This document shows positions 1 through 64,000 of a stretch of 64,000 nucleotides of DNA, one piece after another. Source of the DNA: Bacteroidota bacterium (GTDB lineage Bacteria; Bacteroidota; Bacteroidia; UBA7662; CANHCV01); assembly GCA_947501265.1 (NCBI GenBank), contig CANMVY010000002.1:85048-149047 (forward strand), written 5' to 3'. The position numbers were made by a program, and so were the translations under genes. How positions within the stretch are numbered: position 1 is the stretch's first letter; the number at the start of each line of letters is the position of its first letter. The notes beneath the pieces were generated by a model that searched no databases, was not told the DNA's origin, and worked only from the letters and a program-made list of their open reading frames with translations.

Positions 1-685
1 TGGTTCTCCATTTCGATTCGGATATTCCTTTATCGCCGAATTCCACTCCATCACCGTAGGCGTCTTTTCCGTCGTTGAATTTTACGCCTCGCAAATCGTG
101 CTGATAACCGCCTTGCAAATGAAGCAATTCGCCGAACATCCCTTTTTTGACCATGTTAAAAATGGCCATCACGTCTCGGCGATAACACACATTTTCCATG
201 GCAAAAACGGGGGTATTGTTCTTTTCAGATGCATTCACAATGTCCCAACATTCCTTGATGTTCATTCCACCCGAAACCTCCATTCCAACGACAATTTTCC
301 GATTCAGAGCTTCCACTCCTTGAGGAATATGCCATTCCCACGGAGTAGAAATGATCACCACATCCATTGGGACCGTTTCAATCATTTTCCGATAATCGTA
401 ATCTCCATGGATAAACTCCTGAACGTTTTTCTTACCATTTTTTTCCAGAATTCTTCGCACCCTTGGCAAAGCATACGTTTGATCTGGATCTGCAAAAGCT
501 ACTACATCCACATCATTGCGTTTCAACAAATTGGAAAGATGCACTTGTCCTCTCATTCCAACGCCGATAAGGCCAACTTTAACCTTGTTGATTTTTTCTT
601 CGGAGTGTAACCAATGTGGAACAGCAAGAACTCCTGCTGCAAGAGCTGTTTGTTGGATAAATTTTCTTCGATTCATGTTATTCAT
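1..685 (-). CDS. Gfo/Idh/MocA-family oxidoreductase, possibly GH109-like; C-terminus lies outside the window
   Basis: My minus-strand translation gives MNNMNRRKFIQQTALAAGVLAVPHWLHSEEKINKVKVGLIGVGMRGQVHLSNLLKRNDVDVVAFADPD...: Tat/secretion-like N-terminus followed by a GxGxRG Rossmann motif. Open to the window edge. Start could also be 676. Confidence 0.75.
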   Translation of the reverse strand, partial: MNNMNRRKFIQQTALAAGVLAVPHWLHSEEKINKVKVGLIGVGMRGQVHLSNLLKRNDVDVVAFADPDQTYALPRVRRILEKNGKKNVQEFIHGDYDYRKMIETVPMDVVIISTPWEWHIPQGVEALNRKIVVGMEVSGGMNIKECWDIVNASEKNNTPVFAMENVCYRRDVMAIFNMVKKGMFGELLHLQGGYQHDLRGVKFNDGKDAYGDGVEFGDKGISESKWRT

Positions 686-1412
686 TCCATTTCCAGGTTT
701 GGATATTGCTTTTTGATTCCAGTTTATGTTCGATTTCTTCTTTAAGCTTAGGATAGAAATTAATCTTTGTAAGGTTTTCCAAAGAGTCGGTGGAAACCAC
801 AAAACTTTTGAGGGAGGCCGAAGAGCCTTCGTTGGGCAGAATGAAGGAAATCATTTGCCGATGTTGGGAAGAAGTATCGAGGATCACTTTGTAATAAAAT
901 TCTGGCACAGCTACCTCGTTGGGTCCGATACTGGGGAGTTTGGGTCGTAAAATGGGCCCGGTCACAACAAATACTTGATGATATTGAAGGGCCCAGTCCC
1001 GAACCTGCTCCTCCAATCGTTTCCAAACACCCCGATTGAACGATGGAGCTTGCGGACTCATATTGCTGTAATAGAACGATTCCACCATGGTTTTTTCCGA
1101 AAACCCCATATCGGCCGCAGGGGCAAGGTGTCCGCGATCGTATCCGCTCGATTTGTAGTCGATGCCTTCGGCAGAACCCATTGGAACGAGCGGATCTTCC
1201 AAAAATTTATTGGTCCGTTCGTAGTTGCCTTTTACTTCGTTTTCATTCAATTCATACGCAACCCAACGGGCTTGTTCATACCGCTCATCGTAAAGCAACG
1301 AATAGCCTACATGTTGGACAAAATGTTTATTCTCATCTTCCTGATAGGCGGGGCATTCCCAAGGTGGATTAAAAGAAAGAAAAGCAGCAAAAAGTGCAAA
1401 CAAGTACTTCAT
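678..1412 (-). CDS. DNA/RNA non-specific endonuclease, secreted
   Basis: N-terminal signal peptide and the DRGHLAPAADM (DRGH) active-site motif of the NUC family. Confidence 0.88.
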   Translation of the reverse strand: MKYLFALFAAFLSFNPPWECPAYQEDENKHFVQHVGYSLLYDERYEQARWVAYELNENEVKGNYERTNKFLEDPLVPMGSAEGIDYKSSGYDRGHLAPAADMGFSEKTMVESFYYSNMSPQAPSFNRGVWKRLEEQVRDWALQYHQVFVVTGPILRPKLPSIGPNEVAVPEFYYKVILDTSSQHRQMISFILPNEGSSASLKSFVVSTDSLENLTKINFYPKLKEEIEHKLESKSNIQTWKWNE

Positions 1413-1469
1413 TAAAACAAATGTAAGTAAACCCGAAAAGTTTTTCGAACTTTGTAGAAAATAAGAACC

Positions 1470-2156
1470 ATGTCCACGCTGCTTTTTTTATCATTGTTTT
1501 CATTCGCACCGATGGATTCCATTGGACAGAAAAAGGAAAATGGTCAACTCTTTACCATTCACCAAATCGATAAAGGACAAACATTATCAGGCATTGCAAA
1601 ACGATACAAGGTTTCATCAGCAAAGATTATTGAGATCAATAAAATTGAACCCGATAAAATCCGAGCCGGTCAAAAACTATTGATTCCTGTAGAAAAACCT
1701 GCTTCCACTTCAAATCTTCCAAAACCAAAACCCGAGCCCAAACCCGAGCCCAAACCCGAAATTAATTCAAGTCCTAAACCAGAAATTGGTTCAAGTACAA
1801 ATCTGCCCAAAGAAACCACAACTGCTGCGAAAACAGCTCCAAAACCCAAACCTACAGCACCAGCCAAATCGGAAGGTAAACTAAAACCAACCACCAAAAA
1901 AGGGTTGGTTGGCTTGGGAAAAAGCGATGTTTTGGATCCCATTTCTTTTACTGCTTTACACCCATCGCTACCCATTCAATCGCTTGTTAAGGTGGTAAAT
2001 ACCGAAAATGGTCGATTGGTTTTTGTAAGGATTATTGGTAAAACAACGGGTGAGATGGGCATTTACGATTTGGTTATTTCCCAATCGGCCATGGATCAGT
2101 TAAAGGTATTTGGAGAAAAATTACAGGCTGACCTTACTTTTGGGATTGCCGAATGA
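1470..2156 (+). CDS. LysM-domain protein with proline-rich linker and degenerate RlpA/DPBB-like C-terminus
   Basis: FTIHQIDKGQTLSGIAKRYKVSSAKIIEINKIEPDKIRAGQKLLIP is a LysM motif; PKPEPKPEPKPE linker; C-terminus HPSLPIQSLVKVVNTENGRLVFVRIIG resembles a DPBB domain. Confidence 0.8.
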   Translation: MSTLLFLSLFSFAPMDSIGQKKENGQLFTIHQIDKGQTLSGIAKRYKVSSAKIIEINKIEPDKIRAGQKLLIPVEKPASTSNLPKPKPEPKPEPKPEINSSPKPEIGSSTNLPKETTTAAKTAPKPKPTAPAKSEGKLKPTTKKGLVGLGKSDVLDPISFTALHPSLPIQSLVKVVNTENGRLVFVRIIGKTTGEMGIYDLVISQSAMDQLKVFGEKLQADLTFGIAE

Positions 2157-3967
2157 AAAACATCAGGCACTTGTTTCAATACCTTGCTCCACTTAAAAAA
2201 AATGTGGTTTGGGTATTTATCTTCTTTAGCATTTCAACCCTATTCTCCGCGGTTTCCATTTCGTTAATCATTCCTTTTCTAAAAATTCTCTTTTCTGGCG
2301 GGGATTTGATTCCTCAAAATCAGGTTGTAACTTCTTCTTTTACCGGAAGATTCAACGGATGGATTAACGATTGGATTAACCAAGTAGGAAAAGAATCGGC
2401 ATTATTTTGGTTTTGCGGATTATTGGTCATTTTCATCTTTTTGAAAAGCATTTTTCGCTATTTAGGAAACATGAAAATGGCTGAAATTCGTACAAGATTG
2501 GTTTTAAATCTTCGAGAAAAAGCCTATCACCGCTGGTTGAATGCTCCCCTATCCTATTTCCGCGGTGAGCAAAAAGGAGATTTACTTTCTCGCATGACCG
2601 CGGATGTTTTTCAGGTTGAATTTTCCATGCTTGGCGTTTTGGAAATGATTTTTAGAGATCCTTTTCAAATTCTAATCTACCTAGGAACCATGTTTTTCGT
2701 TTCTTGGCAATTAACCCTATTGATTTTTCTGGTTGCTCCCATTGGCGGACTACTCATTGGTAGAATTGGGAAATTTCTAAAAAATGCCTCCCATCAAAGT
2801 CAAGAAGAACAAGGGAAATTATTGAGTTGGATGGAGGAAACCCTTAGCGGCATGCGAATTATTCAAGGTTTTTACGTGAAGCAGAAAGCCGCTGAAAAAT
2901 TCAACGATCAAAACCAGAGGTTACGACAAAAGATGAAAATCGTTTACAGCCGAGAGTATTTGGCCTCCCCTCTGAGCGAATGGATCATCAGCATGATTTT
3001 AGTTGCCATTATGGGATATGGAGGATGGATGATCATTCACCAAATAAGCGCTCTCAACGGCGAATTCTTCATTTACTACCTCCTCACCTTCAGCCAAATC
3101 ATCGCTCCGGCAAAGGCCATTACCGAAAGTTATTTTCGGATGAAAAAAGGAATGGCCTCTTTAGATCGAATTGAAGAAATTTTCAATACCCCCGAACACG
3201 TTGGAATGAATTCCGTTCAACCCTTTCAAAAAACGGTTGAACTCGTTGAATTCAAAAATATTTCCTTCAGATATCAAGAGGATTGGGTGCTGAAAAACGT
3301 ATCATTCTCCATTGCTAAAGGAGAAACCGTTGCTTTGGTTGGAGCATCAGGTTCGGGAAAAAGCACACTTGCCGATTTGCTATTAAGATTCATGGATACC
3401 CAAGAAGGTAAAATTCTGATCAATGGAGAAGACCTCAAATCCTTTCAATTGGAACATTGGAGATCGAAGTTAAGTGTCGTAACCCAGGCACCTATCCTAT
3501 TCAACGACTCCATACGTCAAAATGTTACCCTTTGGAACCAAGGATTTTCAAACTCTGAAATAGAATCCGCATTGCAGAAAGCAAACGCATTGGAGTTTAG
3601 CCTTCAAACTTCCATCGGATTGGAAACCGTCATCGGAGAAAACGGTGGAAATTTGAGTGGCGGACAAAAACAACGACTCACCATCGCCAGGGCTTTGATC
3701 AATAATCCAGAAATCCTTATTCTCGATGAAGCGACCTCTGCACTTGATTCGGAATCGGAAAGTTTGGTTCAGGAAGCCATCAAAAAAGCCTTGGAAGGCA
3801 GAACTGCCTTGGTCATTGCTCATCGATTGAGTACCATTCAAAATGCCGATAAAATCATTGTATTAGACAAAGGAGCGATCGTTGAAATGGGGACTCACCA
3901 AAGTCTTTTAGCGTCGAAAGGAGCGTACGCTCGGATGGTTGAACTTCAAACCTTAGGAGATTCATGA
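2153..3967 (+). CDS. ABC transporter, fused permease/ATP-binding (MsbA-like)
   Basis: N-terminal TM domain; Walker A GASGSGKST, signature LSGGQKQR, Walker B ILILDEAT. ATGA overlap with the upstream gene. Confidence 0.92.
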   Translation: MKNIRHLFQYLAPLKKNVVWVFIFFSISTLFSAVSISLIIPFLKILFSGGDLIPQNQVVTSSFTGRFNGWINDWINQVGKESALFWFCGLLVIFIFLKSIFRYLGNMKMAEIRTRLVLNLREKAYHRWLNAPLSYFRGEQKGDLLSRMTADVFQVEFSMLGVLEMIFRDPFQILIYLGTMFFVSWQLTLLIFLVAPIGGLLIGRIGKFLKNASHQSQEEQGKLLSWMEETLSGMRIIQGFYVKQKAAEKFNDQNQRLRQKMKIVYSREYLASPLSEWIISMILVAIMGYGGWMIIHQISALNGEFFIYYLLTFSQIIAPAKAITESYFRMKKGMASLDRIEEIFNTPEHVGMNSVQPFQKTVELVEFKNISFRYQEDWVLKNVSFSIAKGETVALVGASGSGKSTLADLLLRFMDTQEGKILINGEDLKSFQLEHWRSKLSVVTQAPILFNDSIRQNVTLWNQGFSNSEIESALQKANALEFSLQTSIGLETVIGENGGNLSGGQKQRLTIARALINNPEILILDEATSALDSESESLVQEAIKKALEGRTALVIAHRLSTIQNADKIIVLDKGAIVEMGTHQSLLASKGAYARMVELQTLGDS

Positions 3968-5052
3968 AAATAGGCATCATCGGAACAAGGGGAATTCCGA
4001 ATCATTATGGAGGTTTCGAACAATTTGCCGAATACCTTTCCGTAGGGTTGGTAGAATTGGGACACGAAGTTTCGGTCTATTGTCCTCACAATCACCCGGA
4101 AAAATCTGAAATATGGAACGGAGTTCACCGAATCATGGTGAACGACCCCGAAGAAAAGTGGGGAACGGTGGGTCAGTTTATTTACGACTTCAATGGGATT
4201 TGGGATGCTCGAAAAAGGAACTTTGACGTCATTCTTCAATTGGGATACACCAGCAGTTCCATCTGGGGACCACTCATGCCTTCGGCAAAAATTTTCACGA
4301 ACATGGACGGTTTGGAATGGAAACGTTCCAAGTTCTCCAAACCGGTTCAAACTTTTTTGAAATTCGCAGAGCGAATGGCTATTTGGTATTCGGATGAGTG
4401 GATTTCGGATTCGATTGGTATTCAAGAATATTTAAAAAAGAAGTACAACAAGGATTCGACCTACATCGCTTACGGTGCTTGGCCATTTAACACTCCCGAT
4501 TCTTCTGTTTTGCAAAAATATCAGGTTCAAGAAAACCATTATTTCATGTTGGTTGCTCGAATGGAACCCGAAAACAACGTGGAAGTTATTCTTGACGGTT
4601 ACGTAAAATCGGGGTCTTCTACCCCATTTTTGGTGGTCGGTAATACAGAAAATGCCTTTGGCACCTATTTGGTTGAGAAGTACAAACATCAAAAAGGGAT
4701 TCGTTTTCAGGGAGGTATTTACAACCTCAACGATTTAAATCAGCTGCGTTACCATTGCAAAGCCTATTTACATGGGCATTCCGTTGGCGGTACCAACCCC
4801 AGTTTATTGGAAGCCATGGCTTCACAAGCTACAATCATGGCCCACAACAACATTTTCAACCAAAGTATTCTTGGAGATGACGCGTGGTATTTTAAACAGG
4901 ATCAAGATGTTGCGGAAATCATTAAGAAAACCGAAGATCCTTCTTTTGATGCCCGAAAAGCAAACGTGATTCAATCCAATTACTCCAAAATCGTAGAGGA
5001 TTTTTCTTGGGACAAAATCATTCATCAATACGAAAAACTTCTAACAAAGTGA
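3964..5052 (+). CDS. DUF1972-type glycosyltransferase
   Basis: MKIGIIGTRGIPNHYGGFEQFAEYLS is the characteristic DUF1972 N-terminus; C-terminal GT4-like region (HSVGGTNPSLLEAMA). Confidence 0.88.
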   Translation: MKIGIIGTRGIPNHYGGFEQFAEYLSVGLVELGHEVSVYCPHNHPEKSEIWNGVHRIMVNDPEEKWGTVGQFIYDFNGIWDARKRNFDVILQLGYTSSSIWGPLMPSAKIFTNMDGLEWKRSKFSKPVQTFLKFAERMAIWYSDEWISDSIGIQEYLKKKYNKDSTYIAYGAWPFNTPDSSVLQKYQVQENHYFMLVARMEPENNVEVILDGYVKSGSSTPFLVVGNTENAFGTYLVEKYKHQKGIRFQGGIYNLNDLNQLRYHCKAYLHGHSVGGTNPSLLEAMASQATIMAHNNIFNQSILGDDAWYFKQDQDVAEIIKKTEDPSFDARKANVIQSNYSKIVEDFSWDKIIHQYEKLLTK

Positions 5053-6227
5053 AAATAGCTCTTCAGATTCGTTGGTTTTTATTCCTCGCTTTGGGGGTTG
5101 GCTTAGCGTTTCCTGGAGCGTATGGCCTTCAAAATACGAGTGTTTACGGACTAATTGCGGTTACCATTTTTTGTGCCTTTCGTTTAAAAGTTCGACCATC
5201 AATACCGGCTATTCTGTTCGTAACGGTGGGTTACTTCATTTATCTGTTGGGTTTTGAAGTCATTGCAGATCAGAATTGGTCGGCTTTTTTAAAGAAAATT
5301 CCGCTATTGCTTTCGCTTTTGGTTTTAATTCCACCAACTAAGGATGAAAAGAACGTTTTCTTCAACAGCATTGGGATATCAACGATCGTTTCCTGCATGT
5401 ACCTATGGGCCCATCATTTCTTGGAATTGGTTCCTGAGGAACGCTGGTTGATGAGTGCATACAGTTACACGTTTTTAACTGAATCGTTGGGCTGGCAACC
5501 CATTTATACCGCTATCTCCTACTCCATTGGTGGCCTTTTTTGGATGAATCAGCTTCAGTTTTCTCCACACCGTTGGTGGAAAATTTTGGGCATGATAGGC
5601 ATTGGAATCCTTTTCATCACGTTAATTTTTCTTTCTGCACGAATGGCGTTCATCGCCTTTATCTTCTCATCCTTTCTGGTTGTTCCCGCCAACCGAAGAT
5701 GGATTTATGGTGTTGGAATCGGAATAGCCATCGCATTATTTTTCATCAACCCTGTTTTAAAAGAACGGTTAACAAAAGCGGTTTCTGGGAGCGAACGGTA
5801 CGCAGGCGGCAGCATACGACTTGAGAAATGGAAAGCCGCAAAAGAAGTAAGCCTAAATCATTGGTTATTTGGCGTTTCAAGCGGTAAAACACAACTAAAA
5901 CTTGAAGAGCAATACCAAAAGCAAGATTTTCAACTTGGAATCCAACAACGTTACCATGCTCATCAACAATGGCTTCAAAACGCCGTGGAAGGTGGAATCT
6001 TTGGAATTGCTTTTCTATTGCTTGCGTTTGTTTCTTTTTTTACAAGGCATTTTCATAAAGATGATCAACTCATTTTAGCCGTTGGACTTTTTATTCTGTT
6101 GAACACCTTTACCGAAAGCATTTGCGAACGTCAATCAGGGATGATTTGGTTTTGCATAATTTTTTTAACGGGATTTGTCCAAAAATCAGACAATCTCTCA
6201 TCGGTTGTGCATAAAGAATCATTGTGA
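5049..6227 (+). CDS. O-antigen ligase-like polytopic membrane protein
   Basis: Multiple hydrophobic segments and a Wzy/WaaL-like loop (HAHQQWLQNAVEGGIFGIAFLLLAF). GTG start at 5049 overlaps the upstream stop; the tracked ORF starts upstream at 5007. Confidence 0.72.
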   Translation: MKIALQIRWFLFLALGVGLAFPGAYGLQNTSVYGLIAVTIFCAFRLKVRPSIPAILFVTVGYFIYLLGFEVIADQNWSAFLKKIPLLLSLLVLIPPTKDEKNVFFNSIGISTIVSCMYLWAHHFLELVPEERWLMSAYSYTFLTESLGWQPIYTAISYSIGGLFWMNQLQFSPHRWWKILGMIGIGILFITLIFLSARMAFIAFIFSSFLVVPANRRWIYGVGIGIAIALFFINPVLKERLTKAVSGSERYAGGSIRLEKWKAAKEVSLNHWLFGVSSGKTQLKLEEQYQKQDFQLGIQQRYHAHQQWLQNAVEGGIFGIAFLLLAFVSFFTRHFHKDDQLILAVGLFILLNTFTESICERQSGMIWFCIIFLTGFVQKSDNLSSVVHKESL

Positions 6228-6272
6228 ATCGCCACTTTGGTGGATAGTTTTGCGTTGTTATAAAAAATAACT

Positions 6273-7601
6273 ATGGATATATTGGTTATGGTTGGGCAAA
6301 TGATTTTGGCCCTTTCCATTTTGGTAGGATTGCATGAGTGGGGACATTACATTACCGCAAGGATGTTTGGTATTCGGGTCGAGAAATTTTACATTTTTTT
6401 CGATGCTTGGGGAAAGAAACTCTGGAGTAAAAAAATTGGGGATACGGAGTATGGAATTGGATGGTTGCCTTTGGGCGGCTATGTAAAAATTGCAGGAATG
6501 ATCGATGAGAGTTTGGATACCGACCAAATGGCTCAGCCAGCAAAAGAGGATGAATTTCGTTCAAAACCGGCATGGCAACGCCTCATCGTAATGCTCGGTG
6601 GAATTATCGTGAATGCTCTTTTGGCGATCGGCATTTTCATGGCCATTTTAATGATTTGGGGAAAATCTTATTTGCCCATTTCGTCGATGAAAAATGGAAT
6701 TTTTGCTACAGAAATCGGGCAAAAAGCCGGATTAAAGACCGGTGACCAGCTATTAAAAGTGAATGGCGAGCCATTGAATGAGTTTTCACCCATCATTTCA
6801 ACCGAACTTTTGCTCAACGCAGACGCTAAACTTGAAATTCTTCGCAATGGCGAGCCAATTACCGTTCAGTTCCCCGACTCCATTCGTCAGTTCTTGTTGG
6901 AAAACAAGGAATCGTTGGTTGAAGTTCCTCTGCCATCCATCATCCATAAAATTGAAAAAAACATGCCGGCATTCGCTTCGGGAATGCGAGAAGGCGATGA
7001 AATCACAGCAATCAATGGAGTAGCCGTTAGCACCTACAATGAAGTGTTTAACATCATTCCAACCGTTCGAGGAAAAGTAATTCCTGTTTCCGTTCTTCGT
7101 GACGGACAGGCCATGACGTTCAAGGTTGATTTAACCACCGATCCTCAATTTGGTATTCGAAGCATAACGGCCGATTCCATTTATGAGGTACGATCCGAAA
7201 AATTTGGATTTTTCACGAGTATCCCAGAAGCTTTCTCTTTCGCAAGTGAAACGGTTTCCAATCAAATCAAAAGCTTCCAAAAGATTTTCAGTGGCGAGGT
7301 TTCTGCTCGAAAAAGCTTGGGCGGTCCCATTGCCATTGCCAAAGATTTGTACGGAGGAACGTGGATTTGGCAAAAATTTTGGTTAACCACGGCTCTGCTT
7401 TCGATCGTTTTGGCCTTCATGAATTTACTCCCCATTCCGGCATTGGATGGTGGACACGCATTGTTTACCTTAATTGAAATTATTTTCCGCAGACCACTTT
7501 CAACCAAGTTTCTAACGTATGCTCAGTACGCCGGGATGGTCATCATTTTTGGATTAATGATTTTCATCATTGGCAACGATCTTCTAAAACTATTCTTATG
7601 A
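6273..7601 (+). CDS. rseP: RIP metalloprotease RseP (site-2 protease)
   Basis: HEWGHY (HExxH), PDZ domains, C-terminal NLLPIPALDGGH motif. Confidence 0.93.
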   Translation: MDILVMVGQMILALSILVGLHEWGHYITARMFGIRVEKFYIFFDAWGKKLWSKKIGDTEYGIGWLPLGGYVKIAGMIDESLDTDQMAQPAKEDEFRSKPAWQRLIVMLGGIIVNALLAIGIFMAILMIWGKSYLPISSMKNGIFATEIGQKAGLKTGDQLLKVNGEPLNEFSPIISTELLLNADAKLEILRNGEPITVQFPDSIRQFLLENKESLVEVPLPSIIHKIEKNMPAFASGMREGDEITAINGVAVSTYNEVFNIIPTVRGKVIPVSVLRDGQAMTFKVDLTTDPQFGIRSITADSIYEVRSEKFGFFTSIPEAFSFASETVSNQIKSFQKIFSGEVSARKSLGGPIAIAKDLYGGTWIWQKFWLTTALLSIVLAFMNLLPIPALDGGHALFTLIEIIFRRPLSTKFLTYAQYAGMVIIFGLMIFIIGNDLLKLFL

Positions 7602-8425
7602 AAAAGATTTTTTTACTAGCCTTTTTATTCATTGGGTTGTTTTCTAAAGGCCAAGACTTAAAATTTCAACGTGATACGACTGGAATGGGTGAAGGATATA
7701 CCTACGGGAAACGCCTTATTCTGGTTCCCTTCAAACCATACGACTACAAAAGTGATGCGGATGCTGATATCGCCAAGCAAAATGAATTGGAGCCGTCTTA
7801 TGTAAAGCTTGTTTTCCGTTCATCCTTTGACCAGGTTCTTACAAACGCATTAAAGAATCGCTTTGAAATCATTCGATTAAACTTGGATTCGCCAGCGGAA
7901 TACAAAGAAGATCTTCAAGCGTTTTATAATTCGACGGGAACCGCTTACGAGCGACCTATTTTAGTTCGCCCTGCCCAAACGGATATCGATAAAGCAAAAA
8001 AAACAAAATCGCAATTGTTTATTGACGAGATGGCGAAATTGGCAAATATCGATCGTACACCGAAAACCTATCGAGGAGTAGATGGTGGTGAATTTAAGGC
8101 TCCCAATGAATTAACTCGGTACTACAAAACCACCATTTCTAATCCAAATATCATTCCATACATGCAAGATAAGTATCAGAATGACTACTTCCTTTTCATC
8201 AATATGATGGAAGTCACTACCCGATACGACCAATGCATTGATTTAGAAAACAAGAATTACAACCGAGAATTTTCTCTTCATTACACCCTTTACGATAAAC
8301 AAGGAAAGCAAGTTGTAGGAAATGTTATTACACTGCTTTTTCCTTCTAACACCAATAAAATCAACGATATTATTGCCAAAAACTTTGGAGTTATTGCCAA
8401 AGAAATCAACAAAAGTTTACCTTAA
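7598..8425 (+). CDS. Hypothetical secreted/periplasmic protein
   Basis: Signal peptide MKKIFLLAFLFIGLFSKGQ; ATGA overlap with rseP; no family recognised. Confidence 0.75.
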   Translation: MKKIFLLAFLFIGLFSKGQDLKFQRDTTGMGEGYTYGKRLILVPFKPYDYKSDADADIAKQNELEPSYVKLVFRSSFDQVLTNALKNRFEIIRLNLDSPAEYKEDLQAFYNSTGTAYERPILVRPAQTDIDKAKKTKSQLFIDEMAKLANIDRTPKTYRGVDGGEFKAPNELTRYYKTTISNPNIIPYMQDKYQNDYFLFINMMEVTTRYDQCIDLENKNYNREFSLHYTLYDKQGKQVVGNVITLLFPSNTNKINDIIAKNFGVIAKEINKSLP

Positions 8426-8437
8426 ATAAAAAAAATG

Positions 8438-8468
8438 TTTGCAAAAATGCTTTTTAGGCCTACTTTTG
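8438..8468 (+). promoter_or_regulatory. Bacteroidota housekeeping promoter TTTG-N19-TACTTTTG upstream of tRNA-Leu
   Basis: TTTG at 8438-8441, exactly 19 nt, then TACTTTTG at 8461-8468; matches the -33 TTTG / -7 TAnnTTTG consensus. Confidence 0.85.
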
Positions 8469-8484
8469 CATCCACAATAAAAAC

Positions 8485-8569
8485 GCCTGGGTGGCGGAAT
8501 AGGTAGACGCGCTGGTCTCAAACACCAGTGGGGCGACCCATGCCGGTTCGATCCCGGCCCCAGGTACCA
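8485..8569 (+). tRNA. tRNA-Leu (CAA), CCA encoded
   Basis: GCCTGGG...CTGGT-CTCAAAC-ACCAG (anticodon CAA), long variable arm, GGTTCGATCCC T-loop, CCCAGGT-ACCA. Confidence 0.93.
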
Positions 8570-8573
8570 AGTA

Positions 8574-8602
8574 AAGCTGCGATAAAACCGCAGCTTTTTT
8601 TG
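8574..8602 (+). terminator. Rho-independent terminator after tRNA-Leu
   Basis: AGCTGCG-ataaaac-CGCAGCT followed by a T run. Confidence 0.85.
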
Positions 8603-8605
8603 TAG

Positions 8606-9130
8606 ATGAAACTCGACTGGAAAAAATCGCTTATTGCATCTTTTTTGCTCCTGCTTTTGGAGACGGCCATTCTAAAAATGAATTGGATGAACGATACCGT
8701 TGGACGGTACCAGGTTTTTCTCAATCTGATCATTATTGTGGTTTTCCAATTGGTGGCCCTTCGCGATTTCAACCAAAACCATCCTCAAGCCACAAATAAG
8801 GATCGGATGTTGTTCATCATCCCCTTCAATTTATTGATCACCATCATCTTTGTACTTGGAAGCGGCCTTCTATTCCAAACGGTTTTCACCCAAGAAGTGG
8901 CAGCTGCAATCCGTGAAAAATCCTTACTCCTTGAACAATCTCGCGCAAGCATGGGCGGAAAATCATTGGTTCAACAAAATGAACTGATTGCAAAAGAATT
9001 AGACCTCATTAAAAAGACGTTTACTTGGGAAGGGATTTTCATTTTCAAAGGAGCCATCACCCTCTTTCAATCCATGCTTTTGGGCAGTATTTTAGCATTT
9101 ACCCTGAACGGTAAAAAATTATTCGACTAA
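8606..9130 (+). CDS. DUF4199-like membrane protein
   Basis: Four predicted hydrophobic helices, typical Bacteroidota small membrane protein layout; family call is from memory. Confidence 0.6.
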   Translation: MKLDWKKSLIASFLLLLLETAILKMNWMNDTVGRYQVFLNLIIIVVFQLVALRDFNQNHPQATNKDRMLFIIPFNLLITIIFVLGSGLLFQTVFTQEVAAAIREKSLLLEQSRASMGGKSLVQQNELIAKELDLIKKTFTWEGIFIFKGAITLFQSMLLGSILAFTLNGKKLFD

Positions 9131-9139
9131 TCTACCTGC

Positions 9140-9586
9140 ATGAAATATCCTTTCAACGTAAGAATTTACGCCATCATCCAAAATCAAGGAAAGGTACTGG
9201 TGTCCGACGAATCCTACGACAATTGGCACATTACTAAATTTCCTGGAGGAGGTTTGGAATTTGGTGAAGGGACCATCGACTGCATAAAGAGAGAATTGTG
9301 GGAAGAACTTGGTATTCACATTAATTCTGTTGAACATTTTTACACTACCGACTTCTTTCAGGCTTCTGCCCAAAATCCGAAAGTACAGGTCATTAGCATT
9401 TATTATCAGGTTAATTTGGAGAATCCCAATCAAATTGCGGTGAAGGAAAAACCCTTTGATTTTGGGCTAAATTCCATTAAACAATGTTTTCGATGGATTG
9501 ATATTGCCTCCATTGAAGCCAACACGCTAACCTTACCAGTAGATCAAGTAGTGGCCATGAAATTGAAAAGCGGTTATTTAGAATAA
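9140..9586 (+). CDS. NUDIX hydrolase
   Basis: GGGLEFGEGTIDCIKRELWEELGI matches the Nudix box GX5EX7REUXEEXGU. Confidence 0.9.
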   Translation: MKYPFNVRIYAIIQNQGKVLVSDESYDNWHITKFPGGGLEFGEGTIDCIKRELWEELGIHINSVEHFYTTDFFQASAQNPKVQVISIYYQVNLENPNQIAVKEKPFDFGLNSIKQCFRWIDIASIEANTLTLPVDQVVAMKLKSGYLE

Positions 9587-9637
9587 ATAAAAACAATTTG
9601 GCTTATCTTTGCGTTTCGAAAGCAAAACCGCTTTTTT

Positions 9638-11080
9638 ATGAGCAAAGACCAAGAAATATTAGATTCGATTACTTCGCAGGAATACCAGTGGGGATTCGAA
9701 AGTAATATTGACCAAGAAATCGCCGCCATTGGCCTTTCTGAAGATACCATTCGCTTCATTTCAAAAAAGAAAAACGAACCCGAATGGATGTTGGAGTGGA
9801 GATTAAAAGCGTTTGAAATTTGGAAATCCATGCCCGAGCCAAACTGGCAAAATTTGGAATACGCACCAGTTGATTTTCAATCCATTTCTTATTACGCAGA
9901 ACCCAAAAAGAAAACCTTGAACTCGTTGGATGAGCTTGATCCAGAAATTAAAGCCACCTATGACAAACTCGGAATACCTTTGGAGGAACAAAAACTTTTG
10001 GCAGGAGTGGCAGTAGATGCCGTTCTCGATTCGGTTTCGGTCGTTACCACCTACAAAGAACGGCTTGCTCAAGATGGCATTATTTTTTGCAGTTTTAGCG
10101 AAGCCGTACACGAACATCCAGAATTGGTAAAAAAATACCTCGGTTCGGTTGTTCCTGTAGCAGACAATTATTTCTCGGCTCTCAATTGCGCCGTATTTTC
10201 CGATGGTTCTTTTGTTTATATCCCCAAAGGAGTTCGTTGCCCCATGGAATTATCCACCTATTTCCGCATCAATGCGAAAAACACAGGTCAATTTGAACGC
10301 ACCTTGATTATCGCCGATGATCACAGTTATGTTTCGTATTTGGAAGGTTGCACAGCACCCCAACGCGACGAAAATCAGCTCCACGCAGCAGTAGTTGAAT
10401 TGGTAGCCATGGAACATGCAGAGATCAAATATTCCACGGTTCAAAACTGGTTTCCAGGTGATAAAGATGGAAAGGGTGGAATTTATAATTTCGTGACCAA
10501 ACGAGGCGCCTGCTTAGGAAATCACTCCAAAATTTCTTGGACCCAAGTCGAAACTGGCTCGGCTGTTACGTGGAAATACCCTTCTTGTATTTTAAAAGGC
10601 GATTACAGCGTAGGAGAATTTTATTCCGTTGCCGTAACCAACAACTTCCAACAAGCCGATACCGGGACAAAAATGATTCATACGGGGAAACACACCCGTT
10701 CTCGAATCGTTTCAAAAGGAATTAGCGCAGGAAAAAGTCAGAACAGCTACAGAGGACTGGTTCGTGTAAACAAACGTGCTGAAGGTGCTCGGAACTTCTC
10801 CCAATGCGATTCATTGTTGTTGGGCGATCGTTGCGGGGCTCACACTTTCCCCTATTTCGAAATTCTCAACAATTCAGCCAACGTAGAACACGAAGCAACC
10901 ACCTCCAAAATTGGAGAAGATATTCTTTTCTACTTCCGTCAAAGAGGAATTGGAGAGGAAGATGCCGTTGCTATGATTGTGAACGGATATGCCAAAGAAG
11001 TCTTGGATCAACTCCCCATGGAGTTTGCCGTAGAAGCCAAAAAATTATTAGCCATTAGTTTAGAAGGAAGCGTAGGATAA
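9638..11080 (+). CDS. sufB: Fe-S cluster assembly protein SufB
   Basis: SufB-specific motifs ([21 protein letters not shown]-like, [28 protein letters not shown]) and suf operon context. Confidence 0.97.
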
Positions 11081-11838
11081 TGTTACAAATCAAAAACTTA
11101 CATGCCCAAATTGAGGGCAAACCCATCTTAAAAGGGATCAATCTCGAAGTTAAAGCTGGAACGGTTCACGCCATCATGGGACCCAATGGTTCGGGCAAAA
11201 GTACCCTTTCCTCCGTTATTGCAGGTCGGGAAGAATACGAAGTAACCGAAGGCGAAATTTGGTTCAATGGCGTCAATATCCTTGAATTAGAACCTGAAGA
11301 GCGAGCTAGAGAAGGACTGTTTTTGGCGTTTCAATACCCGATTGAAATTCCCGGTGTTTCCAACGCCAATTTCATCAAAATGGCGGTTAACGAAGTAAGA
11401 AAACACAAAGGATTGGAATCCCTCTCGGCAACCGATTTCCTAAAATTGATGCGTGAAAAAGCTGCGCTTGTAGGTTTGAAAGACGATTTCTTGAAGCGAT
11501 CTGTAAACGCAGGATTTTCCGGAGGCGAGAAAAAAAGAAACGAAATCTTCCAATTGGCCATGCTCGATCCAAAATTGAGTATCCTTGATGAAACCGATTC
11601 TGGTTTGGATATCGATGCGCTTCGTACCGTGGCTGAAGGCGTAAACGCTCTAAAAAATTCTGAAAACGCTTTTTTGGTTATTACCCACTACCAACGACTA
11701 TTGGATTACATCGTTCCAGATGTTGTTCACGTTTTGTACGATGGACGCATTGTTGAAACTGGTGATAAAAATCTTGCTCTAAAATTAGAAGACCAAGGAT
11801 ACGATTGGGTGATTGAAAAGCATAAACAGGAGGCGTAA
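11080..11838 (+). CDS. sufC: Fe-S cluster assembly ATPase SufC
   Basis: [50 protein letters not shown]. Confidence 0.97.
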
Positions 11839-11840
11839 AC

Positions 11841-12962
11841 ATGTTTCAAGAACAACTTCCTGCACTTTTTGAAAAATGGGGAAAACCCGAATTGGCACAA
11901 ATTGCTAAAAATGGTTCATTTCCAAATCGAAAAGTAGAATCTTGGAAATATACTCCCGTTCAGAATATCCAAATTTCAGAAAGCGAGAAAAGCACCCTAA
12001 ATCTTCCTTTTGAAGGCATTTTGTTGGAACCCAACACCCAAGCCGAAGGAATTCAAATCGGATTTGAAGCAGTAGATTTTCCCCGAAAAGACATTTTCGA
12101 TGATTTTGCTAACGAATCTTTCCAACTTGTTCTAACGGTAACCATTAGCCGGAAGTTCAAGTCAGAATTACCGCTCATTTGGGTTCATCAACCCACCTCG
12201 GTTTCAACCGATTGCATCAAAATTATCGTAGAAGAAGGTGCCACAGCCAATTTTATTGAATTGTATCAAGGAAACCAACAATTGGCCTTGACGTATTCCA
12301 ACATTTTGGTGGGAGTTAATGCTATCTTCAACCACTTTCAGTTTCAGTTTGATGGATTCAAGGCGGGCATGCCCCAAGTTTTATCCAAAATTTATGCTCA
12401 GCAGCATGCCCAATCAACCTACCAACATACGGTCATTACTTTTGATGGCTCTTGGATACGGAATGAATTGAATGTTACTCATTTAGGAGAATACTTGTTC
12501 ACCGGAATGAACGGACTTTATGTAGCCGATGGAAATCGATTGGTCGACAATCACACCAACTTGGAACATGCAAAACCGAACGGAGAGAGTTCTGAATTCT
12601 ACAAAGGGATTGCCATGGATCGTGGACAAGCCGTTTTCAACGGGAGAATTCATGTTTTCCAAGATGCTCAGAAAACCAATGCGTTTCAAAATAACCAAAA
12701 TCTTCTTTTGAGCAATGAAGCGCAGATCAATGCAAAACCACAATTGGAAATTTTTGCAGATGATGTAAAATGTTCCCACGGCGCAACCGTTGGGAAATTG
12801 CGTCAAGACGAAATCTTTTATCTCCAATCCCGCGGTCTTTCCAAAGAAACAGCAACTCAGCTCCTCACCAATGCTTTCGGAGCCGAAGTGATAGAAAAGA
12901 TTGAAAATGAAACCCTTCGTAGCTATTGCTTGGAAGCCTGGAACAATAAAATGGGTATTTAA
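11841..12962 (+). CDS. sufD: Fe-S cluster assembly protein SufD
   Basis: Paralogue of SufB in the operon; DDVKCSHGATVGKL...YLQSRGL motif. Confidence 0.95.
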   Translation: MFQEQLPALFEKWGKPELAQIAKNGSFPNRKVESWKYTPVQNIQISESEKSTLNLPFEGILLEPNTQAEGIQIGFEAVDFPRKDIFDDFANESFQLVLTVTISRKFKSELPLIWVHQPTSVSTDCIKIIVEEGATANFIELYQGNQQLALTYSNILVGVNAIFNHFQFQFDGFKAGMPQVLSKIYAQQHAQSTYQHTVITFDGSWIRNELNVTHLGEYLFTGMNGLYVADGNRLVDNHTNLEHAKPNGESSEFYKGIAMDRGQAVFNGRIHVFQDAQKTNAFQNNQNLLLSNEAQINAKPQLEIFADDVKCSHGATVGKLRQDEIFYLQSRGLSKETATQLLTNAFGAEVIEKIENETLRSYCLEAWNNKMGI

Positions 12963-14188
12963 TGGAATTCGATGTAAACCTCATTCGTCAACAGTTTCCG
13001 ATCCTTTCGGAAGCCACCATTCACGGAAAACCTTTGGTTTACTTCGATAATGCAGCAACAACCCAAAAGCCACAATCGGTTATCGATGCAATTTCGCATT
13101 ATTACCGTACCGAAAATGCTAATGTGCACCGCGGAGTTCACGATTTGAGCCAACGCGCCACCCAGAATTTTGAAAATACCCGAAACGAATTGGCGCGTTA
13201 CCTTGGAAATATTGATCCTAAAACCATCATTTTTACCAAAGGAACCACCGAATCCATCAATTTGGTGGCCCACTCCTACCCGATGGCTTTCCTCAAACCT
13301 GGGGATTCCATTCTCATTACCGAAATGGAACACCATGCCAATATCGTTCCCTGGCAAATGGCTTGCGAAAGGCATGGATTGAATTTAAAAGTATTGCCCA
13401 TCAACGAAAAAGGCGAATGGGACTTGGAATTCCTTCCGAAACTTTTGGACGAAAACGTCAAATTCATCGCTTGTTCGTGGGTATCCAATACCCTTGGAAC
13501 CATTAATCCCATTCAAACCATGATCGATGCTGCCAGAAAAATTGGTGCAAAAATTTTGGTCGATGGGGCACAAGCGGTCGGGCACTTCAAGGTTGATTTA
13601 AAATCGTTGGACGCCGATTTTTTTGTTTTTTCTGCCCATAAAATGTTTGGTCCAACGGGACTTGGTTTCTTGGTTGGAAAGGAAGAGTTGCTTCAACAAA
13701 TGCCACCATATCAAACCGGTGGAGAAATGATTCAAGAAGTAACTTTTGAGAAAACCACGTTCAATGGCCTTCCTTTCAAGTTTGAGACGGGTACTCCGGC
13801 CATTGCAGAAGTCATTGCTTTCCAAAAGAGTCTTCAATTTCTGAATACGATTTCCCTTGATAAAGCCCATCAACACGAAAGTTTGTTGCTTAAAAGAGCT
13901 ACAGATGGACTAAATGAAATTCCAGAAATTGTATTTTTTGGAACATCCGATCAAAAAGTTTCCGTTTTATCCTTTAATCTCAACGGAGTTCATCCTTTCG
14001 ATATAGGAACCATTTTAGATCAACGTGGAATTGCAATTCGCACCGGACATCACTGCACTCAACCCATCATGCAAAAATTCAAGGTACCCGGCATGTGCAG
14101 GGCATCTTTCTCCCTTTACAATACCATTGAAGAGGTTGACTTTTTTATTGAATCGGTAAGGAAAGCAGCTAAAATGTTGTGTTCATGA
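12962..14188 (+). CDS. sufS: Cysteine desulfurase SufS
   Basis: FDNAATTQKP, NVHRGVH, SAHKMFGPTG (PLP lysine), RTGHHCTQP catalytic Cys loop. Confidence 0.96.
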   Translation: MEFDVNLIRQQFPILSEATIHGKPLVYFDNAATTQKPQSVIDAISHYYRTENANVHRGVHDLSQRATQNFENTRNELARYLGNIDPKTIIFTKGTTESINLVAHSYPMAFLKPGDSILITEMEHHANIVPWQMACERHGLNLKVLPINEKGEWDLEFLPKLLDENVKFIACSWVSNTLGTINPIQTMIDAARKIGAKILVDGAQAVGHFKVDLKSLDADFFVFSAHKMFGPTGLGFLVGKEELLQQMPPYQTGGEMIQEVTFEKTTFNGLPFKFETGTPAIAEVIAFQKSLQFLNTISLDKAHQHESLLLKRATDGLNEIPEIVFFGTSDQKVSVLSFNLNGVHPFDIGTILDQRGIAIRTGHHCTQPIMQKFKVPGMCRASFSLYNTIEEVDFFIESVRKAAKMLCS

Positions 14189-14610
14189 ATAAATCCATCG
14201 CTCAATTGCAAGATGAACTGATTGAGGTTTTTTCTTTCCTTGATGATTGGGAAGATAAGTATTCAGTCATTATCGATTATGGGAAACAATTATCCGCTTT
14301 CCCAGAAGAGTTTAAAAGAGACGAATTCATCGTAAAAGGCTGCCAATCCAGGGTTTGGATAGTTGGTCAAAAAATGGAAAATGGCGAAATTCACTATCAT
14401 GCCGATAGCGATGCCATCATCACCAAAGGTCTCGTTGCATTGGTTCTTTCCATCTTTAACAACCAAAAACCATCGGAAATTATTCATGCAAATCTGGATT
14501 TCTTCGAAAAGATTGGATTGGGATCTCACCTCACTCCTACCCGAGCCAACGGACTATTAGAAATGATCAAAAGGGTAAAAAACATTGCACAAACGTTTGA
14601 AAAGTCATGA
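14185..14610 (+). CDS. sufE: SufE family protein
   Basis: KGCQSRVWIVGQ catalytic Cys motif. ATG at 14185 overlaps the sufS stop; the tracked ORF starts at GTG 14179. Confidence 0.92.
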   Translation: MNKSIAQLQDELIEVFSFLDDWEDKYSVIIDYGKQLSAFPEEFKRDEFIVKGCQSRVWIVGQKMENGEIHYHADSDAIITKGLVALVLSIFNNQKPSEIIHANLDFFEKIGLGSHLTPTRANGLLEMIKRVKNIAQTFEKS

Positions 14611-14924
14611 ATAAATCAACGATAGAATTGCAAAACGACGTCATCGAGGTGATCAAAACCTGCCATGACCCAGAAATTCCTGTAAACATTTACGAATTAG
14701 GTCTGATTTATGAGGTTAAAGTGAATGCAGACTTTTTCGTAGATGTTCTAATGACCCTGACTTCACCTTCTTGTCCGGTTGCGGGTTCCCTTCCTGGAGA
14801 GGTTGAAGATAAAATTAAGGGGATGGAAGGAGTTGAAGGAGCGAAAGTTACGCTTACGTTTGATCCTCCTTGGACCCAAGATTTAATGAGTGAAGCAGCG
14901 AAGTTAGAACTAGGGATGTTTTAA
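14607..14924 (+). CDS. MIP18/DUF59-family Fe-S assembly protein (SufT-like)
   Basis: CHDPEIPVNIYELGLIYEV and TSPSCPVAGSLPGEVEDKI motifs; suf operon context. Confidence 0.9.
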   Translation: MNKSTIELQNDVIEVIKTCHDPEIPVNIYELGLIYEVKVNADFFVDVLMTLTSPSCPVAGSLPGEVEDKIKGMEGVEGAKVTLTFDPPWTQDLMSEAAKLELGMF

Positions 14925-14965
14925 CCGGATTTTCATTGTACCTTTGCACATATTTTCTTTGAATC

Positions 14966-16282
14966 ATGGCTCAATTTGAACTTTTGATGCCCAAAATGGG
15001 CGAATCAATTACCGAGGCAACTATCCTCAAATGGTTAAAAAAAGAAGGCGATTCCATCGCTTTGGATGAAGCAGTGTTAGAAATTGCGACAGATAAAGTC
15101 GATTCTGAAGTTCCTTCTCCGGTTGCGGGCGTTTTAACAAAAGTGATGTTCAAAGAGAACGATGTTGTTGCCGTTGGCACTCCACTTGCGATCATTGAAA
15201 CTGAAGCTTCGGTGGCCGCAGCTCCTGCCGCAACACCAGCTCCGGCTCCTGTTGCTGAAGCAGCCCCTGCTCCAACTCCTGTTGCGGCACCTGTTGCTCC
15301 AGCGCAAGTTGCAGCTCCAGTTTCTCAGGGTGATCGTTTTTACTCTCCTTTGGTTCTGAATATTGCCAAACAAGAAGGAATCGGAATGGCTGAATTGGAA
15401 ACTATTCCCAGTACCGGAGCCGAAGGTCGATTAACGAAAAAAGATATTTTATCTTACGTTTCGCAGCGCGGACAAGCCCCTGCGGCGGCTGATGCTGCTC
15501 CCGCTCCGATTGCTGCCCCTGCAGCAGCTGCTCCTGCGCCAACCCCAGCTCCTGCTCCCATTTCCATCAACGGAAGAGAAGAGATCATCGAAATGGATCG
15601 CATGCGCAAAATGATTGGAGAAAACATGGTGAAGGCAAAACAGATTGCCCCTCACGTGACCTCTTTCGTTGAAGCCGATGTAACCAACATCGTTAAATGG
15701 AGAGATAAAGTAAAAGGTAATTTCGAAAAGAAATACGGCACCAAGCTAACGTTTACGCCCATTTTTATGGAAGCCATCATCAAGGCGATCAAAGATTACC
15801 CGATGATCAATGTTTCCGTTCAGGGTGATAAAATCATCAAGAAAAATTACATCAATTTAGGAATGGCAGCTGCATTACCAAGCGGCAACCTAATTGTTCC
15901 CGTTATTCACGATGCTGATTTCCTAAATCTACCCGGTTTGGCGGCTAAAGTAAACGATTTAGCGAACCGTGCTCGAACCAACAAATTGAAACCGGAAGAA
16001 ATTCAGGGAGGTACGTATACATTAACCAACGTTGGTTCTTTTGGCAACTGGATGGGAACGCCCATCATACCTCAGCCTCAAGTTGCCATCTTGGCGGTTG
16101 GTGCCATCATTAAAAAACCAGCGGTCATCGAAACTCCTGAAGGTGACATGATTGCTGTTCGTCACAAAATGTTCTTGAGCCATAGTTACGACCACCGTGT
16201 TGTTGATGGTGCACTTGGAGGCATGTTTGTTCGACGCGTTGCTGATTACTTGGAACAGTGGGATGTTTCCCGCGATTCGTAA
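14966..16282 (+). CDS. 2-oxo acid dehydrogenase E2 (dihydrolipoamide acyltransferase)
   Basis: One lipoyl domain (EIATDKVDSEVPSP), Ala/Pro linkers, peripheral-subunit binding domain, C-terminal LSHSYDHRVVDGA active site. Confidence 0.94.
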   Translation: MAQFELLMPKMGESITEATILKWLKKEGDSIALDEAVLEIATDKVDSEVPSPVAGVLTKVMFKENDVVAVGTPLAIIETEASVAAAPAATPAPAPVAEAAPAPTPVAAPVAPAQVAAPVSQGDRFYSPLVLNIAKQEGIGMAELETIPSTGAEGRLTKKDILSYVSQRGQAPAAADAAPAPIAAPAAAAPAPTPAPAPISINGREEIIEMDRMRKMIGENMVKAKQIAPHVTSFVEADVTNIVKWRDKVKGNFEKKYGTKLTFTPIFMEAIIKAIKDYPMINVSVQGDKIIKKNYINLGMAAALPSGNLIVPVIHDADFLNLPGLAAKVNDLANRARTNKLKPEEIQGGTYTLTNVGSFGNWMGTPIIPQPQVAILAVGAIIKKPAVIETPEGDMIAVRHKMFLSHSYDHRVVDGALGGMFVRRVADYLEQWDVSRDS

Positions 16283-16289
16283 TAAAAAA

Positions 16290-16312
16290 ATCCCGCTGAT
16301 GCGGGATTTTTT
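16290..16312. terminator. Terminator hairpin between convergent genes
   Basis: ATCCCGC-tgat-GCGGGAT flanked by A tract upstream and T tract downstream. Confidence 0.85.
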
Positions 16313-16319
16313 GTTGGTT

Positions 16320-16676
16320 TTAACCTGAATAATATTTTCGAAAAAGCACTTTCATGGCTTCTCGTTTGAGAATCACCATGGCTAAATCTTTTCCTTCCAA
16401 TTCATTGCCATGAAAAGGCAAATCTTCGGGTTTTAAATCGATTCGATACAGGAGTGAAGCCAATTGTTCTCCGTTGGATTCTCCCAAATGCCCGCAAAGG
16501 GAAGAAATGTTTTCCAAAAGTTCACCGGGATTTTGCGCACTCATCTCATAAGGAGCACCGGCTAATGCTAAATCTTTATTGAATTGGGCTACAATCTCCT
16601 CAACAAATCCAGGAAAACTGACCCATTCTGAAGGATTGGCGGCAACCAATGGAATTTGTGCAAGTGTGAGCTTCAT
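16320..16676 (-). CDS. Hypothetical protein (118 aa)
   Basis: ORF with start abutting the idi stop; no family recognised. Confidence 0.65.
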   Translation of the reverse strand: MKLTLAQIPLVAANPSEWVSFPGFVEEIVAQFNKDLALAGAPYEMSAQNPGELLENISSLCGHLGESNGEQLASLLYRIDLKPEDLPFHGNELEGKDLAMVILKREAMKVLFRKYYSG

Positions 16677-17191
16677 TAAAGACCTAATTCAACTTTTTTA
16701 TCGACGATGAGATGAAACCAAACGGTGTATTTTTCTGGATGCACCTCCAAATCAAATTCCAACTCTTTCCAAGAAATCCATTTCCAATCGGACACTTCAT
16801 CGGGATCAGGCCACGGTTTTCCGTCGAATTCTCCAAAGAAAACGTGATCGTATTCATGTTCGGTAAGCCCATTATCAAACTTTGCTAAATACTTGAATTG
16901 AAAAGCTGGCTGAAGTTCTACCTCAATTCCCATTTCTTCTTTCAAGCGACGTTTGGCTGCAGGAAGCGATTCTTCCCCTGGAGATGGATGCGAACAACAC
17001 GTATTGGTCCAAAGTCCGCCCGAATGGTATTTTGCGGGATTTCGCTGGTGAATAAGCCACTCGCCCTTTTTGTTAAATAAAAGAACAGAAATAGCACGAT
17101 GTAGGGCTCCTTCTTCGTGAGCGGCCTGTTTGCCCATGCTACCAATGACTTGGTCTTGGTCGTTCACTAAGATAACTTGTGGTTCTTCCAT
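16676..17191 (-). CDS. idi: Isopentenyl-diphosphate delta-isomerase, type I
   Basis: Nudix-like IPP isomerase motifs: LHRAISVLLFNKKGEWLIHQR, GLWTNTCCSHPSPGE. Confidence 0.93.
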   Translation of the reverse strand: MEEPQVILVNDQDQVIGSMGKQAAHEEGALHRAISVLLFNKKGEWLIHQRNPAKYHSGGLWTNTCCSHPSPGEESLPAAKRRLKEEMGIEVELQPAFQFKYLAKFDNGLTEHEYDHVFFGEFDGKPWPDPDEVSDWKWISWKELEFDLEVHPEKYTVWFHLIVDKKVELGL

Positions 17192-18870
17192 TACATTTTC
17201 GTTTGAACAAGTGCAACAATTTCCTGTTCTTTTTGGTTTGCTTTTGTCAATAAATCGTTGGATTTGTTCGTCATTTCCAACTTAAAGTTTTGATCTTCAA
17301 TACCTGAAAGATTGATGTGTACGTTCATCCAAGCACCGTAAACGGCGGTTCGAGCGCAGAGTGCACCTACTCCTGCATCGGTAACGGAGTTTGGATTTCC
17401 AACTTGAACCATGGCTTCGGCTATTTCAAAAACCTCAAAGGCCTTTTCCATGGTTTTGAAAGGGATTTGAACAGCATATTTGGTAGCATCTTGAATGGCT
17501 TGCTTTCGAGCAGTCTTTTCCTCTGCAGTATCTTTGGGCAAGCCAAAAGCATTCATGATGGCATCAAACGCGCGGGTATCTTCATCGACTAGAGCCAACA
17601 AATCATCTTTCAATTGTTGTCCTTTTACCGCCCAGTTACTAAATTCTTCCAAACGAGCATCCCAACCGCGCTTTTGAGCCGATAAATTGGCAACCATGGT
17701 GGCCAAAGAAGCTCCCAATGCGCCCGCATAAGCGGCTATGGAGCCACCACCGGGAGCGGGAGAGTCCGATGCCGTTTCATTGGCAAAAGCTTTTAAACTC
17801 ATGTTAACCAGCCTTGCTTTTTTCGCATCTCGCAATTGGTACTCGATGATTTTTTTATTTGGATCAAAAGGCGACAACTCATCCAAGCCTAAACTTTTCA
17901 CAGCCATTTGAATCAATTCTTCTTCTGAAGCTCCGGCTGAAGACCCTTGTTTATGAAGGAAGAATTTCCCTGCATCCAACAGGGCCGAAAGAGGAACCAA
18001 GCCTACCAATTCTGAACCCGTAACCCGCAATCCGCGAGCATTCGATGACTTTTCAATTTCGTCGAACACCACGTGAAGCGGTGTTTCACGAATATTGGTC
18101 AGGTTCAACGAAACTTGGCAAATACCATATTCTTCGATGTACCAACCGATTCCTTTAACGTGCTTGAGTTTGCCCGGGATGCGAACTTGCTCTCCGTTTT
18201 CGTCGAGAACAATTTTCCCGGTGATGGGATCTCCCTCTCGTTTAACGCGCCCGGCTTCACGAACATCGAAAGCTACCGAATTGGCGCGACGGGTATTTTT
18301 GGTATTCAAGTTCACATTGTAGGCAATGAGGAAATCACGAGCACCGATGATGGTAGCTCCCGATTTTTCATTGAAAACCGCTTTTCCATAATCGGGTTTC
18401 CATTCCGGCTGAAGGATCTTGGTGGCGAGACCTTCGTATTCCCCGCTGCGAACTTCGGCCAAATTCCTGCGTTGAGGCGATGTTGCCGCCGATTCATAAT
18501 AAAAACCCGAAATAGAGGTTTCATTTGCGAGCTTTTCACCCAATTGATGCGCGCAACGAACGGCATCATCCATGTTTACTCCGGAAATCGGAATGAACGG
18601 ACACACATCGGTAGCGCCCATGCGAGGGTGTTCACCGCTATGCTTGCTCATATCGATCAATTCGGATGCTTTTACAATGCCACGAAAGGCCGCTTCCACA
18701 ACAAGATTGGGTTCGCCAACTAAGGTCATAACGGTCCTATTTGTTGCTTTTCCTGGATCAACATCCAACAATTTCACTCCATCGACTGAACGAATAGCAT
18801 TGGCAATGGATTCAATAACAGCTAAGTCTCGGCCCTCGGAAAAATTGGGCACGCATTCCATAATTTTCAT
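17191..18870 (-). CDS. ftcD: Bifunctional glutamate formimidoyltransferase / formimidoyltetrahydrofolate cyclodeaminase
   Basis: ECVPNFSEGRD...HPRMGATDVCPFIP N-terminal domain fused to a C-terminal cyclodeaminase domain (ETASDSPAPGGGSIAAYAGALGASLA). Confidence 0.94.
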   Translation of the reverse strand: MKIMECVPNFSEGRDLAVIESIANAIRSVDGVKLLDVDPGKATNRTVMTLVGEPNLVVEAAFRGIVKASELIDMSKHSGEHPRMGATDVCPFIPISGVNMDDAVRCAHQLGEKLANETSISGFYYESAATSPQRRNLAEVRSGEYEGLATKILQPEWKPDYGKAVFNEKSGATIIGARDFLIAYNVNLNTKNTRRANSVAFDVREAGRVKREGDPITGKIVLDENGEQVRIPGKLKHVKGIGWYIEEYGICQVSLNLTNIRETPLHVVFDEIEKSSNARGLRVTGSELVGLVPLSALLDAGKFFLHKQGSSAGASEEELIQMAVKSLGLDELSPFDPNKKIIEYQLRDAKKARLVNMSLKAFANETASDSPAPGGGSIAAYAGALGASLATMVANLSAQKRGWDARLEEFSNWAVKGQQLKDDLLALVDEDTRAFDAIMNAFGLPKDTAEEKTARKQAIQDATKYAVQIPFKTMEKAFEVFEIAEAMVQVGNPNSVTDAGVGALCARTAVYGAWMNVHINLSGIEDQNFKLEMTNKSNDLLTKANQKEQEIVALVQTKM

Positions 18871-18908
18871 GCCTCAAAAATAGGGATTTGGAGTGGGAAT
18901 TCGCAAAC

Positions 18909-18935
18909 AAAAACGCCCCGAAATCCTTCGGGACG
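18909..18935 (-). terminator. Rho-independent terminator (minus strand)
   Basis: Minus strand CGTCCCGAA-ggat-TTCGGGGCG followed by TTTTTG. Confidence 0.8.
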
Positions 18936-18958
18936 TCCTTAAATAACAAACACTTCTT

Positions 18959-19018
18959 TTAAAATCTCAAACGGTAACCCAGGGTGATGTATAAATCGTA
19001 GAAAATGAAAATCCTCCT
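18959..19018 (-). pseudogene. Relic C-terminus of an outer-membrane beta-barrel protein
   Basis: Minus-strand frame reads ...RRIFIFYDLYITLGYRLRF-stop, typical of a Bacteroidota beta-barrel last strand, preceded in frame by TAA with no start. Confidence 0.55.
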
Positions 19019-19048
19019 TTATATTTCATGGTTCCATTTTGGGGAACA

Positions 19049-20152
19049 TCACCCCTTTCCCCATCGTCCTCCCGGATAGGATTTCACTCCGTTTTCCATT
19101 TCTAAATTCAACAAGCCTGCCTTCACTTCATACAGTCCCAAACCAGAGCGATACACCAATTCGTCGATGTGCAGGGAGCTCACATCATTCAAACATTGCA
19201 AAAGCATGCTTTCCAGGGGCCCCCAAGTGTGATTTTGGTTCCACAGCGTTTCATTTTTTGGGGTTCCCATCCATTGCATCCACGAAATCATATCATTTCC
19301 CGATTGAACCATCACCGCTTTTCCTTGCTGGATTAGCCGATTGCATCCCGCCGAAAACTCGTCGCCCACACGTCCAGGATAGGCAAAAACCTCCCGATGG
19401 TAGCCGGCCGCCAATTCTGCGGTGATTAAGGCACCTCCCTTTTCTCCCGCCTCAACCACCACCAACGCATCCACCATGCCGGCAACGATGCGATTTCGTC
19501 GCGGAAAATTTTCCCGATCAGGTTTGGTGCCCGAGGGGAATTCGGAAATGATCCCTCCTCCCCTCTCCAACATTTCTTCGGCCAAACCACGGTGAACATA
19601 GGGGTAAATCATATTCATTCCGGTGCCCATCACCCCCAACGTGGGAAGTCCATGCAAACAAGCCGACCGATGGGCCTCTCCATCGATCCCTGCCGCCAAT
19701 CCACTCACCACCCAAACGCCGGTGTTTTTCAACGAATCTGTGAGCTCTTCCACCAATTCCTTTCCGTATTTGCTGATGTTTCGCGTGCCCACAATTCCTA
19801 CGGTTCGTTGTTTTTCTGTCGGAACTCGGCCTTTCGAAAACAAAATAAATGGGGCATCCGGACATTGGGCAAGTTTGTAAGGGTAGTGATGATCATCCAA
19901 ATGAATCACTTCGATGGCTTCTCTTTCAATAAACTGAACTTCCTTTTCAGCTTTTTTAAACGCTGAAACCGGATTTCGAATATTATCTGCTACCTTTTTA
20001 CTGATGCGGTATACCGATAATATTTGGTGCATTTTTGCATTAAAAACCGCTTCCGCCGATCCAAATTTACTTAACAAGGCATGTGCACCCACGGGACCGA
20101 GACCCTCCAATTCCAGGAGCGCCAACCGGGCCAACAATTCTTCTTTTTTCAT
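19049..20152 (-). CDS. dprA: DNA-processing protein DprA
   Basis: Rossmann fold motifs VGIVGTRNISKYGKE, SGLAAGIDGEAHRSAC, FPRRNRIVAGM. Confidence 0.94.
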   Translation of the reverse strand: MKKEELLARLALLELEGLGPVGAHALLSKFGSAEAVFNAKMHQILSVYRISKKVADNIRNPVSAFKKAEKEVQFIEREAIEVIHLDDHHYPYKLAQCPDAPFILFSKGRVPTEKQRTVGIVGTRNISKYGKELVEELTDSLKNTGVWVVSGLAAGIDGEAHRSACLHGLPTLGVMGTGMNMIYPYVHRGLAEEMLERGGGIISEFPSGTKPDRENFPRRNRIVAGMVDALVVVEAGEKGGALITAELAAGYHREVFAYPGRVGDEFSAGCNRLIQQGKAVMVQSGNDMISWMQWMGTPKNETLWNQNHTWGPLESMLLQCLNDVSSLHIDELVYRSGLGLYEVKAGLLNLEMENGVKSYPGGRWGKG

Positions 20153-20215
20153 GGTTTAGCAAAACTAAAACCCAGAGCCGTTTCAAACGTTTCCATTTTT
20201 TAGTAAGTTTGAAGC

Positions 20216-21403
20216 ATGAAAGCACCCCTCTTCCTTTTTCTGCTCGGAATGTTGTTTTTTCTACCAGGGAAATCCCAGCCTTGGCGAATTTCAGTGGGAT
20301 TAAATCGCTCCCAAGTTACTTGGAGTGACTCTGAAAACACCCGTCGTCTGATCGCCCCTGTAACGGGTTTGCATTACCAAAAATCGTACGGGAAGTCTGG
20401 ATTCGAATTAGGCATGAACCTTTCTTTTCGTGGTGGAGACGATTTAAATACTTCTACCCAATTTAGATCCATACGTTCCGATTTCAGAGGAGTAGGAACG
20501 TTTCAATTGAATTCCGAAATTTCCATTTTCGGGGGTTTTCAATACTCTAATGCGATAAGAACCTACCGAATTTTAACGGGAGACACCCTTGCGCCCAGCT
20601 CCGATTTTAAACATGTGGCGTTCAACAATCGTTGGGAACCAATTGCGGGTTTGGAAGTTGCTTTTTCTCCCAAAGTGGCCCTACAGGTCCAACACAGTTT
20701 CGCCTCACAGATTCCTGGATACACCAATACTCAGTTTTCGTTTTGCATAACTCCCGATTTCCGTCCTAAAAAAGAGAAAATAAAACCATTGCCTACTCCG
20801 GATCAAAATATGGCCCAAAAACTTCAATCGGGATTTCTTTTGGTGCGTTTGCCCATGATGAGTTTGCAATTAAATGCCTTGGAGAAATCGGGAAATAAGG
20901 CTCAAATCGATACGTTTCTAGCCAGACGTACCCGAACGCACGAAGCCATCAAAAAGGCCTTTACCGATAGTTTTTCATTTTGCCCAACGTTCTTCTTTTT
21001 GGGAGACCAAAACGACAACGTTTACCAAGGCAATTTAAACGGAATCATTTTTGGTACCACCGGGGCTCCCGTCCTTACTCGTCCGGATGGTTCTTTCTAT
21101 CTGATTGCAGATTTTGGCAGCATTGAACCCGATTCGGCTTATAATTTCAGAAAAGGTCGTTACGATTACGCCGGGGTTTTAGATGGAAAAATGGGATTAA
21201 TGCTTCGTGATTCCAAAGGAAATCAATTGAAAGCTCCTTTCCCGTTTTATGTTTTGCGGGTTTACCAATCGGAAGGCAAGTCACTTTCCAAAGCGTTGGC
21301 GAACGAGGAAAGCTCACTTTGGATTGGCGATGATTGGAATTACAATGCCATGGCCAAAAAACTTGCGTACAAATTGAAAATAGAAATGGAATCGGTGAAA
21401 TGA
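20216..21403 (+). CDS. Secreted hypothetical protein: beta-barrel-like N-terminus plus a soluble C-terminal region
   Basis: Signal peptide; alternating hydrophobic strands up to SFCITPDFRPKK, then a non-barrel C-terminal domain. Confidence 0.6.
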   Translation: MKAPLFLFLLGMLFFLPGKSQPWRISVGLNRSQVTWSDSENTRRLIAPVTGLHYQKSYGKSGFELGMNLSFRGGDDLNTSTQFRSIRSDFRGVGTFQLNSEISIFGGFQYSNAIRTYRILTGDTLAPSSDFKHVAFNNRWEPIAGLEVAFSPKVALQVQHSFASQIPGYTNTQFSFCITPDFRPKKEKIKPLPTPDQNMAQKLQSGFLLVRLPMMSLQLNALEKSGNKAQIDTFLARRTRTHEAIKKAFTDSFSFCPTFFFLGDQNDNVYQGNLNGIIFGTTGAPVLTRPDGSFYLIADFGSIEPDSAYNFRKGRYDYAGVLDGKMGLMLRDSKGNQLKAPFPFYVLRVYQSEGKSLSKALANEESSLWIGDDWNYNAMAKKLAYKLKIEMESVK

Positions 21404-22233
21404 GAGACGGTCAAATTTTATTTTTAACAGCTGCCATCTTGATAGGGAATATTGTTTTTTCTTATCAGGGATTCAAGAATTTATCTTTTCAAGAGAAGTT
21501 TTTATTGCACGTTCGATCGATTGTTGTGAACAAAGAATACCACCGATATTTTACGGCTGGATTCCTTCACGCCGATTGGACCCATTTGATTTTCAACATG
21601 ATGTCGTTTTGGTTTTTCGCCAATAACGTAGGCATGTCGTTTGGGCCTTTTCCTTTTATGGCCATTTATGTAGGTTCGTTGTTGGTAGGAAATTTATTGG
21701 CCGTTCAATTGAACAAAAGCAATTTCAATTACCGAGCCTTGGGAGCCAGCGGTGCCGTTGCGGGTATTATTTTTTCATCCATTTTGGTGAATCCGTACCA
21801 AACCATTCTAATTTTCTTCATTCCGATGCCAGCGTGGTTGTTTGCCATTGGGTACGTTTTGTTCTCCATTTATGGAATTAAGAAACAAAATGATCGCATC
21901 GGACACGAAGCGCATTTGGGAGGTGCCATTACTGGAGTTTTGCTTTCCGTATTGTTTCAACCGGAAATCATGATTCAACACACTTGGTTGTTTTTAGCCT
22001 TAATTTTACCCACGACTTTTTTTCTTTTTTCCATGCAACTAGGATGGAAATGGAAGTCAATAAGCAGTAAAACTGTTTCCAAGAAGAAGTTAGAAGAATT
22101 CCGGAAGGAAGATTTCAGCATCGAAAGTGAAATCAATTATTTGCTAGATAAAATCAGCGATAAAGGATACAACAGCTTAACTGAAGCAGAAAAAAAGAGA
22201 TTAGACCAATTATCGAAAAAAAATAAACAATGA
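21400..22233 (+). CDS. Rhomboid family intramembrane serine protease
   Basis: GASGAVAGI catalytic Ser motif and GHEAHLGGAITG catalytic His motif. ATG 21400 overlaps the upstream gene's stop; the tracked ORF starts at 21334. Confidence 0.92.
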   Translation: MRDGQILFLTAAILIGNIVFSYQGFKNLSFQEKFLLHVRSIVVNKEYHRYFTAGFLHADWTHLIFNMMSFWFFANNVGMSFGPFPFMAIYVGSLLVGNLLAVQLNKSNFNYRALGASGAVAGIIFSSILVNPYQTILIFFIPMPAWLFAIGYVLFSIYGIKKQNDRIGHEAHLGGAITGVLLSVLFQPEIMIQHTWLFLALILPTTFFLFSMQLGWKWKSISSKTVSKKKLEEFRKEDFSIESEINYLLDKISDKGYNSLTEAEKKRLDQLSKKNKQ

Positions 22234-25200
22234 AAAAACACTTCCTCGCAGCTTGGATAGGTTTAGGCATTTGCTCCACACTAGCCGCCGAACCTGTTCG
22301 TCTTATCACCGGCACGGTAGATCCAGCAGGCCGTTACGAAATGAAGGATAACACCGAAGGCAATTCGGGAAAAATTTTCCGAATCATTCAAGTTTCCCAT
22401 TTTTTAAATACCGCTGAAATGGAGCGATTGCTCGCTTCAGGAATTGAAATTCAGCAGTACGTTCCAGAAAAATCATACTTTGCATGGGTTCCCGAAGGAT
22501 TCAATGCTTCTACGTTGCGTTCGTTGAACATTTCTGGAATGATCAAACTGGCCGCAGAGCTTAAAATTCATCCTTCTTTCAAAGAATTACCTTATCCTTC
22601 TTGGATGATTTTCGGCGACAAAATTGAAGTAAAAATTTCTTTGGAAAGAAAAGAAAGCGTTTCAACCTACGTTAGTCAATTAAATCAAGCCGGATTTGAG
22701 GTCAATCGCACCTACGATTTTTCCAACTTGGCCTATGTTCGATTGGCTTCAAAAGATTTAACCCGATTGGCTAATCTTGAATTTGTAACGTTTGTAGAAC
22801 CTACTGATGGTCCCGTTTTTACTGAAAATCAGGTAGGACGCTCTAACCACCGCTCCAACACGATGACAACCGAATACATTTCCAACCGCCGTTACAACGG
22901 AAATGGAGTGAATGTAGCCATTGGAGACGATGGAGTTATTGGTCCGCACATTGATTACCAAGGACGCATGGTTAACCGCGCTACTGCCACCAATTCCACT
23001 ATCAATCACGCAGGACACTGTGCAGGAACCATGATGGGAGCTGGTAATCTTAATCAAAGCACTCGCGGAATGGGTTGGGGACTAAAAATTCACGTTTACG
23101 ATTATTATGGAGCTCTTACTGCTGCGCCAAATACGTACACGGCAGATTCTATGCGCGTTAACAGTTTTTCATTGGGTGAAACGTGCAATGCAGGTTATAC
23201 CGGAAATGCCGTAACTGCCGATCGTCAAATGCGTCAATTGCCCTTGATGATGCACGTATTCTCTGCTGGAAACTCAGGCGGAACCAACTGCAACTGGGGA
23301 GCTGGAACAGCTTGGGGGCAAATTACCGGTGGATACAAAATGGGGAAAAACGTATTCACGGTGGGTAACCTCGACTATTTGGATGGTATTGCGCCTTCTT
23401 CATCTCGTGGTCCCGCTTCCGATGGTCGTTTGAAACCAGAAATTACGGCTGTTGGAACCGACGTTAACTCCACTCTTCGAAACAACCAATACCAATTGAT
23501 GACCGGAACTTCCATGGCGTGTCCTGCAATTACCGGAATTTTCGGCCAAATGATTCACGCCTATCGAGTATTGAATAATAATCAAGAACCAGAGGCGGCG
23601 CTCATCAAAGCTGCCATGATGGTTGGTGCTGATGATTTAGGGACCAAGGGTCCGGATTACAATTACGGTTACGGACGAGTAAATGGAAACAACGCTGTAA
23701 AGGTTTTGGAAGAGCGCACCTATTTCAGTGATACTGTTACCCAAAACGGGGATGAGACATTCACGATTACCATTCCGGCCTCGTGTGCCAATGCCAAAGT
23801 TTTGGTGTATTATACCGATTACGAAGCAGCTGCAGGTGCAACAAAGGCATTGATTAATGATTTAACCTTATCGGTAACCGACGCCAATAGCAATACTTAT
23901 TTACCTTGGGCATTATTGAAATCTGGTAGAACAGCAGCATCGGTTTCAGCTCCTGCCATCAAAGGAGTAGATAGTTTGAACAACCACGAAATGGTTGAAA
24001 TCGACACTCCAACAGCTGGAACTTATACCATTCGTATTGCAGGAACTGCGGTTCCTCAAGGCCCTGTTAAGTTCTATGTTGTCTACCAAACCAAGTTAGC
24101 CGATCAAATTTTATTGACTTACCCCATGGGTGGTGAAAGTTTTGTTCCTGGTACTACAGAAACCGTTCGTTGGGATGATGTTCCAAACAACACCTCTCCA
24201 TACACCTTAGAATACTCCTTGGATGGTGGAACAACGTGGTCTACACTTTCAAACGCTATTGCAGCGAATCGTCGTTACTACAACTGGAATATCCCCGCAA
24301 ATTTGAATAGCGGAAATATGACGATGCGCATTTCCCGTGCTGGTGCTAGCGACGTTTGTAATGCACCGATGGCGCTCTATCCTTTGCCTTCCAATTTACA
24401 AGTTGTGCGTTTGTGTGCCGATTCCATGGAAATCAGCTGGAATGGAGTAACTGGGGCCACTTCTTACGAAGTTTCTTTATTGGGAAGTCGTTATATGGAT
24501 TCGGTTGGAACAACCACCGGAGGTGTTACTCGATTTGCTTTTGCTGGTACGTTTTCTGGAACTCAAGAGTATTGGTACAGCGTTCGTGCCGTTTCTCCAT
24601 TAGCCAAAGGAAGAAGAGCCAATGCTATTCGCAAAGCCCCAGGTTTTATAAATTGTACGCTTGCTACCGACATGGGAGTTACCAAGGTAGTTTCGCCAGC
24701 AAGCGGTTCAGTTCCGATGTGCTCCGGTTCTTTTACAGATTCCGTTCGAATTTGGGTTAAAAACTTCTCAAATCAACCCAAAAACAACATTCCGGTGCAT
24801 TATCGTGTAAACAACGGCACCATTATTACAGAAACCTTAACGACCACCATTCCCGTTTTAGATTCGGCCCTTCACACGTTTAGAACCTCTATTTCTCAAT
24901 CAACAGCGGGTACCTTGCGAGTAGCAACATGGGCAACACTAAGCGGCGATTTGAATCGTTTCAACGATACAGGATATGTCACTTTGAATTTGATCGGAGG
25001 AACCCCTCAAACCATCGGAAATTTATACAACTTCGATTCGGGCACTCGTGCACCGGGAACCACCAACTGCGAGGCAACATCTTCAACGCTTCCCGGTGGC
25101 TACATCAATGAGGCAAATAATATTGTTGATAACATCGATTGGAGATTGTTTGGAGGAGCTACGGCTTCAGCAACAACGGGTCCTGACTTCGATCATACCA

Positions 25201-25814
25201 CGGGAACGGCTACAGGAAATTATGTTTATTTAGAGGCTTCCGCTTGCTTTAGCAAAACAGCCTTAATGCTTACGCCTTGCTTTAGCATTCCAACCGGTGG
25301 AATTCACGCTCTTCGTTTTTGGTACCACATGTTCGGCTCTTCCATGGGAGAATTGCGTGTTGACATCTTTGCAAATGGACAGTGGACCAATGATATCATG
25401 CCTGTTATTCGTGGTGATCAAGGAAATGCATGGAGAAGTCGAGATATTTCTCTTGCAGCATATGCTGGTCAAAACGTATTGTTCCGTTTTCGTGGAATTA
25501 CAGGAACCAACTTTTATTCCGACATGGCTTTGGATGATATTGGCGTAGTTCAAACGAATGGAGTTGGTGCCATCAACGTTTCTTCTGATTTGGTTTCCAT
25601 TTACCCAAATCCTGCTAAAGATGAAATCATGATTCAAGGAACAACCAATCAAATCACTTATCAATTGGTGGATGTTTCTGGAAAAATTTGTTTGAAAGGT
25701 GCGACATCAAATTCGAAAATTGACGTTAAATCCATCCCCAATGGCATTTACTTCATTGAAATTCAAACCATTGAAGGGTCTTTCCGCAAAAAACTCATCA
25801 TTCAGAGAAACTAA
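22230..25814 (+). CDS. S8 family (subtilisin-like) serine peptidase with T9SS C-terminal sorting domain
   Basis: Triad motifs AIGDDGV, HAGHCAGTM, GTSMACPAITG; C-terminal SIYPNPAKDEIMI...VDVSGKI...IPNGIYFIEI...RKKLIIQ. Confidence 0.94.
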   Translation: MKKHFLAAWIGLGICSTLAAEPVRLITGTVDPAGRYEMKDNTEGNSGKIFRIIQVSHFLNTAEMERLLASGIEIQQYVPEKSYFAWVPEGFNASTLRSLNISGMIKLAAELKIHPSFKELPYPSWMIFGDKIEVKISLERKESVSTYVSQLNQAGFEVNRTYDFSNLAYVRLASKDLTRLANLEFVTFVEPTDGPVFTENQVGRSNHRSNTMTTEYISNRRYNGNGVNVAIGDDGVIGPHIDYQGRMVNRATATNSTINHAGHCAGTMMGAGNLNQSTRGMGWGLKIHVYDYYGALTAAPNTYTADSMRVNSFSLGETCNAGYTGNAVTADRQMRQLPLMMHVFSAGNSGGTNCNWGAGTAWGQITGGYKMGKNVFTVGNLDYLDGIAPSSSRGPASDGRLKPEITAVGTDVNSTLRNNQYQLMTGTSMACPAITGIFGQMIHAYRVLNNNQEPEAALIKAAMMVGADDLGTKGPDYNYGYGRVNGNNAVKVLEERTYFSDTVTQNGDETFTITIPASCANAKVLVYYTDYEAAAGATKALINDLTLSVTDANSNTYLPWALLKSGRTAASVSAPAIKGVDSLNNHEMVEIDTPTAGTYTIRIAGTAVPQGPVKFYVVYQTKLADQILLTYPMGGESFVPGTTETVRWDDVPNNTSPYTLEYSLDGGTTWSTLSNAIAANRRYYNWNIPANLNSGNMTMRISRAGASDVCNAPMALYPLPSNLQVVRLCADSMEISWNGVTGATSYEVSLLGSRYMDSVGTTTGGVTRFAFAGTFSGTQEYWYSVRAVSPLAKGRRANAIRKAPGFINCTLATDMGVTKVVSPASGSVPMCSGSFTDSVRIWVKNFSNQPKNNIPVHYRVNNGTIITETLTTTIPVLDSALHTFRTSISQSTAGTLRVATWATLSGDLNRFNDTGYVTLNLIGGTPQTIGNLYNFDSGTRAPGTTNCEATSSTLPGGYINEANNIVDNIDWRLFGGATASATTGPDFDHTTGTATGNYVYLEASACFSKTALMLTPCFSIPTGGIHALRFWYHMFGSSMGELRVDIFANGQWTNDIMPVIRGDQGNAWRSRDISLAAYAGQNVLFRFRGITGTNFYSDMALDDIGVVQTNGVGAINVSSDLVSIYPNPAKDEIMIQGTTNQITYQLVDVSGKICLKGATSNSKIDVKSIPNGIYFIEIQTIEGSFRKKLIIQRN

Positions 25815-25860
25815 TTCAAATTTGAAAAATTAGCCTTAATTTTGCGAGCAAATATCGATT

Positions 25861-27051
25861 ATGAATCTTCACGAATATCAATCCAAAGAAATCCTTTCTA
25901 GATATGGCGTTGCCATACAAAGAGGACTTATTGCCAACACTACAGAAGAAGCTGTTGCAGCTGCTAAAACCCTTTCCGAACAAACCGGAACCGGTTGGTG
26001 GGTCATTAAAGCACAAATCCACGCAGGTGGACGAGGCAAAGGCGGTGGTGTAAAATTGGCGAAATCTTTGGATGAGGTTCAAAGTCGTTCCAATGACATC
26101 ATTGGTATGCAATTGATCACGCCACAAACTGGTCCTGAAGGAAAAAAGGTTCATCATGTGTTGGTCGCTGAAGATGTATATTACCCTGGAGCATCCGAAA
26201 CAAAGGAATTCTACGTGTCGGTTCTATTGGATCGTTCAACCGGAAAAAACACCATCATGTATTCTACTGAAGGTGGAATGGATATTGAGGAAGTTGCTCA
26301 CAATACCCCACATTTGATTTTCAAGGAAGAAATCGATCCATTAGTGGGTTTACAGCCTTTCCAAGCTCGTAAAATTGCTTTCAATTTGGGCGTTTCTGGA
26401 GATGCTTTCAAAAACATGGTGAAGTTTGTTCATTCCTTGTACAACGCTTATACAGATATCGATGCTGCTTTGTTCGAAATTAACCCAGTTCTGAAAACAT
26501 CTGATGATAAAATCATTGCTGTTGATGCGAAGGTTAATTTGGATGAGAATGCATTGTACCGCCACAAAGATTTGGCAGCTTTGCGCGATTTGAAAGAAGA
26601 AGATCCAACCGAAGTTGAAGCAGGACAATTCAATTTGAACTACGTTAAATTGGATGGAAACGTAGGTTGTATGGTAAACGGAGCCGGTTTGGCGATGGCC
26701 ACCATGGACATCATCAAATTAAGCGGTGGTGAACCAGCCAACTTCTTGGATGTGGGCGGAACAGCATCAGCTGAAACGGTAAAAAATGCGTTTCACATCA
26801 TTTTGAAAGATCCCAATGTTAAGGCCATCCTAATCAATATTTTCGGTGGAATTGTTCGTTGCGATCGTGTTGCAAATGGTGTCGTAGAAGCTTATCAATC
26901 GATTGGTGATATTCCTATTCCTATCATTGTTCGTTTACAAGGCACCAATGCAGTTGAAGCCAAAAAAATCATCGATGATTCTGGCTTGAATGTTCACTCA
27001 GCCATTACGCTTCAAGAAGCAGCCGATTTAGTTCGTCAAGTATTACACTAA
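25861..27051 (+). CDS. sucC: Succinyl-CoA synthetase (ADP-forming) beta subunit
   Basis: MNLHEYQSKEILSRYGVA, INIFGGIVRCDRVANGV; length about 396 aa. Confidence 0.97.
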   Translation: MNLHEYQSKEILSRYGVAIQRGLIANTTEEAVAAAKTLSEQTGTGWWVIKAQIHAGGRGKGGGVKLAKSLDEVQSRSNDIIGMQLITPQTGPEGKKVHHVLVAEDVYYPGASETKEFYVSVLLDRSTGKNTIMYSTEGGMDIEEVAHNTPHLIFKEEIDPLVGLQPFQARKIAFNLGVSGDAFKNMVKFVHSLYNAYTDIDAALFEINPVLKTSDDKIIAVDAKVNLDENALYRHKDLAALRDLKEEDPTEVEAGQFNLNYVKLDGNVGCMVNGAGLAMATMDIIKLSGGEPANFLDVGGTASAETVKNAFHIILKDPNVKAILINIFGGIVRCDRVANGVVEAYQSIGDIPIPIIVRLQGTNAVEAKKIIDDSGLNVHSAITLQEAADLVRQVLH

Positions 27052-27058
27052 AATTTCA

Positions 27059-27088
27059 AAGCCCTCGGAAATCGGGGGCTTTTTTTTG
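27059..27088 (+). terminator. Terminator after sucC
   Basis: AGCCCTCG-gaaat-CGGGGGCT followed by a T run. Confidence 0.85.
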
Positions 27089-27091
27089 CTT

Positions 27092-27703
27092 ATGATTATT
27101 CGAATCTTTCCAGAAAACCCCAATGAAAAACATGTTCGTCAAGTAGCTAACGCTTTACGAAATGGAGAGATTGTGGTACTACCCACCGATACTGTTTATG
27201 CATTTTGCGCCAGTGTGGAAAATCGAAAGGCCACCGAAATGATCGCTCGAATTAATCCGAAACACAACGACCCAACCACTTTTTCACTGCTTTGTTCGGA
27301 CTTATCGCACTTGAGCGATTATTGCGCTCAAATTCCCAATCATCATTTCCGCATGATGAAGGCCCATTTACCTGGCCCATTTACCTTTATCCTCGACGCT
27401 AGTGCTTTGGTTCCTAAAATTATTCACCGCAAGAAAAAAACGGTAGGGATTCGAGTACCCGATCATGCGGTAACTCGTGAGATTATTCGCGAATTAGGTA
27501 TGCCGTTGCTTTGCTCCAGTTTAAAAGATGAAGACGACGTTTTGGAATACACTACCGATCCGGAATTGATCCATGAACGTTATGAAAATAGCGTTTTTAT
27601 GGTGGTTGATGGAGGAAATGGAGATATCATTCCTTCTACGGTAGTCGATTTAACCGATAGCGAAGCGATTGTTCTTCGTCAAGGAAAAGGAATTTTAAAT
27701 TGA
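27092..27703 (+). CDS. Sua5/YciO/YrdC family protein (L-threonylcarbamoyladenylate synthase)
   Basis: GEIVVLPTDTVYAF...NRKATEMIARINPKHND; STVVDLT. Start at ATG 27092 rather than the tracked 27086. Confidence 0.9.
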   Translation: MIIRIFPENPNEKHVRQVANALRNGEIVVLPTDTVYAFCASVENRKATEMIARINPKHNDPTTFSLLCSDLSHLSDYCAQIPNHHFRMMKAHLPGPFTFILDASALVPKIIHRKKKTVGIRVPDHAVTREIIRELGMPLLCSSLKDEDDVLEYTTDPELIHERYENSVFMVVDGGNGDIIPSTVVDLTDSEAIVLRQGKGILN

Positions 27704-27708
27704 AATAC

Positions 27709-28149
27709 TTATAAGTTCGAATTTGGGGTTGAAGTTGAATCTACTTTAAATGGATTTTTTTCATTTGGATTATACACTTCAACTTTCACTTCCACAATTC
27801 CGGCAGCAATTATTCCAATTTTTTTAGCTGCACCAAAAGAGAGATCAATAATTCTACCTTTTACAAAAGGCCCACGGTCATTTACTTTTACAATAACCTC
27901 TTCTCCATTGCGAAGATTTGTAACCTTTAATAGTGTTCCAAATGGATAAGATTTGTGCGCACAAACCATGGAATCGGAGTAGTGACGTTCTCCTGAGGCT
28001 GTTAAATGGCGATTAGCGCTTTTGCTGTAATAGGATGCTTTGCCGAAGGCAACTTTTACACCATCGTTTGCCCCAGCTAGAGTGCAAAATGATACAATTG
28101 AAAATACGATAAAGAATGAAAAGAATTTTAAAATACTCATAGTCTTCAT
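27709..28149 (-). CDS. rlpA: Septal ring lytic transglycosylase RlpA family protein
   Basis: GKASYYSKSANRHLTASGERH, KSYPFGTLLKVTNLRNGEEVIVKVNDRGPFVKGRIIDLS. Confidence 0.92.
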   Translation of the reverse strand: MKTMSILKFFSFFIVFSIVSFCTLAGANDGVKVAFGKASYYSKSANRHLTASGERHYSDSMVCAHKSYPFGTLLKVTNLRNGEEVIVKVNDRGPFVKGRIIDLSFGAAKKIGIIAAGIVEVKVEVYNPNEKNPFKVDSTSTPNSNL

Positions 28150-28286
28150 TTGTTTTATTCAACAAAAGTAGACACTTTCGTATGAAACGCCTGAAAATCA
28201 GCACAATTACAGGATTTGGTTCAGAGACTTTAACGGCTTAGCCGTTTCATTAAGATTCCATTAACACTCGGTTACGGAAAAATTTG

Positions 28287-28937
28287 TTACCAACCGTCTT
28301 CACCAAGAAGGGGAACAAATCGAAAGTCTTGCAATTCCTCGCGTTGGAACTCTTGATCGGAAACGCGTGTAATTCGGATCATTTTCTGGGTTTGCTTGTC
28401 TCCTACAGGAATGACCATAAGTCCACCGATGGCCAGTTGTTCCATAAGAGCCTGCGGAATGTTGGGTCCTCCAGCGGTAACAATGATTTTATCGAAGGGG
28501 GCAAATTGAGGCAACCCTAATGTTCCATCACCCAAAAAGGTATTGAACTGAAAACCAGCTAGGCTTAAGAACTTTTTGGTTTTAGAATAGAGAACTTTAT
28601 TTCGTTCAATGGAATAAACTTTGGCACCTAATTTTGAGAGCACTGCTCCTTGATAGCCTGAACCGGTTCCAATTTCCAATACCTTTTCTCGTCTCTTGAT
28701 TTCCAATAAAGAAGTCATGAAAGCCACCGTAAACGGGTGGGAAATGGTTTGATCTTCTCCGATGGGAAAAGCGACATCTTCGTAGGCTTTTTCAAGGAAA
28801 ACCGTATCCAAGAACCAATGACGAGGAACAGCTTTCATCGCTTCAAGTACGGCATCGGAGGTGATTCCTTTTTGTTTAAGGGTTTCAATGAGTTGATTGC
28901 GTAAACCTTGTTGCCGAAAATTATCCTCTAATGTCAT
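28287..28937 (-). CDS. pcm: Protein-L-isoaspartate O-methyltransferase
   Basis: EIGTGSGYQGAVLSKLGAKVYSIER, ITVTAGGPNIPQALMEQL-like motifs. Start set at ATG 28937 (MTLEDNF); the tracked ORF extends to 29003. Confidence 0.94.
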   Translation of the reverse strand: MTLEDNFRQQGLRNQLIETLKQKGITSDAVLEAMKAVPRHWFLDTVFLEKAYEDVAFPIGEDQTISHPFTVAFMTSLLEIKRREKVLEIGTGSGYQGAVLSKLGAKVYSIERNKVLYSKTKKFLSLAGFQFNTFLGDGTLGLPQFAPFDKIIVTAGGPNIPQALMEQLAIGGLMVIPVGDKQTQKMIRITRVSDQEFQREELQDFRFVPLLGEDGW

Positions 28938-29098
28938 AAAACAAAGGTAACCGCACATCTCCACTCTTTGTTGAGTGTTGAAAAATGGAAGAAGGATGTA
29001 CAAAGTCGAAAAATTTCAAAAAATGTGGAAAGTTGATGAATAGGAAATCCCATCACTAGGGAATTTGAGCCAATAAAATCCTTAAATTTGAGTTTTCC

Positions 29099-29962
29099 AT
29101 GCTCATGAAGAAACTGAAGTTTGTTTTTTTCTTTCTGGTTGTTCTGCAAAGTTGTTCGGTCATCGATCCGGTTGAAAAAACTCCTGCCTACCTCTACCTT
29201 CAACCTTTCGAAGTATTGGATTCTTCATTTGCTTACCATGGAAGCATTCGGCACCGGATTAAAGACGGTTGGGTATACATCAACGATGAGTACTTAGGTG
29301 CTTTTGAATTACCAGCAAAAATTCCTGTGATCGCTGAAGGTCCCACCAAAATCGTGGTTTCTCCCGGTATTCTTAGCAACGGAATCGCTGGAACTCGTTC
29401 CATTTATCCGGGCTATCGCCCTTTTGCTAAAACTATTTCTTTATCTCCCTTAAAAACAGATTCCCTTTCGCTGAAAACCTTTTACAATTCCTACCTAAAA
29501 TTTGTGGTATTAGAAGATTTTGAGTTGAGCAATACCTTCGAAAATATGTTCAATGCAGATACCACTTTTTACATCGATACCATCAATCCGTATGAAGGAA
29601 GGCGGTCGCTGGCATGGTCCCTGGAGGATTCCTTTCCAACCGTGAATTTCAGAACGAAAAATGATTTAATCATTCAGGGTGGAGGACGCCCCGCATTTAT
29701 GGAATTGGATTATCGATGCAATAATCCGTTTACCATTTACTTGGATGTTTACAGCTCTGGAGGATTGGTTCAATACCCGTTTTTCATTGTTAATCCTAAA
29801 GAAACCTGGAACAAGTTGTACATCAACCTCACTCCAGCCATTGCAGAACTTCCCCAGAACTCCAAAATTCGTTTGCGGTTTTATTCTTTGTTCCAAAGCT
29901 CATCCACCAAAAAAGGTTGGGGAGAAATTGATAATGTGAAGGTGTTTTACACCGACAATTGA
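29099..29962 (+). CDS. Hypothetical lipoprotein
   Basis: Lipobox-like FLVVLQSCSV; no family recognised. Confidence 0.7.
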   Translation: MLMKKLKFVFFFLVVLQSCSVIDPVEKTPAYLYLQPFEVLDSSFAYHGSIRHRIKDGWVYINDEYLGAFELPAKIPVIAEGPTKIVVSPGILSNGIAGTRSIYPGYRPFAKTISLSPLKTDSLSLKTFYNSYLKFVVLEDFELSNTFENMFNADTTFYIDTINPYEGRRSLAWSLEDSFPTVNFRTKNDLIIQGGGRPAFMELDYRCNNPFTIYLDVYSSGGLVQYPFFIVNPKETWNKLYINLTPAIAELPQNSKIRLRFYSLFQSSSTKKGWGEIDNVKVFYTDN

Positions 29963-29967
29963 ACTGA

Positions 29968-31380
29968 ATGAAAAAGAGGATCGACACCCTTGCTTTTGCG
30001 TTCTTGGACCTCCTTTCGGTGGTGTCGGGTTGGTACATTTTTAACCTTTACCGAAAATCCTTTTTCCCAAAGGAAGATTTGGAAATCCTACCTTTAAATT
30101 CCCTCGAATTTTTTGAAAAATCCTCCATCATTGTCGCTTTTTGGATCATTCTTTTTCTCATCGGAGGATCTTACCGAGATGTTTACCGAAAAAGCCGATT
30201 AACCGAAGTTGGGAAAACCTTGGTTCAAACGTTTATTGGAACCATGATCATCTTTTTTGCGGTTTTGTTGAACGACCCCGTTGATCATTATCAAACGTTT
30301 TATTTATACTTTTTCGGCTTATTGATCATTCAGTTTTTGTTAACTTCCATTTTGCGTTCCATCTTTTTAACTCGAATTTTTCGCCGCCTCCGAAGTGGGA
30401 AACTTTACTTTAAAACGCTATTGATTGGAGGCGGGAAAAGAGCCAAAAACCTTATTCGGGAAATGGAAGGCCCGAAGGGAATGCCCGGATACCGATTTGT
30501 AGGCTTTATTGATCCAAAGCTCAACGGAGCACCCATAATTGAAAATCAGGTACCTTTGGTAGGAGAAGGGATCGAAGCCATTGCGAAAGCTATTCTAGAA
30601 TTTGAACCCGAGGAAGTATTCATTGCTTTAGAAAAAACCGAACACGAAAAATTTCGTGAAATCATTCAAATTCTTAAAAATCATCGGGTAATCATTCGAA
30701 TTGTTCCCGATATGTACGACATCATGTTGGGCTTGGTGAAAATGCAACAAATTTTTGGTGCCATTCTCATCGAAGCTTCTCCAGAATTATTCCCAGCTTG
30801 GCAAGCTCCCATCAAGCGAATTCTAGACATTTTCGTTTCTTTCTTCGCCATTCTCCTCCTATCTCCCATTTACATTTATGTTGCCTTACGCGTAAAATTA
30901 TCATCTGAGGGATCCATCTTATTCAAACAAGAACGAATTGGAATCAATGGTAAACCCTTCTTTATTTGGAAATTCCGATCCATGGTAGAAAACGCTGAAA
31001 AAACAGGTCCCGCCCTTTCTTCTACCGCCGATCAACGCATTACCCCATGGGGAAAAACCATGAGAAAGTATCGCCTGGACGAATTACCCCAATTTTTCAA
31101 TGTTTTAAAAGGCGATATGTCGCTGGTTGGATATCGACCAGAACGGCAATATTACATAGACCAAATTGTTCAGAAAGCGCCTCATTACCAGCAATTACTC
31201 CATATAAAACCCGGAATTACCTCTTGGGGAATGGTGAAATACGGGTATGCTTCAAATGTGGATGAAATGGTGGATCGATTGAAATTCGACTTGTTGTACA
31301 TCGAAAACATGTCGCTCCTGGTTGATTTTAAAATTTTGATTTATACCAGTTTAATCATCGTAAGAGGTAGAGGAATTTGA
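29968..31380 (+). CDS. Exopolysaccharide biosynthesis polyprenyl glycosylphosphotransferase
   Basis: N-terminal TM segments, CoA-binding-like domain, C-terminal sugar transferase KRILDIFVSF...FKQERIGINGKPFFIWKFRSM...DELPQFFNVLKGDMSLVGYRPER. Confidence 0.93.
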   Translation: MKKRIDTLAFAFLDLLSVVSGWYIFNLYRKSFFPKEDLEILPLNSLEFFEKSSIIVAFWIILFLIGGSYRDVYRKSRLTEVGKTLVQTFIGTMIIFFAVLLNDPVDHYQTFYLYFFGLLIIQFLLTSILRSIFLTRIFRRLRSGKLYFKTLLIGGGKRAKNLIREMEGPKGMPGYRFVGFIDPKLNGAPIIENQVPLVGEGIEAIAKAILEFEPEEVFIALEKTEHEKFREIIQILKNHRVIIRIVPDMYDIMLGLVKMQQIFGAILIEASPELFPAWQAPIKRILDIFVSFFAILLLSPIYIYVALRVKLSSEGSILFKQERIGINGKPFFIWKFRSMVENAEKTGPALSSTADQRITPWGKTMRKYRLDELPQFFNVLKGDMSLVGYRPERQYYIDQIVQKAPHYQQLLHIKPGITSWGMVKYGYASNVDEMVDRLKFDLLYIENMSLLVDFKILIYTSLIIVRGRGI

Positions 31381-31381
31381 T

Positions 31382-32620
31382 ATGTTAGTATTTGAAAAAA
31401 TGGAGTTACCCAATGGTTTACGGGTAATTTTTCACCAGGATTTATCGACGCCCCTGGCAACCGTGAATATTCTCGTAGGCGTTGGGGCGAGGGACGAAAA
31501 TCCAGATCACACCGGATTTGCCCATTTGTTTGAACATCTGATGTTTGGAGGAACGCCCCTCATTCCCGAATACGACGCCTTTGCCCAATCTATCGGTGCC
31601 GAAAACAATGCATTTACCTCCAACGATTTTACCAATTACTACATTACCGTTCCATCCCAAAATTTGGAATCGGCCCTCTACCTCGAAGCCGATCGGATGC
31701 GAGAAATAGAACTTTCGGAACGATCGCTTGATGTTCAAAGAAAAGTAGTGATTGAAGAATTTAAACAACGGTATTTAAATCAACCTTACGGCGATGCGTG
31801 GCTGGAATTACGTCCCCTCGCCTACTTCAATCACCCCTATCGATGGGCAACCATTGGAAAAGAAATTGAACACATTGAAAAGTCGAAACTCTCCGATGTG
31901 AAGCATTTTTTTGAAACGTTTTACGTCCCGCAAAATTCCATCTTATCCATATCAGGAAACTTTCAAATGGATCAAGTCAAAACATGGATTGATCGCTATT
32001 TTTCGTTTCAAAAACCAGGGCAGCAGAACCCAAAGGCGTACGCTCAAGATCATCCAAATCGTTCAGGAAAGCGAAAGGATCTCGAACAAGAAGTACCCCA
32101 AAATGCGTTTTATTGGGCCTTCCCCATCGTTGGCAGAAACCATCCCGATTATTACGCTACCGATTTAATTAGCGATGTTTTGGGAAGAGGTAAATCTTCC
32201 CGATTAAAAGAAAACTGGCTGAAAAATAATCCGCTTTTTTCTCAAATTAATGCCTACGTAACCGGTGATGAAGATCCAGGATTAATGGTCATTCAAGGGA
32301 ATTTACTTCCCGAAACCACTTGGGAAGAAGCTGAAAAAGCGATTTGGAGTGATTTACATTTGCTTTGCAATGAATTGATTTCGGACTACAATCTCGAAAA
32401 AATCAAAAATCAATACCAAACGTCTCAGGCATTTTCCAACATCGATTCATCTTCCATTGCTTTAAACTTGGCTTATTTTGAATGGCTTGGCGATGCAAAA
32501 CGGATTCATCAAGAAGACGAAAAATACATGAACGTTTCGCCTACCGAGATTCAAAGATTGGCGAAGGAAATTTTCAACGCTTCATCCCTTTCATCCATTT
32601 ACTACCATCCCAAATCATGA
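31382..32620 (+). CDS. M16 family zinc peptidase (catalytic subunit)
   Basis: FAHLFEHLMFGG contains HxxEH; RKVVIEEFKQRY downstream glutamate. Confidence 0.93.
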   Translation: MLVFEKMELPNGLRVIFHQDLSTPLATVNILVGVGARDENPDHTGFAHLFEHLMFGGTPLIPEYDAFAQSIGAENNAFTSNDFTNYYITVPSQNLESALYLEADRMREIELSERSLDVQRKVVIEEFKQRYLNQPYGDAWLELRPLAYFNHPYRWATIGKEIEHIEKSKLSDVKHFFETFYVPQNSILSISGNFQMDQVKTWIDRYFSFQKPGQQNPKAYAQDHPNRSGKRKDLEQEVPQNAFYWAFPIVGRNHPDYYATDLISDVLGRGKSSRLKENWLKNNPLFSQINAYVTGDEDPGLMVIQGNLLPETTWEEAEKAIWSDLHLLCNELISDYNLEKIKNQYQTSQAFSNIDSSSIALNLAYFEWLGDAKRIHQEDEKYMNVSPTEIQRLAKEIFNASSLSSIYYHPKS

Positions 32621-33873
32621 AGGCTCCCGAAATTCAACCTTTAATTTCCATCCCTCATCAGGTTGCAAAAAGTCAAATTTTCTCCAATGGTTGCGGTCTC
32701 CATTGGTTAGAAGGCGGATCCCAAGAAGTTGCGAAAATTGAATGGATTTGGGAGCATCAACCCATCGAAGGCATTGCGGCTTGGGAAAAAGACTTGGTTC
32801 AAAAAATGCAATTTGAGGGCAGCGAAAGTTATTCTAGAAAGCAAATTTCAGAACTTTTGGATTTTTATGGGATTTATTCTCAATTCGAAGGATGGATGAA
32901 TTACAGCTCTTTGGTTTGGCACGGATTAACTCGAAATTTGCCATCATTGGTTGATGTTTTGTTCGATGTACAATTGAAACCAACCTTCCCAGAAACGGAG
33001 TGGAAAACCTTTCAACAAGCCGAAATTCAATCTTTCCATTTGTCATGCGAGCGAGTAAATAACCTTGCTCGCAGACTATTCAACCAGCATTTGTTTTCCA
33101 ATCACCCTTACGGATTAACCATCAGTGAAAATGGAATTCGGGAGATGGATACCCAACGATTGCACCACATTCACTCAAAACTTTTTAAAAAACCATTTCA
33201 CGTTTTTGTTTCAGGCAAAAACATTGGAGAATTGGTTGAGATGATTGGAGAAAAAATGGAAGGTTTATTTCTCGAAAAAAATGATAATAAAGACATCCTA
33301 CCAATTTCTTACCAAAAAGAACTTTTGTTTCAAGAGAAAATGGGTGCTCAACAAAATTGCATCCGAATTGGTCGCTTAGCCGTTGGAAGAAATCATGAGG
33401 ACTTTCATGGATTTCAAGTATTAAATACCATCATTGGAGGATATTTTGGTTCTCGTTTGATGAAAAATTTACGAGAGGATAAAGGATTAACCTACGGAAT
33501 TGGAAGCATGAGCTATCCCTTTTTCGAGCAGAGCATGTTTTTCATCAATGCTGAAGTAAAAGCTACCGAAGCTCAATTGGCTTTGGATGAAATTCAAAAA
33601 GAACTGATGACCCTGCAAAAAGAGTTGATCAGTGAAGATGAATTGAACTTGGTCATCAGCACCATGCAAGGACAAATGATCCAAGGATGTGACGGAATTT
33701 TTGCTCACATGGATCGAAATAAAAACATCATTTTGAACCAGTTATCCAGCGATTATTACCAATCATTCTTTGAAAAATTGAATGAAATTCGTCCTGATGA
33801 AATTCAGGAATTGAGTCAAAAATATTTGAACTGGGACGACCTTTTGAGGGTGAATATTGGATTAAGAAATTAG
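32617..33873 (+). CDS. M16 family peptidase-like protein, probably non-catalytic partner
   Basis: M16 C-terminal signatures (LREDKGLTYGIGS) but no HxxEH. ATG 32617 overlaps the upstream stop. Confidence 0.88.
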   Translation: MKAPEIQPLISIPHQVAKSQIFSNGCGLHWLEGGSQEVAKIEWIWEHQPIEGIAAWEKDLVQKMQFEGSESYSRKQISELLDFYGIYSQFEGWMNYSSLVWHGLTRNLPSLVDVLFDVQLKPTFPETEWKTFQQAEIQSFHLSCERVNNLARRLFNQHLFSNHPYGLTISENGIREMDTQRLHHIHSKLFKKPFHVFVSGKNIGELVEMIGEKMEGLFLEKNDNKDILPISYQKELLFQEKMGAQQNCIRIGRLAVGRNHEDFHGFQVLNTIIGGYFGSRLMKNLREDKGLTYGIGSMSYPFFEQSMFFINAEVKATEAQLALDEIQKELMTLQKELISEDELNLVISTMQGQMIQGCDGIFAHMDRNKNIILNQLSSDYYQSFFEKLNEIRPDEIQELSQKYLNWDDLLRVNIGLRN

Positions 33874-35082
33874 GACCATATTGAGGATTCCGGCTAAGAT
33901 TCCTAACGCCACAATGTAATGGGAAGCCATGCGTAAGAACAATTGAGCCAAAACCACGGCTACAACGATGGCGCAATTCAAAAAGACATTTGATTGATCT
34001 CCTTGAAAAACAATGCTTTTACAGAAAATTAAGAAAGCCGAAATGATGAGCCCCAATGCTGCAGCATTGAGTCCGAGCAACGATTTTGCAACGCCGCGGC
34101 TTCGTTTTATTTGGTTCCAAATGGGAAAGGTGAAGAGAATAAAGAAAATTCCAGGTGCAAAAATTCCGATCATTCCTGCGAGCCCTCCAATAATTAGCCA
34201 CCAGTTCGATTGGGTTTCATTGTAAAGTGAAACCCCTGAAATAAAACTTGAAAATGAAAAAACAGGACCGGGAACGCCTTGAGCAATACCATAACCCGTT
34301 AAAAATTCTGATTCGGAAACATAATGTTTGAAGTGAACAAAATGCTCAAACATGATGGGAATCAACACCTGTCCGCCTCCAAATACCAAAGAACCATATT
34401 GATAGTTGTTTTGCAGGATGAGTAAACTGCGTTCACCAAGCAAATTTCCCAACAAGGCCAATAATACAAATAATCCGGCCCAAGCAAATAAATACCTCCA
34501 AGAAATTTTAAGGTTAACTATTTTTTCGGTATTCTCCAATTCACGACTAAATGTAAAGGAAATGAACCCAGAAAGAAGAAGTGAAAACGGAATTAAATAC
34601 GGAGATCTGAACCACACGTTTGCGGTAGCCACAAGGACAGTAATGATGATGGCTAAGGGCGTTTTCCAATTTCCTTTAGCCAAACGAATGGCTGCAACCG
34701 CAATAAAACCCGTTGCGATGGGCGATAAAAATTGAAGAAACGAAAGGTCCCAATGCAGCCGCTCTACGTGCACATAAATGAGTGCGATGAGGGTCATGAG
34801 AATCGAAGCCGGCAAAACCCAAATGAGCAAGGAGGTTGCCGCCAAAGAAACCCCTCCAATCTTGTAACCGATAGCGGCAACCGTTTGGGTACTCGAAGGT
34901 CCCGGCAAAGCCGAACACAACGCATTGATTTCCAAAAACTCTTCCTTGGTCAAGTATTTCCGTCGGCGAACGAACAAATCCAACATTAAGGAAATATGGG
35001 CATAAGGACCTCCAAAGGAAAGAAAAGACAACGTAAGAACGTCTCTTAAAAATCGAAATGCCTTATATCGAGAAAACCGCAA
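33862..35082 (-). CDS. chrA: Chromate transporter, two-domain ChrA
   Basis: FLSFGGPYAHISLM...LPGPSSTQ in the N-half and FGGGQVLIPIM...GYGIAQGVPGPVFSFS in the C-half. Confidence 0.92.
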   Translation of the reverse strand: MRFSRYKAFRFLRDVLTLSFLSFGGPYAHISLMLDLFVRRRKYLTKEEFLEINALCSALPGPSSTQTVAAIGYKIGGVSLAATSLLIWVLPASILMTLIALIYVHVERLHWDLSFLQFLSPIATGFIAVAAIRLAKGNWKTPLAIIITVLVATANVWFRSPYLIPFSLLLSGFISFTFSRELENTEKIVNLKISWRYLFAWAGLFVLLALLGNLLGERSLLILQNNYQYGSLVFGGGQVLIPIMFEHFVHFKHYVSESEFLTGYGIAQGVPGPVFSFSSFISGVSLYNETQSNWWLIIGGLAGMIGIFAPGIFFILFTFPIWNQIKRSRGVAKSLLGLNAAALGLIISAFLIFCKSIVFQGDQSNVFLNCAIVVAVVLAQLFLRMASHYIVALGILAGILNMVLIS

Positions 35083-35085
35083 AAG

Positions 35086-36042
35086 TTACTTTTTTAGACC
35101 AATTTCCTGAAGTCTTTCATGCAAGTATTCGCCCGCTGAAATGGGTTCAAAATGTTTAGGATTTTGTGTGGTAATGCACGAATCCAAACAATCCAATCGC
35201 ATTTCGGAACGAGGATGCAAGAAGAATGGAATGGAATAACGAGGGGTTCCCCACATTTCTCGTGGCGGATTAATTACCCGATGCGTGGTTGATTTCAAAC
35301 GATTATTGGTTAATCGTTGCAACATATCTCCTACGTTGACCACCAGATGATCTGGAAGGGCGGTAACCGAAACCCATTCATTTTGTTTGTTTAAAACCTG
35401 CAAACCATCGGCAGATGCTCCCATCAATAAGGTAATGAGATTGATATCCTCGTGCTCGGCAGCGCGAACAGCATCTTTGGGATCATTTACGATGGGTCCG
35501 TAAAAAATCGGACGTAAAATGCTGTTACCATGATGGATTTTTTCATCAAAATAGTCTTCATTCAAACCAAGAAAAATAGCGATGGCGCGAAGCATGTATT
35601 TACCCGTTTTTTCAAGCAACTGGTAAGCTTCCTTCCCAACAGCGTTAAATTCTGGCAATTCGGAAACGGATACGTTTTCCGGATATTCTTGTTTGATTGG
35701 ATCAGAATCATCAACATACTGACCAAAGTGCCAAAATTCTTTTAAATCACCCACAGTTCTTCCTTTGGCATGCTCTTTTCCGAAGGAAATGTACCCTCGC
35801 TGACCGGCAATTCCAGGAATTTCATACTTCTCTTTGGTCTCAATGGGCAAAGTGAAAAATGCTTTCACCTGTTGGTAAAGGTTTTCCTCAAGAGACTCGC
35901 TAAGAAAATGATTTTTTACGGAAACGAACCCAATGTTCTCATAGGCATCGCCCAACTCGTTTACGAATTTGAGTTTACGAGCAGGATCAGTTGACAAAAA
36001 ATCAGCCAAATCTACCGATGGAATACCTTGTGGAAATGTCAT
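35086..36042 (-). CDS. Isopenicillin N synthase-family 2OG-Fe(II) dioxygenase
   Basis: IPSVDLADF..., AAEHEDINLITLLMGASADGLQVLN and LKSTTHRVINPP (HxD...H...RxS). Confidence 0.92.
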   Translation of the reverse strand: MTFPQGIPSVDLADFLSTDPARKLKFVNELGDAYENIGFVSVKNHFLSESLEENLYQQVKAFFTLPIETKEKYEIPGIAGQRGYISFGKEHAKGRTVGDLKEFWHFGQYVDDSDPIKQEYPENVSVSELPEFNAVGKEAYQLLEKTGKYMLRAIAIFLGLNEDYFDEKIHHGNSILRPIFYGPIVNDPKDAVRAAEHEDINLITLLMGASADGLQVLNKQNEWVSVTALPDHLVVNVGDMLQRLTNNRLKSTTHRVINPPREMWGTPRYSIPFFLHPRSEMRLDCLDSCITTQNPKHFEPISAGEYLHERLQEIGLKK

Positions 36043-36085
36043 AATGTTCGAATTAAGGAAAACAAATTTATCAAATTATGCCTAA

Positions 36086-36106
36086 TTATCCACAGTTTGT
36101 GGATAA
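36086..36106. promoter_or_regulatory. Inverted pair of perfect DnaA boxes
   Basis: TTATCCACA-GTT-TGTGGATAA; both arms match the 9-mer consensus exactly. AT-rich DNA follows at 36107-36140. Confidence 0.8.
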
Positions 36107-36191
36107 CTCAAATTTTTAAAAAATTGGAAAAATTTTTGAGGACTTCCAACCTGAACAAATTATCGACGTTTATCCAAAAAACAGGTTTATT

Positions 36192-37637
36192 ATGGTACAA
36201 AAAAATTGGTTTATTCTCGTTGCAGCCTTAGCTGGAGGTTTGGTAGGAGCTGCAACCGTATCGTCCTTAACCTCAACTATCGAACAAAACCCGGGATCAA
36301 CTCCAACTCGATTGGTTACTTCGACGGGGAATTTGGTTGGGACACCTAGTTTTGTTGAAGCATCGGCCAATGTATTACCAACGGTAGTACACATCAAAAA
36401 CTCTCGTTCTGAGACGTTTGTAGATCCTTTCTATTTCGATCCGTTTGACTTTTTCGGTGGTGGGAATGGACTTCGACAGCAAAAACGCGATGCATCTTCC
36501 ACCGGATCTGGGGTAATTATTTCCAACGATGGCTACATTGTTACCAATAACCACGTTGTTCAAGGCGCTGAAAAAATAGAAGTAACACTGGATGACAAGC
36601 GGGTTCTAGAGGCCCAAGTTGTTGGTACCGATCCCAATACCGATTTAGCCCTCATTAAAGTTTCTGCCAATAATTTGATGGCCTGCCCATGGGGAAATTC
36701 CGATGATGTTCAAGTTGGCGAATGGGCACTAGCAGTCGGAAATCCGTTCAACCTCAATTCCACCGTTACCGCAGGCATCATTTCCGCAAAGGGACGCGAC
36801 ATCAATATTCTGAACGGCCAATCGAAAATTGAGTCATTTCTCCAAACCGATGCGGCCGTTAATCCAGGTAACTCAGGCGGGGCACTCGTAAACATGAAAG
36901 GCGAACTCATTGGAATCAATACCGCCATTGCGTCAAGAAATGGAGTTTACGAAGGATATGCGTTTGCCGTTCCTGCAAATTTGGTCAAGAAGATCGTTGA
37001 AGACCTAAAAGACTTTGGCTCGGTAAAACGAGGATATCTTGGAATAACAGTGGCCGATATCAATGAAAAATTGGCTCAAGATGAAGATTTAAAAGTGCGA
37101 CAAGGAGCCTATGTTGGTGGGTTTTCCGACAATTCTCCCGCTCGTGATGCCGGAATTAGAAAAGGCGATGTCATCATTAAAATCGATGGGAAAAGTGTAA
37201 AAAATCGCCCAACGATGATGGAAATGGTTTCCAGAAAACGTCCGGGCGAAGAAATTAATGTAACGGTAAATCGAGATGGTGAAGAAAAAACCTACTCGGT
37301 AAAATTGATGGATGAAAACGGAACCGGTAATTTGGCATCGTCCAACGAAAAAGTGGAAAGTTCCACAGAACTAGGAGCAACGTTTTCGGGAATCAATGCC
37401 GATGATAAACAGAAACTTGGCATCAACGGCGGAGTTAAAATTGTTTCGATTACCGGTGGGAAACTGAAAATGTCGGGCATCAAACCGGGCTTCATCATCA
37501 CCAAAATTCAAAACCAAAAAGTAACCGATATTAAAGACATCGATCGAATTTTGACCAACACCAAATCGGAAACAGCGCTATTGATTGAGGGGGTTTACCC
37601 TGATGGTCGACGGGCCTATTACGGCATTGGACGATAA
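36192..37637 (+). CDS. Do/HtrA-family periplasmic serine endoprotease
   Basis: TNNHVV, DLALIKV, VNPGNSGGALVN triad motifs; PDZ domains. Confidence 0.95.
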   Translation: MVQKNWFILVAALAGGLVGAATVSSLTSTIEQNPGSTPTRLVTSTGNLVGTPSFVEASANVLPTVVHIKNSRSETFVDPFYFDPFDFFGGGNGLRQQKRDASSTGSGVIISNDGYIVTNNHVVQGAEKIEVTLDDKRVLEAQVVGTDPNTDLALIKVSANNLMACPWGNSDDVQVGEWALAVGNPFNLNSTVTAGIISAKGRDINILNGQSKIESFLQTDAAVNPGNSGGALVNMKGELIGINTAIASRNGVYEGYAFAVPANLVKKIVEDLKDFGSVKRGYLGITVADINEKLAQDEDLKVRQGAYVGGFSDNSPARDAGIRKGDVIIKIDGKSVKNRPTMMEMVSRKRPGEEINVTVNRDGEEKTYSVKLMDENGTGNLASSNEKVESSTELGATFSGINADDKQKLGINGGVKIVSITGGKLKMSGIKPGFIITKIQNQKVTDIKDIDRILTNTKSETALLIEGVYPDGRRAYYGIGR

Positions 37638-37640
37638 AAA

Positions 37641-37671
37641 AATAAGGGCGATTTGATCGCCCTTATTTTTT
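37641..37671. terminator. Bidirectional terminator between htrA and mscS-family gene
   Basis: AATAAGGGCGAT-TTG-ATCGCCCTTATT with flanking A and T tracts; overlaps the mscS-family stop. Confidence 0.88.
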
Positions 37672-38523
37672 TCTAAACCGATTTACAATGGCCCTATTCA
37701 AAACTCTTTTTAACTTCCGTTCTATTTCGGGCATGGATTGATCCAACGTGAATTGATATTTGCAAATCAATTCATTTCCATTGATTTCAATGATGCGCAA
37801 AGAGGTGGATCCAAAACGAATCAGTTCAGCTGAATTCTCTATCAAAGTTTGATTTAAGAATTGTTCTACATCTTCGATTTTCTCAAACTCGTCGTACCTC
37901 AATACAAATTCAAGAACCGTTTTTCGGTTCTCTAACTTGCTGTAATTAACAATCTCATGCGTAAACAAAATCGTATTGGGAAGAAAAACAACTTCATCTT
38001 CATCGGTTAACAATTGAACTGATCCCAGGGTAATATCGGTAATTCGCCCGCGGTGGTGACCGATCTTCACGTAATCATCGATCAATAGCCGATTGGAAAA
38101 AGCCAATACCATGCCGTTGATTACGTTGGAAATATAATCCTTAAAAACGATGGCAACGGCAGCAGCAGCCACACTTAAACTGGTTATCAAATCTTTCAAA
38201 TGGAGGTTGAAAAGCGACAAGAAAACCGCCAAGGCCTGAAACGAATAAACCAAGATTGAAATTTGGCGAAGACCCAAAATGAAATTCTTAGCCTTCTTTA
38301 CATCGCGTTTTCCACTTCCAAAGGAAACCAACAAAATAAATTGCTTGATAATTTCCATCAATACCACCAATTGCACCATCACTAAGGATAATCGCAAGGT
38401 GTAACTCCACTGTTCTTTTACCGAGAATAAGGGTTTGAGCCAGAAAATCCCGACACCAATAGATAAAAAAAGGAGGATGATCCCCATTCTCCTTGTATTG
38501 CTTTGTCGTAATGCCATGCTCAA
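37663..38523 (-). CDS. MscS-family mechanosensitive ion channel
   Basis: AAAVAIVFKDYISNVINGMVLAFSNRLLIDDYVKIGHHRGRITDI. Confidence 0.92.
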   Translation of the reverse strand: MSMALRQSNTRRMGIILLFLSIGVGIFWLKPLFSVKEQWSYTLRLSLVMVQLVVLMEIIKQFILLVSFGSGKRDVKKAKNFILGLRQISILVYSFQALAVFLSLFNLHLKDLITSLSVAAAAVAIVFKDYISNVINGMVLAFSNRLLIDDYVKIGHHRGRITDITLGSVQLLTDEDEVVFLPNTILFTHEIVNYSKLENRKTVLEFVLRYDEFEKIEDVEQFLNQTLIENSAELIRFGSTSLRIIEINGNELICKYQFTLDQSMPEIERKLKRVLNRAIVNRFRKK

Positions 38524-38525
38524 AT

Positions 38526-39920
38526 TTACGTATAACCGAGAATTTTTAACATGGATTTGTACGATTGTTCTTTCGCAAAAAGTTTAGTGAAGTACTCACC
38601 GTTCTCATCACAATCAATAATCACATGTTTGGGTGCTGGAGTTAAACAGTGTTGAATACCTCCATATCCACCAATGCTTTCTTGGTATGCGCCTGTATGG
38701 AAAAATCCAATGTATTGGGGGCGTTCTTTGTCGTAAGTCGGCAAATAAATGGCATTTTGATGGGCTTCAGCATTGTAAAAATCGTCGCTATCGCACGTTA
38801 ATCCTCCCAACAAAACCCTTTCGTATTCGCGTTCCCAATTGTTCAACGCCATCATGATAAAACGCTTATTGATGGCCCAAGAATCGGGTAACGTTGTCAT
38901 AAAAGAAGAATCAATTAAATTCCATTTTTCACGATCGTTCTGCTTTTTCTGATCGATAATCTCGAATAAAACGGCACCGCTTTCACCAACGGTAAACGAA
39001 CCAAATTCCGTGAAAATATCCGGTTCCTTCACCCCAGAATTGTTGCACATGGACTTCACCTGAGCAATGATTTCTTCTGCCATGTACTCGTAATCGTAAT
39101 CAAATGTCAACGAATCTTTGATGGGAAATCCACCGCCGATGTTCAGGCTATCCAAAGTTGGACAAATTCGCTTCAATGCACAATAAACGTTCACACACTT
39201 GCTCAATTCATTCCAATAATAGGCAGTGTCGCGAATTCCGGTATTGATGAAAAAGTGGAGCATTTTCAGCTCCATTTTTGGGTTATCTTGAAGATTCTTG
39301 ATGAAAAATGGAACAATATCCTTGTATCCCATTCCCAAACGCGAGGTGTAGAACTCAAATTTCGGCTCTTCTTCCGCTGCAATTCGAATTCCAACTTTCA
39401 CGGTAGAGTTCGTCATTTCATTCAAAGCAGCCATTTCAGTAGGATTATCCAACACACAAACCAGGTTTTCAAATCCGTTATCGACCATTCGAACAATGTT
39501 TTCGATGTACTGCGGACGTTTGTAACCATTGCAAATGATGAACTTGTCTTTGGTAACTTTTCCAGCATTGTACATCTCTTCGATGATATTGATATCAAAG
39601 GCAGAAGACGTTTCCAAATGGATATCATTTTTCAAAGCCTCTTCTATAACAAAGCTAAAATGACTTGATTTTGTGCAATAGCAATAGTTGTACTTTCCAT
39701 CATACAACGACTTCGCCATGGCTACAGCAAAGATCTTTTTGGCCTTTTGAATTTGATGGGAAATCTTTGGAAGGTATGATATCTTTAACGGGGTACCGTA
39801 TTGTTTAATGACATCCATCATCGGTATATCGTGAAAATAAAGCTCATTATCAATGACTTTAAACTCCTCGGTAGGAAAATCGAACGTTTGTTCAATTAGG
39901 TCGATGTACTTATTCCTCAT
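38526..39920 (-). CDS. Arginine decarboxylase (PLP fold III type)
   Basis: DGKYNYCYCTKSSHFSFV (PLP Lys region), LNIGGGFPI, LGGLTCDSDD; Bacteroidota-type size. Confidence 0.88.
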   Translation of the reverse strand: MRNKYIDLIEQTFDFPTEEFKVIDNELYFHDIPMMDVIKQYGTPLKISYLPKISHQIQKAKKIFAVAMAKSLYDGKYNYCYCTKSSHFSFVIEEALKNDIHLETSSAFDINIIEEMYNAGKVTKDKFIICNGYKRPQYIENIVRMVDNGFENLVCVLDNPTEMAALNEMTNSTVKVGIRIAAEEEPKFEFYTSRLGMGYKDIVPFFIKNLQDNPKMELKMLHFFINTGIRDTAYYWNELSKCVNVYCALKRICPTLDSLNIGGGFPIKDSLTFDYDYEYMAEEIIAQVKSMCNNSGVKEPDIFTEFGSFTVGESGAVLFEIIDQKKQNDREKWNLIDSSFMTTLPDSWAINKRFIMMALNNWEREYERVLLGGLTCDSDDFYNAEAHQNAIYLPTYDKERPQYIGFFHTGAYQESIGGYGGIQHCLTPAPKHVIIDCDENGEYFTKLFAKEQSYKSMLKILGYT

Positions 39921-39938
39921 GACTTCAAATTAGGTTTG

Positions 39939-39968
39939 CAAAAATACACGACTAATTTAAATTATCAA
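39939..39968 (-). promoter_or_regulatory. Bacteroidota promoter TTG-N19-TATTTTTG upstream of the arginine decarboxylase gene
   Basis: Minus-strand CTTG-ATAATTTAAATTAGTCGTG-TATTTTTG, 19 nt spacer. Confidence 0.75.
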
Positions 39969-40028
39969 GTTAAAAGAAATCCGCGTCAGTTGGATTACAA
40001 AAAATTAACCAAACCAACTTCATCAAAT

Positions 40029-41294
40029 TCACTCTTCTACAAAATCCAAATCCCTACCAAAGGTTTCTTTTAAATACCAAGTACCGGCAATGGCCAAGGC
40101 AAAACATACGATCCCAACCAAGTAAGCAGCGTGATAGGAAGTCCAAACATGAGAAAGAGCCACGAAAGACATGGTAATTGGAAGTACACCTCCGCGCACA
40201 AAATTGGGAGCAGTAGTGGTAACCGTTGCGCGGATATTTGTTCCAAATTGTTCTGAGGCAAGTGAAACAAATAGGGCCCAATAACCGGTTACAAACCCAA
40301 GTGCAAAAGACAACCACTGAAACGCAGCCAATGAAATCCCTTGAACTTCAAGGAAAACAAAACTCAATACTGCACAAGAAATTAAGTAAATGAAGATTAC
40401 TTTTCGACGGGAGCGCATCCATTGACTCAATAAACCACTAACTAAATCACCTACACTTAACCCAATATAACAGAAAATAACCGCAATGCCTCGTATTTCA
40501 TTTTGATGGGCAACCTCACCTGGACGAAGAAGAGAATGAAAATCAAGGCTTGAAAATTTAATTAGTATTCCCACAACAAACCAAACTGGAAGTCCAATTA
40601 ATACGCAAGCAAGGTAGCGGAGTGCTCGTTCTTTGGTTTTAAAGATGAGGAAAAAACTCCCCTTTTTAAGATTATCCTTCTCTTTTACTTGATTGAACAT
40701 TTCCGAATCGAAGGTGCCAACGCGAAGAAAAAGCAAGGATAATCCTAAAATACCTCCAATTAAATAGGCCTCCTGCCAAGGATGCAGCCCAAAAACATCG
40801 AAATGATTCCGACTAACGAGGGCTGCAACAACGGCGCCCAATGCACCCATTGTTGCGATGATCATGGTTCCAATTCCGCGCTTTTCCTTATCGAACGACT
40901 CCGAAACCATGGTAATTCCTGCACCTAATTCTCCTGCTAAACCAATGCCTGCCAACAAACGAATCCACTCGTATTGGGTAATGTTCGTAACGAAGGCATT
41001 GGCAATATTGGCTAAAGAATACAATAAAATACTCCCAAACAACACCGACTTTCGCCCTTTTTTGTCACCCCAAATCCCCCAAAGCAATCCACCAATTAAC
41101 ATCCCAACCATTTGCCAATTGAACAACGAAACGTCGTACTTCTTCAAAAGAGCCTCATCGGTAATCCCAATGCCTTTTAAACTAGCAGTTGAAATGATAT
41201 TGAATAATTGGAGATCATAAATATCAACGAAGTAACCCAAGGAAGCTACCAATATGAGCATTCCCTTTCCTTTGAAAATTTGGTTCATCCCCAA
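40029..41294 (-). CDS. MFS transporter
   Basis: Multiple TM helices, WGDKKGRKSVLFGS and YEWIRLLAGIGLAGELGAG motifs. Confidence 0.93.
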   Translation of the reverse strand: MGMNQIFKGKGMLILVASLGYFVDIYDLQLFNIISTASLKGIGITDEALLKKYDVSLFNWQMVGMLIGGLLWGIWGDKKGRKSVLFGSILLYSLANIANAFVTNITQYEWIRLLAGIGLAGELGAGITMVSESFDKEKRGIGTMIIATMGALGAVVAALVSRNHFDVFGLHPWQEAYLIGGILGLSLLFLRVGTFDSEMFNQVKEKDNLKKGSFFLIFKTKERALRYLACVLIGLPVWFVVGILIKFSSLDFHSLLRPGEVAHQNEIRGIAVIFCYIGLSVGDLVSGLLSQWMRSRRKVIFIYLISCAVLSFVFLEVQGISLAAFQWLSFALGFVTGYWALFVSLASEQFGTNIRATVTTTAPNFVRGGVLPITMSFVALSHVWTSYHAAYLVGIVCFALAIAGTWYLKETFGRDLDFVEE

Positions 41295-41296
41295 AT

Positions 41297-42241
41297 TTAA
41301 GCAACAAAATTTTGCTTAGCGAAAAATTCGATAACGTTCTTCTTGTCGTTTTGTAGCAGAGGAATCAAGTCGGTTAGTGATTTAACATCTTGATCATCGC
41401 GAATAAATGCATGCATGAAGATTTTAACTTCCTCCCCATAAATTTCTCGATCAAAATCAAAAATATTTACCTCAATGCGCTTCTCAAGTCCGTCCAATCC
41501 ATTCCGAAAACCAATGTAGAGCATTCCAAAGTACGTTTCTTGTGGATTAATAACCACTTCTACTGCATAAATTCCAACCTTAGGAATCAGCTTTTGAGGA
41601 TGGTCCAACTGAATATTTGCGGTTGGGAATCCGATGGTTCTACCCCATTGGTTTCCGTGAACCACCGTACCAGTAAGTGGGTAATTTCTGCCCAAAAGGG
41701 CATTCGCTTCTTGAATTTTGCCATCGCGAAGAGCCTCTCGAATTCGGGTAGAACTGATCGCGATGGTCTCTTCTTCCAATACCGGAATCTGCAATACTTC
41801 AAAACTGGAATGAAACTGCTTCAACAATTGAACATCTCCTCCCCTATTTTTTCCGAATCGATGATCGTAACCGATGCAAACAAATTGCGCATTCAGGTTT
41901 TCGATGATCACTTCCTGAACAAATCGAGACGCTTCAAAATCAAAAATCCCAGGAACTTGATCCAAGTAGTAAACCTCATCTATTCCTACTTCCTCAAAAA
42001 CATTCAACTTCTCCTTAGCAGTTTGAAGAATTTCTATTCCCTTTGCGGTTGGATTAATCAATAATCGTGGGTGATTTGAAAACGTTAAAATGGCAGACTT
42101 CAACCCTCTTTGACGAGCTTTCTCAACAACCTTTTTTAAAATCGACAAATGTCCTTTATGAACTCCATCGAAGGATCCAATGGTCAATGCCAAAGGTTGA
42201 TCCTTCTTAACTTCCAACCAATTGAAATCAAAGATTTTCAT
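41297..42241 (-). CDS. ribF: Bifunctional riboflavin kinase / FAD synthetase
   Basis: LTIGSFDGVHKGH, GYDHRFGKNRGGD, GRTIGFPTANI. Confidence 0.96.
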   Translation of the reverse strand: MKIFDFNWLEVKKDQPLALTIGSFDGVHKGHLSILKKVVEKARQRGLKSAILTFSNHPRLLINPTAKGIEILQTAKEKLNVFEEVGIDEVYYLDQVPGIFDFEASRFVQEVIIENLNAQFVCIGYDHRFGKNRGGDVQLLKQFHSSFEVLQIPVLEEETIAISSTRIREALRDGKIQEANALLGRNYPLTGTVVHGNQWGRTIGFPTANIQLDHPQKLIPKVGIYAVEVVINPQETYFGMLYIGFRNGLDGLEKRIEVNIFDFDREIYGEEVKIFMHAFIRDDQDVKSLTDLIPLLQNDKKNVIEFFAKQNFVA

Positions 42242-42959
42242 GGGAGGCTTTATCTTTTCGCTCTTCCAAAAGGCTGACCAACTCTTCTAAATTCCAAGCA
42301 TCATCCACATGAAAGTTGCCGATTTTGGTTCGTCTCAACCCTGCCAACACACCACCACAGCCCAATTCTTGGCCTAAATCGTGGGCCAAACTTCGAATAT
42401 AGGTTCCTTTACTGCAAACGATTCTAAAGTGTAAATTGGGGAAATCAAAACGAGTAATTTCAAATGTTTCAACCGTAACATTTCGTTTCTTCAGTTCTTG
42501 AGCTTCCCCTTTTCGAGCTAAATCATAACTTCTTTTCCCATCTACCTTGATGGCAGAAAAAACGGGAGGAACTTGTTCAATTTCACCCAAAAAATGATTT
42601 TCAATGACACTCAGAACTTCGGACTCTTGAATATGCTGGTAATCGCGGTATTCAGAAGGTTCCGTTTCATAATCGTAGGAAGGCGTGATTACGCCCAATT
42701 GAATCACACCGGTATATTCTTTGATTTGCCCCATGTAGGACTCAATTTCTTTGGTTTTCTTTCCCGTGCAAATGATTAAAAGTCCGGTAGCTAACGGATC
42801 CAACGTACCCGCATGTCCAATTTTCTTAGCCGGTTTGATTCGGTATTTGAGTTTGGCCACCACATTGAAGGACGTCCAATTCAAAGGTTTGTCCACCAGC
42901 AAGACCTCACCGGCAGCAAAATCAAAAGTTAATCCACGAAGTTCAGTTGTATTCCCCAT
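42228..42959 (-). CDS. truB: tRNA pseudouridine(55) synthase TruB
   Basis: [14 protein letters not shown] catalytic motif; [13 protein letters not shown]. Confidence 0.96.
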
Positions 42960-43741
42960 TGCAACATGAGCAGAATTGCTGCTCCAATAATAATTCGATA
43001 AATCCCAAAAGCTCTGAAACCGTACTTGTTTAATATTCCAATGAAGGTTTTAATAGCAATAAGTCCCACCACAAAGGCAACCGCATTTCCAATCAATAAT
43101 TCTTGCACATGATCGGTAATGAGTTGGGGAGAAATTTTATAAAGGTCGTACCCTTTTTTGGCTGTGGCACCCAACATGGTTGGAACTGCCAGAAAAAAAG
43201 AAAATTCGGCGGCTTGTTTGCGATTGAATGGGCCAATCATTCCTCCAATAATGGTAGCTGCGGAACGTGAAACACCAGGAATCATGGCAATGCATTGAAA
43301 CAAACCAATCAGAACAGCATGTCCGAATCCCATTTTTTCGGGATTCAATTCCTCTCTGCCTTCCAACTTCCAAGGAAGCATCATTTTATCAAAGAAGAAA
43401 AGAATAACTCCTCCAATCACCAAAGCCCAAGCTACCACAGAAACATCTCCGAGCATGGCATCGATGGCATCTCCAAAAATTAAACCGATAACAGCTGCCG
43501 GAAAAAATGCGGCAAGTAGTTTCCAATAAAAATTAAACGATTGAAAAAACCGTTTAAAGTAAAGCACAACTACCGAAAGGATGGCTCCTAACTGAATAAT
43601 GACCATGTAGGCCTTCAAAAAATCAGTACTAGGAATTCCCAACAAATGCTGGGTGATGATCATGTGCCCCGTAGAAGAAACCGGAAGAAACTCCGTTAAT
43701 CCTTCAACAATTGCAATGACAACCGCCTGAAAATTGGTCAT
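42929..43741 (-). CDS. uppP: Undecaprenyl-diphosphatase
   Basis: [18 protein letters not shown] and [13 protein letters not shown]. Confidence 0.96.
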
Positions 43742-43935
43742 TTAGACTCTTTTTTTCGGTACATGATGGCGAAACCATTCACCACAAAACCCAAAATGAG
43801 AAGAATGGGTGCTACAACGGTTTTGGAGGTGCCGTAGATATCTTCTTTTCCACTCATCATAAAAAATCCGATGGCCAAGATGGCACAACCAATGCCCATG
43901 ATGATGTAGTTCATTTTTCCGAAATAGTGATTCAT
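43738..43935 (-). CDS. DUF3098 domain protein
   Basis: 65 aa, two TM helices, placed between ftsX and uppP, the usual Bacteroidota context. Confidence 0.8.
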   Translation of the reverse strand: MNHYFGKMNYIIMGIGCAILAIGFFMMSGKEDIYGTSKTVVAPILLILGFVVNGFAIMYRKKESK

Positions 43936-43939
43936 AGTT

Positions 43940-44821
43940 TTAATCGTAAAGTTGATCCATTTTTAAACGAAGGTACTTATTCACCGAAATAAAGGTGCTT
44001 AAAGTCGTAATGATGATTCCAAAAATAAAGAGAAATGCAAAGAGGAAAAGGGTATTGTTCCAATCTTTGATTTCGTTGAATTCCGGTTTGGTTTTAGGAA
44101 GGATAACCATCAATGCTGCCACCAAACCGCAAGCCAAAAGTGCTGCAATGAATCCCTGAATGACGGCGTTTTTCAAAAATGGCTTGCGAATAAAACCATG
44201 GGTTGCGCCAACGAGTTGCATGGTTTTGATGTTGAATCGTTGCGCAAACAGAGAGAGCTTAACGGAATTATTAATGAGGATGATGGAAATGATTAAAATA
44301 ATTCCAGCAAATGCCAATAATGCCAGCCCCAACGTCATGATGTTTTCATTAAATTGCTCCAGGGCTGGTAATTTGTAACTCACCTCATCTACAATGGGGT
44401 TAGCGACAATGTTTCGACGAATTTCTGCCAAATGCTCTTGGTCGGCAAAAGGCGCTTTTACGTACAAATCACAACTTCTTAATAGTGGATTATCCCCCAA
44501 CACCTCGATAAAATCAGACTCCACCTCTACTCCATCCAATCGTTTTGCGGCTTCTTCACGAGAAACGTAATGCAACTTTTTAGTAGAAGGCATGGATTGG
44601 ATGATGATCATGGCATCTTTAATTTCTTGGGAAGAAGCAGAATTTTTGAAGAAAATATCCATCATAAAATTTTCTTTCAACACCAAAACTGCACTTCGAG
44701 CATGAATGGATGCAAAGCCCAAAACTCCAACCAACATCAGTACCAACGCAACCGAAAACAATGCGGTAATACTGGTGCGTTGTGCAAGAGATTGAAAATA
44801 TCGAATGCTTTTCTGAGCCAT
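43940..44821 (-). CDS. ftsX: Cell division protein FtsX
   Basis: Four-TM topology, MQLVGATHGFIRKPFL motif, single large extracellular domain. Confidence 0.92.
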   Translation of the reverse strand: MAQKSIRYFQSLAQRTSITALFSVALVLMLVGVLGFASIHARSAVLVLKENFMMDIFFKNSASSQEIKDAMIIIQSMPSTKKLHYVSREEAAKRLDGVEVESDFIEVLGDNPLLRSCDLYVKAPFADQEHLAEIRRNIVANPIVDEVSYKLPALEQFNENIMTLGLALLAFAGIILIISIILINNSVKLSLFAQRFNIKTMQLVGATHGFIRKPFLKNAVIQGFIAALLACGLVAALMVILPKTKPEFNEIKDWNNTLFLFAFLFIFGIIITTLSTFISVNKYLRLKMDQLYD

Positions 44822-44830
44822 GAAGTAAAG

Positions 44831-46336
44831 TTAATGAAAATTTTTCCAATCTACCTGATCCATCAATTTTTCAGCCATTGCCATGTCCAAATGGATCTCA
44901 CGATCTTCATCCATGAATGAAATGTGCTCTCTAAATTGAAGGTGCAAATCTTCCAAAGATTGACTGCTTTTTCCACCGGAAATTTCTTTTCGAAGATCAA
45001 ATGCTTGTGCAGCATTTAGCCACTCAATTGCCAAAACCTTTTTTACCTGGTGAATGATTTCAAAACATTTAACGGCTGCATTCGCTCCCATGGAAACGTG
45101 ATCCTCTTGTCCATTTGAGCTCACAATGGAATCGGAACTCGAAGGATTGCACCATTGTTTTGTTTTAGAAACAATGCTGGCAGCTGTGTATTGAGGAATC
45201 ATGAATCCGCTGTTCAAACCGCTATTTTTTACCAAGAATGCAGGTAAATCGCGTTGACCAGAAATGAGTAAATAGGTTCTTCGCTCCGAAATATTTCCCA
45301 ATTCGTGTACCGCTAGTCCAAGTTGATCGGCCGTTAACGCCAAAACCTGACCGTGGAAATTCCCTCCTGAAAGGATCAAATCGTCTTCCGGAAAAATTAA
45401 CGGATTATCGGTAACACTCGCAGCTTCGGTTTCGTAAACGGATTTACTTTGTTGCAAAACGGTAAAGGTGGCACCGTGAACCTGCGGAATGCAACGGAAG
45501 GAATAAGGGTCCTGAACGGCTTTTCCCAGGTTATTTTGCATGGTACTGCCGGCCAATAGGTTGCGCATGATAGAGGCCGAATTTATCTGGCCGGCATGCG
45601 GACGAACGCGATGAATGTGTTCCGTAAACGGCTCTTTGGTACCGTTAAAGCCTTCTAAACTAAGAGCTCCAATGGCGTGAGCAGCATGGTACAATTTTTC
45701 CGATTCAATCCAATTGAATATTCCGAAAGCCGACATGAATTGGGTACCATTCAAAAGGGCTAAACCTTCTTTTGCGCTTAACGAAATGGGAGACCATCCC
45801 AACTGTTCCAAGGCTATTTTGGCCGGCATTCGTTTTCCTTTCCAAACGACTTCGCCTCGGCCAATGAGCGGTAAACACAAATGCGCCAAAGGCGCTAAAT
45901 CTCCCGATGCTCCAAGGGAACCTTGTTCAAAAACCACAGGAAGTACATCTTCGTTGTACATCTCAACCAATCGTTGAACAGTTACAAGCTGAACACCTGA
46001 ATGTCCGTAACTTAAGCTTTGAACTTTCAAAGCCAACATCAACCGAACAATCGAGGGAATTACTTCTTTTCCGGTTCCACAAGCATGGCTCATAACGATG
46101 TTTTCCTGCAATTGAGAAAGGTCTTCTTTCGAGATTTTTACATTGCAAAGGGAACCGAACCCGGTGTTTATGCCATAGAATGCTCTATCGTTATCGTTGA
46201 GTTTTTGCTGCAAGAAATCGTAACAATTTTGAATTCTTTTTTCAGCAGCTTCCGACAATGATAAGCAGGCATCACTTTTAGAAATGGCTTCAAAATAATT
46301 CCAAGGAATCTGTTGATCAATAGAAATATGGTTCAT
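44831..46336 (-). CDS. hutH: Histidine ammonia-lyase
   Basis: GSLGASGDLAPLAHL (MIO ASG triad), GNFHGQ, QEDHVSMG. ATG 46336 overlaps the hisS stop; the tracked ORF extends to 46360. Confidence 0.95.
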   Translation of the reverse strand: MNHISIDQQIPWNYFEAISKSDACLSLSEAAEKRIQNCYDFLQQKLNDNDRAFYGINTGFGSLCNVKISKEDLSQLQENIVMSHACGTGKEVIPSIVRLMLALKVQSLSYGHSGVQLVTVQRLVEMYNEDVLPVVFEQGSLGASGDLAPLAHLCLPLIGRGEVVWKGKRMPAKIALEQLGWSPISLSAKEGLALLNGTQFMSAFGIFNWIESEKLYHAAHAIGALSLEGFNGTKEPFTEHIHRVRPHAGQINSASIMRNLLAGSTMQNNLGKAVQDPYSFRCIPQVHGATFTVLQQSKSVYETEAASVTDNPLIFPEDDLILSGGNFHGQVLALTADQLGLAVHELGNISERRTYLLISGQRDLPAFLVKNSGLNSGFMIPQYTAASIVSKTKQWCNPSSSDSIVSSNGQEDHVSMGANAAVKCFEIIHQVKKVLAIEWLNAAQAFDLRKEISGGKSSQSLEDLHLQFREHISFMDEDREIHLDMAMAEKLMDQVDWKNFH

Positions 46337-47673
46337 GATAATTGGAATAATTCGCTCCACGAAATGATATTCTGTTCACCAGAAATCATGTTTTTCACAC
46401 TTATTTTATTTTCTTTCAATTCCGAATCTCCGAGAATGGCTACCCAAGGAATTTGTTTAGAATCGGCGTATTTCATTGCTTTTTTCAGCTTACCAAATTC
46501 AGGATACAGTTCCGATGGCACTTGCATCTTCCTGAATGTACTTAGGAATACGCAGCATTGTTCAAAGGTTTCTTCATCGAAAGCGGTGAAGAGTATTTTT
46601 GTTTTTGAAGGAGTTAGTTCCATGGGGAAAAGATTCAATTCTTCCATGCAATCTAAAATTCGCTCAGCTCCAAAAGAAACCCCTACGCCCGACATATTTT
46701 TCAATCCAAAAACTTCAGTGAGGTTATCGTAACGACCTCCACCACCCAAACTTCCCATTTGAACTTCGTGGGTTACCACTTCGAAAACAGTTCCGGTATA
46801 ATAATCCAATCCCCTCGCCAAGGAAATATCAAATTTGGCATGGGTCAATCCAACATTTTGCAACAAATAGTTCACCTCTTTCCATCCTTCACTATTTCCC
46901 AAAACTTCATCCAAAATATTCCATTGTTCTGAAAAGTCGGCAGAAAGGAGATTCACCAAATCCAATGCCGTTGTAGAAGATAAATCTTCCATTTCTTGCA
47001 ATTCGGAGGCAAATCCTGAAATTCCAATTTTATCGATCTTATCCATGGAAATGAGGACCGATGAAAACACCGATTCAAATCCCCATGCCTTGGCCAATTC
47101 ATTCAACACCTTGCGGTTATTAAATCGAATGGTAAAATCTTGAAAACCCAAGCGCGTGAAAACTTCTTCATAAATTTGAATGAGTTCCACTTCGTTGAAG
47201 AGGGAATTGGATCCAACGATATCGACATCGCATTGGTAAAACTCTTGATAACGACCTCGTTGCGGGCGATCGCCTCTCCAAACAGGTTGAATTTGGTAAC
47301 GTTTGAAGGGCATTGGAAGTTTTTCCCAATTCATAGCCACAAAACGAGCCATAGGAACGGTAAGGTCATACCGAAGTCCACGGTCGGAAGAATCGGGAAT
47401 AAATCCAGTTTGAATATCTTTAAGTGCCTCGGCAACTTGAGGATTGGATTCTTTGAGGGAACGATTGCTTCGAATATGGAAGAGTAGTTTATCGCCCTCA
47501 TTTCCATATTTTCCAGTAAGGGTAGATAAATTTTCAACCGCAGGAGTTTCCAAGGGTTGGAATCCATATTTCTGAAAAATGTCTTCTATCAATTGAAACA
47601 GATACTTCCTTTTTACAACCTCGAGCGGTGCATAATCGCGGGTACCTTTGGACAAAGTAGGTTTAACGGCCAT
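46333..47673 (-). CDS. hisS: Histidyl-tRNA synthetase
   Basis: KGTRDYAPLE, FRGDRPQRGRYQEFYQCDVDI-type motif 2, ARGLDYYTGTVFE. Start at ATG 47673; the tracked ORF extends to 47703. Confidence 0.95.
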   Translation of the reverse strand: MAVKPTLSKGTRDYAPLEVVKRKYLFQLIEDIFQKYGFQPLETPAVENLSTLTGKYGNEGDKLLFHIRSNRSLKESNPQVAEALKDIQTGFIPDSSDRGLRYDLTVPMARFVAMNWEKLPMPFKRYQIQPVWRGDRPQRGRYQEFYQCDVDIVGSNSLFNEVELIQIYEEVFTRLGFQDFTIRFNNRKVLNELAKAWGFESVFSSVLISMDKIDKIGISGFASELQEMEDLSSTTALDLVNLLSADFSEQWNILDEVLGNSEGWKEVNYLLQNVGLTHAKFDISLARGLDYYTGTVFEVVTHEVQMGSLGGGGRYDNLTEVFGLKNMSGVGVSFGAERILDCMEELNLFPMELTPSKTKILFTAFDEETFEQCCVFLSTFRKMQVPSELYPEFGKLKKAMKYADSKQIPWVAILGDSELKENKISVKNMISGEQNIISWSELFQLS

Positions 47674-47687
47674 GGTGCGAAGATACG

Positions 47688-47717
47688 AAAAAGCCCCGAC
47701 CAAAATTGGATCGGGGC
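47688..47717 (-). terminator. Terminator after groEL
   Basis: Minus strand GCCCCGATC-caatttt-GGTCGGGGC followed by TTTTTC. Confidence 0.85.
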
Positions 47718-47744
47718 GTATCTAAAATGGTTAAAGAAGAAGAA

Positions 47745-49385
<1,641 letters not shown>

Positions 49386-49394
49386 CTAATTTAA

Positions 49395-49673
49395 TTAACC
49401 AATGATTGCAAGAATATCGCTTTCACGCATGATAAGGTAATCTTTACCTTCATACTTCAACTCAGTTCCGGCGTATTTGCCATAAAGAACCACATCTCCT
49501 ACTTTGGTAGTCATGGGCTCGTCTTTCTTTCCAGCACCAACGGAAACGACTGTTCCGCGTTGTGGTTTTTCTTGAGCAGTATCAGGAATGATGATACCTG
49601 AACTGGTAACTTGTTCTGCCGCTGCGGGCTCAACCAGAACCCGATCAGCGATGGGAGTGATTTTAACTGACAT
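49395..49673 (-). CDS. groES: Co-chaperonin GroES
   Basis: [14 protein letters not shown]...[10 protein letters not shown]...[13 protein letters not shown]. Confidence 0.97.
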
Positions 49674-49774
49674 AATTTAAATGGATTTTTTAATCTTCCT
49701 CTTCCATTCAAGCATTATGCCACAAAGAAAAAGGAATGGTATTCTGGAAATTTTGACAAATCCGACCAATTCGT

Positions 49775-49810
49775 CTGCCAAAAATGCAAACGATTGGAAA
49801 AATTTGGCAG
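49775..49810. repeat. Inverted repeat upstream of groES: CTGCCAAA-N20-TTTGGCAG
   Basis: Perfect 8-bp arms at 49775-49782 and 49803-49810. Confidence 0.7.
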
Positions 49811-49842
49811 AAAAAAAAAAGCGCCTGTCGGCGCTTTTGCTA
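49811..49842 (-). terminator. Terminator after secG
   Basis: Minus strand AAAAGCGCC-gaca-GGCGCTTTT with a T10-like tract. Confidence 0.85.
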
Positions 49843-49857
49843 TAATTTAGTAGTGAT

Positions 49858-50220
49858 TTATTGAGCCGGTGCAGGAGCAGGAGTTGCTGCAGGAGCAGGA
49901 GCTGCTGGCTGTTGTGTTGCAGGCATGCTTTTCGCCATTTCTGCCGCTTCAGAATTCGTCGTAGTTGTTTGCTCGATACCATCGGCAGCAGCTACCGTAC
50001 GATCAATACCTAAATTCATTCCTACAGAAAGAACCAATAAAGCGATTACCAATCCCCAAGTGATTTTTTCAACCACATCGGAAGAACGAGCAACACCAAT
50101 GATTTGGCTTGGGGCAGACATGGATGCTGTTAAACCACCGCCTTTTGGTTTTTGAATCAATACAACCAACACCAAGAGGATGCATACCAAAATGATTAGA
50201 GAAAATAAAATTCCTGTCAT
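49858..50220 (-). CDS. secG: Preprotein translocase subunit SecG with Ala/Pro-rich tail
   Basis: VVLIQKPKGGGLTASM...QIIGVARSSDVVEKITW; syntenic with groESL/lptE. Confidence 0.93.
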   Translation of the reverse strand: MTGILFSLIILVCILLVLVVLIQKPKGGGLTASMSAPSQIIGVARSSDVVEKITWGLVIALLVLSVGMNLGIDRTVAAADGIEQTTTTNSEAAEMAKSMPATQQPAAPAPAATPAPAPAQ

Positions 50221-51035
50221 GACTTTAATTTTTGTTGAATGGTCTCCATTCGATTTGCAAAATAAATGCTTTTTTCGGGGAATTTCAAATTCAATTTTTC
50301 ATAAACGGCTAAAGCCATCAAAAATTGACCTTGAGCTTCATAAATTCTTGCTAGCGTATCGCTTACTGGCTCTTCAAAAATTTCTTCTTCCGTAAGCAAT
50401 GGTGCGATGTCGTCAACCGGCGGTATTTCGTTTTTGTGCGGTAGCGGGAAATACGGAACCGCCGCCAACATTTGAGCCTCTAACGGATCAAAATCGGGCT
50501 TTTTTACCTGATAATTCTCAGACTTTTCCGGTGAATCGTTGTACCGAATCAGGAAATCTGAAAGGGTAAATAAAGGTCGTTCTACCGGATTTTCGGAAAC
50601 TATTATCGCTTCTTCATCCGCTTTGATTGGCAATTGAACCTCAATGGATAATTTTTCTTCCGGCGGTTGAACTTGAGTAATTTTTTCTTCTTTTTTCTGC
50701 TCCAACACCAACTGGTTTTGAATCAATTCAATGGTGCTGGCTACCTGGGAAATTTGTTTTTTAACCTTTTGCTTCTCATTTTCCAATTCGGGATTGGGCT
50801 CCATTTGCTGAAGAAGCCTCTTCAACGCTGAACGGTCGGGAAAATACGGTGCAGAATCGCGCAAAACTTCCAAATAACGATGGTCGTGTTCCAATTTCAG
50901 CTTTCCCAACCACGCCCATCGGGCTCCGGTGAACCACGGATAATCGCGAACCAAGTCCTCCAAATCTTTGGCTTCAACCGCTCGAATAAAATCGAGGTTG
51001 CCGCTCCAAAGATTAACGAGTTGCTTTTGATTCAT
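50217..51035 (-). CDS. Conserved hypothetical protein, C-terminal TPR-like helices
   Basis: ARIYEAQGQFLMALAVYEKLNLKFPEKSIYFANRMETIQ is TPR-like; between lptE and secG. Confidence 0.7.
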   Translation of the reverse strand: MNQKQLVNLWSGNLDFIRAVEAKDLEDLVRDYPWFTGARWAWLGKLKLEHDHRYLEVLRDSAPYFPDRSALKRLLQQMEPNPELENEKQKVKKQISQVASTIELIQNQLVLEQKKEEKITQVQPPEEKLSIEVQLPIKADEEAIIVSENPVERPLFTLSDFLIRYNDSPEKSENYQVKKPDFDPLEAQMLAAVPYFPLPHKNEIPPVDDIAPLLTEEEIFEEPVSDTLARIYEAQGQFLMALAVYEKLNLKFPEKSIYFANRMETIQQKLKS

Positions 51036-51036
51036 A

Positions 51037-51549
51037 TCACCAATTTACGAAAGATTTGTTGAATAAGTCCTCGGCCAATTGTTTTGAAATGTCGTTCACC
51101 AAGGTTGACTCCACCGAACCAAGGGGCACCGAGCCCGAAAAATCTGCATAACGCACAAATCGTTGCTGCCACGATTTGGATTTCTCTTTTTTATCGAAAA
51201 AGGTAACTTCAATGGAAATAGTCAACCTATTCAGCGCCGCAGATTGGTCGTTCCCAGAAAACCCCGCAGGCGCTACTTCGTATCCCACAATGCTTCCGCG
51301 GTAACCAATATCGGCCAAATCCTCGTTGTTGATTACCCGAATGGAGGTTTGACTAACGAATTTATCCCGAAGCTTTTCCGTTAACAGCGGACTCAACGTT
51401 GGTGAAGCCAAAGGAGCCTTGTTTTCAAATTGGAGAATGGAAACCGTTTTAATGGAAGGATCTACACTCGCTCCTGTGAAAGAGTAGTTTACCCGACATC
51501 CCGACAAAATAAGTAGAAAAAGTAAGCATCCTTTAATCCTCCAAACCAT
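51037..51549 (-). CDS. lptE: LptE-family lipoprotein (LPS assembly)
   Basis: Lipobox LILSGCRVNYSFTGASV..., typical Bacteroidota LptE layout and context. Confidence 0.85.
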   Translation of the reverse strand: MVWRIKGCLLFLLILSGCRVNYSFTGASVDPSIKTVSILQFENKAPLASPTLSPLLTEKLRDKFVSQTSIRVINNEDLADIGYRGSIVGYEVAPAGFSGNDQSAALNRLTISIEVTFFDKKEKSKSWQQRFVRYADFSGSVPLGSVESTLVNDISKQLAEDLFNKSFVNW

Positions 51550-52774
51550 ATTCTTTGATTTTTCGGTACAACGTTCTTTCAGAAATACCTAACTCCAATG
51601 CAGCATTTTTCCTTCGTCCCCGATGTTTTTGAAGTGATTTTTCAATCATTCGCTTCTCCACTTCCATCAAGGATAAATTTTCTTCAATGTCCTCCACCTC
51701 AGAAACCCGAAGGTCCTTCCGAGGGGCAATGTTTTCCGAAATAACGAACGCATTGGTTGGTGATGCGGCCATCCACGAGGAGGAATCTGGTGGAATAATT
51801 GAGTCTTGAATGATGCTCATTTCGGAAGGAGTAACCGAATTTGAGGATGGCGTAAAACCACCAGCAACTTTTTTCAATTCGGTAATATCGCGCTTCATTT
51901 CGAAAAGTAACTTATACAAAATTTCGCGTTCTGAAAGATCATTTGGATTATTTTGATCGAAAATCACCGGCATGGACTTGGGAGCATGATCTGGCAAATA
52001 CTTCAAAAATTCTTCTCCTTGAATAAAGCGATTCTTTTCGAGCACATTGACTTGTTCGGCGATGTTTCTTAATTGACGAATATTTCCTGGCCAAGAAAAA
52101 CGTTTTAATATTTCCTGAGCGGAATCGTCCAACCGAACGGGAGCAATGCCATACTTTTCACTAAAATCTACTGAGAATTTTCGGAATAACAACGGAACAT
52201 CCTCGGCTCTCTCTCTCAAGGGTGGAATTTCGATGGGAACCGTATTCAATCGGTAGTACAAATCTTCTCGAAACTTCCCTTTTTCGATAGCCCCGTGCAG
52301 ATTTACGTTGGTAGCAGCGATGACTCTAACATTGGTTTTCTGCACTTTCGAAGATCCCACACGGATGTATTCACCGGTTTCCAATACGCGCAACAATCGA
52401 GCTTGGGTGCCGGTGGGCAACTCCCCTACTTCATCTAAAAAAATGGTCCCACCGTCTACCTCTTCGAAATATCCTTTTCTACTTTCCATAGCCCCTGTAA
52501 AGGAACCTTTTTCATGTCCGAACAACTCCGAGTCGATGGTTCCTTCAGGAATAGCACCGCAGTTAACGGCTATGAATTTATTGTGTTTCCGAGGACTAAG
52601 TTGATGAATGATCTTTGAAAAAACTTCCTTTCCTACTCCACTCTCACCTAAAATTAAAACCGAAAGTTCGGTAGATGCAACCTGGGCTGCAACGGTAATG
52701 GCCCGATTCAATCGAGGAGCATCACCAATGATTCCGAACTTGTTTTTTAAGGTTTGTAACTCTTGTGGACTCAT
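51533..52774 (-). CDS. Sigma-54-dependent Fis-family transcriptional regulator lacking a receiver domain
   Basis: [25 protein letters not shown] (GAFTGA-type), C-terminal Fis HTH ([20 protein letters not shown]). Start at ATG 52774 overlaps the miaB stop. Confidence 0.93.
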
Positions 52775-54189
52775 AACTTCTCGATGAAAGTTCCGATGAG
52801 TGTGGCCTGAGAACAATCTTCCATTTTCACCATAACATAATCGCCAGGTTGAACGTGATCTTGGGTTGGGAAAACCACCATTTTATTCTGGGAGTTTCTT
52901 CCGCATTGTTGGTGATTTCCTTTTTTGGCAAATCCTTCTACCAAAATTTTCTGTGTTTGCCCTACCGCTTCCTTGTTTCTTTCTAAGGAATAACCGCTTT
53001 GTTTGGCAATGATTTCATCCAAACGGCGGCTCTTTACCTCCTCGGCAATATCATCTTTGTACTTGCGAGCCGCAAATGTTCCTGGGCGTTCGCTGTATTT
53101 GAACATGTAAGACATGTCGTACTTCACGAAATCGATCATCGAAAGCGTATCAGCGTGCTCTTCTTCGGTTTCACCGCAAAATCCGGCAATCACGTCCGAA
53201 GTGATGGCACATTCTGGAATGATGCGTCGAATAGCTTCCACCCGATTCATGTACCATTCCCGTGAGTATGTTCGGTTCATTCGCTCCAAACATGTGGTAG
53301 AACCCGATTGAACGGGCAAGTGAATGCATTTGCAAATGTTTTCGTGGTTCGCCATGGTTTCGAGCACTTCATCTGTAATGTCTTTGGGATGGGAAGTACT
53401 GAAACGAACGCGCAACAACGGACTAATCAATGCTACTCGTTCTAGAAGTTGCGCAAAATTCACGTTTTCTTCCTCGTTGGACCAATGGTAGGAATCTACG
53501 TTTTGGCCAAGAAGTGTAACTTCTTTGTATCCTTTTTCAAACAAATCCCGGCATTCAGAAATGATGGAATGAGCGTCGCGACTTCTTTCACGTCCGCGGG
53601 TAAACGGCACGACACAAAAGGAACACATATTATCGCACCCGCGCATGATGGTTACGAAGGCCAATACTCCGTTTCCGCCCAAACGAACAGGAGTAATATC
53701 CGCATAAGTTTCTTCTCTAGAAAGAATAACGTTCACCGCTTTTTGTCCGGATTCAACTTGATCCAAGAGGTTCGGTAGATCTTTGTAGGCATCGGGGCCA
53801 ATTACCAAATCAACCACTTTTTCTTCATCCAATAATTTGGCTTTCATGCGTTCGGCCATGCAGCCCAAAACGCCGATCACCATTTCCGGTTTTTGCTTTT
53901 TAGCCATTCTGAAAACATCCAATCGGCCGCGAACCTTTTGTTCTGCATTTTCACGAATGGAACAAGTATTGATGAAAACTACATCGGCCTCTTGAAGGTT
54001 CGGAGTGGATGAATATCCATTTTCGGCCATGATGGAGGCAACAATCTCAGAATCCGAAAAATTCATTTGGCAGCCGTAACTTTCCAAATACATTTTTTTG
54101 GTCCCTTGTTCAATCCCTTGCAATACCTCGCCCTGACGGGTTTCATCGGTAACTTTTTCAAATACGTTTCCAGAAAATTGATTCGCCAT
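52771..54189 (-). CDS. miaB: tRNA-2-methylthio-N6-dimethylallyladenosine synthase MiaB
   Basis: [17 protein letters not shown], radical-SAM [26 protein letters not shown] domain. Confidence 0.97.
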
Positions 54190-54313
54190 AATGTTTGTAT
54201 TCTTCGCAAAAATACAAAAGGAAAATCCCTCTGTGACAAAATGTCATATTATTTCCGTAAAAAATTTAGGAAGGAAATACCCACCGCGATAACTTTGCGC
54301 AAAATCGCAAGAA

Positions 54314-55480
54314 ATGTTAGACTTCTCCAACACTCAAATTGCCTTTGCTCACAAAAACACTCCTTCGCTCAACAAAGCGTATTGGCTTTTTAAAACCATG
54401 GGGAATCCTGGTTTGGTGAATACCGGAAGTGCATTGGCCAACTGGGCACTCAAAATGAAATTGCCCATCAAAGGCATCATCCGAAATACCCTTTATCAAC
54501 AATTTGTAGGAGGAGAAGATATTCAACGATGCGAAAAAGCCATCCAAGCGTTGGCGGAAAATGGCGTTGGAACCATCTTAGATTATTCGGTGGAAGGTCT
54601 CGAAGGTGAAGCAGCTTTCAATGCTGGTGCTGAAGAAATCGTTCGAACCATTCACAAAGCCAATGGCGACCAACGCATCCCGTTCGCCGTTTTTAAAGTA
54701 ACCGGTGTAGCTCGATTTGCGCTTTTGGAGAAAGTTAGCATGGAAAAATCTCTTACTTCCGAAGAAGAAAAAGAATGGAACGAAGTGGTTCGACGGGTGA
54801 ATTGGATTTGTGAAGAAGGATTCAAGGTTCATCAACCTGTTATGATTGATGCGGAAGAAACGTGGATCCAGCCGGCCATCGATCATTTGGCATTTGAAAT
54901 GATGAAAAAGTACAACCAAAACCAACCTTTGGTTTACAACACGGTTCAATTGTACCGACACGATCGCCTTTCTTACTTAAAGGAACTTTTTGAATCTTGC
55001 AAAAATGAATCCATTTATCTAGGTGTTAAACTGGTTCGTGGTGCTTATATGGAAAAAGAAAGGGAACGTGCTCAAACCATGGGTTACCCCTCCCCTATTC
55101 AACCTGAAAAATCGGCTACCGATATTGATTTCAACGCAGGTGTTGAGTTTTGTGTGAATCACATCGATCGAATTGGTTTGGTTGCTGGATCTCACAATGA
55201 AGAAAGCAATTACCACTTGGCGAAGTTAATGGATGCCAAAGGCCTTCCAAAAAATCATGCCCACGTTACCTTTTCGCAACTTTTAGGCATGAGCGACCAC
55301 ATCAGTTTCAACCTGTCGAATGCCGGTTACAATGTGGCTAAATACGTTCCTTACGGACCCGTAGAAGCTGTTTTTCCTTATCTGATTCGTCGCGCCAGAG
55401 AGAACACCTCGGTTGCCGGACAAGTTGGGCGCGAATTGGGTTTAATTCTTAAAGAGAGAAACCGAAGAAAAGGGTCATGA
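54314..55480 (+). CDS. Proline dehydrogenase
   Basis: VKLVRGAYMEKERERA, AGSHNEES, YVPYGPVEAVFPYLIRRARENTSV. Confidence 0.93.
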   Translation: MLDFSNTQIAFAHKNTPSLNKAYWLFKTMGNPGLVNTGSALANWALKMKLPIKGIIRNTLYQQFVGGEDIQRCEKAIQALAENGVGTILDYSVEGLEGEAAFNAGAEEIVRTIHKANGDQRIPFAVFKVTGVARFALLEKVSMEKSLTSEEEKEWNEVVRRVNWICEEGFKVHQPVMIDAEETWIQPAIDHLAFEMMKKYNQNQPLVYNTVQLYRHDRLSYLKELFESCKNESIYLGVKLVRGAYMEKERERAQTMGYPSPIQPEKSATDIDFNAGVEFCVNHIDRIGLVAGSHNEESNYHLAKLMDAKGLPKNHAHVTFSQLLGMSDHISFNLSNAGYNVAKYVPYGPVEAVFPYLIRRARENTSVAGQVGRELGLILKERNRRKGS

Positions 55481-55959
55481 ACAAAACGACCCAACCGAAA
55501 AAGGGAATGCGCTCCCGCACTCCTTGGAAGGTCAAAATGCTCAAACCTGCCGAACCGCAATTCGTGGAAATGCCCGAAATTTGGGCTAAAAAAATGGGTA
55601 ACGGCCCACTTCTCATTCCAACACCCAAACGAATTGCCGAAGTGGTGAATGGCATTCACGAAGGCGATGTACTCACGTTGGAACAACTCAGAAGAATCCT
55701 TGCCGATGAACATGATGCGGCCCACTCCTGTCCCATGACCACCGGAATTTTCCTGCGCTTTGTGGCCGAAGCCACCGAAGAGCAATGGAAGGAAGGCGGA
55801 GCTACCCTCGCACCTTATTGGCGGGTGGTTCAGAACGATTACAAATTAAATCCTAAATTTCCGGGAGGCCCTGAGGTTCAAGCGCAAAGGTTGGAATCGG
55901 AAGGTTGGAAAATTAACCGCTCCAAAGCTCCTCATTTATGGAAAATCATCCTTCCCTAA
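55477..55959 (+). CDS. MGMT/Ada-like small protein of unknown function
   Basis: IPTPKRIAEVVNGIHEGDVLTLEQLRRILADEHDAAHSCPMTTGIFLRF...YWRVVQNDYKLNPKFPGG resembles a winged-helix MGMT-related family; no canonical PCHR. Confidence 0.6.
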   Translation: MNKTTQPKKGMRSRTPWKVKMLKPAEPQFVEMPEIWAKKMGNGPLLIPTPKRIAEVVNGIHEGDVLTLEQLRRILADEHDAAHSCPMTTGIFLRFVAEATEEQWKEGGATLAPYWRVVQNDYKLNPKFPGGPEVQAQRLESEGWKINRSKAPHLWKIILP

Positions 55960-56573
55960 CACCGGCCTATCTCAAAAAAATGGGAATCAAAGAAGAAGAT
56001 CGGGTTTCCATCCTGGATCATTGGGCTCCTGATTTTCCGAACATTTTTCATTCCCTAGTCACAACCCAATTTCCCACTTGGGTATTGATTCCAGTCACGC
56101 ATCAGCAACACTTGCAAGAAGCCATGGATCAATGGGCTGAAACCCTTAAGAACATTCGCGTTTTCTGGATTGCACATCCCAAAAAGTCAAGTAAGATTGC
56201 CAGTGATTTAGGGCGAGACGAATCATGGATGCTGATGGAAGAATACGGTTTTATTCCCAATTTCTCGGTTGCGATTGACGAAAAATGGAGCGGACTTCGA
56301 TTCAAGTTCGATCCCAATAAACCGAAGTGGATTTCGGAGTATTCTATGAAAAAACGAGACTTAAATAATCGTCCAGAAATTACTCCACCAAAGGAATTAA
56401 CAGAGGCCTGGAAGGCCTTTCCAGAAGCTCAATCGTTTTATGAATCGCTTTCCTACAGTTGCAGAAAAGAATTCAGCCAATACGTTTCAGAAGCCAAGAA
56501 GGAAGAAACTCGCATCACTCGGGCGACTAAGGTTTTAGAAGCCCTATTGCAAAAGCGAAAAAATAGGATTTAA
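55938..56573 (+). CDS. Putative DUF3052-like / YdeI-OmpD-associated fusion protein
   Basis: FWIAHPKKSSKIASDLGRDESWM...AIDEKWSGLRFKF (DUF3052-like) followed by SFYESLSYSCRKEFSQYVSEAKKEETRITRATKVLEAL (YdeI/OmpD-associated-like). Confidence 0.6.
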   Translation: MENHPSLTPAYLKKMGIKEEDRVSILDHWAPDFPNIFHSLVTTQFPTWVLIPVTHQQHLQEAMDQWAETLKNIRVFWIAHPKKSSKIASDLGRDESWMLMEEYGFIPNFSVAIDEKWSGLRFKFDPNKPKWISEYSMKKRDLNNRPEITPPKELTEAWKAFPEAQSFYESLSYSCRKEFSQYVSEAKKEETRITRATKVLEALLQKRKNRI

Positions 56574-56620
56574 CCGTAGAAATTCCCCACCCATTTCCGC
56601 TTATTTTTGCGAAGTAAAAC

Positions 56621-57814
56621 ATGGAAACTCGGATGGATCATTCCCAACTTTTCTTCAAGCATTTGGCCCCTACCAATCCTTTTCCGGTAGGAATTGAAAT
56701 TGATTATGCTGAAGGATCGTGGATTTATGGACCGAAAGGAAAATGGTTGGATTTAATTGCTGGCATTGCGGTTTGTTCGGTAGGCCACCGGCATCCCAAC
56801 GTGGTTGCTGCCATTCACCAACAAGTTGATCGGTACTTGCACACCATGGTTTATGGAGAGTACGTTCAAGATGCAAATACCCGATTGGCACAAAAATTAA
56901 CTTCCCTCCTTCCTTCCACTTTAGACTGTATTTATTTGGTAAATTCAGGAACCGAAGCCAACGAGGCGGCCATCAAAATGGCTCGAAGAGCAACGGGAAG
57001 GAGTCAAATCATTAGCTTTCACAAATCCTACCACGGCAATACGATGGGAAGCCTATCCATTTCCGGGAATGAAACCAAGAAAGCTGCCTTTCGGCCATTG
57101 ATTCCCGATGTGGATTTCATTCAATTGAATCGATGGGAAGATTTGGATCGAATTACTTCCAACACTGCTGGCGTAATTTTGGAACCTGTTCAAGGTGATG
57201 CTGGTGTTCGTACCGCCCACAACGACTATTTAGTCGCTTTGCGAAACAAATGCACGGAAGTGGGCGCATTGCTTATTTTCGATGAGATTCAATGCGGTGT
57301 GGGACGTACGGGATCATGGTATTATTTCCAACAAACACCGGTGGTTCCAGATGCTTTTACGACCGCGAAAGGATTTGGTGGTGGACTTCCGATTGGCGCC
57401 CTAGTGGCATCGAAGGAATTGCACGCACTTTGGGCGCATGCTCCCATGTTGGGCCACATCACCACGTTTGGAGGCAACCCGGTTTGTTCCGCTTCTGCAT
57501 TGGCCGTGCTCGAAACCATCGAATCGGAAAAACTGATGGATCAAATCCCTGAAAAGGCGAATTTCATTCGCTCACGACTCAATCATCCGCAAATTCTTGA
57601 AATTCGCAACGAAGGATTGATGTTTGCCGTAGATTTAAAATCAGAAGAAGAAGTAGGAAAATTGTTCGATTACTGCCTACAAAACGGAGTGATTATTTAC
57701 CGATTCTTAAGCAGTCCCAGCAGTTTTCGCATGGCGCCACCCCTCACCATTTCTTTGGAAGAATTGGAATTTGGGATGAAGGTAATTTTGGAAGGATTAA
57801 ATGTGCTTAAATAA
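56621..57814 (+). CDS. Class III PLP-dependent aminotransferase
   Basis: VNSGTEANEAAIKMAR, FDEIQCGVGRTG, TTAKGFGGGLPIGA (PLP Lys). Confidence 0.93.
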   Translation: METRMDHSQLFFKHLAPTNPFPVGIEIDYAEGSWIYGPKGKWLDLIAGIAVCSVGHRHPNVVAAIHQQVDRYLHTMVYGEYVQDANTRLAQKLTSLLPSTLDCIYLVNSGTEANEAAIKMARRATGRSQIISFHKSYHGNTMGSLSISGNETKKAAFRPLIPDVDFIQLNRWEDLDRITSNTAGVILEPVQGDAGVRTAHNDYLVALRNKCTEVGALLIFDEIQCGVGRTGSWYYFQQTPVVPDAFTTAKGFGGGLPIGALVASKELHALWAHAPMLGHITTFGGNPVCSASALAVLETIESEKLMDQIPEKANFIRSRLNHPQILEIRNEGLMFAVDLKSEEEVGKLFDYCLQNGVIIYRFLSSPSSFRMAPPLTISLEELEFGMKVILEGLNVLK

Positions 57815-58514
57815 GCGGATCTGCTTCAGGATTTACGAATTTATACCCCACTCCTTTGATCGTGCGGATATAATCTTCACCAATTTTTTCCCGAAGTTTG
57901 CGAATTTGCACATCAATATTTCGATCACCAACAATGATATCATCTCCCCAAACTTGGCTCATCATGACATCGCGGTTGAAAACTTTTCCGGGTTTTGAGC
58001 TAAGGAGAAGAAGAATTTCAAATTGTTTTTTAGGAAGATGAATGGCTTCACCGCCTTTGAAAATAAGGTGTTGTTCTTTATCGATGATGAGGCCATGCAA
58101 TTCGATGCTGTTGGGGCTAATGCCCTCTTCTAATCCATCGGCACGGCGAAGCAATGATTTGATTTTGGAAAGCAAAACCCGCGGTTTGATGGGCTTGGTG
58201 ATGTAATCGTCGGCGCCCGCTTCTAGCCCAGCAATTTGGGAGTAGTCTTCGGCTCGGGCGGTGAGAAAACAAATGATGGCTTTGGAGGTAGCCGGATTTT
58301 TTCGAATCTCAATGCAAGATTCAATGCCATCCATAACGGGCATCATTACATCCATGAGAACCAAATCGGGTAAAAATCCCTTTGCCTTCTCTAATCCTTC
58401 CGCTCCATTGTTGGCGCGTTGAACTTCGTATCCTTCCATTTCCAAGTTAAAACCCAAAAACTCCAGAATATCCGGTTCATCATCAACAATCAAAATGCGT
58501 TGTTTCGAACTCAT
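57807..58514 (-). CDS. OmpR/PhoB-family response regulator
   Basis: ILIVDDEPDILEFL...DLVLMDVMMPVMDG...FLTARAE...ITKPI plus winged helix VWGDDIIVGDRNIDVQIRKLREKIG. Confidence 0.95.
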   Translation of the reverse strand: MSSKQRILIVDDEPDILEFLGFNLEMEGYEVQRANNGAEGLEKAKGFLPDLVLMDVMMPVMDGIESCIEIRKNPATSKAIICFLTARAEDYSQIAGLEAGADDYITKPIKPRVLLSKIKSLLRRADGLEEGISPNSIELHGLIIDKEQHLIFKGGEAIHLPKKQFEILLLLSSKPGKVFNRDVMMSQVWGDDIIVGDRNIDVQIRKLREKIGEDYIRTIKGVGYKFVNPEADPLI

Positions 58515-58586
58515 GCCCTTAAATTTACTTCAAAATTAGATTTGGAATGACTCCATGCACCCGCTTAATCATAGTTTAAAGTTAAA

Positions 58587-59237
58587 TTAAATTTGCGAAT
58601 TTTTGGAAGGAAAAAATTTTGCCTTGACGATTCCAAAAACGACTGGTACAAAACTGATTCCTACGACAGCCAAAACCACGATTTCAAAATGGCTTTTCAC
58701 CCATTGATTATTGCCGAAAAGGTAACCTATCCAAGCGATGGAATTCACCCAAATGATTGCTCCTGCAACTCCATAACCCACATATTTTCGGTATTCCATG
58801 TTGCTGGCACCGGCTACAAAAGGTGCAACCGTTCGAACGATCGGAATAAATCGAGCTAAAATCACCGTTAAAGGGCCGTGTTTTTCGTAGTATACCTCGG
58901 TCTTTTCCAAATGCTCTCGTTTGAGAAAAAGAAAGCGTTCTTTTTTCTTCAACGTTGCTCCCAATTTTTTTCCCATAAAATAGTTGAGCTGATCACCCAA
59001 CAAAGCAGCTACGATGAGAAGTGGGACTAAAATACCCATGTTCAAACCCGTTTCTGGTCGAGCAGCCAAAGCACCAATGGCAAACAGCAATGAATCGCCC
59101 GGTAATAACGGCATCACAACCAAACCAGTTTCCGTGAAGACGATTAAAAAAAGGATGACGTAAGTTAATGTTCCGTATTCATTTAAAAAATCAACCAAAT
59201 GCTGGTCGATGTGTAAAATAAAATCAATGATTTGCAT
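58587..59237 (-). CDS. DedA family membrane protein
   Basis: ETGLVVMPLLPGDSLLFAIGALA and RFIPIVRTVAPFVAGASNM. Confidence 0.93.
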   Translation of the reverse strand: MQIIDFILHIDQHLVDFLNEYGTLTYVILFLIVFTETGLVVMPLLPGDSLLFAIGALAARPETGLNMGILVPLLIVAALLGDQLNYFMGKKLGATLKKKERFLFLKREHLEKTEVYYEKHGPLTVILARFIPIVRTVAPFVAGASNMEYRKYVGYGVAGAIIWVNSIAWIGYLFGNNQWVKSHFEIVVLAVVGISFVPVVFGIVKAKFFPSKNSQI

Positions 59238-61329
59238 TCTGTATTTCCTTCATTAAGTTTTGAGCACCTGAAAATTTATCAATCACGAACAAGACGTATC
59301 GAATATCGCAACCGATGGATCGCGAATATTTATCGTCCCAAGCAAAATCGTTGATGGTGGCAGTGTAGGCACGATCAAAATTAATCGCTACCAATTCACC
59401 TTTGTTGTTCATCACCGGAGAACCGGAATTTCCACCCGAAGTGTCCAAATTGTACAAAATGGCTACCGGCACATCTTTCAACGTGGGATGAATGTAATCG
59501 CCAAAATCTTTGGCCTCGTGCAACTCTTTTAATTTGGCAGGATATTCAAAATCTCCTCCATTGGATCCCTTTTCCACAACCCCTTTCAACGTGGTTACCG
59601 GTGCTTGGTAAATGGCATCATCGGGCGAATAGCCTTTTACATTTCCAAAGGTTAAACGCAACGTAGCATTGGCATCGGGCAGAAACTGATCTCCCAATAC
59701 AGCCTGACGTGCTTCCAAATACTCGGGCATCAGGCCCGCAAGAATTCCTTGGCGGGTGTTGTTCTCTTCCATGATTTTGGCACGCAAGACCATTACTTGT
59801 TTGGCCCAATCGTACATCGGGTTCTTCATAATCACTTGCCAATCAGCTAATTTCCAAGAACTTACTTTTTCAGGAACAAAATTCCACCAAGCGAAATTCT
59901 CGACCATGCCGTTCGTAGCAACCAGCTTGGTGCGATCCCCGCTGCTGGGTTGCCCATCCCCAAAAATCTGGGCTTCTTCTTTCATCATCCATAGTAGAAA
60001 ATCCTTTTCTAAGGAAGGATGATAATTGGCTAAGATCGATTTCCATTTGGTACTGTTCTCAACAAGAAGTGCCGACAAAGCACTATCGGGGTTCGTTGTT
60101 TTATTGGCTTTGGATTGGAGGGATTCAATGGTGGCGACCATGTTCATCCAACCGGAATGGGTCGTGATGTTGTTCACCCATAAATCACGTGGCGCAGCTA
60201 ACTCCATGGCTGCATACACTTTATTGAGTTCTTCAACGGCATTTTTCCCTCCCGATTTGGCCGACAAATGGGCTTTGATTTTCTCATCCAACGCCGCTTT
60301 ATCGGCTAAAATGGAGGTGCGACGCAATCCTTGCATCTTTCCTTTGTAGTTTTTGGTAACGTTGGCCAAGCTTTTTGTTTTACCAGCAAACTTCAACATC
60401 AAGCGCGGATCCGTTGCTGCCAATGCATTCATGGAACTGATCAAATAATCGTTCACTTTGGTGGTGATGGGCAACAACTGATTTTTCTGGTATTGAAGGT
60501 AAGAAGCTGGATAATTTTTGAAGGTACGTCCGGGGTATCCCAAAATGAACACCATTTCGTTCTCGTTCACCCCGTCGAAATCGATCTTCAAAATTCTTTT
60601 GGGTTTAAACGCAACATTGTCGGGCGAATACGCGGCCGGTTTTCCATCCTTTGACACGTAGGCACGCACGATAGAAAAGTCGCCGGTGTGACGTGGCCAA
60701 ACCCAGTTATCGCTTTCTCCACCGAATTCTCCGATGTTTCTGGGTGGAACATATACCAAACGAATGTCTTGAATGGTTTGGTATCGGAATAAATAATAGG
60801 TTTTCCCCGTGAACATTTCACTCACTTCGCAAGAAAGTCCGGAGTTCTTTTCGTTTTCGAATTTTTGGATTTCATTAATAGCTTGACGAATGGCTTCGAT
60901 TTTTTTATTGGGATCGGAAATGGATTTAGCTTTTTCCAAGACCTTAGCCGAAACATCTTCATAAGAAAGGGTAATTTTTACCGTGAGGTCTTTTACCGGA
61001 ATTTCCTTGATGCGATCGGCCGCATAGTACCCGTTGGTAAGGTAATCGTTGGCCGGGGAAGAGACATTGGCCACACTTCCAAACACGCAATGGTGGTTGG
61101 TAATAATGAGTCCTTCGGGAGAAATGAAGGAACCGGTGCATCCGCCAATTCGCACCAATGCATCGATTTGGCTGTTTCCGCCAGGGGTAAACATTTGTGC
61201 CTGGGTCATTTTAAAACCCGCTTTTTTGAAGTTGATGCGTTTAATTTCACTCAAAGGGTACATGCCCTCATCGGCCATTGCTCCCAAAAAGGAAAAGGCC
61301 ATCATCCAAAACAAAAATCCTTTTTTCAT
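59224..61329 (-). CDS. S46 family dipeptidyl-peptidase (DPP7/DPP11 type)
   Basis: GSFISPEGLIITNHHC (catalytic His), DTSGGNSGSPVMN (catalytic Ser). Start at ATG 61329; the tracked ORF extends to 61368. Confidence 0.94.
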   Translation of the reverse strand: MKKGFLFWMMAFSFLGAMADEGMYPLSEIKRINFKKAGFKMTQAQMFTPGGNSQIDALVRIGGCTGSFISPEGLIITNHHCVFGSVANVSSPANDYLTNGYYAADRIKEIPVKDLTVKITLSYEDVSAKVLEKAKSISDPNKKIEAIRQAINEIQKFENEKNSGLSCEVSEMFTGKTYYLFRYQTIQDIRLVYVPPRNIGEFGGESDNWVWPRHTGDFSIVRAYVSKDGKPAAYSPDNVAFKPKRILKIDFDGVNENEMVFILGYPGRTFKNYPASYLQYQKNQLLPITTKVNDYLISSMNALAATDPRLMLKFAGKTKSLANVTKNYKGKMQGLRRTSILADKAALDEKIKAHLSAKSGGKNAVEELNKVYAAMELAAPRDLWVNNITTHSGWMNMVATIESLQSKANKTTNPDSALSALLVENSTKWKSILANYHPSLEKDFLLWMMKEEAQIFGDGQPSSGDRTKLVATNGMVENFAWWNFVPEKVSSWKLADWQVIMKNPMYDWAKQVMVLRAKIMEENNTRQGILAGLMPEYLEARQAVLGDQFLPDANATLRLTFGNVKGYSPDDAIYQAPVTTLKGVVEKGSNGGDFEYPAKLKELHEAKDFGDYIHPTLKDVPVAILYNLDTSGGNSGSPVMNNKGELVAINFDRAYTATINDFAWDDKYSRSIGCDIRYVLFVIDKFSGAQNLMKEIQNANH

Positions 61330-61386
61330 GTCCCAAAGGTAGGAAAAAGTGGGCGTAACCTCGACCAAAAAGATTAACTTTGCAAC

Positions 61387-62712
61387 ATGTTCGAAAATCT
61401 ATCCAATCGACTAGAGAGCGCCTTCAAATTATTGAAGGGCCAAGGGCAAATTACCGACGTTAACGTTGCCACCACCATGAAAGAAATCCGTCGCGCCTTG
61501 TTGGATGCCGACGTTAGCTTTAAAATTGCCAAAGACTTTACCGATGCAGTAAGGGAAAAAGCCACAGGACAAAACGTGCTGAACAGCATTACTCCGGGGC
61601 AATTGCTCACCAAAATCATGCACGATGAATTAACGACATTGATGGGTGGAACGGCCAAGGAAATCAATCTTAGTGGTCGCCCATCGGTGGTATTGATGTC
61701 GGGATTGCAAGGTTCGGGGAAAACAACGTTCTCGGGAAAATTGGCACTGCGTTTAAAAGGCAAAGGACAGAAGGTTTTGTTGGCAGCCTGCGACATTTAC
61801 CGACCGGCGGCCATCGACCAATTGCATACGTTAGGAAGCCAGATTGGGGTAGAAGTTTATTCTGAACCCGGAAATAACAACGCGGTACAGATTGCTCAAA
61901 ATGCTCTTCAAAAGGCAAAAGCTGAAGGATTTTCGGTACTGATTGTCGATACAGCAGGCCGTTTAGCGGTAGACGAAGCCATGATGGTGGAAATTGCGGC
62001 CGTGAAGCAAGCCATTCAACCTACTGAAACGTTGTTCGTGGTGGATTCCATGACGGGGCAAGATGCGGTAAATACCGCAAAAGCATTCCATGATCGTTTG
62101 AATTTCGACGGGGTTATTTTAACCAAATTGGATGGAGATACCCGCGGTGGAGCGGCGCTTACGATTTCTTTTACGGTAGGCAAGCCCATCAAATTCGTTG
62201 GAACCGGCGAGAAGATGGAAGCGTTGGATGTTTTCCATCCCGACCGAATGGCCAACCGAATTTTGGGAATGGGCGATGTGGTTTCGTTGGTAGAACGGGC
62301 GCAAGAAGCTTATTCGGATGAGGAAGCCAAGAAATTGGAAGCCAAATTGCGGAAGAACCAATTCGATTTCAACGACTTTTTTGAACAAATTCAGCAAATC
62401 AAAAAGATGGGGAACATCAAGGATTTGATGGGAATGATTCCAGGCGTTGGCAAAGCCATGAAAGATTTACCGGTTGACAACGACGCGTTTAAATCGGTTG
62501 AAGCGATCATTCAAAGCATGACTCCGGAAGAACGCCGCAAACCAGAAATTTTGAGTGGAAGTCGCCGCAAGCGCATTGCCCGCGGAAGTGGATATGACAT
62601 TCAGCGTGTAAATCAATTGATTAAGCAATTTGAAGACATGCAGAAGATGATGAAAATGATGAATAAAATGGGCAAAGGCGGTAAAGGGATGAAAATGCCT
62701 TTTGGCTTTTGA
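61387..62712 (+). CDS. ffh: Signal recognition particle protein Ffh
   Basis: MFENLSNRLESAFKLLKGQG, GLQGSGKTTFSGKLA, DTAGRLAVDE, TKLDGDTRGGAAL, M domain. Confidence 0.97.
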   Translation: MFENLSNRLESAFKLLKGQGQITDVNVATTMKEIRRALLDADVSFKIAKDFTDAVREKATGQNVLNSITPGQLLTKIMHDELTTLMGGTAKEINLSGRPSVVLMSGLQGSGKTTFSGKLALRLKGKGQKVLLAACDIYRPAAIDQLHTLGSQIGVEVYSEPGNNNAVQIAQNALQKAKAEGFSVLIVDTAGRLAVDEAMMVEIAAVKQAIQPTETLFVVDSMTGQDAVNTAKAFHDRLNFDGVILTKLDGDTRGGAALTISFTVGKPIKFVGTGEKMEALDVFHPDRMANRILGMGDVVSLVERAQEAYSDEEAKKLEAKLRKNQFDFNDFFEQIQQIKKMGNIKDLMGMIPGVGKAMKDLPVDNDAFKSVEAIIQSMTPEERRKPEILSGSRRKRIARGSGYDIQRVNQLIKQFEDMQKMMKMMNKMGKGGKGMKMPFGF

Positions 62713-62763
62713 TAATAAAAATCTTTTCTTACCTTTGCACCTCACTTAAAACAAACCTTTACA

Positions 62764-63558
62764 ATGTCTGTAAAAATTCGTTTACAACGCCACGGCCGGA
62801 AAGCTAGTCCTTTCTACTATATCGTGGCTTCCGACGCACGTTCACCACGTGATGGTCGTTTCATCGAGAAAATCGGTTCTTACAATCCGGTTACTGTTCC
62901 TGCTACCATTGAATTGAACGTTGATCGTGCAGTTTATTGGTTAGGTGTTGGAGCTCAACCGACCGATTCCGCCCGTGGAATTCTATCCCACAAAGGCGCT
63001 ATGTACAAAAAGCACTTGTTGCGTGGAGTATCGAAAGGTGCATTCACCATGGAAGTTGCTGAAAAAATGTTCCAAGAGTGGTTGGATTCCAAAGGCACTT
63101 CACTTGATCAAGCGAAGAAAGCCAAGGACGACAAAGCTGCGAAGGCGCGTACTGTTCAATTGGCTGCTGAAGCCAAGGTTGCTGCTGAAAAAGCGGCTGC
63201 TATTGCTGCGAAAAACGCTCCAGTTGTAGAAGAAGTTGCCGAGGAAGCTGCTGAAGAAGTTGCTGTTGAAGAAACAGTTGCTGAAGCTCCTGCTGTTGCT
63301 GAAGAGGCTCCGGCTGCTGAAGAGGCTCCGGCTGCTGAAGAAGCTCCCGCTGCTGAAGAAGCCCCCGCTACTGAAGCTCCTGCTGCTGAAGAGGCTCCTG
63401 CTGCTGAAGAAGCTCCCGCAGCTGAAGAGGCTCCTGCTGCTGAAGAAGCTCCCGCAGTTGAAGAAGCTCCCGCTACTGAAGAGGCTCCCGCTACTGAAGA
63501 GGCTCCTGCTGCTGAAGCTCCTGCCACAGAAGAAGGCGAAGCTCCTGCTGCTGAGTAA
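62764..63558 (+). CDS. rpsP: 30S ribosomal protein S16 with long EEAPA-repeat C-terminal extension
   Basis: [43 protein letters not shown]16 core; Ala/Glu/Pro repeat tail to 264 aa. Confidence 0.95.
63289..63557 (+). repeat. Imperfect tandem repeat (15-18 nt units, GCTGAAGAGGCTCCxGCT type) coding the EEAPA tail of S16
   Basis: About a dozen near-identical EEAPA units visible in the translation. Confidence 0.85.
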
Positions 63559-63580
63559 TATAAAAAATTCAGAATTAACG

Positions 63581-63610
63581 AAGCCCCTACCAAATGGTAG
63601 GGGCTTTTTC
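63581..63610 (+). terminator. Terminator after rpsP
   Basis: AGCCCCTACCA-aa-TGGTAGGGGCT followed by a T run. Confidence 0.9.
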
Positions 63611-63672
63611 TTTGTATTCCATCAACAGAACTTTTCTTTCGACTAAATTTCAATTTTTCCTATCTTTAACGC

Positions 63673-64000
63673 ATGGGAGAAATCCAAAATCAAGAAAACA
63701 TCCTTTTAATTTTTCAAAAAATCATCGAGCAAGAGAGCAAAACTTCAACGTATAAGTTTGCCCTTCTACGCGCTGTAATTGATCTCATAACCGCTCAATC
63801 GCCCCATATCGAAGATCGCGCTACACATGTGGCTATTCCAGTGCAATTAGTCAGCGATAAATGGTTGTTTTATTATTGGGATTTGATCGCTGAAAATTAT
63901 TCCCAAATTCATTCTGGGAGAAATTTAGCCTTTGAAGAACAACTTCGGGAATTACAAAAAAACCATTCCATTCAAAACTATTGGGATTTTAAACAAGAGT
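63673..64000 (+). CDS. Truncated ORF, possible N-terminus of an HNH-type endonuclease family protein
   Basis: My translation MGEIQNQENILLIFQKIIEQESKTSTYKFALLRAVIDLITAQSPHIED...AIPVQLVSDKWLFYYWDLI... resembles the helical N-terminus common in HNH-nuclease-annotated proteins; open to the window edge, nuclease motif not visible. Confidence 0.45.
   Translation, partial: MGEIQNQENILLIFQKIIEQESKTSTYKFALLRAVIDLITAQSPHIEDRATHVAIPVQLVSDKWLFYYWDLIAENYSQIHSGRNLAFEEQLRELQKNHSIQNYWDFKQE

Follow-up and report, generated by a model that had tools for sequence, protein, structure and literature searches.

An inverted pair of consensus DnaA boxes between divergent dioxygenase and htrA genes in a freshwater Bacteroidota bacterium, a possible operator for DnaA

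In Escherichia coli, DnaA preferentially binds paired boxes with 2-3 bp between them (PMC11317965), and the double DnaA boxes known at purH, polA, nrdA, datA, and DARS2 are direct repeats in which a strong box is usually paired with a weak one (Stringer et al. 2024, PMC11317965). The DARS cores hold three boxes at fixed spacing, box I being opposed to boxes II and III, and DARS2 has IHF and Fis sites as well (PMC5742627). For Bacteroidota, we found little in the literature searched on transcription regulation by DnaA. Promoters recognized by flavobacterial sigma-A carry a -7 box, TAnnTTTG, located at -12 to -5 (PMC9723704).

Analysing a 64-kb stretch of DNA (the window) from a freshwater Bacteroidota bacterium, we found two perfect DnaA boxes in inverted orientation, TTATCCACA-GTT-TGTGGATAA, at positions 36086-36106, between divergent genes for a dioxygenase (minus strand) and HtrA (plus strand). 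The sequences and coordinates given in the original prediction for this region were all correct when rechecked on the window. The features discussed below are, from left to right:

35086-36042, minus strand: gene for a non-haem 2OG-Fe(II) dioxygenase (PF14226 and PF03171), 5' end at 36042; the likely regulated gene
36063-36070, minus strand: predicted -7 element of the dioxygenase promoter, TAAATTTG, a perfect TAnnTTTG, invariant in three genomes
36086-36094, plus strand: DnaA box 1, TTATCCACA, 9/9 match to the consensus, identical in both congeners
36095-36097: 3-bp spacer GTT, invariant across the three genomes
36098-36106, minus strand: DnaA box 2, TTATCCACA (read as TGTGGATAA on the plus strand), 9/9 match, TTTTCCACA in the congeners
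36107-36140, plus strand: 34-nt AT-rich tract, a near-palindrome in this genome only, its symmetry being lost in the congeners
36131-36138, plus strand: weak candidate (7/8) for an htrA -7 element, AATTTTTG
36160-36168 and 36170-36178, plus strand: two weak box matches, TTATCGACG and TTATCCAAA, not kept as boxes in the congeners
36192-37637, plus strand: gene for an HtrA/DegP-type serine protease (Trypsin_2 and PDZ domains), ATG at 36192; a possible second target

The observation of the pair is exact and non-random. Within the window, TTATCCACA is seen twice against 0.54 expected, and both occurrences are the arms of the pair. Genome-wide, the word has 15 sites compared with 19 for a reversed control word, so it is not over-represented, and 13 consensus boxes lie apart from the pair. 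Its placement is skewed toward intergenic DNA: on three contigs, 7 of its 10 sites are intergenic, whereas 300 shuffled words gave 6.4% (P about 4e-7). From 15 sites in 2.33 Mb, simple arithmetic gives about 0.001 boxes per genome with a perfect inverted partner within 12 bp. By the original prediction, many equally good inverted pairs elsewhere would have counted against it; instead, the pair has one copy in the genome, and still one when up to three mismatches are allowed. The exact 9-3-9 arrangement was found in none of the 389 other genomes of the class (390 searched in all).

Comparing the three genomes sampled from the genus, this one and two congeners, we found TTATCCACA-GTT-TGTGGAAAA at the same position in both congeners, whose second arm, TTTTCCACA, fits TTWTNCACA and differs at the W position alone. 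Twenty of the 21 positions of the pair are invariant in the three genomes, in a neighbourhood with 82-90% pairwise identity, and the block comprising the pair and the 43 bp on its dioxygenase side (36043-36106) is invariant at 61 of 64 positions compared with 75-77% in the adjoining coding ends. The inner 6-3-6 core, TCCACA-GTT-TGTGGA, is unchanged throughout, the variable position being an outer one. The multi-part element proposed originally survives this comparison in part: the inverted pair is kept in the congeners, whereas the third and fourth boxes and the 34-nt palindrome are not conserved. The weak match TTATCCAAA, for instance, reads TTAACCAAA in both congeners, and the matches at 36160-36178 probably do not belong to the element. 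Outside the genus, the pair is absent upstream of htrA and upstream of the dioxygenase gene, so on present sampling it is a genus-level feature, and a motif linked to either gene across the order was rejected. Conservation in relatives, which had been proposed as a check, thus holds within the genus (3 of 3 genomes) and fails beyond it.

The strongest promoter signal in the gap lies on the dioxygenase side. The element TAAATTTG stands 20-21 bp ahead of the dioxygenase start codon and predicts a transcription start near 36058, which sets the pair at about -28 to -48, over the -33 region, a position suited to a repressor or a closely bound activator of the dioxygenase promoter. On the other side, the weaker AATTTTTG would place the pair at about -37 to -57 of htrA. 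A TTG at -33 spacing is missing from both predicted promoters, and the dioxygenase promoter itself is for this reason a prediction. The consensus boxes overlap this predicted promoter, as is expected of a promoter regulated by DnaA.

We therefore favour, in an evenly balanced judgement, the reading that DnaA uses the pair as an operator to regulate transcription from the divergent dioxygenase and htrA promoters, chiefly that of the dioxygenase. The DnaA of this genome has the canonical box-binding domain (Bac_DnaA_C, 6e-32), and its domain IV aligns with the DNA-bound E. coli structure 1j1v, including GGRDHSTVIH. DnaA is the candidate binder since both arms have the full consensus, since this canonical DnaA is present, since TTATCCACA is concentrated in intergenic DNA, and since the adjoining genes, which encode a chromate transporter, the dioxygenase, HtrA, a mechanosensitive channel, and a decarboxylase, include no regulator. 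Against it count the inverted symmetry, which differs from the direct repeats of E. coli and is more typical of dimeric repressors, the occurrence of the pair in only three genomes of one genus, and the missing TTG at -33. Of the functions named in the original prediction, control of the htrA or dioxygenase promoter by DnaA is the one that best withstood analysis, with the conserved TAAATTTG favouring the dioxygenase; from sequence we infer the binding of DnaA, the sign of regulation, and the gene that responds. Two DnaA molecules would occupy the two inverted boxes over the -33 region, nearly on the same helix face, since the boxes are 12 bp apart centre to centre. Bound DnaA would most likely repress the dioxygenase promoter or, from about -40, activate it; htrA may be a target as well. 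Expression of the targets would then follow DnaA and the replication state.

The pair adjoins AT-rich DNA and has consensus boxes, as a chromosomal origin might, but we consider it highly improbable that replication starts here. Skew was assessed on contigs C1, C2, and C11 and on sampled stretches of the others in this 26-contig assembly. On the 307-kb contig C2, where the pair lies at 121 kb, GC skew is negative on either side along the whole length, at -0.006 per base over the left-hand 100 kb and -0.015 over the right-hand 100 kb, with no sign change. It is also negative almost throughout the 397-kb contig C1. On contig C11, skew turns from negative to positive with a minimum at 39-44 kb, and TGTGGATAA, TGTGAATAA, and TTATCCACC lie within 90 bp at 38760-38850, directly after nadD and near mnmG and ybeY. 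Several words resembling DnaA boxes occur just downstream of nadD in most genomes of the order in which nadD was found. We predict oriC on C11 at about 38.8 kb, beside nadD and mnmG, as a far better candidate than the pair locus, from a skew that is weak and whose exact minimum is 5 kb off the boxes. Moreover, at least three conserved DnaA boxes are expected of an origin, and at the pair locus the pair alone is conserved. An origin at the pair was thus rejected: the GC-skew check proposed with the original prediction places the minimum far from the pair and refutes that option, and the doubt about it already raised there from the gene layout was right. Two boxes upstream of mraZ (C1, 234.3-234.5 kb) were likewise rejected as oriC, as the C1 skew does not change sign there. 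The dnaA gene itself lies on a 3.8-kb contig (C25, 159-1604), where the sole near-consensus box falls within the gene, at its end; in this assembly, therefore, no dnaA was detected next to the predicted origin.

The main rival to regulation by DnaA is that the pair serves a different dimeric transcription factor as its operator, with TCCACA-GTT-TGTGGA as its core and half-sites that match the DnaA consensus by coincidence. Perfect dyad symmetry over a promoter, the invariant inner core with change confined to an outer position, and an inverted orientation unlike that of E. coli double DnaA boxes all suit such a factor, and we hold it to be a minor but real possibility. However, both arms are unlikely to fit the DnaA consensus 9/9 by chance, no regulator gene adjoins the pair, and the lack of a second copy within three mismatches leaves neither a regulon nor an autoregulated site, so that a regulon of similar palindromes was rejected. 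Alternatively, DnaA might bind the pair to be titrated or reset, as at datA or DARS, without regulating the neighbouring genes. Two opposed boxes of high-affinity consensus would fit this, the more so as DARS sites contain opposed boxes too (PMC5742627), but with the third and fourth boxes not conserved there is no three-box core, the pair sits inside a conserved promoter block, and the genome offers 13 other consensus boxes. The titrating or reactivating element of the original prediction accordingly found no support, and we regard this function as unlikely. It is quite unlikely that the pair is a chance match without function in a conserved promoter. Although it is known from three genomes of a single genus and the entire dioxygenase side of the gap is conserved, coincidence sits poorly with the tiny number of such pairs expected and with near-complete invariance in a more variable neighbourhood. 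We consider it very unlikely that the pair is an RNA or cruciform hairpin, such as a leader structure or a terminator-like element, rather than a protein site. A 33-nt piece does fold at -9.6 kcal/mol (z -3.9), but so would any perfect palindrome; in both congeners the substitution costs one stem pair and no second change restores it, and the predicted start sites leave the pair upstream of both transcripts.

Boxes of the same kind were also observed at other genes. In the order, mraZ was found in 19 genomes: 18 have TTATCCACA on the minus strand 83-92 bp upstream of the match, and TTTTCCACA takes its place in the remaining one; in this genome, the boxes upstream of mraZ are at C1:234489 and C1:234326. 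Outside the genus, MraZ identity is only 33-44%, yet the upstream box is kept. Similar boxes at about -83 to -100 of mraZ are found in some, not most, other members of the class. The mraZ gene is the head of the dcw division cluster, and the box stands directly upstream of GTGGG repeats, which resemble the MraZ operator. The box suggests a DnaA input to the division operon, and the word may instead be bound by MraZ itself. No report of a box upstream of mraZ was met in the literature searched, which is not proof of novelty. In another member of the class, TTATCCACA-N12-TGTGGATAA lies just upstream of parA-parB (G034, contig C4, 162161-162190; L011, 1501-1530), and a second such pair, with N6, lies at 1501-1524 of L010, just after a gene for a DtxR-like regulator. 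These inverted pairs possibly reflect DnaA-linked control of parAB or an origin nearby.

Taking the reading of the pair as a DnaA operator one step further, DnaA of this lineage might bind the symmetric pair as an opposed dimer, so that HtrA, an envelope protease, and the dioxygenase are tied to the replication cycle, in addition to the box at mraZ and the dcw cluster; we find this extension doubtful. If true, the geometry of this DnaA operator would differ from that of the E. coli double box, with its direct repeats. If regulation by DnaA is confirmed, the locus would be a compact test site for the use of an inverted double box by DnaA and for the genes regulated there. The predicted order-wide oriC beside nadD and mnmG and the DnaA-like box found order-wide ahead of mraZ probably have more to offer than the pair itself.

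Compared with the double DnaA boxes of E. coli, the pair is alike in its two boxes, their 3-bp spacing, and its place in a promoter or regulatory region, but it is inverted and both its boxes are perfect, so the common orientation of the E. coli boxes is not shared. With the cores of DARS1 and DARS2 it has opposed boxes in common, whereas here one pair is conserved and the third box, which would complete a three-box core, is not. The predicted oriC of the order likewise places DnaA boxes in an intergenic region beside nadD and mnmG, but it combines several boxes, a skew minimum, and order-wide conservation, none of which the pair has. The palindromic operators of dimeric repressors resemble the pair in their dyad symmetry over a promoter; in contrast to them, it has no adjoining regulator gene, and both its arms are the DnaA consensus.
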